Of a stretch of DNA of 64,000 nt, positions 1 through 64,000 are shown piece after piece (positions within the stretch are counted from its first letter, which is position 1; every line of letters starts with the position of its first letter). The notes beneath the pieces are model-generated. The model searched no databases, was not told where the DNA came from, and saw only the letters and a list, made by a program, of their open reading frames with translations. The position numbers were made by a program, and so were the translations under genes. The stretch covers positions 174,925,692-174,989,691 of the forward strand of contig CP136061.1 of the NCBI GenBank assembly GCA_032622095.1, written 5' to 3'. This DNA is from Siphonodentalium dalli. Its lineage: Eukaryota; Mollusca; Scaphopoda; Gadilida; Siphonodentaliidae.

Positions 1-1534
1 GATGCGAGAACGTTCTCCAGATCATCGTCACAAATGTTGATACGAGCCGTGTTTCCTCTTAACATCCGGATAACAGTGAAACGTACGTTTTCGTACAGTA
101 AGTGTTTCTTGATGTCGTGAATTGTCACTCGGTTGGAGAAACCACCAAGGAATACTTGTGATGTTTTAATCGGGCCATCTTGCTTGTTAAAGTTATAGTC
201 ATCAGGTTCATTGTCCGAATATCGCGGGCTTCTTGTATTGTTCGAGGCGTTATGTCTGCGATTATCTTCATAGGATGGAACTCTGGATTCATAGGATACA
301 TCATTTGGGGCACTGGAATGTGAATCATCCACTGAAGCTTCATCACTGGCCTGAGAGCGGTCACATGTATCATAAGCAAGGAATGCATCCATCATTTTAT
401 TGAGTGTGTCTGATATATCGCGTTGAGTTTTGGATACATTGTCCATTGAAACACTCACACATTCCACAAATACTTGGAGGTTATTGGTCACGCTTGTGGT
501 GAAGTTCCGGAATTCATCTTTCATTATATTCACGTTATTTTTAATTGTTTCATTCATTAGTTTATCGCAGGAGTGTGTTGGTTGAACATGCTTTTTATTT
601 ACTAAATCCTTTAATGTTGATAGTTGTCCTTCAAAGCTTTTTTGTTTACGACTAAACTCCTCCAACCCATTTACTATGGTATCCACATCCGATTTGACGC
701 CGACAATTTAACTTTTTAATCTTTTCACACCAGAGTATTTTTCTCATCTTGTATTCTTTCCATTGTTAATTTCACACTTTCTAAGTCTTCATCCATTGTT
801 TTTATTTTAGTATTTACATTCGCAACATCTTTTTTGAGTTGGTTCACATCTTTTACAATACATAGTTTTTCATCAATTTTATCTAATCGGGCTTCCATTT
901 GAGCTATTGTTGAATCCAACTATGGAATACGTTCGGAGAAGTCTTTATGGAATTTTTCATTTTCCGTTTTTATCAGAGATATATCTCGGAGGATTTTAAC
1001 AATCGAGCTGTTGACGTTCACATTGGAGGTTGCCTGGTCGTCGTCGATTACAGGCATGCTTGATATTGAAGGACGGCTAACACTTTTATTTCTAACACCT
1101 TTACTTATAACGTCATTGATGCTATCCCCATCCTTATCGACCAAAAATTTCATTAGTTTGTATATATCCACTGCCATTCTCATATTACGACTGTTTTTGT
1201 CAATAATATGATCACCGGTTAAACTTCGAACAACGCGTTGTTTCATTGATGAGGAAGAGTCGTATGGAAAGCTATTGTCAATTGTTGCATGCATGAACAC
1301 GTTGTCGCGGAGAGTATCTAAAAGTTTATCTTGGTTAGCAACAAATTCTATTATTGTGGACGTAAACACATCTTGCGTTGTTGAGTTAATGGACAGTAAC
1401 ACAGCTTGTAGATTGTCGGTTACTTTAGTAGAGTCCTCTTGTTTACGGGTGTATTGCTGTGACTCAATGCTATCGTACCACACCGATAAACACATCGCTA
1501 GTGACCGTTGGCGGCTTGAATCACCCATTGTCAT
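1..1534 (-). pseudogene. Broken ORF1-like retroelement protein (coiled coil plus RRM-like C-terminus), partial
   Basis: On the minus strand a coding-like frame runs from MTMGDSSRQ near 1534 leftward off the window edge, about 500 codons. It is interrupted by an in-frame TAG at 920-922 and by frame changes between about 704 and 727. The middle third is heptad-rich (ARLDKIDEKL, KKDVANVNTKIKTMDEDLE), as in a coiled coil. A Ser/Asp/Asn-rich linker follows, then a segment starting QVFLGGFSNRVTIHDIKKH at about 140, which looks like the first strand and helix of an RRM-like fold. A coiled coil plus RRM is the layout of ORF1 proteins of several LINE families (known), so I infer a non-LTR retroelement whose ORF2 would lie left of the window. 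No family can be named. It sits antisense in an MDN1 intron, and the stop and frame changes mean it is dead. Confidence 0.55.
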
Positions 1535-1982
1535 TTGTCGAATTTTCACAACCGCTGGTTATTGAATGTCATCGGGGAATCCCCTAAACAGCTGATCAAG
1601 CGTGACGATTTCACACGACGAGAATTTCTGTACTGACAGCGTACACGTGAGTACAGTTCATTGGCCAATTTGGACAGGGGGTAATGGTGGCTATATCATT
1701 AAGCATGATTACGATAATATTGAAATGACGAAACATCATACCGGCACAGTCCAAACATCCCGGTTAAGCGAATCTTGATCTTGTCACCATCTTGTACCTG
1801 AGAAATTCCGCAAACACTAGAACATATTCAAACATCGATACCTTGTCCGATTTTCGAGAAAACACGCATAACTTGAAGACAGAAACAATTTGACATTTCT
1901 TGTTTACACCGGAAGTGAGCTCATCAAACAATTATCACTATACATCGTGATTATGACGTTTGACATGTTGTTTATCCTGCAG
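1535..1982. other. Intronic sequence, possibly 5' leader of the broken element
   Basis: No coding signal. It could be the 5' untranslated part of the minus-strand element, but I see no terminus or target-site duplication. Confidence 0.3.
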
Positions 1983-2087
1983 TCTTTGAAGCGACATCCT
2001 GGAACATCAGATTATGACAGATGTTTGGGATCTGCAGATCAACCTTATAAAAAAATAAAAACCATTGAAAACGAAGCTGAGTCACAG
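1983..2087 (+). CDS. MDN1: MDN1 exon (acidic linker, part 1)
   Basis: 35 codons, phase 0 at both ends. The acceptor is tttatcctgcag at 1971-1982 and the donor CAG|gtatgt at 2088. The peptide begins SLKRHPGTSD, then a basic patch YKKIKTIENE. This resembles the start of the last conserved part of the midasin linker, where an LKR-x-PG motif is followed by a basic KR-rich patch that may act in nuclear targeting (inference). The open frame reaches back to 1890, but that stretch lies upstream of a good acceptor and its sequence is not midasin-like, so I end the exon at 1983. The assignment rests on this exon together with the next three; alone it would be weak. Confidence 0.85.
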
Positions 2088-2747
2088 GTATGTTGCATTT
2101 TTCATCAATCTGGATTAAAAAAAATTATTTTACCTTTTACCAAATGCACATAGGACCAATGTCATTTACTTCAACAAATAAAATGTTACTTTAATTTTAT
2201 TCCACCTTCATTATACCCCCACATTTCTAAAAGTTAGGGGAAATTCTGGATTAACTTTGTCTATCTGTCTGTCTACCCATCGGACCAGGTTAGGTTATCG
2301 GAATTTGGTATTTAATATTGTATTCTCCAATCTCGAGCTCTCTGGATTTAGAATTTGTATGGATTTAAATTTAGAATTTAAAAAGTGTTTAAAACAGGTC
2401 TTAGTATCACACGGACATCACTGACATTTGCTCAATTTATTTACAGACCCATCCATATAGCTGTTTCTGTCTAGCTGCTATAGTGCTAATTGGATTGCCC
2501 TCCTTGCTTGCCAGTCAAACAATTTTGTGAGATTGGTGATCCCAACAATCCATTGTTTTGACTATTAGTGGGTGTGGTGGATCTTGAGTGTATAACAGAA
2601 AATCTGGCATGGGCTCAAATAACAAGGGTGGGGCAGGTGATGATAATCTAGGTATTTATTTGTGGCCAAATGGAGGATTTAAAAATATGTGACAAAATTT
2701 TTTATCAATTTTTGTGCCACTCCCAACCCCTATCCCTGACCCATACA

Positions 2748-3300
2748 CTATTTTTTTTATCCCCGGCCAAATTGAAAATTTGCTGGGGGATATAGGAATG
2801 GGTTCCGTCTGTCTGTCCGTCTATCGAGCCGTCCGTCCGTCAACGGATTTCAAAGATTTGTGGTATATGACTTCACCTGTCCATTACCTCGAATGAGTTC
2901 GCAAGCCAGGTCCGGCCAGTTATTTTTACCGGAGTTATTGGACTTTGTTTATTATTTTTGTCGAATTTACCAAATAGCAAATAGACGATGTCACAGGGAT
3001 AATTTCCACAAATGTCAACGGATTTCAAAATTTTTTGGTATATGAGTCCACATGACCAGTATCTAGAACGAGTATGCAAACCAGAGTTATTGGACTTTGT
3101 TTATGTTTATGTTTGTGTGTGCAAATGGAAGACGTCACAGGGCTCATTTTCACAAATGTCAACGGATTTCAAAGATTTTTGGTATATGAGTTCACATTAC
3201 CAGTATCTAGAACGTTATTGGACTTGTGCAAATGGATGACGTCACATGGCTAATTTCCACAAATGTCAGTCCTAAATTGAGTTCACAAGCCAGGCTTTTT
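2748..3300 (+). repeat. Hairpin plus minisatellite repeat, family a
   Basis: A T-run, then a hairpin (atcccc...gggggat, about 2758-2793), then a GTCCGTC-rich stretch (2811-2840), then three diverged monomers each starting near gtcaacggatttcaaa (about 2835, 3014, 3157) with shared parts tggtatatga, tattggactttgttta and cacaaatgtc. Monomer spacing is about 140-180 bp. Overlapping short ORFs here are by-products of the repeat. Confidence 0.6.
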
Positions 3301-3557
3301 GACAAAATCCCACCTCTTGTTTAGCACATACTCAGAATGCAAACATTATTGAGAATGCATTTCCCCAACTGCACATTTGGGCGGGGCCCGGGATTCTACT
3401 GTCTGCGACTGCTTGTTAAAACTTGGCACATATATTTCGTACCATGGGAAACTGGGCACCTGTGATTATGACGTCTGTCCGACTTTTTTTCGACTTTTCA
3501 ACATTTTCGCAACATACATAATTTTGTCCGAGATTTTATTCCTACATTTTTTGGTCA

Positions 3558-3590
3558 ATAGGTTTAGGATTAGGGTTAGGGGTTAGGGTT
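3558..3590 (+). repeat. Short degenerate TTAGGG tract
   Basis: Four or five imperfect copies of TTAGGG/TTAGGGG in a row. It is too short to be a telomere; an interstitial relic or chance simple repeat. Confidence 0.5.
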
Positions 3591-4511
3591 GTGCAACTGC
3601 GATGGGAATCTGTTATTTTATTATTTTAACTAAATATTTACTGACATGTGAAACCTCTTAATGTTTTAAAAACAAGGGGGTATCCTTAGTCCCATTGGAA
3701 CAGCCATTGGGACAGTCACACCTCTAGTTACATTTGGCGTCCTTCCCTAGCTTCCATCCCCGACTTGAATGTAGCTACTTCGGTATCTTCCAACCTCACC
3801 AACAGATTCCACTGTATAAGTTTTGTTGAAATTGGGGACTAAACAATTTCCCATCCACTGTTCCATCACCATCTCTAACAATGTCACTTTTGAAGTTTTT
3901 AGCCTGCACCATTATCTTCCTCATAAAAAGTTACCTCCATCAGATCCCTTGTAATTCATCTAGATGGCCCTACATTAATTTCTATAGCAGACAGACATTC
4001 CCAATTATAGATAATTTTATTTTTATTTTATTTTTTATTTCTGGGACACATGCCAACAAAGCATTTCAATTCCTCACGGGATAGTTCCGGGGCTAATTTC
4101 AGTTGCCAGTGGGCATTATTTCCCCAACAGATGTTAGTAAAAGTTTAGTTGATAGATTCCATGTAATTTATGGCCAATGCTATTTTTGCTGAGATTGCAA
4201 TCGTAATCAAATGTTGTGTTCAACAAATGTTTGAGCATAGTTACCAATTACAGTAATGAATCAGAAATCTTAACTATTCAGTCTTTTTTATCTCAGTTCT
4301 GCATATATTTGTATAAAACTGCAATTATTTGTACCGATTAAAACTTGCCGCAACAGATTGATTGCGAATAAGAAAGTTTCATGAGCATAATTTTAGGTGC
4401 ATGCCTGAAAAACAGTAAATTGACTTGTGTACTTACATAACTTGATTTTAAGATGTAATAATTTTACAAAATACCATAAATGTTTGTAGTGATGATTTTT
4501 TTGCTCTCATA

Positions 4512-4975
4512 AGTTTTAGAGTATCTCCGCACCCCCCCCCCCCCCCCCCCCCCCCCTCCTCCAAACACTTCTCAAAAACCATCAAAATTACAATAAGATA
4601 AACAGCACACATTACTGAAATAAATTTCTGTTTTCTGTGTAAAAATAATGAATGATGTTTGTCATATGTGCATTAGAACATCATATATGTCGTCTGTCGG
4701 TTGAGGAGTAGAACGACATATATGTCGTTTCAGGAAGTGTTATTTTATGTAGACTTGATTTGTATAGGAGTTATTTTGATTAATATAATGTCACAAATGT
4801 ATAAGTGCAATCGATTATGATAACACACGTTAATAAAAAATGCACATAAATTAAAACGAATTGTTGGACCCTTTTGACCCGAACTTGTTAATAATCATTG
4901 CTATGACATTGACGTTAAATTTACTCACGACGTCATGTATATGACGTTACAGATACTCTCCAAAGGGTTAACTTT
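4512..4975. repeat. Possible TTAA-type MITE with poly-C tract
   Basis: agagtatct at the left and agatactct at the right form short inverted ends. The right end reads ccaaagggttaa, that is, an outward TTAACCCTTTGG. Internal palindromes (gacatatatgtc) and a run of about 26 C near 4531-4556 are present. The left TTAA is not visible, so the call is tentative. Confidence 0.3.
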
Positions 4976-5164
4976 AAAAAAAAATAATACCTTCACGACC
5001 TTATACACTTCTTTATGTGCATAGTGGCTCTGTGATTAATGAGCAGACCATGTCCTTAACCTCGCTCATATACGCTCATATAGGCATGTTTCTGAACCGA
5101 TCAAATAATAGTTTGTCCAGATGCTGTATATTCTGCCCAGACGGAGGCAATCACAATGAAATCC

Positions 5165-5445
5165 CTAAATAGCCCGGACGAAGTTGGGCACATCAGCTAG
5201 TCTATTATATGTTTTGGAATTTATGTCTGTCTGTGTGTATGTATGTATGTGTCTTATAGACTAAAAAACTGCTCAACCGATCCGACTCAAATTTGGTACG
5301 TAGGTCTACTTTCATCCCGGGAACAATATGGGCGGGTCCAATTTCACGTGCGAGCTTGACCTTGACCTCGATCACATCCCACTGAAATGTCTGGCCCCCG
5401 ACCGATCTGACTCAAATTTGGTATGTAGGCCTACTTTGATCCATT
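5165..5445 (+). repeat. Hairpin plus minisatellite repeat, family b
   Basis: A small hairpin (gcccggacgaagttgggc), a gtctgtctgtgtgtatgt stretch, then two copies of a monomer with accgatc-gactcaaatttggta-gtaggtctactttgatcc (about 5275 and 5400). Confidence 0.5.
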
Positions 5446-5760
5446 TCAAAGGTCTGACCTCATTGGGGTTTTCGCTCTCTTCCCAGCAGAGTTTTGTTCT
5501 AATAACAGAATAAAACAACAGAGTTTAATACCGCTCCGGTTTCAGCTCTGATGCCATCAGAGTTTCCGCTCTCGCCACAGTGGAGTTACCACTCTGGTTT
5601 CAGCAGAGTTTCTGCCAATTTGGACGGAGTTTGCTGTAATTACCACCGGAGTTTACAGTGGAGGAAAAACTCTGGTGTGCATTTAAATTTCACAAGCGGA
5701 GACCAGTTTTTAGCAGAGAGCTGAGAAAAAATCTCTATTCTCCGGTGGAATTTCTGCTTG
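5446..5760. repeat. Element with dense degenerate CAGAGTTT motif
   Basis: Within about 310 bp the octamer CAGAGTTT or close variants (ggagttt, agagttt, and the inverse aactctg/aaactctg) occur more than ten times in both orientations. This looks like the subterminal motif array of a DNA transposon; no termini were identified. Confidence 0.4.
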
Positions 5761-6134
5761 TAATTTGACAAGGTCCCTAATGTCTATATTGACTTGAGTC
5801 ATAATAATATATAATCTAATTTACTTTGGAACGTGCTACATGAATGCATCGATTATTATTATTATTTCATCATCATCATTTAATTAGGAATGAGTCTGGC
5901 TGACTCTTAGTTCACGTATTTACATGAATATTCAACAGTCACAATAATAAAACACAAATACTAAATTTAACATTCTACAATTTGTCCTTCTTCCAAACTG
6001 AAGGTCTTTTTTGGATAATTCTTTTTTCTGATCTTTAGTTCAGTTCGTAGTTTGATGTTCATACGTAAGAATCTCACTGATATTAAAGCATTTTGCATTG
6101 GGATTTTGTTTTTAACACTAATGTTTTTATCTAG

Positions 6135-6323
6135 GAACATCTGCAGAATGAGAGTAAGAAGGAATCTGATGTGTACCAACATATGAAGGATTCATCTGCC
6201 GATTTTGATGCTCAGGCATTAGATGTTGCAATGCCCGATCAACAGTATGAACAACCCAGCCTGGAAGATAACTATCAAGAAGATAGCCCTCATGAAAATA
6301 TGCAGACAATGGATGAAAAGCAG
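6135..6323 (+). CDS. MDN1: MDN1 exon (acidic linker, part 2)
   Basis: 63 codons, phase 0. The acceptor is atctag|GAA and the donor CAG|gtttgta at 6324. Seventeen of 63 residues are Asp or Glu against four Lys and no Arg, fitting the low-complexity acidic linker between the midasin AAA ring and its MIDAS domain. The DSSADFDAQALDVA block matches the conserved D-A-Q-x-x-D-V-A segment I recall from vertebrate midasin, and the QQYEQ that follows fits the Gln-rich run there. The short ORFs seen on the opposite strand here are shadows. The linker lets the MIDAS domain swing toward the ring while it holds its substrate (established for yeast Rea1). Confidence 0.9.
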
Positions 6324-6536
6324 GTTTGTATGGAATGTACATAATGTTGTCACTTAATCTTGTTCTTTATCACCCAAAAGATGTTGAACTCCATCAGGGC
6401 AATTTGGTCATTCATGGTGTGGCTGAAGTCTGCCTGTCTTCCGACCGACATGACCAATTTGTCTTGGTCTGATGTTCATTTTATCTTTGATGGATTATTG
6501 ATGGTCAATCATGTGCACAATCTAGTGTGGTCTAGT

Positions 6537-6612
6537 GTGATGTATATGTATAGTGTGATGTATATGTTTAGTTGTATATGTATAGCTGTAATGTGATGTA
6601 TATGTATGAGTC
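6537..6612. repeat. Simple repeat gtgatgtatatgtatag
   Basis: Imperfect tandem copies of a 15-20 bp AT-rich unit, just downstream of exon 2. No other feature is seen in 6324-6935. Confidence 0.6.
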
Positions 6613-6935
6613 TTGATCAAGTTATAAGATGACAGGCATTGAAAAATAACACCTTTATATATTACCATAAGTCTTTAGTGTATAATGCACACAAGCTTTC
6701 GCCTTTTATCATTGTTTATCAAGTGAAAATTCAAAGTTAATTACTCTTTGTCCTTATTTGGAGCACTTTCAATGGCTCATACCTGTGGAGAACATGAGGG
6801 AGATGTGGGGCCTCTCTATGGCGTTGCCTCCTGACAGCGCCTAGAGAGGATAGTATTTCCAATGTTTACATCTACACAATATGGACAATTTTTTTTATAA
6901 CACTGCAAAGGTGTCTTATTCTCATCTGCGATATC

Positions 6936-7941
6936 TTAGGCATCATCTCAAAACTACTATCGGGATCCCGAAAACTATTCCGAAAACTCTAACACTATCT
7001 TCTAACTTTCCCAATCGATTCCGATAGAGCGGTTCCGATTTCCGGAAAATATTCCATTATCGCATCTAAATATTCCGATAACATGCTGAGTTCTCAAAAG
7101 TTAATAATTTTGTCCATTGAATTATTTTTGCAAAGTATACATACAGCACACATATCTTACGTTCTATGAAGGACATGACCAAAGGAATAGTTTCATAAAG
7201 GCAGTATCCCTTCAACACTAGCAATAGACTGGTCCAATTTGAACGTAAGAAAAAATTCAAATATATATTTTATAAACATTGAATTGATTACCAAACATGT
7301 GAAATAAATGCCCTAAGATTACTGTAATTACTATATATAGTCTTCAAATAGTTGATAGTCAATCGCAGGTAGCTTTCTTTAAGAACTATTTTGTTCAGCT
7401 GATTTTTCCACCTGATTTGCACTGATTTTTTGGTGCCATCATTATCTGGTAAACAATTCGTGCTGCCAGGATTTGGATTCATCATTCAAGAATAAATTTT
7501 TTCTCAAAACTACGGCCAAGAAATATAATTTCACCCTTTATATTTTTGTATCAATCATACCCAATATAAAAATGGCAAGATATTTCATAAAATGCAGATA
7601 ACGAAATGTGTTGAATCATTTTTTTTTTAAATGGCGCGTCATGCACATGGTTCGCCTTGCCGTCTACTGACACAGGCAATTCAAATAAAACATAAAACTA
7701 GTTTTACATAGTCAATTCGTTAAATTTTCTTTCACATCACAATTTGGCGAATTTGCTAGAGTCTAGCTAAGTGATAATGTGCAGTGAATATGAACTTTAA
7801 TAATCACACAAGAACGAAATAATCAGCGCTGACAAAGATGTTTACTCCTCCGAGAACCTCATGCACCTAATGTTCGAACTTGACCCAGTTATGATCTATA
7901 GATCTCTGCACATTTCCATGTGTCAATCTTGTCCATCATAT
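6936..7941 (-). mobile_element. Truncated TTAA-family element, copy A
   Basis: The left end is ttaggcatcatctcaaaact followed by about 130 bp rich in tatcgg/ccgata. The rest (7080-7940) matches, in reverse complement and in order, three separated segments of the element at 46,483-58,410: 57,735-58,010, then 50,915-51,176, then 46,735-47,070. Copy A therefore shows that element without its two insertions. The match stops near 7940 and the second TATCGG-rich end is missing, so it is truncated. No coding capacity is seen. Confidence 0.75.
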
Positions 7942-9781
7942 ATGACATATATTGTCATGTCATTTGAAAAAGATGGAATGGCTATTAAGGTCGATAAAAG
8001 TACTTTCTCTTTGTGCATTTGAGATATCAAACTAAATCAAAGTTGACAAGACATCTTTTTGAATAAAGATGATGAAATATACTAAATATAAATCGCATCT
8101 TGACACATGTGTTACCTTGACCATGATGATGCAATCGTGAAAATCGATCACTGTTAGAACATAATTATGTTCAACTAATCAAAATAATTAATGCAGTCAG
8201 GAATGTGGTGAACAGTGTTTAATGATATAAATAAGTCATTCACTGACTTAATTTGTGTATTTATGTCAAAGTTACCCAGAGTGCATGTGTCGAATCTGGC
8301 CTGCTTGTACTGAGATTAGTATTCAATTTCTACCCAAAATGTACAGAAAAGGTGTTAAGGGATCAGATTAATTTTGAATGGACATGTCTCTCAGTGCAAA
8401 TCGCTGGAGTAAATTTAGTTACAGTTGCAAATATATTAGGGTGTGACTTCTGTAGGCTAATAATGCAGTATTGAAAATAATAGGCCTACATATTTAAATC
8501 TGGCTTGTCGTCCTCTAAATTCCATTAGAATGTTGGTATATGTGTTGTTTAAATTTTAGTTTGATCTTTAATTATTCAAGTGCAGTATATACTATAGCAA
8601 GGCATGCACACACTTGTCAGTTAAATGTTATGACTGCTTCGCATATTTATAACTTTTGCACTGGAGATTTGCATGGAATTTTACCATTCATATTTTTCGC
8701 AGATCTACGCTCTATATTTACCATATTAGGATTCATGGAATTACTACTAAATTGTTAATGCTGAAGTATATAAAGTGGGGACCCCCATATGTCATGTCAC
8801 AAATCTCTATACTCTGGCTAAAGCCCCCCCCCAAACTGCATGACCATGCATCCGCATGCAGGATGTGGGCATAACAGCAAAATTTCAGGCTCAAAATTTA
8901 ACCCACTGTGGAGCTATAATATTTTTCCACCAAGGAAAGCCCTCACTGAATTATATGAATTATACCTCCGGCCTTGTGTCATCAGGAGGGTTAAAATTTA
9001 TTGCCCGTTTATTGCCCACTCCAGGTCAATCAGTGCTCGGATTAGCCACGCACGAATGCGCCCAGTGTAACTCCCGCGTTCCGACAATCTATCTGGTCAG
9101 TTTTATTTCCGACTTAATCATGAGATTTGCGTGTTGCGGGGTTTGGAATGGCACCACCATGGGAGGGATCTATGATAGTTCAGTTTTGGCCTTCCCTTAA
9201 GGAAAAATTAATTATAATTTTTTTAATTATATTTTTCCCGCCAAGGAAAGCCCTCACTGAACTATATGGATTAGAAGAGGTGTCACATATATATACAATT
9301 CTAAATGTAAACCTAATCAGGACAAGCGCACAATAGTTATGTGTTACCCATAATATATGGGCGGGGGGAGCTCGTATCCCGAGCAACACAAAAGACTGAA
9401 TGTTTTGTGAATTATTTTTTACAAGATCATTGCTATAGGGTTTGGCAAAAAACACCTGTGGTAATTCCAACAACGGTCCATAACTCTTATATACCTGTAA
9501 TTTGCCATAGTATATACATTTACAAATTGTCATTACATTCAGTGATACTATCTAAATTCATCATACGGCAGCCTACCAAATGATATCTGGATAAAAGTGT
9601 TAACTCCAGTGCTTTCCAGAATACATTTTATGCAGATTGACCGATTGTATACTATACCATTCGTAAATCTGTCTCACACGTAACAATTTCTGGTGACAAC
9701 AGGGTGCATATGTTTAAAATTTGTCAGTATATAAAGGAACAAGATTTTATTCGATCGCAGTAATTAGCCTCGCCCTGATTA
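7942..9781. other. Intronic sequence with one dispersed direct repeat
   Basis: No gene seen. A phrase ccaaggaaagccctcactga occurs at about 8930 and 9240 in the same orientation, and a run of nine C is at about 8825. The rest looks unique. Confidence 0.5.
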
Positions 9782-10345
9782 TTTTACCCCCGATCTCCGA
9801 TGGAGATTTGGGGGTATATAGTGGAGCCGTCCGTCAGTCCTTCCGTCCGTACGAACATTTCAACTCATAACTTTGGTTTCGCTAACTCAATTCAGTTGAT
9901 CTTTGGTATGCTAATAGACCAGCCGGGGGGACAAGATTTCCCCATAGCTGTGGTTTCGTCCGCCCATTTTTTCCAGAGTTACGCCCCTTTTTGGACTTAG
10001 AAAATTCAGGTTTTCTGCTACTTTTTTTTGTTTCCAGATGATAACTTGATTTTGGATTGTTTATTTGCAAAACCCGTTTTTTTTGTGTATTACCAATATC
10101 GCAATACAGGTCAAGGTAAAATTTTGGTTCAATCGGATAAATTTTGCGAGAGTTATGACCCTTTTTCGACTTAAAACATTCATTTTTTTTTTTAGAAAAT
10201 TCAGTTTTCCTTCTATTTTTGTGGCACCAGACCAAATTTGAAGCTAATATAGAACAACATGTGGCATTTTTATAGCGCTTAACCAGAAAGTTTCTCTGAT
10301 TGTACAGTCGGGGGCGTTACCTCCGCCCAGCGGTGCACTCGTTAA
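9782..10345 (+). repeat. Hairpin plus GTCCGTC repeat, family c
   Basis: A perfect-stem hairpin (acccccgatctcc / ggagatttgggggta) follows a T-rich stretch, then gtccgtcagtccttccgtcc, then about 500 bp with two diverged units carrying gagttac/gagttatg-a-cc and ttttt-gacttagaaaattc. Short ORFs in it are by-products. Confidence 0.55.
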
Positions 10346-11110
10346 TAATAGATAGCTTTTCTGGTTGCCATTTAAAAAAATTTAGAAGGTCAAACACATA
10401 ACGCTTTTTGTGTCACACACGTGTAACACAATTTTGATTTTGGGATCAGGACACTTCAATTCAAACATTACATTCATCCCAAAAGTACTATTTTCAAAAT
10501 TGAGTATCCCTTCAATAACTTTAAATAGCTTGTAATTTCTGATGGTGTAAGAATTCACAGAAATTAGGTTTAAAAATAAGTTCATCTAAAAACCTGATGT
10601 CACACACGTAACGGTGGAAAAAAAGTCTTCCATCTCCGTCATGATACAATGTTGGTCAATTATACTCAAATAAATCATAGAAGGGCTCATGGCGGATAGA
10701 ATGACGATACTGTGTACCCATAACATGGGAAACTTCGCAAACTATATCAACATAAAGGCCCAAAAAATTCTCGGAATGTCACACATGTAACAAAATAATG
10801 ACCCCTATACTGTAACTGCATATTCATGTGTAACGGGAATTACTCTTCGAAATGACCAAATTGTAGGTTGTTTTTGTCTCAAAACTGACATAATTTGCCC
10901 AAAAATAACATGTTGACCGGCAAAGATAAATACGACAATAACATAGTGTGTGTTGAGATGTGCGCATGTTAGAAGCGTGATTTATTATCAAAGGCCGATA
11001 TCTAAACCATAGGCTATATTAAGGTATATATAATTATCGAAGTCTACTCGCATAAAAAATGATATACACAATCAAGCATTCACGTCGCTGACATGCGTAT
11101 AGGCCTAATA
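10346..11110. other. Intronic sequence with recurring TGTCACACACGTAAC motif
   Basis: No gene seen. The motif tgtcacacacgtaac or a close variant occurs at about 10412, 10598 and 10777, with an outlier at 9672 inside the preceding region. Confidence 0.4.
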
Positions 11111-11117
11111 TATATAT

Positions 11118-11480
11118 ACTAACAGGTGACCTGACTTCGTCAGGGCTTTGACCTGACCTTGAATTGACCATTTTGAAGGTCAGGTCAGGGTAATGATTTG
11201 ACCTGTCGAAAACACTCCCCGGACAAAAGTAGCCCTAGGTATAAAACTTCGTCCAAATCCGTGCGTTTTAACCGATTTGACCTTGAATTGACTATTTTGA
11301 AGGTCAAAGTCTGATCGGGATCACGATTTGACCCGTCGAAAACAGTCCCCGGAAAAAGTAGCCCTAGGTATAAAATTTCGTCGAAATCCGTGCGTTTTAC
11401 CCGATTTGACCTTCAATTGACCATTTTGAAGGTCAAGATCAGGTCGGTGTAACGATTTGACGGTTTTGACCCGTCCAAAA
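11118..11480 (+). repeat. Tandem repeat, about 124-129 bp, three units, rich in AGGTCA half-sites
   Basis: After a small hairpin (cctgacttcgtcagg) come three units starting at about 11154, 11278 and 11407. Each has tgacctt-aattgac-attttgaaggtca, cgaaaac-ctcccegg-like spacing and agtagccctaggtataaaa (first two). The element TGACCTTGA (reverse TCAAGGTCA) is exact in units 1 and 2. Confidence 0.7.
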
Positions 11481-11804
11481 CAAAGCAGCACCCTTATGAT
11501 GTCATACAGATAAAGCCTCTCGGCGATGAGTCAAGAGGTACAATGGAATCAACTAATAAGTATTATTCCCGGGCAATACAAAATATCTTATGACTTGCAA
11601 TAAATCTCTCCTCATAGTCCACACCCTGGGGCATAACTGGGAAGTGAAGACATAATTTTAGATGCCTCGCAAGGGATGAATTGACGCCGAGGTGATTTCG
11701 AGTGACAAAAATGACGATGTCGGAAATAATAACATATCTCGAACCCGGTGGTCGTAGAATTCGATTTTTCATGGGAAAATGGACAGACTCCACGCTCCGT
11801 ACAA

Positions 11805-12565
11805 ACATTTTGCATTATTGTTCAGCAACCGCTGGGCAGATTTAGCTGATATTTGGTATGGTGATAGAGCAGCATGGGGGAACAGCTACATGCATAGCGC
11901 GGGTTTCGTCCACCCATTTTCACCAGAGTTATGGCCCTTTTTTTACTTAGAAAATTCAATTTTGTCCGTCCATACAAACATTTTGCATTATTGTTCAGCA
12001 ACCGCTGGGCAGATTTAGCTGATATTTGGTATGGTGATAGAGCAGCAAGGGGGAACAGCTACATACATAGTGCGGGTTTCGTCCACCCATTTTCACCAGA
12101 GTTATGGCCCTTTTTTTACTTAGAAAATTCAATTTTTCTTGTGTTTTTTGGGTTTCCAGATGATTGCGTGAGCTTTGGTGGTACGATTGCAAATCCCGTA
12201 TTTTTGTGGATCAGTTTAAAATATGAAAATACATTTCAAGTGCGAATTTGGGTATGATCTGATGATTTTTGCCAGAGTTATGTCCCTTTTTTCAACTTCG
12301 AAATCCGTCCGTACGTCCGTCCATACAAACATTTTGCATTATTGTTCAGCAACCGCTGGGCAGATTTAGCTGATATTTGGTATGGTGATAGAGCAGCATG
12401 GGGGAACAGCTACATGCATGGCACGGGTTTCGTCCACCCATTTTCACCAGAGTTATGGCCCTTTTTTTACTTAGAAAATTCAATTTTGTCCGTCCGTACA
12501 AACATTTTGCATTATTGTTCAGCAACCGCTGGGCAGATTTAGCTGATATTTGGTATGGTGATACC
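11805..12565 (+). repeat. Tandem repeat, about 172-175 bp monomer (acattttgcattattg family)
   Basis: Monomers start at about 11805, 11979, 12329 and 12501, each acattttgcattattgttc, then a ggtatggtgatagagcagc block, then gagttatggccctttttt. GTCCGTC stretches precede them. The shared frame gives look-alike short ORFs, which I do not treat as genes. Confidence 0.8.
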
Positions 12566-12739
12566 GTCCATGCTTAATCTGAATTGCTACGGTCGGGGGC
12601 AAATGCCACGCGACAGCGTACCTCTTGTTGTATTAGGCAATTATCGAAGAGACATAAACGTATTTATTAACAATTTTGCCAGCCTTGGGAAGATTCGTAG
12701 AAGCGTTCTATGCAATGGAAATGCATGCATATTTCCTAT

Positions 12740-13015
12740 GTAACAGTTTAACAGTGTCTAAACGCTCTTTATCAACGACACTGCGGATACGAACGCTCTT
12801 TAAATATCACGCGATTAACCCATGAACTACCCATTGCGGTGGCGGGGGATTGGAGAATGATTGCTCTGACGTTCTCAGAAGCAGTGCGATGACATTCCAT
12901 CTGGGATTTTACCCTTAGATACGAAGTTTGGGGTCAATCCATCCGGCAGTTTTCCCGGCCATAGCTAACAGACAGACAGACAAACAGAAGTCCCAAAATA
13001 TATATTAGATATGCA
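12740..13015 (+). repeat. Dispersed repeat (aacgctctttat ... agtcccaaaatatata), copy 1
   Basis: It matches 29745-30015 with moderate divergence: acgctctttat, cgattaacccat, ttggagaa, gggattttaccyttagatag, gaagtttggt and agtc-caaaatatata occur in the same order. It is repeated at 18012-18287 through the tandem duplication. Family unknown. Confidence 0.65.
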
Positions 13016-13560
13016 TATAATTCCATGACTATTTGCACGATTCTTCGTAATGTCCGTCTTTTTACTATTTATAATGCCGGGGGTCATTCTATATGTCTTG
13101 CATATTATCATATTAACACGTTGGCTGCCAATACGAGTTAACTCGTAGTTAACGGTTCCATGGGGACTGCTACTATGAGTTAAACTCGTAGTGAGTGTTC
13201 ATACCACATAAATAACAACACAAACCACAAGTATTGTTGGTGTATGCGGCAATACATGCCCTATGATCCCATTGATCGATTTTATATGTATAATTACAAT
13301 CCCGAACAAGGGTGGGGTGCAGTTAGAAATGTGCAAATAGACCTTTCCCGGACACATATAGAGGGCTTTCATTGCATAATTTAGTAATCAGTTAGCTCTG
13401 AATTGTTCAGGTTTCATTTGAAGCTATAGGCCTATAACTGATAAAACACCCCATGGTGCAAGCCACTGGAAGGTCCACTAAATACATAAGCTTGGCTATG
13501 TAACATACAATAGAACAACACTTACATGTGTGTTGAGATTAGTTAGAACTCAGCACCCTG

Positions 13561-15855
13561 GCGAAAAATAATGCGATAACGTCGAAAGCGACTGGCCATA
13601 GAAGTGCGATAACGTCGAAACCACAACAGACCAAACATTTCTGTAAAATGTCGAAACTTTCGACAACGCGAAAGACGTGACGTCGAAACATTGATCGATA
13701 TTCGCAAACGACGAAAAGTTAAAACATCGATACGATGTTGTCGCACATTTATTTTTGCCTTCTGCGTAATCAGATGCCAGCTGAATTGTTATTGGCTGAA
13801 TTGTGTGAAGGAAAATAAAGTACAGCCAAAGGCCATACAAACAACTCTATGCGGTTAACACACAAGTACAACGACTTGACAGTTCGACTGTTTTGATAGC
13901 TATGAGTTCCACGAGTCCTAATTAAACAATAGTCAACCCATTCCAAATGTGTGAAGGGGTGACATTTAGCAAAAGGCTATACAAACATATAGGCCTACTG
14001 ACATATAATGACGTATATACCGGTCCCTCACAACTATGTGTGAACTGTGCTACAGTTTTGTAGTTGTTGTTGTTGTTGTGATGTCTTCTCAATTAGTGAA
14101 CAATGGTTTAACTCGTTGGACAAAAACAACACATCTGATATATAATATTCCAAATGAAGCGACTTGATGTCATAATATCAGTTCGATCATGGCTAGAAAC
14201 AGTGATGAAATCGAATAGATCTATCGTTAGTGGACATATACGCAGTTGGGAAAATATTAGACCAGCAGTTTACACAGGTCGACAGTACGAAGAAGTTAGG
14301 GATTTCACAACCCCAGGTATCACACATCTAACAGAAAAAAAGATAAAATCACACAGAAATTTGAAACCAGCTGCACCCACACACAATGGGAGCGACAACC
14401 GTCCTTCCGATATAGAACAAGCCCTCATCACATTGTATCAACGCCAGACATATATAGAGCCATACCCCCTAAGTTCATTGTTTTATAATGGTATATATAT
14501 CATTATCCATGTTTTTATTATTCATTCAATAAAGAATCGAGAAAAACATAACACTCAACTCCTCTGTCAGTCAATGCTACCCACAAGCGAAACTAGGATT
14601 GGCCTGGGAAATTACAGTGCTAAAAATAGCACAACATAACATGTGCAATTCGTGGAAATTCCAAACTATTATATAATATGTTTTGTATTAACTAAACTTT
14701 GTCGCATCTGATCGCTGATATATATTGAATAAAATGTGTAGATTTGAAATAAAAGTCGCCGACGAATTAATCATGATGACGCTGCGTATCCGATATCTAA
14801 CAATGATTTCATACTTATATTGCGAAAATGAAAGCATTGTTTACGACAAAACCACCACCGGGTTTACGGTACTTTCAGAATCCGACGATGCTGTAAGCCC
14901 CCTGATTTGCGTCCACATTAAAATATGTGTCTGGTCTAGAAAGACAGATTGAAACTGTAGAAATTAACTCTACGTGGCATACAGAAAGTATACTATAAAT
15001 TGGGGTTGTGGAATAATTTATTGTCGTCCTCGGTTGTATTCTGTTGTTCATAATAGTTCGCACAATTAAATTGTGACGGTTTACCCAAAATGAAGACAAG
15101 TTACATAATCACACACAAAAAACGTTTTTCGAAATCAAAATTTGCATTGTTTACGGTAACACTGCATCAGTCTTAATGCGACGATGTAGCAATTATTGCA
15201 CGAGATTTTGGAGGGCTTCAACATTGTACTGTAACATTTACTGTAAACCAGTGATACAATATCACTGCTGTAAACCCACCGATTTGTGGCCACATCAAAA
15301 CGTAGGAAATGATTGTATAAATCGGGTCTGGGAATCATTTATTTGGGACTTTAATCTTCTATTAATAATAGTTCATGAACGTTTGAATTGTCCTATATTA
15401 ACCAAATCGGTGATTTCAGTAGATCGGAGAAATTTATAGAATTGTTTTCATATCAGAGAAAACTCCGATTAAATCATTGGAATTCTTATGAGAAAAACTC
15501 CGATCTGAGAAATTTCAGCATGGACACCGACATCTTCCCGTTCGCGACACATCGGTATAAAACTGCGACCATGGAGTATTTATTGAACACAAACTGTCCT
15601 GCCAATCATATCGACACAACAGCAATATTGAGGGAAATAATGCTGCGATCTTGACGAAAACAAAGACTGCGAAAATATGTCGAAGCAAAGCAGCGAACAT
15701 TTGAGCAAAACTGCGATAATTGCGAAAACATCGAACCAAGACGGCGAAAATGACGAAAACGTACAACGTTACGCCGTGCGATAATGACGAAAAAACTCCG
15801 ATAATGTCGAAAAAACAACGCCACATTTTTCACCGTTTTATCGCATTTTTTTCGC
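13561..15855. mobile_element. Non-autonomous DNA transposon with GCGATAA/GACGAAAA end arrays, copy 1
   Basis: The ends are imperfect inverted repeats: left ggcgaaaaataatgcgataa, right (read inward) tgcgaaaaaaatgcgataaa. The first 190 bp and last 200 bp are each packed with about ten short motifs of the form GCGATAA, GTCGAAA, GACGAAAA. Such subterminal arrays are transposase-binding sites in other superfamilies (known), so I infer a cut-and-paste element of about 2.3 kb. The interior has one 161-codon ORF (14154-14639) that resembles nothing I know, followed by AT-rich sequence. No clear target-site duplication was seen. Superfamily unassigned. Confidence 0.55.
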
Positions 15856-16468
15856 ATATCCGAAAGAGGTTTTGACATGCTCCCTTACCTGATTAGGCCG
15901 AAGCTGTAATAGGAAATAGGAAACTAGAAAACAGAAATTAGTTATGTTTCAAACATCGAATATGATAGACATACAATGGTGTATGTGTTGGTATTCAAAA
16001 ACAGACACTAGGCAAAGATAACTACCAGGTATATCGTCACCACAAGCTGCCCAAACCCCAAGTTTATTAAGTCAAATGTGTTCACATATTTCGGCATTTT
16101 ATCAATTCGAAAAAGTAGATAACCCACTTTTCGTGCGGTAAACAATTCTGAGATTTCCAATTTCGGGAACGCAAACCGGAAAGAAATATGGTGCGTATTG
16201 ACGATGTGTATGTTGGTTTAATATAATAGTATTTGAAGTTTTTATGGCTAGCATGTATTGAGGAGGTACATAATACTTATTCAGATACGGCAGAATAAGT
16301 CATTCTAGACTTTCTATGAAGATCACTATATCTTTTCGTTTCGATTGTATTCACGTTCCGTATTTTTATTTGAGTAATTGAACCGGATATTTAGTTCTGT
16401 TTGTTGTTATTAAACATGCTTGTTATGAAACAATATTAGAAACGCAAATATGCTCATCCCATTAAATG

Positions 16469-16774
16469 AGGGGCCTCGGTGGCTCAATCGGTTAGGGGTA
16501 CAACTCCAAGCCGTTTCGCCCTCCAGCGCTGGCGATTAGGGTTCAAATCCACATGTTTCCATCGTGGACTTTGTAACTCGAAATCGTTATCTGGTGGAGT
16601 TACCAGTTACTCGCCGATGGCCGGTGGTTTGCCGCACATGGTTGACAAGTTTATCAGCCATTGAAATCACTGTTAGATTAGTCGCAAGTGTGCGGATTTT
16701 CTCCACCACTAAAACTGGCAATGTCGTGATATGGCCTTAGTGGCTAAAGCGACAATAAACCCCAATCAATCAAT
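16469..16774 (+). mobile_element. tRNA-derived SINE, copy 1, with perfect 14-bp target-site duplication
   Basis: The head is ggggcctcggtggctcaatc: the A box TGGCTCAATCGG is at about 16480-16491 and the B box GGTTCAAATCC at about 16541-16551, with tRNA-like spacing. The body ends in a conserved-looking block with ttctccaccactaaaactgg and a gacaataaacccc tail of caat repeats. That 3' block resembles the Nin core domain of invertebrate SINEs (from memory). CATCCCATTAAATG flanks it exactly at 16455-16468 and 16775-16788. RNA polymerase III would start at the head and a LINE would mobilise it in trans. A 61-codon ORF over it is a by-product. Confidence 0.88.
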
Positions 16775-16944
16775 CATCCCATTAAATGTGACAACAGGTG
16801 ATAAAACATTAGTAGACTGGTCCATCTATAACGTTGAGAAAGATCTTACCCTAGGCCAGCTCAGGAAAAAGCTGTTTATCAGCGAACTGGGGGATGAGGA
16901 CCCCACTGAGAAAATTTGATAATTGGTCATTCTTTATAGTGGAA

Positions 16945-17111
16945 TACATTAGTTTATATCAAAACAATGTTCTCCTTACATTTTCTTAACCTGGGAAGGT
17001 ATAATAACCCATGCTAACAATGGGCATTATCCCCATAACAAAAATAAAAATAAAAGCCTCGCTCCCTCATCGATTCTCAAAAAAAATTGCCTGAGAATCA
17101 AAACCCTTTTT
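16945..17111 (+). repeat. Dispersed repeat ending in A-rich and T-rich runs
   Basis: The stretch with aaaataaaaataaaa, cctcgctccctcat and attgcctgagaatcaaaac matches 46,330-46,478. In both places a T-run at its end was the landing site of another transposon. The duplicate copy is at 22,217-22,383. Confidence 0.6.
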
Positions 17112-17248
17112 AGCTCAACTTTACTTTATTTTGTGTGCGTGTGATGCGTCAACAATTTCCTTTAGCACGGGCTACAGGTCGTACCTTTGGTCGGATCATT
17201 TACTCAGAAATTTGTCATGGCTGTTGAAAAAATTGGAATGTAGATGGG
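17112..17248 (+). mobile_element. 5' end of Helentron-like element, cut by the duplication junction
   Basis: It begins agctcaactttactttattt and runs into the first monomer up to gatgggaac, where the duplication junction replaces the rest. It equals the first 137 bp of the element at 22,384. Confidence 0.85.
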
Positions 17249-18832
17249 AACATTTTGCATTATTGTTCAGCAACCGCTGGGCAGATTTAGCTGATATTTG
17301 GTATGGTGATAGAGCAGCAAGGGGGAACAGCTACATACATAGTGCGGGTTTCGTCCACCCATTTTCACCAGAGTTATGGCCCTTTTTTTACTTAGAAAAT
17401 TCAATTTTTCTTGTGTTTTTTGGGTTTCCAGATGATTGCGTGAGCTTTGGTGGTACGATTGCAAATCCCGTATTTTTGTGGATCAGTTTAAAATATGAAA
17501 ATACATTTCAAGTGCGAATTTGGGTATGATCTGATGATTTTTGCCAGAGTTATGTCCCTTTTTTCAACTTCGAAATCCGTCCGTACGTCCGTCCATACAA
17601 ACATTTTGCATTATTGTTCAGCAACCGCTGGGCAGATTTAGCTGATATTTGGTATGGTGATAGAGCAGCATGGGGGAACAGCTACATGCATGGCACGGGT
17701 TTCGTCCACCCATTTTCACCAGAGTTATGGCCCTTTTTTTACTTAGAAAATTCAATTTTGTCCGTCCGTACAAACATTTTGCATTATTGTTCAGCAACCG
17801 CTGGGCAGATTTAGCTGATATTTGGTATGGTGATACCGTCCATGCTTAATCTGAATTGCTACGGTCGGGGGCAAATGCCACGCGACAGCGTACCTCTTGT
17901 TGTATTAGGCAATTATCGAAGAGACATAAACGTATTTATTAACAATTTTGCCAGCCTTGGGAAGATTCGTAGAAGCGTTCTATGCAATGGAAATGCATGC
18001 ATATTTCCTATGTAACAGTTTAACAGTGTCTAAACGCTCTTTATCAACGACACTGCGGATACGAACGCTCTTTAAATATCACGCGATTAACCCATGAACT
18101 ACCCATTGCGGTGGCGGGGGATTGGAGAATGATTGCTCTGACGTTCTCAGAAGCAGTGCGATGACATTCCATCTGGGATTTTACCCTTAGATACGAAGTT
18201 TGGGGTCAATCCATCCGGCAGTTTTCCCGGCCATAGCTAACAGACAGACAGACAAACAGAAGTCCCAAAATATATATTAGATATGCATATAATTCCATGA
18301 CTATTTGCACGATTCTTCGTAATGTCCGTCTTTTTACTATTTATAATGCCGGGGGTCATTCTATATGTCTTGCATATTATCATATTAACACGTTGGCTGC
18401 CAATACGAGTTAACTCGTAGTTAACGGTTCCATGGGGACTGCTACTATGAGTTAAACTCGTAGTGAGTGTTCATACCACATAAATAACAACACAAACCAC
18501 AAGTATTGTTGGTGTATGCGGCAATACATGCCCTATGATCCCATTGATCGATTTTATATGTATAATTACAATCCCGAACAAGGGTGGGGTGCAGTTAGAA
18601 ATGTGCAAATAGACCTTTCCCGGACACATATAGAGGGCTTTCATTGCATAATTTAGTAATCAGTTAGCTCTGAATTGTTCAGGTTTCATTTGAAGCTATA
18701 GGCCTATAACTGATAAAACACCCCATGGTGCAAGCCACTGGAAGGTCCACTAAATACATAAGCTTGGCTATGTAACATACAATAGAACAACACTTACATG
18801 TGTGTTGAGATTAGTTAGAACTCAGCACCCTG

Positions 18833-21127
18833 GCGAAAAATAATGCGATAACGTCGAAAGCGACTGGCCATAGAAGTGCGATAACGTCGAAACCACAACA
18901 GACCAAACATTTCTGTAAAATGTCGAAACTTTCGACAACGCGAAAGACGTGACGTCGAAACATTGATCGATATTCGCAAACGACGAAAAGTTAAAACATC
19001 GATACGATGTTGTCGCACATTTATTTTTGCCTTCTGCGTAATCAGATGCCAGCTGAATTGTTATTGGCTGAATTGTGTGAAGGAAAATAAAGTACAGCCA
19101 AAGGCCATACAAACAACTCTATGCGGTTAACACACAAGTACAACGACTTGACAGTTCGACTGTTTTGATAGCTATGAGTTCCACGAGTCCTAATTAAACA
19201 ATAGTCAACCCATTCCAAATGTGTGAAGGGGTGACATTTAGCAAAAGGCTATACAAACATATAGGCCTACTGACATATAATGACGTATATACCGGTCCCT
19301 CACAACTATGTGTGAACTGTGCTACAGTTTTGTAGTTGTTGTTGTTGTTGTGATGTCTTCTCAATTAGTGAACAATGGTTTAACTCGTTGGACAAAAACA
19401 ACACATCTGATATATAATATTCCAAATGAAGCGACTTGATGTCATAATATCAGTTCGATCATGGCTAGAAACAGTGATGAAATCGAATAGATCTATCGTT
19501 AGTGGACATATACGCAGTTGGGAAAATATTAGACCAGCAGTTTACACAGGTCGACAGTACGAAGAAGTTAGGGATTTCACAACCCCAGGTATCACACATC
19601 TAACAGAAAAAAAGATAAAATCACACAGAAATTTGAAACCAGCTGCACCCACACACAATGGGAGCGACAACCGTCCTTCCGATATAGAACAAGCCCTCAT
19701 CACATTGTATCAACGCCAGACATATATAGAGCCATACCCCCTAAGTTCATTGTTTTATAATGGTATATATATCATTATCCATGTTTTTATTATTCATTCA
19801 ATAAAGAATCGAGAAAAACATAACACTCAACTCCTCTGTCAGTCAATGCTACCCACAAGCGAAACTAGGATTGGCCTGGGAAATTACAGTGCTAAAAATA
19901 GCACAACATAACATGTGCAATTCGTGGAAATTCCAAACTATTATATAATATGTTTTGTATTAACTAAACTTTGTCGCATCTGATCGCTGATATATATTGA
20001 ATAAAATGTGTAGATTTGAAATAAAAGTCGCCGACGAATTAATCATGATGACGCTGCGCTTCCGATATCTAACAATGATTTCATACTTATATTGCGAAAA
20101 TGAAAGCATTGTTTACGACAAAACCACCACCGGGTTTACGGTACTTTCAGAATCCGACGATGCTGTAAGCCCCCTGATTTGCGTCCACATTAAAATATGT
20201 GTCTGGTCTAGAAAGACAGATTGAAACTGTAGAAATTAACTCTACGTGGCATACAGAAAGTATACTATAAATTGGGGTTGTGGAATAATTTATTGTCGTC
20301 CTCGGTTGTATTCTGTTGTTCATAATAGTTCGCACAATTAAATGGTGACGGTTTACCCAAAATGAAGACAAGTTACATAATCACACACAAAAAACGTTTT
20401 TCGAAATCAAAATTTGCATTGTTTACGGTAACACTGCATCAGTCTTAATGCGACGATGTAGCAATTATTGCACGAGATTTTGGAGGGCTTCAACATTGTA
20501 CTGTAACATTTACTGTAAACCAGTGATACAATATCACTGCTGTAAACCCACCGATTTGTGGCCACATCAAAACGTAGGAAATGATTGTATAAATCGGGTC
20601 TGGGAATCATTTATTTGGGACTTTAATCTTCTATTAATAATAGTTCATGAACGTTTGAATTGTCCTATATTAACCAAATCGGTGATTTCAGTAGATCGGA
20701 GAAATTTATAGAATTGTTTTCATATCAGAGAAAACTCCGATTAAATCATTGGAATTCTTATGAGAAAAACTCCGATCTGAGAAATTTCAGCATGGACACC
20801 GACATCTTCCCGTTCGCGACACATCGGTATAAAACTGCGACCATGGAGTATTTATTGAACACAAACTGTCCTGCCAATCATATCGACACAACAGCAATAT
20901 TGAGGGAAATAATGCTGCGATCTTGACGAAAACAAAGACTGCGAAAATATGTCGAAGCAAAGCAGCGAACATTTGAGCAAAACTGCGATAATTGCGAAAA
21001 CATCGAACCAAGACGGCGAAAATGACGAAAACGTACAACGTTACGCCGTGCGATAATGACGAAAAAACTCCGATAATGTCGAAAAAACAACGCCACATTT
21101 TTCACCGTTTTATCGCATTTTTTTCGC
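18833..21127. mobile_element. Same GCGATAA/GACGAAAA element, duplicated copy
   Basis: Carried by the second copy of the 5,272-bp duplication, not an independent insertion. Confidence 0.55.
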
Positions 21128-21740
21128 ATATCCGAAAGAGGTTTTGACATGCTCCCTTACCTGATTAGGCCGAAGCTGTAATAGGAAATAGGAAACTAGA
21201 AAACAGAAATTAGTTATGTTTCAAACATCGAATATGATAGACATACAATGGTGTATGTGTTGGTATTCAAAAACAGACACTAGGCAAAGATAACTACCAG
21301 GTATATCGTCACCACAAGCTGCCCAAACCCCAAGTTTATTAAGTCAAATGTGTTCACATATTTCGGCATTTTATCAATTCGAAAAAGTAGATAACCCACT
21401 TTTCGTGCGGTAAACAATTCTGAGATTTCCAATTTCGGGAACGCAAACCGGAAAGAAATATGGTGCGTATTGACGATGTGTATGTTGGTTTAATATAATA
21501 GTATTTGAAGTTTTTATGGCTAGCATGTATTGAGGAGGTACATAATACTTATTCAGATACGGCAGAATAAGTCATTCTAGACTTTCTATGAAGATCACTA
21601 TATCTTTTCGTTTCGATTGTATTCACGTTCCGTATTTTTATTTGAGTAATTGAACCGGATATTTAGTTCTGTTTGTTGTTATTAAACATGCTTGTTATGA
21701 AACAATATTAGAAACGCAAATATGCTCATCCCATTAAATG

Positions 21741-22046
21741 AGGGGCCTCGGTGGCTCAATCGGTTAGGGGTACAACTCCAAGCCGTTTCGCCCTCCAGCG
21801 CTGGCGATTAGGGTTCAAATCCACATGTTTCCATCGTGGACTTTGTAACTCGAAATCGTTATCTGGTGGAGTTACCAGTTACTCGCCGATGGCCGGTGGT
21901 TTGCCGCACATGGTTGACAAGTTTATCAGCCATTGAAATCACTGTTAGATTAGTCGCAAGTGTGCGGATTTTCTCCACCACTAAAACTGGCAATGTCGTG
22001 ATATGGCCTTAGTGGCTAAAGCGACAATAAACCCCAATCAATCAAT
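21741..22046 (+). mobile_element. tRNA-derived SINE, duplicated copy
   Basis: Identical to 16469-16774 as far as compared, including both 14-bp flanks (21727-21740 and 22047-22060). It is explained by the tandem duplication rather than by a second retroposition. Confidence 0.88.
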
Positions 22047-22383
22047 CATCCCATTAAATGTGACAACAGGTGATAAAACGTTAGTAGACTGGTCCATCTA
22101 TAACGTTGAGAAAGATCTTACCCTAGGCCAGCTCAGGAAAAAGCTGTTTATCAGCGAACTGGGGGATGAGGACCCCACTGAGAAAATTTGATAATTGGTC
22201 ATTCTTTATAGTGGAATACATTAGTTTATATCAAAACAATGTTCTCCTTACATTTTCTTAACCTGGGAAGGTATAATAACCCATGCTAACAATGGGCATT
22301 ATCCCCATAACAAAAATAAAAATAAAAGCCTCGCTCCCTCATCGATTCTCAAAAAAAATTGCCTGAGAATCAAAACCCTTTTT

Positions 22384-23308
22384 AGCTCAACTTTACTTTA
22401 TTTTGTGTGCGTGTGATGCGTCAACAATTTCCTTTAGCACGGGCTACAGGTCGTACCTTTGGTCGGATCATTTACTCAGAAATTTGTCATGGCTGTTGAA
22501 AAAATTGGAATGTAGATGGGAACAAGTCATTTTGGGGTAATTCGTACAAACAACATGGCCACCAGTGGCCATCTTGGATTTCAAAATTCAATCCATTAGC
22601 ACGGGCGGGGCTACAGGTCGTACATTTGGTCTGATCGTCATTAAATTTGTCATGAATGTTAACATTGACATGTAGATGGGAACGAGTAATTTTGGGGTCA
22701 TTCGGCCAAAAAACATGGCCGCCGGCAGCCATCTTAGATTTACTCATTGCATGACTAAATTCTTTGGCACGGCCTACAGGTCGTACCTTTGGTCGGATCA
22801 TCATAAAATGTGTCATGGATGTTAACAATGACATGTAGATGGGAACGAGTCATTTTGGGGTCATTCGGCCAAAAAATCATGGCCGCCAACAGCCATTTTG
22901 GATTTTACTCTTTGTATGACTAAATCATTTAGCACGGGCTACAGGTCGTACCTTTAGTCTGATCATCATGAAATTTGTCATGGCTCTTGAATTGGAATGT
23001 AGATGGGAACAAGTAATTTTGGGGTCATTCGGCCAAAAATCATGGCCGCCATCTTGGATTTTACTCTTTGCATGACTAAATCCTTTAGCACGGGCTACAG
23101 GTCATAGCTTTAGTCTGATCATCATGAAATTTGTCATGGCTGTTTAAATTGGAATGTAGATGGGTAACGAGTCATTTTGGGGTCATTCGGACAAAAAACA
23201 TGGCTGACAGCGGCCATCTTTGATTTCAAAATCTGTCCATTCATTGCTGATCACACAAATTTAACTTCTTCCCAAAGTTGAGCTACAGTGTCATTGGCAC
23301 TTTCATTT
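22384..23308 (+). mobile_element. Helentron-like non-autonomous element 1 (minisatellite core, about 6 monomers)
   Basis: The 5' end is agctcaacttta and the 3' end aagttgagct followed by the hairpin-like agtgtcattggcactttcatt. The 10-bp ends AGCTCAACTT and AAGTTGAGCT are exact inverted repeats set just inside the termini. Between them lie about 150-160 bp monomers with ggctacaggtcgtacc, catgaaatttgtcatg, gatgggaacgagtcattttg and gccatcttggattt. Subterminal inverted repeats, a 3' hairpin and a minisatellite core are the published design of Helentron-associated elements such as DINE-1 and pearl (from memory). It abuts element 2 head to tail. Confidence 0.75.
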
Positions 23309-24514
23309 AGCTCAACTTTACTTTGTAAAGTTTGAGCTATTGCCATGGCTTTGTTGTCAGGTCGTACCTTTGGACGGATCATTATGAAATTTGTCATAGC
23401 TGTTGACATCAACAGCCATCTTGGATTTCAAAATTCAATCCATTAGCACGGGCTACAGGTCGTACTGTTCGTCTGATCATCATGATATTTGTCATGGATG
23501 TTAATATTGACATGTAGATGGGAACGAGTAATTTTGGGGTCATTCGGCCAAAAAACATGGCTGCCGGCAACCATTGGATTTCAAAATGCAATCCATTAGC
23601 ACGGGCTATAGGTCGTACTGTTTGTCTGAACATCATGAAATTTGACATGGATGTTAACAATGACATGTGGATGGGAACGAGTCATTTTGGGGTCATTCGG
23701 TCAAAAAACATGCCGCCAGCAGCCATCTTTGATTTTAGTCTTTGTATGACTAAATCCTTTAGCACGGGCTACAGGTCGTACCTTCAGTCTGATCATCATG
23801 AAATTTGTCGGCTGTTGAAATTGGAATGTAGATGGGAACGAGTCATTTTAGGGTCATTCGACCAAAAAACATGGACGCCGGCAACCATTTTGAATTTTAC
23901 TCTTTGCATGACTAAATCCTTTGGCACGGGCTACAGGTCGTACCTTTGTTCGGATCATCATAAAATTTGTCATGGATGTTAACAAAGACATGTAGATGGG
24001 AATGAGTCATTTGGGGTCATTTGGCCCAAAAACATGGCCGCCAGCATCCATCTTGGATTTTACTCTTTGTATGACTAAATCCTTTAGCAGGGCTACAGGT
24101 CGTACCCAGACTTGTTTACCCTCCCGATTTTCACGCACTCCCGATCCGGAAACAGAATCTCCCGATTTCAAATGTCAATACCAGAATACAAAAATAATGA
24201 ACAGTGATTAATAGGCTGTCCCTGTGACAACTAACACAGGCGCAAAAATCAATTAGCTAGCGGCTGACCACACGCAGTGAAGCCATGCAGGTGCAATAAA
24301 TCAATTTAGACTAATCCTACAAGCGACACTGGTATTCATGTCTGCTTTGATTCTTTTGTGAATGTGACGAAAGAGTAAGTGGAAACTGAGCTGTATTTGT
24401 CAATATCATAAATGGCGGATTTCCTTACAAGATTATGTGTGACTATATAACGAAACACATTTTTCTTTCGTCATAACAAATCACTTATTTACTACCATTT
24501 ACGTCTATATCTCT

Positions 24515-25828
24515 ATGTTCACAATGTCTGAAACTCCGACCAAAAAGCGCAAGTTAGATTCGTCTGATACGCCAAGTAAAAACCGCAAATATGATTCAAA
24601 GTTCCGTGACGTCTGGAAAGTTGAAATGCCATGGGTGAGATCTAGTGACCGAGGACCGACGTTTGCGTGGTGTGTATTTTGTGGAACTCGCATATCCATC
24701 GCTCATGGCTGGAGAAACGATCTACTCAAGCACAGTAAGACAACACGAAAGTCAGTTAAAAGTCAACAAAACCAACCAGACCGTCAAAAGTTTTTTCACA
24801 TCTGCCAGAGAAGATATCAACCAACAAACAATATGTCCGGAAGTGATGTTCACTAATTTCATTGCTGAACATAACCTACAATTCTCTGTTGCCGACCACT
24901 TCACAAAACTTTGTAAAAACTCTTAGTAAAATTGCCGACAAATACGCATGTGGAAGACTTAAATCAATTATTATTACAAAGCGGGCACTCGCTCCAACGT
25001 TGAACCAGGTTGTTGTCGACCATTGCCGAAATGAGAAGTTTTCTCTTCTGATCGACGAATCAAATAACTATGGTTCAGAAAAGCAGCTTGTTATTCTAGT
25101 TCGGTATGCAGACGAAAAGGTTGGTCGTTCTGTGACTCATTTCCTGGACATGCCAATATGCAATATCGGCGATGCTAATTCAATATTTCAAGCATTAGAC
25201 CTTGCATTGAAGACCCGTAATATAAGTGACAACTGTAGCGTGATGGTGGGAAAACACCACTCTGTGATGTCAAGAATAAAAGAGGTTCAGCCGAATATTA
25301 TTAATATGGGATGCATATGTCATCTAGCGAACTTGTGTATCGTGAAGGCAGTGAAATCTCTTACCGTTCCAGTGGAGGATTTACTATCTGACATCTATTC
25401 CCACTTCAATAAAAGTTCAAAGCGGAAAGAGGAATACAAAAAGTTCGTTGAATTCGCCGATATCGACGCAGCAAAAATCCTGAAACATGCGAAAACACGG
25501 TGGCTAAGTTTAGAAAGATGTATCGGCAGAATTATCCAACAATAGCCAGCCCTCATTAGTTATTTCGAAAGTCACAGCGATGTTGAGAGCGGGGGCAAAG
25601 TACAAAGAATCAACGAACATTTGCACGACCACCAAATGAAGCTGACATTTCTCTTCTTAAACTACATTCTTCACCCAATGAACGAATTTAACACGCTATT
25701 TCAATCAGACGAAACCATGCTGGGATTTATGCAAAGTGAGATGGAAAGGTTGTTACCAGAAAATCAACTTCCGGATACTAGTCTCGCAGTTGGCATGACA
25801 GCTCGCGCATACATCGAGGAGGTCAAAT
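24515..25828 (+). pseudogene. hAT transposase remnant: BED zinc finger and catalytic core
   Basis: The first ATG is at 24515, with a second at 24524. A basic, likely nuclear-targeting segment (PTKKRKL) comes first. Next is a BED-type finger with WCVFCG and a DLLKH histidine; the second expected zinc-binding histidine is not visible. Two frame changes (near 24,800 and 24,900) precede the core. There FSLLIDES carries the first catalytic Asp, SDNCSVMVGKHHSV the region of the second, and CICHLANLC the conserved C-x-x-H block. KTRWLSLERC follows, then an in-frame TAG at about 25,543 in a position usually held by Trp. The frame then runs to ARAYIEEVK, where a 1.7-kb insertion cuts it. It closely resembles the hAT subgroup related to vertebrate ZBED5 and SCAND3-type genes. 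It cannot make an active protein. Confidence 0.88.
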
Positions 25829-26020
25829 GGGACACACTAAAAGTTGTAGTCCGAGCCAGTAAAAGGTGTAGTTGGGATTTTCAATTTTGTTTATTGTCGT
25901 TAATATAATTCCAATAATGATGAATTTTGGTTTGTGGTAAGCTATGCCAATTACAAATACAAAAAATTAAAAAGATAATATGTAAGTCTTATATTTCAAC
26001 TTTTATCGACATTTTTCGTT

Positions 26021-26904
26021 CTCCAGCACACTAAAAGTTGCAGTTGGGATCAGCCGCCGAGTCGCTAATTAGGTGTTAATTGCTATTGTTAGGAATATAT
26101 TGGCGGCTAATTGGATTAAGTCAGTGGTGGGTCACATGAAGATCAAAGGGCAAGTAGTGGGAATAAAAACAAACAATGACTTTTGTTTATTAAGCAATAT
26201 ATGAAGGTTTAGCAATTTTAAAGATTACTCTTTAGGAGAAAGTGTGTGGCCCTGAAAAGGGCCGTTTTTTTTATCTTGACTTCCATCTTCTTCGCCATGA
26301 ACTGCACCTCAAATGATAAACTTGAAAAACATTAATAACACCTGAAATAAAATGTGATATTAGTACATTATTAATATATTATTTACATAATGACACGATA
26401 ATAATCCGACTGAATCGCAGATGTCTACCTCACTTTCCGATACGTTTACCAAGGAGCTACACGTTCAGCGTGCGTCACTAATGGTGACTGGCCCCAAGGT
26501 GAGTTAGGCATCAGTAGAATTATAATATATATCAACATTTAAATAATCATGATCAGAATCCTACTTATGTCCTCATTTACGATACCAAGGAACCAATAAA
26601 TACTGTTAGAAGATAAACGGAACCTCCTTTTGGCAGTTTTGGTGGCACTGTCGATATTTTATCTACATCGGGTTTCTCGAATATCGAGAGCACTTCTCGA
26701 TAATCAAGAACAGATTCCTGTGCTTGATATGATCACACTTGTAACAACAAGTAACTGTATAAACAGTACTTTGAGTACCGGTATATTTCACTATATGTTG
26801 CAAACACTCTTGTCTTAACTCAAAAATCCATAGCAATTAACACCTAATTAGCGACTCGGCGGCTGGCTCGGCTGATCCCAACTACAACTTTTAGTGTGCT
26901 GGAG
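26021..26904. mobile_element. Nested element with related terminal repeat
   Basis: Inverted ends ctccagcacactaaaagttg and their complement continue inward through gttgggatcagccg, gccgagtcgctaattaggtg and ttaattgctat, about 70 bp each. The core CACACTAAAAGTTG is shared with the host element, so the two belong to one family or superfamily. 884 bp, no coding capacity, no clear target-site duplication. Confidence 0.8.
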
Positions 26905-27255
26905 TCCGTCTGTCCGTCCGTCTGTTAACAATTTTGGTTTCCGATCGATAACTCCAGTTTGGATTATTTGATCTGAACCAAAGTTGGTATGTGTATTTCC
27001 CAGCTAAAGATGCAGGCCAAGTTCGAATATGGGTTATGTCCAATTATTTTTACATGAGTTACGGCCCTTTTTCAACTTAGAATTTTACCGTCTGTTAACA
27101 TTTTTGGTTTCCGACCGATAACTCCAGTTTTTATTATTTGAGCTGAACCAAAGCTGGTATGTGTATTTCCCAGCTAAAACTACACGCCAAGTTTGAATAT
27201 AGGTTCTGTCTAATTATTTTTACATGAGTTATGGCCATTTTTCGACTTAGAATTT
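26905..27255 (+). repeat. GTCCGTC stretch plus two 171-bp monomers
   Basis: gtccgtctgtccgtccgtct is followed by units at about 26919 and 27090, each ccgtctgttaaca-tttttggtttccg, ataactccagttt, tggtatgtgtatttccc and tacatgagtta-ggcc. Confidence 0.75.
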
Positions 27256-27532
27256 GACCACATTTTGGTATTGAAATTAGGGGTATATCAGATTTTCTTT
27301 AAATGTAAGCTCAAAGTATTATCTTATTTTGCGATAGTACAATTCGAAATGGCTAAAGGGCGTATTTTGCCACGCCCTAGCGATGCTCTTGTTTTATTTG
27401 TAATTGGCATAGCTTACCACAAACCAAAATTCATCATTATTGGAATTATATTAACGACAATAAACGAAATTGAAAATCCCAACTACACCTTTTACTGGGC
27501 TCGGGCTCGGACTACAACTTTTAGTGTGTCCC

Positions 27533-28165
27533 GGTCAAAGGTCGAATATGCCCAGCGAAGTGAAAACATTTTATGACAGTGCGCGTACGTTTTATCAGGC
27601 AATTGTTGATAAAATGATTCAGAAATTCCCCTTTGATGAACACATATTTGATGATTTGAAAATTCTTAATCCAAAGGAAGAAGCAAGGGACCAATTTATG
27701 GATTCATCGTTGATTAGTTTGTCAAAACGCTTTGGGCTAATTCAGACAGATGAACAATTTGAGAATCTCGCAGACGAATTAATCGATTACAAAACTGCAG
27801 TAAATCTTCCAAAGTTCAACCATGAAGATGAACGATGCGACGAGTATTGAATGAATATATTGACCAAAGTTACTAGCACAGGACAGTTGAGATTTCCACA
27901 CCTAGGACTAGTTGTTAAAACTGTGTTATCTATTCCAAACAGTAATGCTGATAGCAAACGTGTTTTCTCAATTTGTAAAAAGATACAGACAAGCTTTAGA
28001 TCAGAGTTAAACAACGATACATTGTGTGCTCTCCTAGCCTGTAAGATAAACAACAATGGTGATTGCTTTAATTACCAGCCATCGCAGGATGTGCTAAAAC
28101 TTTCAAAATCAGCCCTCAAATCTTATGTGAAAGGAATTCTTCAGAATGTGAGAAGTAAGCTGTGA
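27533..28165 (+). pseudogene. hAT transposase remnant: C-terminal dimerisation domain
   Basis: The frame resumes after the insertion with MPSEVKTFYDSARTFY and continues through KFPFDEHIFDDLKIL to an in-frame TGA (27848-27850) where a Trp codon would fit. It then reads RFPHLGLVVKTVLSIPNSNA and the FRSELNNDTLCALLACKINN block typical of the hAT dimerisation domain. In the SNADSKRVFS block, Lys stands where hAT proteins normally have Glu (SERxFS), the expected third catalytic acid, so even the repaired protein would probably be inactive. The frame is also shifted relative to the part before the insertion. The domain ends at a stop at 28,163-28,165. Confidence 0.88.
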
Positions 28166-28206
28166 ATGTGATGTTCAAACATTGTTAATTTATTTTGTTA
28201 ATGTTG

Positions 28207-28470
28207 TAATATATTGTTATTATACTTCCATATTTTAATATGGAAGTATATTGTTATTCAATTTTTTATTTTTCACTATTATTATTTATTCTTCTTAATA
28301 TATTTTGTAACCCTTATATCTCTGAAAGTTTAAAAGATAGAATATTGAAATTTGGTAGGTATATGCACCTTGCCGACCTACAGCGACTCGAGACATTTAG
28401 GTTTATGTCCCAACTTTCTTACCAGAGTTATGGCCCTTAAACCAAAATTTTTGAAAAAGTTTGTGCCCAG
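28207..28470 (+). repeat. Hairpin-led repeat (atacttccatat)
   Basis: A perfect stem, atacttccatat / atatggaagtat (28216-28243), is followed by AT-rich sequence and a unit with tttggtaggtatatgcacc and gagttatggccc. The phrase gtgcccagatcttct occurs at about 28464 and again at 28747. Confidence 0.45.
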
Positions 28471-29227
28471 ATCTTCTATAAGAAGTCAAGCAGCTGAATT
28501 TGGTTCTCGTAATCGTGTTAACTAACGAAAGGGTACGAATCGGGGAAATTTTCACCAAGGTCTGAAAACAATTTGTTGACCTGGGGAGGGGTGCAAAATT
28601 TGTCAATTTTTTTCTTGTCACCGATTCCAACCATTTTTACTGTCGTGTATCTATACGACGTAAAGAATTTGTAAATCGATTGAGAAATTTCAAAGTTATA
28701 ACAAATAAAAAAATGTACTAATAAAGTCCATGTGTAGAAAGTGCTTGTGCCCAGATCTTCTCCTAGACGAAGCGCAACAGCTGGATTTGGTCTATGTGAG
28801 CATCTTAAACATAGACAGAAGACCAAACCAAATATCATTCAACAAACTAGTCGTATCAAAGGCGCGGCTGTACCTTTCATCACGTCTTATTCAAATACTG
28901 ATTCATAGATATCCCGGTATGCTATACACGAAACGGAGTCGACTTTTGTGGAATCCAGAGTAAAAAACGGGTCCAAATCAACCTGTTCCAGAAAAGTCGT
29001 TCATTTTGTTTTCACTTTTTGAAAAAGGCTCCATTTTTTCAACATAAATTTTTGGACTTAGAAAATTATTTTTTTCTCAGTCAAGTGAAAAGAGCTGTTC
29101 AAAAAAATTTTGCTTATATATATAATACCAGCAGGTTAGCCCGCCACTGGCGGCAATCGTCAGAGACATGACAATTTTAAATTTTTTTAATTAATTTAAT
29201 TTTTTGTTTTTCAATGAGTTAATGATG

Positions 29228-29550
29228 AGCCCGACGTTGTCCGGGCTATTCAAAAACCAAATTTCAAGTCCATAGCTCCACCCGTTTCCGAGATCTGGTC
29301 TGCGCATGCGCGATGCTGGCGTCGCACAGGCTCGGCGACCCGATAAAATTCGTATCCGGGGCAAGATACATTCACATAGCAAATTTCAAGTCGATAGCTC
29401 CACCCGTTTCCGAGATCTGGTCTGCGCATGCGCGAAGCTGGCGTCGCACGGACTCGGCGACCCGATAAAATTCGTATCAGGGGCAAGATACATTCACATA
29501 CCAAATTTTAAGTCGATAGCTCCACCCGTTTCCGAGATCTCGTCTGCCGG
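29228..29550 (+). repeat. Tandem repeat, 122-bp period, 2.4 copies
   Basis: Units start at 29261, 29383 and 29505 with at-ttcaagtcgatagctccacc, then gtttccgagatct, gcgcatgcgcga and ggcaagatacattcacata. A hairpin (agcccgacgttgtccgggct) stands directly upstream. The CpG-rich part (tgcgcatgcgc) is unusual for this AT-rich window. Confidence 0.85.
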
Positions 29551-29744
29551 GATTTCTGAGAAGCATCATGCCTATATTCACACTAACTACCCCCCTAAGC
29601 CCTGACCTAAGTGTCATACATACTATAACAATGATGCTGAATACTTTGAGGCAATTATATTGCAGAAATGTTGTAAGAGTACTATGGCATCCAATAAATC
29701 TCCCCGCATAGGAAACCACTCAAAATCCCGTATATCTCTCTGCA

Positions 29745-30020
29745 GATACTAATAACGTTGAATGGTAAACAAACGCTCTTTATAGCGATGCGTCAAAAAC
29801 AAACGCTCATTAAATTATCACTTGATTAACCACCGCAGTGCCGTTGTTTGTGACTAAGATTGGAGAACGGGTGCTCTGAGCTTCTCCAAAACGCCGCGAC
29901 GACGATTCCCGTGGGATTTTACCTTTAGATAGGAAGTTTGGTCCCGATCGGTCAACCCGTTTTCGATTCTATGAAGTACACATATATATACGGAAGTCTC
30001 AAAATATATAGTATAGATAT
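29745..30020 (+). repeat. Dispersed repeat (aacgctctttat family), copy 2
   Basis: See 12740-13015; same order of conserved blocks. Confidence 0.6.
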
Positions 30021-30414
30021 ATTATCTATATATACGCCAAAAAATTGTCACTCCCCTCTCTCCTTCCTCCGGCTACCCCACCTGCCGCGGATGGAACCTA
30101 CCTCCGATTCGAACACACCAGTCTCCCTGCCCAGACTCAATCCTCTACCTGGGAACCGACAGAGCACCCATCGGGTTCCAACAATCATTTCCTGAGCAGT
30201 ATATTGGTATGAGTTCATCTCGGAGCCGTTATAAAGCAAATAACTTGGATTTGAATATAAACCCACCGATTTGTAAATTTTGTAGCCCATGGTGCGTGCT
30301 AAATTATCATTTTATCGTGTATAGTGTGTCATAAGCTATCTGCGTGCCTGCATTTCACTTTTATATTTTCTTTCGCATCTTCAATGCACTGCATCTCATA
30401 TACAACCAAACAAA

Positions 30415-31180
30415 ATACAAACATTATATTAATGGGATCAAACAAGCCTTATGTAGACGATGTATAGTTATACGTTACGTAAAGACGACATATATCCAAT
30501 TATTGCATTTCCGATAACAACGATAAACACATAGAAAAATTCAAGCGTCATCATTTTCATAAGAACAATTTGTATATTGTTATTAACCGTACAATACTGC
30601 AAATGGACATTCAATTCTTTCCTTTGGTATATGTCTGCAGAATTGGAAATGACTCTTTTTATACTTTCACAAGATAAAACACCACTGACTGTTTCGTACG
30701 GCGTTGTTTAAGTCTTTTCAAAAAGCCACCGTGAAACAAACGCTCATTATTATTACCATAAGGGAATGTATTTATAGATTACGCTCTTTTCTGTTCGGTT
30801 ACGTTACGTCATGTAGATTGTTTTGTGCGTTGTTTATCGTGACTGTTGAATATACAGCAAAATTCATTTTATTCTTCGGATCCAACATTCATTGATCGCA
30901 GTACATGTTACGTGCTTATTCAAACCAGTTATCTTCCCATTTGGGATAAGACTTATGAGAAGGGACGGATATTTTCGGAGTTAGGAACATCCAACATTGG
31001 AAAATCGTCAAATTGGAGTCGTGTTTCCATGCTGAAATTTGCAGTGCTAAAGAGAACCGACATTAAAGCATTCGCATTAATCTTCCGATTATGCGTGCAT
31101 TGGTGTGGCGTGTTCAGGTACCATTTATATTATTATTATTACCTGCAACCAGTTGTGGGTGGGTGGGGATGGTATATTGG
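30415..31180 (+). repeat. Direct repeat R, copy 1 (about 770 bp)
   Basis: It matches 31,657-31,838 plus 35,002-35,610 along its whole length (attaatgggatcaaacaagc, gataacaacgataaacacat, ttcggagttag, cgtcaaattggagtcgtgtt). The copies look roughly 85-90% alike by eye. About 480 bp separates them. A short LTR-like pair is possible, but no TG/CA ends were seen. Confidence 0.8.
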
Positions 31181-32329
31181 AATCAGCAGGTCCGTCCGTC
31201 AGTCTGTTCACCAATACATATATATAATTGTCCGATAGATTTGGGAGGAATATTGTAATCAGCATGTCTGTCCGTGCGTTCGTCCGAGATGGTTTCTGAT
31301 TGATAACTTTAGTATTAGTTAACTGATATTTCTACAATGCGAGAGTTGAAGTATATTAGATCTTCAAATATAAAAATATTCACCTTTATCATATTCTGGT
31401 GAATGTAATGATTTCATAGAAATGTGAGAAATTAATGGACTGCCGCATTGTGGAGAAGAATAACGCGGGACGCTCTCTAAACCACAGTCAGAACGAGACG
31501 CGTTCATTCCTCCCGCATTATATGACTCTTTTGAATGCATATGCCGTCTCAAAATATGTGTCTATACATATGTCATGCAAATGTGTTCGTGCTTTGGTCC
31601 ATTAACGTCAACAACAGAAACATGAGCAATTTCATGATCTAATCGTTGTTACAGTATTTTACAAAAATTACATTAATGGGATCAAACAAGGCTTAGTTAT
31701 ACCATATAATCTTATACTAACGTAAAGGCGACGTATATCCAATTATTTCATTTGCGATAACAACGATAAACACATAGAAAAATGCAAACATCATCATTTT
31801 CGTAATAACAATTTGTATATTGTTATACACCGTAGGATCACAGGAGCTTGGAATTTGGTCAAAACCCCTCTTTTATTGGCGGAACCACTTTTATTGGCGG
31901 AACCACCACCCGGGACCAAAGGTCACGGAAGGAACGAAACACGAATTTGTTGCCACCCATTTTGAACTCAACTGTATTCCTACAAAAAATATATTTTCAC
32001 TAAAAACTTTTGGTACCTCTTACACCTTAGATGTCAATCTACAACATTCCATAGGTATATTTTTCCAGTTCTTCGAAAACCTCACTTTATTTCGGTAATG
32101 TATTGTAAATTCACCAACGAACACAAATCTGCGACTTCTTCATCACCTGTCTTAGAATCTGAGTAGCGGAACTAGTACGGAAATATGCGCAAACTTTAAA
32201 ACTATGATCCGGAGACGGATAGCATGAAAGTACCGTTTATAATTTCGAACATAGCTGCTGATTACATGTTTATTACATGACCATACCGATGCACTGATCA
32301 TCATGCACTTTGATGGATGATAACATTGG

Positions 32330-32730
32330 CGTCTAGATGGGAACGAATCATTTTGGGCTCATTTGCATAAAAACATGGCCACTGGCAGCCATCTTGGATT
32401 TAAGTGATAATAGTAGATAAATCTGAATCAATAACACAGCCTAGAGCCGGTGTCGATGCTCCTATCATCACGAAAATTTTCATCGATCATGACATTGATA
32501 TATAGACGACACCGAGTCATTTTGGGCTTATTTGCATGAAAAACATGGCCGCCAACAGCCATCTTGGATTTCAAAATTGCATCATTTAGCACGGGCAAGA
32601 GGTCGCAGTGTTGGTCCGATCATAATTAAATTTGTCACGGAGGTTGACATTGACATGTAGGCCTAGATGGGAACGAGTCATTTTGGTGTGAATTCTCAAA
32701 GAAACATGGCCGCCGTCGGATTTCAGCGAC
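32330..32730 (+). repeat. Diverged Helentron-like monomers inside the foldback
   Basis: About three units with gatgggaacgaatcattttg, aaaacatggccac and gccatcttggattt, but without the element ends. Confidence 0.75.
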
Positions 32731-32954
32731 AACACCGCATATATAATTAAATCAATAACACTGCCTAGAGCCTAGGTCTATGTCGATGAACCGATCATCG
32801 TGAAGTTGTTCATGGGTCATGACATTGGTATCAAAATGAGAACGAATCATTGCTAGAGACTGTAAGATTGGTGCGATCGTCGTGAAATTAGTCATAGAAA
32901 CATGGCCGCCGTCGGATTTCAGCCACTCGTTTCATCGACCATGAAAGTTGCGCC

Positions 32955-33381
32955 GATGGGGTCATTGTCACAAGGCTCCGGTCACATTCGTAGCCAGTGT
33001 AGCCAGCTTATTTCACCGGCGATCACATTCGTAGTCAGCTTTTCTAATTCGTGGTTTATATTGCCCGAAATATGACGTCATCACGTTCGTGACTAAAATG
33101 TCGACGTCATGCTCCAAAACTGACTTCGTTTATCAACTTATATTGGAATATAATTCGAGCATTCCAACGACATTGATCCGAAACATCAGGTTATTAGATG
33201 AATTTATATCAAAACTAAATTCAAGTTGTTGTTCGTCCATCAACTCAGAAAAATTAGATTAACCTGATCGTGTTCATTGAGGCTCGCCTGAATATGAAAA
33301 GCTGGCTACAAATGTGATCGCCATAGAAAAGCTGGCTACGAATGTGATCGAATCGCGGAGCTTTGTGACAATGACCCCATC
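32955..33381. mobile_element. MITE-like inverted repeat (gatggggtcattgtcacaa)
   Basis: gatggggtcattgtcacaag at the left and its complement at the right, extending about 45 bp inward to tcacattcgtagccag. 427 bp, no coding capacity. Flanks show no clear duplication. Confidence 0.7.
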
Positions 33382-34206
33382 AGCGAAAGTTACATCAAGT
33401 AATGTTTTTAATATTTTTTTGGTATTTTTGATTTTGAGAAAAACAATGCCGATGGTGGCTAGCTGTCTTGAATTTAAAAATTGAATTTCCAATTCATGAG
33501 CACAGGCTATATAATCATATGTATAAAGCCATTCTTTGAGAGTTTTGGTGCTGATTCGTTACGAAACAGGAGTCACGAGTGACGTATACTATTTATAGAT
33601 CCTGGTACCGGTACATTTGACAATACTTATAGTTGCTTATTAAATAAAATTTATGTTAGCGAGTTTATCACTAACTCAAATTTATAAACTAGTTATTCGG
33701 TAAACCAGTTTGCATTACAACTTGCAAACGCACAAATAAAACGTATACTGTAAAGAATACGCATGTTAATTTTGTGCTCTTACATTAAAGAATCTTATTA
33801 CATTTTGTTACTGTATTTGGCATATTAATGGCGAGTTTTTGTACCCTACATTGACAAGTTTGAATTTCGCGAAACTAAACACTCGTTCTATATATGCATG
33901 GCCAATATCGTTACCTAACTCAAGAAAAATGTCTTCTCTCATCAACTAAGACATATATTTGTTCATCAGAACTAGTAAAAAACAGCATTTTATGTGGAAA
34001 TAATTCAGATATTCTGGCAACAAATCTGCACCAAAACGCACAAAGGAATCGCTTCATGCATAGGCATATATACCAGGCCTCCCCGTGAGTCTAGATATCT
34101 TTTTCTTCTACTTCGTGATATTCGACCAGTAATCAGTGGGTTGATTACTATTACTATTATATGATGGATATTTTAGGCCTATACAACGGAGCGCGACACA
34201 AGCTCC

Positions 34207-34237
34207 TATGAGAGAGAGAGAGAGAGTTAGAGAGTTT
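34207..34237. repeat. (GA)n microsatellite
   Basis: About 28 bp of GA repeat with one TTA interruption. Confidence 0.8.
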
Positions 34238-35716
34238 TGGTCCCCTTATGACCAATCATTGCAACCAGTAGCATTACAAAGTCAAGTAGTACATATAGGC
34301 CTACCGGTACATAACGAACATAAAACAAGAAGAAAAAAACAATATCACGTGGTCGTGCCATAAATAGAAATAAATTATATGAGAAATATTTGTACAAATT
34401 ACCGTTCAGTCAAATAAAGAATATCTTCTTGGGTAGTCGTCATTTTCATGAGATGATAACAGCAGACACAGAAATTTTCAGGAAAATGCACAAAACATCA
34501 GGATTAGATCTTCAAAACGAGCATAGTATGACGCAAACATAAACTGATTTAAGTTTTCTGGCGCCTCAGTTCGAAAACGGCACGCACTTTCAAATATTTT
34601 TGAATTTCGCGGGCTTTAAATTTAGGTTTCGATTTTATTTAGTTCCGACTTTGTTATTCCGGAAAAATGGTTTTGTGCCGTTTGTCATTCCGATTCTAAG
34701 ACAGGTGATGAAGAAGTCGCAGATTTGTGTTCGTTGGTGAATTTACAATACATTACCGAAATAAAGTGAGGTTTTCGAAGAACTGGAAAAATATACCTAT
34801 GGAATGTTGTAGATTGGCATCTAAGGTGTAAGAGGTACCAAAAGTTTTTAGTGAAAATATATTTTTTGTAGGAATACAGTTGAGTTCAAAATGGGTGGCA
34901 ACAAATTCGTGTTTCGTTCCTTCCGTGACCTTTGGTCCCGGGTGGTGGTTCCGCCAATAAAAGAGGGTTTTTTACCAAATTCCAAGATCCTGTGGTAGGA
35001 TATTGCAAATGAACATTCAATTCTTTCCGTTAGTATATGTCTGCCAAATTAGAAATGACTCCCTTTATACTTTCACAAAATAAAGCACCACTGATAGTTT
35101 CGTGCGCCATCATTTAAGTCTTGTCAATAAGCAAACGTGAAACAAATGCTCATTATTCCTACCATATAGGGAATGTACTTACAGAGAACACTCTTTTCTG
35201 TTCGGTTATGTTCATACCCCATGTGGATTGCTTTGTATGTTGTTGTTTATCGTGACTGTTGAATATACCGTGAAATTCATTTTATTCTTCGGATTCAACG
35301 TTTATTGATCGCGGTACATGTTATGTGCTTGTTTGAACCACTTATCTGCCCATGTGGGACAAGTCTTGTGAGAATGGGACGGATATTTTCGGAGTTAGTA
35401 ACATCCAACATCGGGAAATCGTCAAATTGGAGTCGTGTTTCCATGTTGGAATTCTGCAAATGTGCAGTGCTAAAGAGAACAACATTAAAGCATTCTCATT
35501 AATCTTCCGATTATATGTGCATTGATGTGGAGTGTTCAGATACCATTTATATTATTACCTGTATTATACCCCTGCAATCAATCAGTTGTGGGTGGGGTGG
35601 GAATTGTATTAACAAGCTGAGCAACGTGGTCGCCATGTTGCGATGTAAGGAATACATGTAGTATTTTGTATATATCTATTGCACAGGGGCCTGTAACGCG
35701 CTCAGCTTCGTTCCTG

Positions 35717-35857
35717 CCCCTTTGCGCTGCTCATATATGCCGCTTCTATATACTCACCTACGTGTTAATGGTAGTATAATAAGGACCTTATTATACTACC
35801 ATTAACGTGAAGCAGGTGCGTATATAGAAGCGGTGTATATGGGCAGCGCAAAAGGGG
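35717..35857. repeat. Snapback palindrome, about 67-bp arms, almost no loop
   Basis: The centre is aaggacctt at 35781-35789. The inner 27 bp of each arm (ttaatggtagtataataagg) pair perfectly; the outer parts pair with several mismatches through cgcttctata and tttgcgctgc. Confidence 0.85.
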
Positions 35858-36243
35858 GTGAATAAGTGTTGAATAAGTCGGTATACTATACACAGTTATG
35901 CATTGGATTCATTATGTTAAGCCATCGTGAATTTGTCATTGCTTGCTTTATGTAGTTATGACCCTGAAACCGACCTCTCACATGTGTCGACAATTTATTG
36001 TAGAGTGTCACAGGAATGCTTTGAGGTAGCGGAACGGGGCAAATTATATTCATTTATTAAAAAGTGGCTGTTATCATAATATTGACGGGGAGGGGTGTTC
36101 AATGTTCAAATTCTCTCCAATCACGACCAAACTTTAATGGAATGCATGTTCTACCTGACACCCCGATATCGATGCCGTGAACATTTTGTAATTGGTTTAA
36201 AATTGACAGAGTTACCGTTGAAAAATATTGAACAAATTAATCA

Positions 36244-36275
36244 CCCCCCCCCCCCCTCTCTCTCTCTCTCTCTAA
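36244..36275. repeat. C-run plus (CT)n
   Basis: About 13 C followed by eight CT units. Confidence 0.8.
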
Positions 36276-36814
36276 TTGAGGAACATGGCGAATAGAGGAG
36301 CCAAATATTTATTGCATTTTACAGATGAGAAGAGTGATTCGGACCGAAATGTTCCACTTGAAAGTGTTTTGTCCCAGCTGTTACCCATGTATGGCTGGGA
36401 CAAAATAATCCAATATTTTTCTTGCCAAATCAAAACAGGCGAATGAAGGACGGATATTAAAGGTGGTTTATCTCTTTGTAAACATGTATTATATAGTTAC
36501 CGGGGTATAAAATATTAGAAATGAATCGAAGACTCCTGTCCAGAAATGCTTCTTTCGATTAATATTGATTTGATTGCGAATATTTTCTGCTAAAAAAAGG
36601 TGTGGTTGTTTAGTTAATGAACAATAGTGGTTACTATTAACCTATACCAGAAATGTTATTGTGTAATTTTATCACAAAATACACGTTAATTATACTCTTT
36701 ATCGCTTATAACTATGGAATAAAACAATTTGTAATACAACCCTGCCTAACTATGCTTAAAAGCCATGTTCCTGATTGGCCAGTGGCCCGAGTTACCATTG
36801 CTATCTCGTTCCAG

Positions 36815-36856
36815 TTTTGTGGTACAATTCTACTTTTTCCAATTGTACCACGAAAA
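36815..36856. repeat. Short inverted repeat ttttgtggtacaatt
   Basis: 15-bp arms with an 11-bp loop. The arm shares ttgtggtacaa with the larger palindrome at 37,534-37,680. Confidence 0.7.
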
Positions 36857-37533
36857 AAATCGGTTTATTCAGATCGCCGCACGCAACTTTTCCCATCTTT
36901 TCTAACTCCGCGCAAACGGGGCATCAACGGAGTACACCCGCAACCCTTTGAATTTTGCATCTTGACAATCTTGCGAATTTTCTAGCGATTTGTCGCTTGA
37001 AACCAGTTTGGTTGCCAATGAATATCGTCCAAATGATTTTATGGTATATTGATATATGTTAGGACTAAAGAAAGTTACTTAATAAGTATATTAAATGACA
37101 AAATAAATCCATGGGGCCGGGCTGTGCATTCGTCGATTCGAATCTCGATCATATTCGATATTTCGGAATCAAGTTGAAAATGAAAGCGTTTGTTCACCAG
37201 TACAGAAGGGGAATAAGATTAGTTTAGTAAACTAGATCATTTAGATCGCTTTGTGTAAGGAAAATGGTCCATAGTCGATGATCATATACATGTTGTCCCA
37301 ACAACGTTCAACACAGAAATGACCGCAATCGTATTTCCTGTACAATTTAAATGAAAGGCACGGGCGCGTTTTTTAGCCAATCACGACTATTTACGCAAAC
37401 AATTTACCAGTAAATCGAGTACGCCCAATACGAATTACACCACGAAATGTTTTCTCACCTGAGACCGAAAAGGCGCAGTATTTCGTTGACTATTCAGTCG
37501 AATTGTGACCATAAACTTTCAGTCGTATTACAA

Positions 37534-37680
37534 AAGAAATAAATACACGGTGTATCGGTGTGTATGGTCAAGTTGTACCACAAAAAAATTATTGTAGGAC
37601 TCCGCTACACGTCGTCCTACAATCAGTTTTTTGTGGTACAACTTGACCATACACACCTCTACACCGTGTATTTATTTCTT
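37534..37680. repeat. Snapback palindrome, 67-bp arms, 13-bp loop
   Basis: Arms 37534-37600 and 37614-37680 pair almost perfectly: aagaaataaatacacggtgt outside, tatggtcaagttgtaccaca in the middle, ttgtaggac next to the loop. Confidence 0.9.
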
Positions 37681-37699
37681 AAACAATCAATCGATCTGG

Positions 37700-39290
37700 G
37701 ACATTTGATGTTCGGTTTGTAGCTATAAAAACAACCTAATGCTACCTATCTTTATATGATATCGCTTGAATTGTCTGTTTTAAAAATAGACAAATAAGTG
37801 TCCCAATTAATCATCTCATTTCATAATAAAATATTCGAAATAAAATAGATAGTAATTGATAGAAGCCTTTCCGGACAGGGTTATTCAATTCATAGTTATT
37901 ATTCTAGACCCATGCAACTATTTCAAATTTGTTATTTAAAGAGATAATACATCTTTAATGCAGGGACATGTACGTCGGTATACTGTCGGATTGCCTACCA
38001 AGATTGACCACAAAGCAACCTGCCCAATGAAGAGCTCGCTTAGGGAGGGTTCAGACTTTATGCAAATTCCGCAGAAACTTAGAGGGAGGGTCAAATTCGC
38101 CAATCCAGATAAAACTAAACCGAAGAGAGGATGTGCAGGGTAGTAGTACCTATGTGCAACTTTAGTGCGATTTTCTAAGTTTTTTTAGCGAACGAGTATA
38201 GAATGTTGCACGGACGTTTATTATATATACTATCACCGTCATAATCAAGTAATAATATTACCACCAGAAGGGTGCTTGGCTTTTATTATACTCTGTCTCC
38301 ATCATGATCGAGTACAACTATTAATATTATAAGTAGAGAACTATATCGTGCATCAGGTTTTATATATCAGGCATGTTTGTGATCGCTTCAGTTCATAAAC
38401 TAGGTGTATACATACACAAAGTGCATACATGTTGTCAGTCACGGCCGTTATAATCGCGCGCTCGCGCCAGGTGTGGATCGACCTTTACTCACTTAGCTTT
38501 AAATAATGGTTGTCACCAGCAGGTGTGTTTCCACTGGTCATTGAAATAACTGACCCGACAAATTGATAAACCGACACTGGCAAATTACAGATCGGCATTG
38601 ATTTACAATTTCGCACTTCAGTGTTGGACAGACTATAAATCTCTGTATCTTTCACGAGAATATACCATCCAATTGCAGATGTAATTTTTAACATCTCATG
38701 TCTTTTATTTGAAATTTAGGTACAAGACAGAAACACATGCGTGTATAAAGAACCCGCACGTGTTCTTTATTCCGGTTGCCAATTAAATATATATATGATC
38801 ATGGCAAAAGAAAATTGGTACACACGGTAAATTCTCAAATGGAGTGTCATCGGATAGGTACAGCTGACGTCAAATGATTTAAATTGGCATTCATGAATAA
38901 TTTAATAACATAATTAATTACATACCTATTATGATCGGACCCACGGAGATGAAAATTAGTGCACATGTTTAAATTGTCCAGGGAAATGCTATCCGTTAGG
39001 TGCTTTGCCATCATATGACTTGAGGTGGGACAAATAAATGATATCAACAAAGATACACATCAAATAGCGTTTATTATCAGCTTGGAAGATTGTGGGGAAA
39101 TTGCTACACATGGGTAACTTGACCATGACATTGCCATGGGGCAGGTGCCGTGGATCCCAGATGACTTAAGAAGCACTAATCATTAGCAATAAAGATCATT
39201 TATATTTAGCTTCGAATAAATGGATGGAGAAATTGGTAGCTTCCCAGAGGTGTCTCATGGAATATGTGTGGTTTATCTCAGTACAAATCG
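37700..39290. other. Intronic sequence without recognised features
   Basis: AT-rich, no coding signal, no repeat matched elsewhere in the window. It lies within the hAT boundaries, so it probably belongs to one or more further insertions whose ends I cannot define. Confidence 0.4.
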
Positions 39291-39299
39291 ACACATGGG

Positions 39300-39610
39300 T
39301 AGCGTGATCCAGGTAGCCGTTAGAGAAATATTTAGGGTTTGTGTTTGGGTTAGTTTTATGGTTAGTGTTATTGATTATGTCAGGGATGTGAATAGTATAG
39401 TCAGGGCTAAAGGATGGGGAAGGGTTGGTTATGGTTATATACATAGTTAGAATAGTAGATGTGGTTATGGTTACGACTAGAGCACGGTTATGCTTATGAA
39501 AACATTTTGCCTTAAGATACAGTATGGGATGCTGATAGGTATGGTTATGGTTAAGGTTTGGGTTATGGGAAAGGTAATGATTGAGCAGGGGTTTGGATTG
39601 GAATATATAT
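39300..39610 (+). repeat. Degenerate GGTTATG/TTAGGG-like simple repeat
   Basis: Repeated gttatggtta, gggttatgg and gtttgggtta over about 300 bp. A long ORF across it is a compositional by-product. Confidence 0.5.
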
Positions 39611-40955
39611 GATAATTATATGGAAGTATCAAACTTCCAATTGGAAGTTTAAAATTTCTAGTTGGTTTTTAAGTTTATATATAAAATAAAATATCAAATG
39701 TTAATAACTTATTCTTTATTTATTGTCGCCCATAAATTCATTTCTATACGTGATGTTTTATTAATTTACCATCGAAGAAAAAATCTCCCTATTTTTATCC
39801 AAATCTCCCTATTTATGAAGGTGAATCTCCCTATTTCTGATTTTCAAAGTAAACAAGTCTGGTCGTACCTTTAGTCTGATCATCATGAAATTTGTCATGG
39901 ATGTTAATATTGACATGTAGATAAGAACTAGTAATTTTGGGGTCGTTCGGCCAGAAAACATGGCCACTGGCAGCCATCTTGGATTTTACTCTTTGCATGA
40001 CTAAATCCTTTCACACAAGCTACAGGTCGTACCTTCTGTCAGATCATCATAAAATTTGTCATGGATGTTAACAATGACATGTAGATGGGAACGAGTCATT
40101 TTTAGGTCATTTTACTCTTTGTATGACTAAATCATTTGGCACGGGCTACAGGTCGTATTAGTACCTTTAGTCGGATCATCTTGAAATTTGTCATGGCTGT
40201 TGACATTGGGACGTAGATAGGAAACGAGTCATTTTAGGGTCATTTGGCCTTAATTTTTAAAACGTGTCCACTGTCAGCCAATTTGGATTTTACTCTTTGC
40301 ATGACTAAATCCTTTGGCACACCCTACAGTCCACTTCCCTCATCCGATCATCTCCAGATTTCATATTAATCTTGATATTGATCTTACTAGATGGAAGCTA
40401 TCAAATGTTTTTGAATTCTATTGGAAAACATAGCCGTCAGCAACCATCTTTGATTTTACTTTATATATATCTCTTCATGTTGATAATCTAGTATTACTCA
40501 CTGTGGAGGATCTGCTCCTCGAATTCTCATTCCGCCCGAGCAAAATTCCGAAAACTCTTCATGTTGATAATCTAGTATTACTTAGACATTTCAACTTTCT
40601 GCATTCCTAATCGCTCCATTGAGTGTAATACATTAAATGATTCCCTTTCCAAGTTGAGCTACAGTGTCATTGACACTTTCATTTTTTTGGCCTTATCAGC
40701 TGTGGTTCTATGTTTATTACCATCTCTTACACTGATATATAGTACTATAGTATAGTAATATCAGATATAGTGCCAGAAGCTGCTGGAAACTGCTGCTAGC
40801 CCTACATCAAGTGTATGATCAAGCAGATACACATGGCTTGTATACCCATGCATGCAAGTTCATTTCTCTGGCAATAGGTGTACAAGTGTGTGTATATAAA
40901 TTAATTTATTGTGTTTTATACAATTTTAGTCAATAAAATTCGGGTCAATTGAAGA

Positions 40956-41297
40956 TGTTATAAAGCTACTATGAGATAACTCGTAGTCGGAACCTGGGAC
41001 AAAATTCACCAGTGGTCATCGCTGGTGCCAGCTACGAGTTATCTCGTAGGTAAATACATATTATGTTTTCGACGTCTTATGTGACGTAGCCTGTACCAGT
41101 CATCATGTATAAATTCATTTACCATGTCTTATACACGATATGCTTGTACCTGTATAGCACTCTTCGTCATCTAAGCCACCGACAACGTAATTGTATTAAC
41201 CTACGAGATAACTCGTAGCTGGCACCAGCGATGAAACACTAATAAATTCCGTCCCAGTTGCCGACTACCAGTTATGTCGTAGTAGCCTTATAACATG
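40956..41297. mobile_element. MITE with 95-bp inverted arms containing nested palindromes
   Basis: Arms 40956-41050 and 41200-41297. Each contains tgagataactcgtagtcgg-like and ctacgagttatctcgtag-like palindromes plus catcgctggtgccagc. No coding capacity. A related ctacgagtt/aactcgtag motif occurs at about 13,133-13,192 and again 5,272 bp later. Confidence 0.8.
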
Positions 41298-41504
41298 TTT
41301 CAGCATCATATAACCCAATATTGGTCGAACCATTACGCATACATATGTAAAATATCAACTACTATCGGCAAAACATCAAATCCCATTTTGGCATACGGGA
41401 TGGAAGTACCCATTGGTTTTTGGCAGTGAACGTGTTAATACATTTAATAACATTCCTTATTCTTGTCGTTCTAATGACTGCTCAACATAAAACTGATGCC
41501 TCCC

Positions 41505-41531
41505 CAAGTTGAGCTACAGTGTCATTGACAA
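41505..41531 (+). mobile_element. Solo 3' end of a Helentron-like element
   Basis: ccaagttgagctacagtgtcattgac is the 3' signature of elements 1 to 4, here without a body, 90 bp upstream of the MDN1 exon at 41,622. Confidence 0.65.
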
Positions 41532-41621
41532 GCTGAACTTGAATGGCCAATACCTCCAATTAAGTGTATCCCTGACATATATTTATTTTAATTCTGTGGA
41601 ATGTTAATCTCTTTTGTGTAG

Positions 41622-41819
41622 ATGGAACTTGAACACAAAATGGTATCTGATGTTAAGCAGAAAAAATCAGATGAGGATCAGAATATGCCAGCAGATGATC
41701 TGAGAAATGCTGAAAATAAAGTGGACTCTGATAGGGTAATGATTGATACAGTGACAGTAACCAGACCATCAGAATCAACAATACACACTGTTTTGGAACA
41801 CCAGCTTATTGACATGAAG
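41622..41819 (+). CDS. MDN1: MDN1 exon (end of acidic linker, ESTIHT block)
   Basis: 66 codons, phase 0. The acceptor is cttttgtgtag and the donor AAG|gtattg at 41820. The first two thirds are acidic and hydrophilic (DEDQNMPADDLRNAEN). The end carries TRPSESTIHTVLEHQLID, matching the R-E-S-T-I-H-T-A-H block that is the most conserved landmark in this part of vertebrate midasin. This is the strongest single piece of evidence for the gene. The exon happens to begin with ATG, which should not be taken as a translation start: the in-phase acceptor and the upstream exons argue against it. Confidence 0.93.
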
Positions 41820-41991
41820 GTATTGTACAATATTTTTAAATGAGACAAACTAAATTTCTGCAAAAATTGTTGGTGTTATCTGACAGAACCAGATAGATGC
41901 AATGTTGTAGCTAATGGCATATAAGCTACCCCCAGCAAAAGGTGGCAGCAGGGCGATCCTCGAGGCCTCATGAAGTTGTTTAGGGTTTTTT

Positions 41992-42310
41992 AGCTCAACT
42001 TTACTTTGTAAAGTTTGAGCTATTGCCATGCCTTGGTATCCGTATCCGTGTGTGTATTTGTCAACAATTTCCTTTAGCACGGGCTACAGGTCGTACCTTT
42101 GGTCGGATCATTATGAAATTTGTCATGGCTGTTGATATTGACATGTAGATGGGAACGAGTCATTTTGGGGTCATTCGGCTGCCAGCGGCCATCTTGGATT
42201 TTACTCTTTGCAAAACTAGGCCTTTCCACATTCCTAATCACTCCATTGACTGTAACACATGAAATTATTCCCTTTCCAAGTTGAGCTACAGTGTCATTGA
42301 CACTTTCATT
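41992..42310 (+). mobile_element. Helentron-like element 3, minimal one-monomer form
   Basis: At 319 bp this is the simplest complete copy in the window: agctcaactttactttgtaa hairpin at the 5' end, a short gtgtgtatttgtcaac stretch, one monomer, then aagttgagct and agtgtcattgacactttcatt. It defines the ends used to delimit elements 1, 2 and 4. Confidence 0.85.
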
Positions 42311-42406
42311 ATGATTTATAATCTTTTCAACATCTATGTAGGCATAGGCACAAGAACTGTAACTCTATTCCAAAGTCGGGAAGAGTTGGGTCGAGTTTTT
42401 GGTACA

Positions 42407-44435
42407 CTTAGGGGTCATCTCAAAACTAAAATCGGTAAAATGGGCAAAAACACCGATTTTCCCGATTGATAACGCTTTGTGGAAGTCATTTCTACCGATA
42501 AAATACCGATTACAACGTAGAAACGACGTTTTTGAACAACGCGTCGATCGGTGAAATCGGTACCGATTTTTCCGATTACGTCAATTTGTGACGGTCACAA
42601 TCGGTACCGAATCTACCGATCAGAACGTACGTTTCAAAATAACGTCGCCTGACTACTTCGGTATCGCCTATTGGTCTAGCAACACATGTTTTTTTATGTA
42701 TATATTATCAAGTTAATAGGCCTACCGGTACCACGAACGCCTGTGTTATATAGGCGACCTTTCATTCATTGTCAAATCTTTCGACTGGTATTTGTGATGT
42801 AATTGGTATAAATCATCACGAAATGACAGTCACAATGCTATGCCAAATGTGCAGTTTCAATCAATCATAGCCTGATAATGAAGTATTTATATCAGCTAAT
42901 TACGTATTAGGTAATTTTCGTGCGACAAAGACACGCCTATTTTAAGTTTGATCGACAGCTGTTGTTTTAACTAATTGTCGTAGAGCCAACTCACTCACGT
43001 TTTAGTTGGGATAAAAAAATAGATCCATGCACTGGTGATTTGTAAAGAAACAAATAGAGAAAAGATATCCTTACCCAAATTAAAACATAATTAGTGATTC
43101 AAAAGAATAAAATGGTCAATTTAAGCGAGTCGCCGGAACATTTTTAAAGAAAATGACAGGGTTCTCCGAAAATGGATACCTACTCAGTACCCTTGCGCGT
43201 GCCAGGTGGTAAAGGTACCACGAATCTGTTTACGTTTTGACAAACACATGCTTTCGAGTGTCTGTATTACAAGATCCCGCACACGTCATGTGTACATTCT
43301 GTTCTGAGTGTTCTGTTCTTGTAGTCCCTCCTTTGCACGAGGAGCACCCCACATATAATGGGTAACAATATTGATCTCGTAAAAAAAAAGTCTACTCCAG
43401 TCTGGCCCGGTAGCATGGATGCATAGACTACCTTTGCCGCCCCCCCCCCCCCCCCCCCCCCCCCCCCAACCTCGATGAGAGATCGCGATCATCTAGCAAA
43501 AAAACAAATTAAAAACCCACGTACCCCAGCGTGTCTGGAGACCCATTCGCATAGGAATAGAATGGCAACTTGGATTCATATATGCGATTAATTTGGGGAG
43601 ATTAACATTAGATCTGTCGATACATGAAGATTATAGAAACGCGACACACACACCAGGAAAACGTTTGAATCTGCCGGGTAAACATGAGCGACATGCGATG
43701 GGCGGAGCTTTACGGGATTCAGCCAATCACGCAACGAATAGATAAACAGTGAAGAAATATCACAATACATTCTGATACATTGCAGATAAAATACGTTAAT
43801 ATGTTAAACAATTAGTAATAATTGAATGTGTATGCAGATTATGCTAAAATGGTAATTGATATGACAATCAATGATGATTAAAGTGTAATTTGATGAGATG
43901 AAAGTGGAGTGAAAATCATACAATTTTATCAATTTATGTGCATATGTAAAGTACGGATTCGGAAACGAAAAATATTTCCGATGAGAATAATTGTTACTGC
44001 CAATTAATCTAATAATACCTAAAAGAATGCAAATAAACCACTATCTGATTTGTTTTTCGATGGAAAATCCACGACCATCTGGGCCCTAGATCTATGTAGG
44101 CATATATAACAAAAATCGAACATCTCAATCGGTACCGATTTCACCGAGTGTTTTTGCAACTACGACGTTAACTTTTTCATACATGTACAACAACAAATCG
44201 AACGTTAAAAGTTTCAATAAATCGGTACCGATTTCACCGATTGACTTGCCGACTGCGACGTAATGCGTTCACTCATGGATATTGATCGGTAAAATCGGTA
44301 CCGATTTTACCGTTAATGACGCTACTAACGTGATTACGCTGTCTGACTTTACCGATTATTTTCCGATTCAAAAGGCTTGAATACAATCGGTAAATGGCAA
44401 TCGGTACCGATTGGAGTTTTGAGATGACCCCTAAG
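42407..44435. mobile_element. DNA transposon with AATCGGTACCGATT end arrays
   Basis: Terminal inverted repeat cttaggggtcatctcaaaact (right end reads gagatgacccctaag). Inside each end, over 250-330 bp, the palindrome aatcggtaccgatt and its half accgat/atcggt recur more than ten times. The middle is AT-rich, holds a run of about 30 C or CC-rich bases near 43,440-43,467, and has no coding signal. The termini resemble those of the element at 46,483 (atctcaaaact), so the two are probably related. The target duplication is unclear (TTA or TTAA-like). Confidence 0.8.
43437..43467. repeat. Poly-C run
   Basis: About 30 consecutive C. It is likely length-variable and a possible assembly weak point; the ORF on the opposite strand (poly-Gly) is spurious. 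Confidence 0.8.
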
Positions 44436-44884
44436 GGAAAATTTTGTACCAAATTTCTACTATCAATTGGGCTTACACGAGCGACTTAGCAATTGATATC
44501 TCAGTCTGATGTTGTAGTTGAGATATCAAAGATGTGTAACCTTTCCCTTTTTGGATGCATTTCCCAGATTTGGTCCATTTATAGAACATTTGAAAAGTTT
44601 GCTATTTTTTTTCACACAAGTTAGAGGAAGGGATACGCATTAAAAAAATATACACTATTCCTCATCTATTCGTCTCCACACAACACTATTTCTTTTCTCT
44701 AAGAATGACGTCTCCACTTTTAATATTGTGAAAGTAAACCCACATGCTTTTAATGTTGCTGGATTTTGTCGTTATTTTGTCAATAAAACAAAATTTCGGC
44801 AACATGGTGCTGTAAGGTGATTTTAAATAACATCCGATTGGTATATGTCCAGCATCCATACACTTGTATATATATAATTGCGTA

Positions 44885-45205
44885 ATGTAGATGGGAACAA
44901 GTCATTTTTGGGTCAAAATCTGCTGGCAACCATCTTGGATTTTATCTTTGCATGACTAAATTCATTGACCACCCAACAGTCCACTTCCCTCATCTAATCA
45001 TCACTAAACTTCATATTAATCTCGATATTGATCTAATAGATGGAAGCTATCAAATGTTTTTGAATTTCATTGGAAAACATAGCCGTCAGCAACCATCTTT
45101 GATTTTACTTTATATATATCTCTTCATGTTGATAATCTAGTATTACTCACTGTGGAGGATCTGCTCCTCGAATTCTCATTCCGCCCGAGCAAAATTCCGA
45201 TTCCA
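44885..45205 (+). repeat. Fragment matching the 3' part of Helentron-like element 2
   Basis: Matches 40,240-40,560 (ccaacagtccacttccctca, gatggaagctatcaaatgtt, ggaggatctgctcctcgaat), without the terminal agtgtcattgacact. Confidence 0.75.
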
Positions 45206-46320
45206 AGTGGTATATGATCCGATTTAAATGATAGGACTTGTTTCTGGGGTATTTTACTCTTCACTTACTTATTCTTTAGTCCCATATCTAGCACGCTGAA
45301 CCAAATTACAAGGATTTGCTCACTCAAATTCACACACAGAGAAGAAAATTATTGTGCACTAATGTGAATTTCGAAGCGAAAGAGATAATGTTTTGCAGAA
45401 CAAATTGCTTATGTGTATCCGCAAACAACCCATCGTTACTTTAAAAATACAGTTGATCAAAATACCCTATTTTAACTTGACGTAATGCCTTCAAAGTAAC
45501 ACTACCATATGTTCCGATTCTGTTTTCGGAGTGTTCCAATTCACGACACGCACATTTTCAGCGTTCCGATTCCTGACATGGATAAATGTTTACCGTAATC
45601 CAGTTAATTACTTCATTTTGCTGGCTTCACGACCGTTCTACGTGACTGTAAATTGTCCAATAATGATTGACTAAGTACAACGAATTAGTATCTTATACTA
45701 CAACAGATATTCAACGTCAATGGTGTTGATTTTGATGCGATATTTTTATATTTTCCTATAATATCTTGAGGTACTTTATTAAAAACACCAAACATACATG
45801 TACTTAGGCCAACAAAAAAAGTTCTGGTTCTCAGGCCCCGCCGCATTGAATAAAAAGGGCCGCATTAGGCCTTTTTATTGCAATGCCTGATGTTATGACA
45901 AAAAATCTTACGAAAAAATAAATTTGAAAAAAAAAAAAAAAAAAATTATTTTTTTATTTTATCAACATGTCCATAGCAGATATGTGTTGAATATTATTGT
46001 GTATTGAGCTCTAACATGTAATGTGTTAAAAAGTGACTTGCAGGCTTACAACATGAAGTAGATGACTACAATTAAGAAAATGATTAGCTGATCCTCATGC
46101 TCTTCTTATAATTAGTCATTGTGAACAACTTACACTAATTGTAACTTTAGGCACAGGACTAAATTCAGGATCACATATTAGAATAGGGAGGTATCAGTAT
46201 TTAGACAACAATAGCAGTAGTTAATGTCAGGGGCATTATATATTGTTAGGTAATCCCAGTCATACACTGGTAGTACAATGTCATTTTTATATAAGACTAA
46301 ATGAGTTTATATGCATAACA
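45206..46320. other. Intronic sequence, nothing recognised
   Basis: An A-run of about 21 at 45,929-45,949 and a small hairpin (ataaaaagg / cctttttat, about 45,850-45,880). No coding signal. Confidence 0.5.
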
Positions 46321-46329
46321 GTTCCCTCT

Positions 46330-46478
46330 ACCTTTCTGGTTATTACTAGACCGAGGAAGGTATCTTTGTCCATGCTTACTATGCGCAGAAAAAAATAAAA
46401 AATAAAAATAAAACCCTCCCTCCCTCATTGATTTGAAGAAAAAAATTGCCTGAGAACCAAAACACTTTTTTTTTTGGC
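46330..46478 (+). repeat. Dispersed repeat (aaaataaaaataaaa ... attgcctgagaa), second locus
   Basis: Matches 16,945-17,111. The TTAA element inserted at its T-rich end. Confidence 0.6.
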
Positions 46479-47072
46479 CTTAAGGGTAATCTCAAAACTA
46501 CTATCGGAATCCCGATAAATATCCCGATAGGATCCCGATAACTCAAAACTATCTTCTAAATTTCCCGATTGATCCCAATAGAGCAGTCGCCATTTCCCGA
46601 AAAATATTCCGATACCGCATCTAAATATTTCGATAACATGCTGATTTCCCGATAACTTTCTGAAAGTAATGTACGTAGCGTATTGCCAATAACTTTCCGA
46701 TAATGAATTGATGGGCATGATTGACGCATCGAAATGTGCAGAGATCAATCAATCATAACTGGGTCAAGTTCGAACATTAGGTGTATGAGGTTCTCGTGGG
46801 GTAAACATTTTTGTCAGCGCTGATTATTTTGTTCTTGTGTGATTACTAAATTTCATATTCACTTCACATTATCACTATGGCTAGACTCTAGCAAATTCGC
46901 CAAATTGTTATGTGAAAATTCAATGAATTGACTACGTAAAAATAGTTTTATGTTTTTTTTTAATTGCCTGTGTCAGTAGGTGGGGCAAACCATGTGCATG
47001 ATGCGCCATTTAAAAAAATAATGATTCAACGCATTTCGTTTTCTGCATTTTAAGAAATATCTTGCCATTTTT

Positions 47073-50000
47073 AGCTCAACTTACTTGTAAGTTTGAGCTA
47101 TTGCCATGGTTTGGCGTCCGTCGTCCGTGTGTGCGTGTGTTCGTGTGTCCGTCAACAATTTCCTTTGGCGCGGGCTACAGGTTGTACCTTTGGTCTGATC
47201 TTCATGAAATTTGTCATGAATGTTGACATTGACATGTAGATGGGAACGAGTCATTTTTGGGTCATTCGGCCAAAAAACATGGCCGCTGGCAGCCATATGG
47301 GAACGAGTCATTTTTGGGTCATTCGGCCAAAAAACATGGCCGCTGGCAGCCATCTTGGATTTCAAGATTCAATCCATTGGCGCGGCCTACAGGTCGTACT
47401 GTTCATCTGATCATCATGAAATTTGTCATTGATGTTAATAATGACATGTAGATGGGAACGAGTGATTTTGGGGTCGTTCGGCCAAAAAACATGGCTGCCA
47501 GTAGCCATCTTGGATTTTACTCTTTGCATGACTAAATCCTTTGGCGCGGGCTACAGGTCGTTGTTTTGGTCGGAAGTTTATGAAATTTGTCATGGATGTT
47601 AACACTGTCATGTAGATGGGAACGAGTGATTTTGGGGTTGTTCGGCCAAAAAACATGGCTGCCAGCAGCCATCTTGGATTTTACTCTTTGCATGACTAAA
47701 TCCTTTGGCGTGGGCTACAGGTTGTACCTTTGGTCTAATCTTTATGAAATTTGTCATGAATGTTGACATTGACATGTAGATGGGAACGAATCAATGTGGG
47801 GTCATTCGGCCAAAAAACATGGCCGGTGGTGGCCATCTTAGATTTCAAAATTCAATCCATTGGCGCGGGCTACAGGTCGTACTGTTCGTCTGATCATCAT
47901 GAAATTTGTCATGGATGTTAATATTGACATGTAGATGGGAACGAGTCATTTTGGGGTTGTTCGGCCAATAAACATGGCCACCAGCAGCCATCTTGGATTT
48001 TACTCTTTGCATGACTAAATCCTTTGGCGCGGGCTACAGGTCGTAGCTTCGATCGGAACATCATGAAATTGGTCATGGATGTTAACAATGACATGTAGAT
48101 GGGAACGAGTGATTTTGGGGTCGTTCGGCCGAAAAACATGGCCACCAGCAGCCATCTTGGATTTTACTCTTTGCATGACTAAATCCTTTGGCCCGGGCTA
48201 CAGGTCGTTGCTTTGGTCTGATCTTTATGAAATTTGTCATAAATGTTGACATTGACATGTAGATGGGAACGAGTCATTTTGGGGTCATTCTGCCAAAAAA
48301 CATGGCCGCTGGCAGCCATCTTGGATTTCAAGATTCAATCCATTGGCGCGGGCTACAGGTCGTACTGTTCGTCTGATCATCATGAAATTTGTCATGGATG
48401 TTAATATTGACATGTAGATGGGAACGAGTCATTTTGGGGTTGTTCGGCCAATAAACATGGCCACCAGCAGCCATCTTGGATTTTACTCTTTGCATGACTA
48501 AATCCTTTGGCGCGGGCTACAGGTCGTAGCTTCGATCGGAACATCATGAAATTTGTCATGGATGTTAACAATGACATGTAGATGGGAACGAGTGATTTTG
48601 GGGTCGTTCGGCCGAAAAACATGGCCGCCAGCAGCCATCTTGGATTTTACTCTTTGCATGACTAAATCCTTTGGCCCGGGCTACAGGTCGTACCTTTGGT
48701 CTGATCTTTATGAAATTTGTCATGAATGTTGACATTGAAATGTAGATGGGAACGAGTCATTTTGGGGTCATTCGGCCTAAAAACATGGCCGCTGGCAGCC
48801 ATCTTGGATTTCAAGATTCAATCCATTGGCGCGGGCTACAGATCGTACTGTTCGCCTGATCATCATGAAATTTGTCATTGATGTTAATAATGACATGTAG
48901 ATGGCAACGAGTGATTTTGGTGTCGTTCGGCCAAAAAACATGGCCGCCAGCAGCCATCTTGGATTTTACTCTTTGCATGACTAAATCCTTTGGCGCGGGC
49001 TACATGTTGTACCTTTGGTCTAATCTTTATGAAATTTGTCATGAATGTTGACATTGACATGTAGATGGGAACGAATCATTGTGGGGTCATTCGGCCAAAA
49101 AACATGGCCGCTGGCGGCCATCTTAGATTTCAAAATTCAATCCATTGGCGCGGGCTACAGGTCGTACTGTTCGTCTGATCATCATGAAATTTGTCATGGA
49201 TGTTAATATTGACATGTGGATGGGAACGAGTCATTTTGGGGTCGTTCGGCCAATAAACATGGCCGCCAGCAGCCATCTTGGATTTTACTCTTTGCATGAC
49301 TAAATCCTTTGGCGCGGGCTACAGGTCGTAGCTTCGATCGGAACATCATGAAATTTGTCATGGATGTTAACAATGACATGTAGATGGGAACGAGTGATTT
49401 TGGAGTTGTTCGGCCGAAAAACATGGCCGCCAGCAGCCATCTTGGATTTTACTCTTTGCATGACTAAATCCTTTGGCCCGGGCTACAGGTCGTACCTTTG
49501 GTCTGATCTTTATGAAATTTGTCATGAATGTTGACATTGACATGTAGATGGGAACGAGTCATTTTGGGGTCATTCGGCCTAAAAACATTGCCGCTGGCAG
49601 CCATCTTGGATTTCAAGATTCAATCCATTGGCGCGGGCTACAGATCGTACTGTTCGCCTGATCATCATGAAATTTGTCATTGATGTTAATAATGACATGT
49701 AGATGGGAACGAGTGATTTTGGTGTCGCTCGGCCAAAAAACATGGCCGCCAGCAGCCATCTTGTATTTTACTCTTTGCATGACTAAATCCTTTGGCGCGG
49801 GCTACAGGTCGTACCTTTGGTCTGATCTTTATGAAATTTGTCATGAATGTTGACATTGACATGTAGATGGGAACGAGTCATTTTGGGGTCATTCGGCCAA
49901 AAAACATGGCCGCTGGCAGCCATCTTGGATTTCAAGATTCAATCTTGGATTTTACTCTTTGCATGACTAAATCCTTTGGCGCGGGCTATAGGTTGCCTTT

Positions 50001-50912
50001 GGTCTAATCTTTATAAAATTTGTCATGAACGTTGACATTGACATGTAGATGGGAACGAATCATTGTCGGGTCATTCGGCCAAAAAACATGGCTGCTGGCG
50101 GCCATCTTGGATTTCAAAATTCAATCCATTGGCGCGGGCTACAGGTCGTACTGTTCGTCTGATCATCATGAAATTTGTCATGAATGATAACAATGACATG
50201 TAGATGGGATCGAGTCGTTATGGGGTCATTTGGTCAAAAAACATGGCCGCCAGCAGCCATCTTGGATTTTACTCTTTGCATGACTAAATCCTTTGGTGCG
50301 GGCTACAGGTCGTAGCTTTGGTCAAATGGTCATGAAATTTGTCATTAATTATAACAATGACATGTAGATGGGAACGAGTCGTTTTGGGGTCATTCGGTCA
50401 AAAAACATTGCCACCAGCATTTTACTTTTTGCATGACTAAATCCTTTGGCGTGGGCTACAGGTCATACCTTTGGTCTGATATTTATTAAATTTGTCATGA
50501 ATGTTGACATTGACATGTAGATGGGAACGAATCATTGTGGGGTCATTCGGCCAAAAAACATGGCTGCCAGCGGCCATCTTGGATTTTAAAATTCAATCCA
50601 TTGGCGCGGTCTACAGGTCGTACTGTTCGTCTGATCATCATGAAATTTGTATGTCGTAGCTTTGGTCAGATCTTCATAAAATTTGTCATGGATGTTAACA
50701 ATTATACGTAGATGGGAACGAGTTCTTTTGGGGTCAATTGGCCAAAAAAAATGGCCACCAGCAGCCATCTTGTATTTTACTCTTTGCATCACTAAATCCT
50801 TTGGCGCATGTTAGACATTTCAATTAGCACCTTTCCTATTCCTCCATTTACTGTCAACCATTAAATTATTCCCCTACCTAAGTTGAGCTACAGTGTCATT
50901 GACACTTTCATT
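47073..50912 (+). mobile_element. Helentron-like element 4 with expanded minisatellite (about two dozen monomers)
   Basis: The 5' end agctcaacttacttgtaagt and a gtccgtcgtccgtgtgtgcg stretch are followed by about 3.5 kb of monomers near 160 bp, then aagttgagct and agtgtcattgacactttcatt. Blocks recur at 483 bp (47,918 versus 48,401) and 802 bp (48,401 versus 49,203), so groups of three and five monomers were copied together. Compared with copy A (complement of 7,545-7,590), the target was ccatttttatattg. The filled site has the same five T and the same atattg, so no target bases were duplicated. Confidence 0.85.
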
Positions 50913-51264
50913 ATATTGAGTATGATTGATACAAAACTATGCTGGGAGATATTATATTTCTTGACCATAGTTTTGAGAACAAATTTATTCTTGAATGATG
51001 AATCCAAATCCTGGCAGCGCGAATTGTTTACCAGATAATGATGGCGCCAAAAAATCAGCGCAAATCGGGTGGGAAAATCAGTAGAACAAAATAGTTCTCA
51101 GATATTGTATTGTATTGTATCGATAAGAAAGCTGCCTGCGATTGACTTGTAACTATTTGATTTTTTGAGGCACAATAACCGCCTATATAGACGTAGGCCG
51201 AAAGGGGGGAGACATCATTTGAATGCGTATTTCCCAAAACAAAACAAAAACAGGGAGGGAGGGT

Positions 51265-51623
51265 TGTCAAAATAAGTGACCGTCTTCGGCGACAAAATTA
51301 TTGGAAAGAAAGTTAACGCAGTCACTGCGCGCATCCCTCCGGCAAAAAATATAGTTCCCACGATTCTGCTCTGCAAATTATTCCCATTCGCTAACTAAAT
51401 AGCAATACTGCCAAATTACTTTTTTATTTTCGTCTAAGTACTTCGCAACATCAGTGTATAGCTTTGATACTTATCTGAAATGTCATGTGGTATGGTGTAG
51501 TGATCTATACCGGTGAAAGATCTCGTTACCAAACATGTTTCTGTTTGTACCCAATTTTTGGTTTAAATTCGCGCATCTGGTTAACCCTTTGTGATAAAAT
51601 ACGTCGCTCTTATACGACTATGT
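51265..51623. repeat. LTR-like direct repeat, left
   Basis: It contains the hairpin cgaccgtcttcggcgac-like start, cagtcactgcgcgcatccct, atgtcatgtggtatggtgta and, near the end, ttaaccctttg and a small cgtcg...cgac stem. Confidence 0.75.
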
Positions 51624-51954
51624 TTTATAACACAGAGTTAGAGTGAAAGACAACAACTGGAATGCGTTTATAGCTACCTGTTTAGAAAATCATAGTTATT
51701 TACAGGAAGCCGATACAATAAATATAGTATTAACCAATAAACATGTGGGTGACAATTTTTTGAGGCACAATAACCGCCATAGCCAAAGAGTGGCGTTTTA
51801 ACCTGTAGTCTTTGGCCCCGCCAAAAATAATTGAGCCCGCCGGGAGGACAGTGTCTGGAACAAACACATAATTCAAGTCATTGCACATGGATGCTGAATC
51901 ATTGAAATGAATGAAAAGTCATGAAATATTACTGATGTAGGAACCCCTGCAAAA

Positions 51955-52480
51955 GACAGCTGCCCCGTATGGGAACAGAAAGGTGTACTACATAGCTAAA
52001 TTTAACTACAACCCAAAAAAACTGAAACCTCTGCAACTCCGACCTTTCCCAAAGGGCACATTCTCAAGCGAAGATTGTCCTCGAAACCCAGATATACTAC
52101 CTCACTCAAACGAAGGCGGCATCAATGGGTCACACGTCGAATGTCTGTCATAAACGCATTTGAATACCACCACATCGATATGGGAGTCAGTAAATACCAG
52201 GCCGACCATGGGAACAGAACTGTGTAATACCAAGTTAGTGGACTTTGACGACAATCCAAAAGACTGGGAACAGCAATGTGTATGACAAAGCTGAATTTAA
52301 CTACAACCCAAAGATACTGAATCATCCGCCACCCCGACCTGTCCCAAAGGTTACTTGCTCAATCTTTAAACCCAGAGATACAACCTCGCTCAGGTGAAGG
52401 CGGCACCAATGGGTCATACATCGAATGTATGCTAAATGAATACCACCATTGACTATAGCTACATTATCGCAAAGAACTTT
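51955..52480. repeat. Diverged internal duplication of about 300 bp
   Basis: tttaactacaacccaaa, gacctttcccaaagg/gacctgtcccaaagg, aaggcggca-caatgggtca and tcgaatgt occur in the same order at about 52,005-52,145 and 52,295-52,430. Short ORFs in both are unlike known proteins. Confidence 0.65.
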
Positions 52481-54056
52481 AGGGTGGAAAGTTGTGCCCC
52501 CCCCCCCCCATTGGCTGAGCAAGTAAAGGTCCGGAAGCTAACTTTGAACAGACCAATTCCCACAGGGGGGGGGGTGGGCAACACAGCGGGTGAAAGATTT
52601 TGTCATAAAAGGACAACTTGGTCGTTAAGTGAACCGGCGGTGATAGCGGAATGGATTGAGACGCAATATGGACCCTATACAGATCCACCAGAGGAATGTT
52701 AGCATTGCCTCGCCAAGCAAATGAAATGAAGCCTTCCCCACCGCCGATATCCAAAGCAGAATACAGGTAGATATGCGGCCACTGGTTTGTATCGGGGGAA
52801 GTGGAACTATCGCCATGACAAGGCGCGTGATCGCCGCAGTGGGTGGTGTGGAAGGCGTCCCATCTGGTTGCTGTCCCGGATGAACGATCTTAGACCCGCG
52901 AGTGATGGCAGCAGCAAACGGGCTCGGCATGACGGATCCTCCTTCTGTCGAGACCCGTGCTCCTAGTGTAACACACAACTGAAGGTGATGGACCCCTGCC
53001 CTTCAGTGGCATGTGCAGACGATTGCTGAAATGAAAATGAGACCACGCAGTTTCGAACGGATAGGGAAAGAAGTAAGCGGCATAAATTAACTAAGAGGCA
53101 ATCTTAAAGTTGCATGCATGATATAATTTAAATGGAGATAACAGTTTCGAGACAGGTCAAACCGAAAGTGCCATGCCTGATATAAGCTAATTTAGGCAAC
53201 AGCTTTATAGTGAAAGGTCATGACAAGTATAATTGAAATGATGGTTTAGTTTAAAACTCGAAATTCATTCTTAAATTGACATGGTTGAAACAGGATCATG
53301 GGAGATAACTTTGATTCCAGAAGTTATATTTGAATGTGAAGAAGCATTATAAAGGAAAAAAGCCTGAACATGGATTACTTTGTCCTGCAATGTACCGATA
53401 ATACATATTTACGGATTAATTATCCGAATTAACGCTCCTGAAGTACTATGTCTTTGGCGTTGAGAGTAAAACAATAGTTGAATCGAGTCGGTGAACCCGC
53501 CCCATAAAGCCCAGAGCGATCAGATATAGATTTTTGAAGTTTGTTATTTCGTGAGATGTGCAATTATGTGTGCCCCAGAAAATTAACAGTGTCAAACAGA
53601 CGGTCTCGGACAAAATTGCGTATGAAGATTGGATAACTCTAAAAGGAAGTGGTATTACGGCCAAATTTCATGATACTCAAATGATAAAACGGCCATATTT
53701 CGTTGAACAAAATGAGAAATAGCACGTTTGGGGAAATAGGATGCCACAGTAGACAGTCCGAAATCTCGGGTCTGATCACATGACTGCCACATGGAAACAA
53801 GAAGTATAGTCGATCGACTAGGGGTTAACCCATGGACAACGCATCGATACCCATTGATAGCACACGCAACCCGATCCAGAATACGATCGCGGCTCATGAA
53901 GTTTGCCGCGTCACGGAGAGAACACTGCGCATTCAACAACTACACCGAAATACGTCGCAGTACCCGCAATAAAACTTCTGCAGCGAGGTATTCTATTTAT
54001 ATCGATGTGTTATGATAAAGCCATGCCCGTATTTTAGGCATGTCTATATGACCAGA

Positions 54057-54322
54057 TTAACTCTTTCAGTGCCAGGCTTATTTTGTAGGTTTAGTGCCAG
54101 GGAATCTTACGTTTTTTATGGGCATAAAAATTATTACTATGAATACTTGGTGATAGTTTTGAGTTATAACATGCCCCTAAGGACTTATCCAGTTTGTTTT
54201 TAAATTCTCTATCGCATGTTTAAGCATACCCAAAAAAAATTCAACCCAAAAAAACTAAATCTGGCACTCTACAGACCATAAATTAGGGCCGATGAGATCG
54301 GCCCTGGCACTGAAAGAGTTAA
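54057..54322. mobile_element. TTAA MITE
   Basis: ttaactctttcagtgccagg at the left and its exact complement at the right, with TTAA at both tips. 266 bp with no coding capacity. A short internal stem (agggccgatgagatcggccct) adjoins the right end. Confidence 0.88.
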
Positions 54323-55559
54323 CACTTGGAATATTATTAAGTATATTCTAACACGATGTGTGAATACATCGTATAATAATTAGTGTATAGGGTTTCGGTT
54401 TTACGCGCATTTATCTACATGGACATAAACATGTGCATGGGTTTCGCGAATGTTTGTGATCTATAGTAGACGCATATATACAGACTGCATATATGAGAAA
54501 ACTCGCGCAAAGGTAAGTGTTCTAGGCATTGGTAAGCACAAAAGCATTCCAGTTTCCAGAGGATATTATATATAGTCGTGTGGCAAAAAGGGGCGTTTCG
54601 GTTCAGTCTATCGTAACGTGGTATAACAGATAATTCGGTTAATGGTCGTGCGATTCAATAAATGATATCACACCATTAGCAATATGATACGATATGGTTA
54701 TTTGTATAGGTATGAATCATGTATACATATATATGAGGTCAATATAGGTACATATATTCGGACAGTGCGTATGCATGCCTCCTGTCCGTGACAATAAAGA
54801 TCGTTTAGTTGTAATTTATCCCAACGCGGTAAATTTTATTAAATTTTTTCTTAAAACTGAAAGTTAATTTTTTAAAGTCCTAACTGCAATGGAGAATATA
54901 GAAACCTTAGCTTGGCACAAATTACATCAGCTATAGGAGACTTAAAGTAACTTGTTGACATGCTGCCATATAGTTATTCATCTACCCACGGATGCGCTGC
55001 AGATTCTGTGCTAGGAACATCACCATACGCGCAATTAAATAATAATGGCGACGTCATATAGGTAGACACAATTAACTCTGATTTGAAGTTTGGCAACTCA
55101 TAGGACGTCATCTGAAGGCTTGCCGCGTCATGGTAGATAGCCGGGAAACAGCTGGAGTTATTAATTTACGGCTTACGTGAAAGTTCTGGGTCCTATAGGT
55201 CAGTGTGTTCAGAATAGGAGCTTTCCGATAGTGTTTCGTGTATTCATTAAGATAGCAGTCCTGTAAGGGCTCGCCATGTCTGCTGAAAGGAGTTCCATTA
55301 AATCTAAACGTCCAGAATTAGTGATTCAGATAAAGTAATTTGTGGATAGCAGAGTAATATTAATATCATTAATATTGTAGTAAACTGATATTGTGTTGAA
55401 GAGAAATGTGGTGAGTATATCGTGAGGTTTGTTTTGTTATGTTACAAATAAAGAATATGAGTTTGATCAGTAGTATGGTTTTAAGAACTTCCGAGTCCTG
55501 TGAAACGGATAAAGTAATGCACGGCACTATACCCTCTAGAAGAAACCACTGAATATTAT

Positions 55560-56500
55560 CAGGAACTAAGTACACAATGATCAATTTAAAAGGGAAGAGC
55601 AGACATGCTGCATATTGGCACCCCAGAGCTGCCGGGCAGACAGCAACAAATGGGGGCTAAGCTGTCAAAGGTAGAAATGAAATGGAATTACAGATTGATA
55701 TTAGTGAAACGACTGTAAAAGTTATGGTACGGTCCGCTATGTCAAAGTTGATGAAAGGATGGGGTTATATGTGGAACCCAAAAACTTAAATTATACTATG
55801 CTCCGAGAGATCACAGCATACCAGGGAAAGCTACCCATGTTCCCTGGTAACGATATAAATATAATTGATAATTAATAGCAGAAATTCTGATAAGCTGGCC
55901 ACACAATCAATGGTGGGCCGAGTAAAGAATAAAGATAAAATAACAAGCATGCCAATGTGGTGGAAACCATGCGAGCGTGCATCACGTGAACTCTCAAAAT
56001 TTAATGTTTGAAACTAGATGCTACATGTTAGAGAGATCATCAGCATCAAGAGACCATCAGCCGTAAACATAATAGATATGAGCAGACGGGGGTTTGTTGA
56101 CCCGCGAAGCTGTCAAAGACGCCCCCCGAGGGGACGAAGATGAGTAATAGAATGTTGGCACCATAGTAAAATAGTCAATATATAATACTCTACACATTAA
56201 AGTGATTTGAGCAGACGGGGGTCTTTCGACGCTTGAAGCTGCCAAAGATGCCCGCGAGGGGACGAAGGTGCCTAATAGCATGTTGACACCAGATTAAAAT
56301 ATTCAACATTCCGCAGCAGCATCATCTGGTCCTCGGTATATAATAACAGAAAGTCTAATATTATGGCCACACAAACAATGGTGGGATGAGTAATGATAAC
56401 TTAATATGCATGCCACAGAAGTGGAAACCATGCGTGAGTGCATTGTGTGATCTCTCGAAGTGTAAAGTTTGAAGTTGGATAGTCGCACATGAACATCGTG
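55560..56500. repeat. Array of diverged units (gagcagacgggggt family)
   Basis: gagcaga-gggggt..., agctgtcaaag-cgccc, gaggggacgaag and atgttggcacca recur at about 55,600, 56,075 and 56,208. A second unit (tggccacacaa-caatggtggg, gtggaaaccatgcg) recurs at about 55,897 and 56,365. Confidence 0.65.
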
Positions 56501-57368
56501 CTACATATGTAAAAATTAAAAAATTACATAATTGACAAATGTCATATATTCAAAACTTTTAAAAACCACTCATGAACTTTTATACTACTGGTGGTGGGAC
56601 GAATGACCCAAATGACTGCAGGAAATGTTGAGGTGTAGGGCAGCATTGACACACGGAAAGCGCAAAGTGCCCAATAAGATTTTTTTATCTCACACACGTT
56701 GCAACGGATCGCATCACAGAAAGGACGACTGTCGGCCTCAAACGGACTGTTTGAAACCGATCTCCGACAATTGACGAACGGGTCGCCTTTTTAAGGCGCT
56801 AAGCCAAGTGTGGGAATGTAGCATTCTACTAGCATTTACCGAAAATTTCAAAGAAATAAACCATGCCGTTCCGTTCATTGTCTGCGATCGGCGATAAAAT
56901 AATGTAAATTATTTCGTCAACGAGAGTCATTGCAGTTACAGTAATTAATAAATAAGAATGACGTGTTGGCACTGTAAATTTGGATTACTAAGCGTAAAAG
57001 TAACTAATTTAAACAATATTGGTCTCCGGTTCGATTTTATCACCCTACCGTAGTGTTTCACGTCCCTGCAACACATAGATGATGGCCGTTTATCCAGTAT
57101 TTCCCGAAAATAGAGCAGCAATATAGACATTAGTGTTTTAAAGTCCGACAAAGCTACGCACTACGCCATCAAGTCGAAATTACCGTTGCCCGAAAAACCA
57201 AACTCACACGTCTCCGATTTACCAAGACACGCTGAGTGGGCATGGACAAAATCACTTGTTTTGCTAATTAATGCCATGATATAAGCGTGCACTAAAACGA
57301 TTCACCAATGAATGTGAAAGAAAAAGCATTTGAACCATGCTGTAAAAATTATGAACGAATTATACCTG

Positions 57369-57743
57369 TGTCAAAATAAGCGACCGTCTTCGGCGACAAA
57401 ATTATTGGAAAGAAAGTAACGCAGTCACTGCGCGCATCCCTCTGGCAAAAAATATAGTTCCCACGATTCTGCTCTGCAAATTGTTCCCATTCGCTAACTA
57501 AATAGCAATACTGCCAAAATACTTGAACTTTATAATTATGTTTTATTTTCGTCTGAGTACTTCGCAACATCAGTATATAGCTTTAATACTTATCTGAAAT
57601 GTCATGTGGTATGGTGTAGTGATCTATACCAGTGATAGATCTCGTTACCAAACATGTTTCTGTTTGTACCAAATTTTTGGTTTAAATTCGCGCATCTGGT
57701 TAACCCTTTGGGATAAAATACGTCGCTCTTATACGACTATGTT
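57369..57743. repeat. LTR-like direct repeat, right
   Basis: Same order of blocks as 51265-51623, with about 13 substitutions and a 16-bp insertion (gaactttataattatg region). Confidence 0.75.
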
Positions 57744-58414
57744 ATAGTAATTACAGTAATCTTATGGCATTTATTTCACATGTTTGGTAATTTATTCTAT
57801 GTTTATCAAACATATATTTGAATTTTTTTCTCATGTTCACTTTGGACCAGTCTATTGCCAGTGTTGAAGGGATACTACCTTTATAAAACTATTCCTTTTG
57901 ACGTGTCCTTCATAGCGTGTAGGAGATATGTGCTGTATGTATACTTTGCAAAAATAATTCAAAGGACAATTTAATAAATTTGAATCAAAACTTGAAATGT
58001 GAAAACTCTTTTAAACTAGCTTCCACCCCAATAAAAATGCACATATGAAGTAAGCTATGAATCCAAAAGTACTGACAACATATTGACCGGAAACAGAAAC
58101 ATATATTGCAAAAAAACAACATGCTCGATTCATCGATTATCAAAACAGACGTACTTTTTCATGAAATAAATGGTTATTTTATCGGAAATGGGTTATCGGA
58201 AAGTTATCGGCAATATACTATATCACTTTCGGACTTTTATCGGGAAATATTCGGAACTCAGCATGTTATCGGAATATTTAGATGCGGTATCGGAATATTT
58301 TCAGGAAATCGGGCTGCTCTATCGGAATCTATCGGGAAAGTTAGAAGATAGTTATTGAGTTTAATCGGAATAGTTATCGGGGATCCCGATAGTAGTTTTG
58401 AGATGAATCCTTAA

Positions 58415-60570
58415 TGTGCTTGAACATATATTTCGGTTTTATATATGGTATGTTCTCACAGAAACGCATGTATGCTAATGATATGCATATGTGTCATTCT
58501 TACATGCTGGGATATATTGTGGAAATATATGTAGTTTAATGTCAAATTTTGATATATTTCCGCTACATTGGCAGCCATCTCGATTACAATAAGATACCGT
58601 ACTAATAACTTTGGATTATCTAAATCGGAGTTATTTCATTCATATATCTAACACTGAGATATCGTTCTCCTGTGGTGGACATGTTATTTGACATATAAAA
58701 AAAATATAAGTTTTGGTGAATTTTCAAGATGCTTAGTTGGAAAATAATTATCATATGAACTTGCATTTTGAGTCATTGCGGTAAGACATCTGATAGCAAT
58801 GTGTCATAACATGCCTATTATTAATTTGGAAGAAGCAAAGTAGTCTACTACATTCACCTTCCACATGACAAAAATGTAATTGGGTGAAAGAGGGTAAAAT
58901 TTGCATACTATCATATTTTGGCTGCCATTTTAGAAGCCATCTTGGATTAAGTTGACAGTTTCTGGATCCAGTTAGAAGTAAATACATTATGTATAAACGA
59001 TCTTACTCATTTCCATCACCGATTAATTATAATTTTCTGTAAGGAAATATTTAGAAAATAAAAAAGTATATTTGGCAAAAATTCATACCACTTCCTTTAA
59101 AACATTGCATTTGGAGAAGAAAATCAAGGTTATGATCCAAGAAATCAACTAATGCGATGCCAAAGTGATTTGTTATCAAGAATGAAGAGAAGTATATTCC
59201 CTAGTCATCACCAGTTCAATACCATCGGAAATGGTGTAGGCGACATGCATGAAAAAACATAAATTTTCCCAATTCCGGTCACCATTTTTGTGGCCTGCAT
59301 CTTTGATCGAGAGGTAAAAATTTTATATAAAAATATAACAACATGGCATCACACCATACACTGTATGTCATATTGTATTGTATCATGTTGTATTGTCATA
59401 TATTTTATATCAATTATATTTTGATCACAGAATCCAACAATCGCAAACTCCCAGTCATGACCTCAGGGGGTCTAACAAATTTTTTTCTGAAGTAAAGACC
59501 ATATATTGGCTCATGAGCATGGTCTCTATATTTGTTCATGGTTATCCCATGGGAGCCCAAAATCAGACATAACCGACTCTACTACTGTGTCTATGGATAG
59601 TTTTTACAGTATATAACAAAAATAAAAAATGAGAATTTCCATCAATTTCCCCAATTATACCCTCTATCAAATTTGGCAAATATTATATTAATTTTGATAA
59701 AAGTAATTTTATTTGCGAATCTGGTTGTGCTTTGGTGTGTTGGTAGCCCAGTTTAAAGGGGAAGAATACAAACTTCTTGGAATTAGAAAATAATAAAAAA
59801 AAAAAAGATTCCATCCATACAAATATTTAGTACATGTATTGCCCACTCTCTAAACTGAGCATCAGGGGCATATGCCACATACACTTGGCATTGCACTTGT
59901 ATTAATAGAGTTGTTACTCTTTGTTCTAGGGTGAGAGTAATTCCTCATCTACAAAACATGTCAATATTTATAAAAAATCAAGCCACAATGACTCTTTGAT
60001 ATATCAAATTTCTTTTCTACCAGTATATTGGATATATATTTGATGTAGACTATTTTATTTATTATATTCGTATTTACTGATCACTAATGCGAATACAGTG
60101 GAATAATTGGCCACACCATGATATTTAGTTAAGAATTTGGAAGAATTACAATGTAATAAAATGTCAATTGTGCCATTATTCAAAGTACTGATCATTTACT
60201 CTATTTAGTCATCTGTTTTCAAACTATGTCATGGTGAATTGTATAAAGTGACATAAACCCTTTCTTCACTTATGGATTCTCCCATCAGTTCTAAAAGTTT
60301 ATATCAGAGTTGTTGGTTATTAATTTGGAGGGGTTATCAGGATACATAAGCAGACAACAGAGATATAAAGTCACCAGTAAATAAATGTCGCTGGCAAATA
60401 CACAATGAATAAACTCCCAAATAATATTAAATATACAAATAAAATACAACTTCTTACAGTATGATAATAAACTTCACTCCTGCACTATCTAAATAAACAT
60501 GTAAACATTAAATAGTTGTTTTTTTAATTAAAACTTTGAATATGTTGAATGCAACTGTTTAGTATTGTTT
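58415..60570. other. End of MDN1 intron 3, nothing recognised
   Basis: AT-rich sequence with no repeat matched in this window and no coding signal. It is one of the few long non-repetitive-looking stretches here. Confidence 0.5.
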
Positions 60571-60581
60571 ATGTTTTGCAG

Positions 60582-60668
60582 TTAGAAGAATCTACTTTCT
60601 GCAAGCTTCGAGCCGACCTTGAGAGCCAGATATCCAAATGGCATGAGATGTCTGCTGATTCTGATGTG
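60582..60668 (+). CDS. MDN1: MDN1 exon (helix leading to MIDAS domain)
   Basis: 29 codons, phase 0. The acceptor is atgttttgcag at 60571-60581. The peptide includes LRADLESQISKWHE, matching the LR-x-x-LE-x-Q-x-x-x-W helix that precedes the MIDAS domain in midasin. Two in-phase donors are possible: GTG|gtttgt at 60669, or GAT|gtggtt one codon earlier at 60666. I prefer the first because exon 2 uses the same gtttgt form. The following exons (C-terminal linker helices and the MIDAS domain with its DxSxS metal site) are not in the remaining 3.3 kb and must lie beyond 64,000. Confidence 0.88.
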
Positions 60669-60843
60669 GTTTGTTAACTTCTCCATAGTCTCTCAGATTA
60701 CCCTCCCATCTTCTACATTATTGTCATACTTATTAATGTGTGTTAATTAGACCTCTTACCCCTTCATATTCACACAGGTTCTGGCATACTCCATGTTGCC
60801 AAATTACATTGACTTATTGCATGGGACCAGTCACATGCTTTTT

Positions 60844-61700
60844 AACTCACCTGAGACAAAGTCTCCGGTGGAGCTATAGTCATCACTCCTCGCCCGTCGT
60901 CCGTCCGTCCGTCTGTCCGTCTGTCCGTCCGTCAACTTTTTAAAAAACATCTTCTCCTCTTAAACCATCATACCGAATTGGTTCATATTTGGTGTGTATG
61001 TTCCCTAGGTGACTCTCATTCAGATTTGTTCAAATGAGGTCACTGGGTCAAATAGTTGCGAAACCAGGGCCATAACTCTATTCCTCCACAGTAATTCTTA
61101 CAACAACTTCTTGTCCATAACCATTGTGCCAATTTAGCTAATATTTGGTATGGAGAGTCCTTGGGTGACTGGTGTTCAGATTTGTTCAAATGAGGTCACC
61201 CGGTCAATTAGTTGAGAAACCAGGGCCATAACTCATAGTGATTCTTACAATGACTTCTTCTAAAAATATATTGGGCCGATTTAGCTTATATTTGCTACCG
61301 AGGGACCTTGGGTGACTGGGAATCAGATTTGTTCAAATTGGGTCACTGGGTCAAATAGGGACAGAGCCAGGGACATAACTCTAAAAACCAAAAAATTACA
61401 TTTTTGCATTTTGATCATATTTGGTGTGGATGTTCCCTAGGTACCTGTCATTCAGATTTGTTCAAATGAGGTCACTGTGTCAAACAGTTGCGAAACCAGG
61501 CCCATAACTATATTCCTCCTTGGTAATTCTTATAACGACTTCTTGTCAACAACCATTATGCCGATTTAGTTTATATTTGGTATGTGGGGTCATTGAATGA
61601 CTGGGGTTCAGATTTGTTCAAATGGGGTCACTGGGTCAAATAGTTCCATAATTCCCCAAAAAATAATAAAAAATTCAGGAACTCCTTGATCAATTTAACA
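60844..61700 (+). mobile_element. Hairpin-led minisatellite element (ctcacctgag family), 5' part
   Basis: A T-run, then an imperfect hairpin ctcacctgagacaaagtctccggtgg..., then about 40 bp of gtccgtccgtctgtccgtct, then about five monomers of about 147 bp with cagatttgttcaaatgaggtc, actgggtcaaatag, accagggccataactct and ttagctaatatttggtatg. The same layout is common in mollusc genomes (from memory) and fits Helentron-like elements. It starts about 175 bp after MDN1 exon 4. Confidence 0.65.
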
Positions 61701-61707
61701 TACAAAA

Positions 61708-61726
61708 AAAAATATCACCCCCCCCC
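61708..61726. repeat. Poly-C run
   Basis: About 12 C in an AC-rich stretch; nothing else is seen in 61,700-62,040. Confidence 0.7.
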
Positions 61727-62059
61727 CCCCACATGACCCAGAACCCCACCCTGCCCCCAACCAACAGCATTCCACCCTATCTCATATCCTAACTCACAGG
61801 TAAATAAAGTTTTTTGTTTTTAAATTCCCATTACATGGCAACTCTCCTATGAACTGATAGACACATGGCAAGGCAGATAGAGAGATAAAGATAGCTTCTG
61901 CAGCCTTAGGCAGAGTCCCCAGGGAGTGTATTCATGTCATCCATAATTTAAATGAGATTAATGGTGTTATCAATGAAGCACCCTTGTTGTTTACATTATC
62001 ACTCAGTGGTCATTAAAATCAGATTAATTTCATTTTCTCAGAGTGCCTGGCATTTGGAG

Positions 62060-63130
62060 AATGAGGTTCCCAGTGGGTGAATTTAGTGACGCTATCCTAC
62101 ACAGCATGCTAGCATAACCAAATACACCCTCTGAGAACCTTATTCCACTTAGGCCTCATCTTCTGGGAAGTATCTAGAGTCTCAAGATCTCATTATGCTT
62201 AGGCCTCATCTTCTGGGAAGTATCTATAGTATCAAATTTACATTGTTGTTAGTTAAATTTCCCTTCTAGGAAGTTTCTGTATCCCTTAATTTGCAGAAGA
62301 TAAAATTCATGATTGAGGTGCCCAATGGGTGAACATCACCAATTTCAACTGGGGAACTTCAATCTTATTCTAGGTCTTCCATAGCAGTTGAGGGCCTTAT
62401 CAGAATGAGGTCCCAGAGGGTGAATATAGTGATACTAGCCCGCTGTGCAGGATAGCCTCACTAAATTCACCCTCTGGGTACCTCATTCTGCAAATAACAG
62501 ACAGACTATTTCAAAGGTTGATTCAAGGCTAGCATCACAAAATTCACCATTTGGGGACCTCATTCTGCTTAGGCCTCATCTTCTGGGAAGTATCTATAGT
62601 ATCAAATTTACATTGTTGTTAGTTAAATTTCCCTTCTAGGAAGTTTCTATATCCCCTAATTTGCAGAAGATAAAATTCATAATTGAGGGGCCCAATGGGT
62701 GAACATCACCAACTTCAACTGGGGAAATTCAATTTTATTCTAGGTCTTCCATAGCAGTTGAGGACTTTATCAGAATGAGGTCCCCAGAGGGTGAATTTAG
62801 CGTCACTAAATTCACCCTCTGGGGACCTCACTCTGCAAATGACAGACACACTATCACACTTTTTCAAGGCTTGTTGTATAATACATTGTGTTGCTTGAGG
62901 CCAGGCATACACAATGTAGGAACAAACACGCTTTTTTTCACCCTCTAGCGACCTCATTCTGCTTAGGCCTCATCTTCTGGGAAGTATCTATAGTATCAAA
63001 TTTACATTGTTGTTAGTTAAATTTCCCTTCTAGGAAGTTTCTATATCCCCTAATTTGCAGAAGATAAAATTCATAAATGAGGTGCCCAATGGGTGAATAT
63101 CACCAACTTCAACTGGGGAACTTAATTTTT
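62060..63130. repeat. Tandem repeat of 370-395 bp carrying hairpins
   Basis: The anchor aggcctcatcttctgggaag occurs at 62,151, 62,201, 62,571 and 62,965; full units follow the last three. Each unit also has ttgttagttaaatttccctt and gatgcccaatgggtgaa-atc-like blocks. Between units are inverted pairs of gaggtccccagagggtgaat. At 62,775-62,830 the pair is separated by only a few bases, giving a near-perfect hairpin of about 25-bp arms. Confidence 0.85.
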
Positions 63131-63134
63131 ATCC

Positions 63135-63640
63135 TTATCAGATTTGTGAAAATGGGATCACAAAGTCAAATAAGGGCAGAGCAAGAGACTTAACTATTTC
63201 ACTACATAGTAATTCTTAAAATATGTTTGCAAGAACTAGTTGGCTTATATAGAATGGAATGTTCTTCGTTGACTGCAATTCAGATTTTTTTAATGGGGTC
63301 ACCTGGTCAAATAGGGGCCAAGCGAAGGACAGTTTCCCTCTTAATATGCTTCCTTCACAAGGACCATCAGGTCTATTTGACTGATATTTATGATATGTAT
63401 GAAGGGTTCTTTGGTGTCTGGGATTCAAATTTATTCAGATGGGGTCACCCGGTTAAATAGGGTGGGACCAGGGACATAACTATATGTCTCTATAGTAATT
63501 CTTAAAATGTCTTCTCAAGGGATTTTGGACTATTTAGCTTACATATAGTATGGAGGAATCAGGAAGATCCTTTAGTGACTGAGATACAGATTTGTTAAAA
63601 TGAGGTCAACCTGTCAAGAAATGGCAGTCTATGGGGAGTT
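63135..63640 (+). repeat. More monomers of the 60,844 family
   Basis: About three units with cagatttg-t-aaatggggtca, tcaaatagggrccagrg and agtaattcttaaaatg. The 370-bp hairpin repeat at 62,060-63,130 appears to have been inserted into this array. The remaining 63,640-64,000 holds nothing recognised. Confidence 0.65.
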
Positions 63641-64000
63641 AACACTTTTGTGTCCAATAAAATCATAGAAAAACCAAATTCATTAAAACATCTACCTTGG
63701 AACCACCTGACTGATTGGTCTGACATACATGTATTGTTTTTTGGGTCCATGGATAATTGGGCTTCAAACATGTTTAAATGGTTTTAGAAAAAGGCGCTTG
63801 TGAGATTGGAAATTTCCAACAATTGAGAAAGTTTGAGGTGTCGGTTGTGAAATTCCAACCTAAGACTTGGGAGTCTGGATCCCGGTCGGGAGGGGACTTG
63901 TTGAGCTGGAGGAGGGGGTGATCAGTAGTGTACAGTTGGCAATTTCAAGGTGGTTTTTTACCAAGCTACATACTTGAAGTCTCTCTAGCCACATATCCTG

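Follow-up and report, generated by a model that had tools for sequence, protein, structure and literature searches.

A satellite-bearing element in the scaphopod Siphonodentalium dalli, best explained as a non-autonomous Helentron

The DNA studied here, called the window, is a stretch of 64,000 nucleotides from contig CP136061.1 of the Siphonodentalium dalli assembly GCA_032622095.1 (positions 174,925,692 to 174,989,691, forward strand). It holds one large inserted element, several related elements or pieces of them, and an uninterrupted paralogue of the site in which the large element sits. The coordinates are collected in Table 1.

Table 1. Features of the large element, its empty site and its relatives, in window coordinates.
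Feature	Position	Strand	Basis
Whole element	47072..50911	+	Empty-site alignment; phase from genome counts and the L038 site
5' subterminal repeat AGCTCAACTT with its palindrome AAGTTTGAGCT	47073..47099	+	Sequence, DNA fold, genomic matches
AGCTCAACTT itself	47073-47082	+	Sequence
Short CGTC/GTGTGT microsatellite-like segment	47117..47157	+	Sequence; placed like the left-flank microsatellite of oyster HINEs (PMC7492417)
57-bp duplication ahead of the central array	47240-47353	+	Tandem Repeats Finder
Central satellite-like array, 20.8 copies of ~164 bp	47297..50650	+	Tandem Repeats Finder
3' subterminal repeat AAGTTGAGCT, inverse of the 5' AGCTCAACTT	50880..50889	+	Sequence, window count
3' hairpin AGTGTC-ATT-GACACT, then TTCAT	50892..50906	+	Sequence, DNA fold, 33-mer count
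Empty site ccatttttatattg in a paralogue without the element	7344..7938	-	Alignment to joined flanks
5' piece of related element, cut at tandem-duplication junction	17111..17252	+	Window self-comparison
Related element, 924 bp, complete ends	22383..23306	+	Window comparison
Second related element, head-to-tail with the previous one; 3' end approximate	23308..24106	+	Tandem Repeats Finder, window comparison
3' end of another related element	40651..40682	+	Window comparison
Broken 3' end of another copy	41506..41530	+	Window comparison
Short relative of 319 bp with both ends complete and roughly one repeat unit	41991..42309	+	Window comparison

The large element has no sizeable open reading frame, the longest being 95 codons. 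In the Tandem Repeats Finder analysis its central array also shows higher-order repetition, at 319 and 483 bp. The earlier note had described inverted subterminal repeats and a terminal hairpin, and both are indeed present. The subterminal inverted repeats are palindromic and occur at both ends, as AGCTCAACTT and AAGTTGAGCT, together with the inner AAGTTTGAGCT. The 5' end, TAGCTCAACTTACTTGTAAGTTTGAGCTA, is itself a palindrome of the form TAGCTCAACTT-ACTT-GTAAGTTTGAGCTA, with a DNA fold of -7.2 kcal/mol. On the other side, the hairpin folds at -3.8 kcal/mol and lies 5 bases from the element's end. The window has 10 occurrences of the 10-mer AGCTCAACTT, where 0.07 are expected.

It had been claimed that an uninterrupted copy of the target (copy A, 6,936-7,941) is preserved, and that in copy B the element is inserted within the T-run, at 47073-50912, with no base gained or lost. 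The flanks of 47073-50912 were joined and aligned to the reverse complement of 6936-7941. Some 600 bp align through the junction, without a gap at the insertion point. Copy A does carry the intact target, but it lies in the opposite orientation, and its matching part is about 7344-7938. The empty copy reads CTTGCCATTTTT^ATATTGGGTATG and the filled copy CTTGCCATTTTT-element-ATATTGAGTATG. Joining the flanks gives back CCATTTTTATATTG, with a net change of zero bases, and CTTGCCATTTTTATATTG is found at the junction in both the empty copy and the joined flanks. A separate blastn comparison of 300 bp joined across the junction gave 90.7% identity over 301 columns. Within the T-run the cut has no fixed place in this alignment: 47072-50911 and 47073-50912 are indistinguishable, and the net inserted length is 3,840 bp in either phase.

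The earlier note had proposed to align many insertions with empty sites; consistent target-site duplications would have spoken against its reading. The joined flanks of additional insertions were searched in the assembly (2.23 Gb, nine contigs), and seven empty copies were read: two for locus L019, one for L025, two for L016 and two for L038. The L019 insertion lies in a host repeat of which 11 copies span the junction at exactly equal length. The host repeats at L016 and L038 have many spanning copies, that at L025 has one. At the first three loci, empty copy and joined flanks have the same letters across the junction, namely CTTGTT^AAGCAC for L019, CATTTTT^AAAACA for L025 and GTTTTT^TGTTT for L016. 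At L016, differences from the empty copies are confined to a nearby GT run and scattered changes.

The fourth locus, L038, sets the phase. Its empty copies read CCATTATGTTTATAAAAC, and the filled site reads CCATTAT-[TAGCTC...TTTCAT]-GTTTATAAAAC; neither TT nor TG is duplicated. What is inserted is the AGCTC...TTTCA core with two T's, which either flank it or both stand to its left, provided that neither of them is a 1-base duplication. The four further paralogous sites are clean, and with copy B this gives five insertions, and at none of them are 2 or more bases of the target duplicated.

The same insertion is present in another copy of the L019 host repeat (C1:22690404-22692026), where the array counts 7.9 units against 6.0 in L019 and the flanks match at 99-100% identity. 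Judging from these sequences, this looks like a single insertion that was duplicated afterwards, the array changing by about two units. Local duplications that include the element exist elsewhere too: there is a 5.3-kb tandem copy in the window, and L007-L009 are three neighbouring copies that share their flanks. Such copies are what one would see if an ordinary satellite array had been spread by circular DNA or segmental duplication, its common flanks being incidental. However, the element has fixed ends at many differing flanks and has inserted cleanly into unrelated repeats, and we give that explanation almost no weight.

The ends are very numerous. Ninety-six bases around the element's 5' end have at least 39 further genomic matches at 97-99% identity. 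The copies fall into several 3' subfamilies, all of which have the last 33 bases in common. This exact 33-base 3' end, which includes the hairpin, occurs 9,600 times on both strands of the genome, and its reversed control 0 times. With 11,171 exact 3' ends, the family exceeds 10,000 copies.

With this many copies, the target can be read from the bases next to the ends. Of 6,601 exact 5' ends (AGCTCAACTTTACTTTGTAAAGTTTGAGCT), 6,540 have a T immediately before them (99.1%), leaving 61 non-T (0.9%). After TTTCAT, a T follows in 9,600 of the 11,171 exact 3' ends (86%), and 1,571 (14%) have another base; among the first 100 of the non-T matches listed, there are 67 A, 24 G and 9 C. The target is T-rich, and TT is preferred. 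Because a T follows TTTCAT in only 86% of ends, this last T belongs in most cases to the host. The notation that suits the element best is T-AGCTCAACTT...CACTTTCA-T, spanning 47072-50911, and its insertion site is T^N, mostly T^T. The insertion into the T-run stands as the earlier note had it, with its ends moved by one base, the T at 50912 usually belonging to the host.

A TT duplication of 2 bases is rejected, since non-T bases make up 0.9% on the left where about 14% would be expected from the right side, and since L038 duplicates neither TT nor TG. The left count was made on a single 5' subfamily and the right count on all 3' subfamilies, so that different sets of ends are compared, but the difference is wide. 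A 1-base T duplication has the same appearance as a terminal T; with this proviso, the claim that no base was gained or lost holds.

Short inverted repeats near both ends and a high copy number are also what a fold-back or MITE-type cut-and-paste DNA transposon, with AGCTCAACTT and AAGTTGAGCT as its inverted repeats, would be expected to have. In such elements the inverted repeats are terminal and the target duplication is of fixed length. Here the 3' repeat is subterminal, 22 bases inside the end, none of the five insertions duplicates 2 or more bases of its target, and the unequal non-T fractions (0.9% and 14%) exclude one of TT. A cut-and-paste origin is therefore extremely improbable. The earlier note had also named ends that belong to a transposase-encoding element as evidence against its reading; among the copies read there was no such element.

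Elements of this kind have been described before. The HINEs of the Pacific oyster (Cg_HINE) have a 5' subterminal inverted repeat with a complementary inverted repeat, a microsatellite, central repeats of ~165 bp, and a 3' subterminal inverted repeat with a palindrome; they occur as thousands of arrays in T-rich or TT targets without target-site duplication (PMC7492417). By description, the element here resembles them in anatomy, repeat length and target. Its array of 20.8 units is longer than the usual oyster array, for which the mean is about 3.6 units and the longest 29 (PMC7492417). Pearl, DTC84 and MgE of bivalves have a comparable architecture according to the descriptions cited there, and Pearl is described as having, like the element here, central repeats of ~160 bp, in short arrays (PMC7492417). 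HINE-Mo and Helentron-Mo of a predatory mite, and DINE-1 of Drosophila, have in common with it a 3' stem-loop, variable boundary T's, a preference for TT, and paralogous empty sites; palindromic subterminal inverted repeats are found in the mite (PMC4067079).

The structural and insertion features of a HINE are found at this locus: subterminal inverted repeats, a 3' stem-loop, a T-rich or TT target without duplication (the 1-base T aside), and central repeats without coding capacity. We consider it about 90% probable that 47072-50911 is a non-autonomous Helentron (HINE), which would be mobilised through a rolling circle by the Rep/PIF1-helicase of an autonomous Helentron-type element. The Helentron-type rolling-circle origin proposed in the earlier note is well supported by the subterminal repeats, the hairpin, the T or TT target, the five duplication-free sites, the more than 10,000 ends, and the tandem and nested copies.

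Palindromes at both ends of the element would also suit a non-autonomous member of the Helitron2 branch, likewise a rolling-circle group. Helitron2 elements have asymmetrical terminal inverted repeats, palindromes on both ends, and no endonuclease (PMC4067079). Given that the published HINE anatomy is matched item by item, and that the genome has several Helentrons with Rep, helicase and endonuclease, this branch is an improbable source.

As a non-autonomous Helentron, the element would consist of recognition ends and a satellite-like central array, without a sizeable protein. Most likely, a Rep/PIF1-helicase protein encoded elsewhere by an autonomous Helentron-type element would nick at the 5' terminal T, and then unwind and copy the element by a rolling-circle route. 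Copying would end at the 3' hairpin and the TTCA-T end. The copy would then be joined between a T and the next target base, mostly as T^T, without a duplication of 2 bases or more.

All this fits a known type of rolling-circle passenger, which makes the element well supported but ordinary. New here are the phase in which the element is cut, the exclusion of a 2-base duplication, and empty sites for four additional insertions. It is also a case on the scale of a whole genome, where more than 10,000 exact ends, together with natural empty sites, reveal in which phase and into which target a Helentron-type element inserts.

The earlier note had further suggested a search for an autonomous Helentron with the same ends. 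Genes for Rep, helicase and endonuclease are abundant in this genome, but none has these ends in the stretches read. Rep-helicase genes come in two kinds. The top-scoring ones have the motif RGLPH, of the canonical Helitron type, with long open reading frames, and they are abundant. L074 and L075 have RGSPH, which is the Helentron signature (PMC4067079). In L072, L073 and L074, Rep, PIF1 helicase and an endonuclease domain are found in a single open reading frame, where the endonuclease match is weak for L072 and L073. Searches with the C-terminal helicase-endonuclease part gave several related groups. One of these, F3, has more than a dozen near-identical copies with open reading frames of ~2,700 aa.

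The abundance of these RGLPH Helitrons invites the thought that the element derives from a canonical Helitron. Canonical Helitrons have a 5' TC, a 3' CTRR and insert at A^T. They are rolling-circle elements too, and have the 3' hairpin and the absence of target-site duplication in common with the element. However, here the 5' end is TAGCTC, the 3' end is TTTCAT, and the target is T^N. In addition, AGCTCAACTT is absent from the 1.5-kb flanks of the best 30 Helitron_like_N matches, nearly all of them RGLPH. A canonical origin can hardly be credited.

For five Helentron families, ~2.4-4.8 kb past the open reading frame were read without meeting the 3' end with AAGTTGAGCT and hairpin, and most of the families' own ends probably lie beyond. 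In family F1 (L072) the 3' region extends over 3.7 kb and runs into a tandem array of ~117 bp; a further 1.1 kb past this region holds no matching end. This arrangement, noted in the L072 3' region and at G000:C8:82467626-82467995, recalls the design of a HINE. No matching 3' end occurs in ~3.7 kb downstream of L073 and L074. The same goes for the 2.5 kb downstream of the F3 reading frame and the 2.4 kb downstream of that of F5. Variant 3' ends with a base other than C at -2 before them were also looked for, contigs 1 and 2 being covered completely, and among the matches listed none overlaps a Helentron reading frame. The exact 3' end was not found in viral contigs. Among the papers listed in a literature search for the literal end sequences, there were only chance matches in unrelated ones.

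The oyster study likewise failed to connect its HINEs with an autonomous element (PMC7492417), and S. dalli is another animal genome with satellite-like arrays spread by HINEs of which this is true. In the mite and in Drosophila, by contrast, an autonomous partner with common ends was found (PMC4067079), unlike here in the stretches read. There is a small chance that an unrelated Helentron mobilises the family in trans, and that beyond the short ends the family has no sequence in common with any autonomous element of this genome. If so, recognition would need just a small module of subterminal repeat and hairpin, plus a T.

F3 and F5 have in common an apparent splice acceptor (TTTTCTTTTTCAG|ATGCCRAARAA) directly before the start of the reading frame. 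Two HINE 3' ends lie in what appears to be the 5' intron of F3, at 100-175 and about 1285-1372 of L078 (G000:C1:214412700-214414199), and one of these directly precedes the polypyrimidine tract. Ends of the AAGTTGAGCT type upstream of the F3 reading frame are read as older HINE insertions in the intron and do not prove a partnership. Passenger HINE copies may travel inside an autonomous element. The 3' region of F3 contains, at about 175-700 of L080 (G000:C1:214422200-214424699), TTTTT-AGTCGAGTTTTTGAAAAACTCGACT, a GGCGGG microsatellite and then repeated units. This is apparently another HINE family, of which L014 holds a relative.

Copies of the family studied here are at times joined. Stacked 3' ends are found in L017, L021, L031 and L034, and two window copies meet head-to-tail at 23306/23308. 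From their arrangement such copies would fit rolling-circle elements, but nested insertions could also give rise to them. In the 3' part of L031, a long hairpin element (ACAGTAATGCCC...GGGCATTACTGT) is inserted beside the HINE 3' subterminal repeat.

The window itself contains a head-to-tail tandem duplication of 5,276 bp, with 99.9% identity between 11977-17252 and 17249-22524. One of its breakpoints lies within a 173-bp tandem array and the other within a HINE. The truncated HINE 5' end at 17112 is due to this duplication. The 173-bp array, at 11796-12563 and 17249-17835, is unrelated to the ~164-bp array of the large element, and may form the core of another HINE family.
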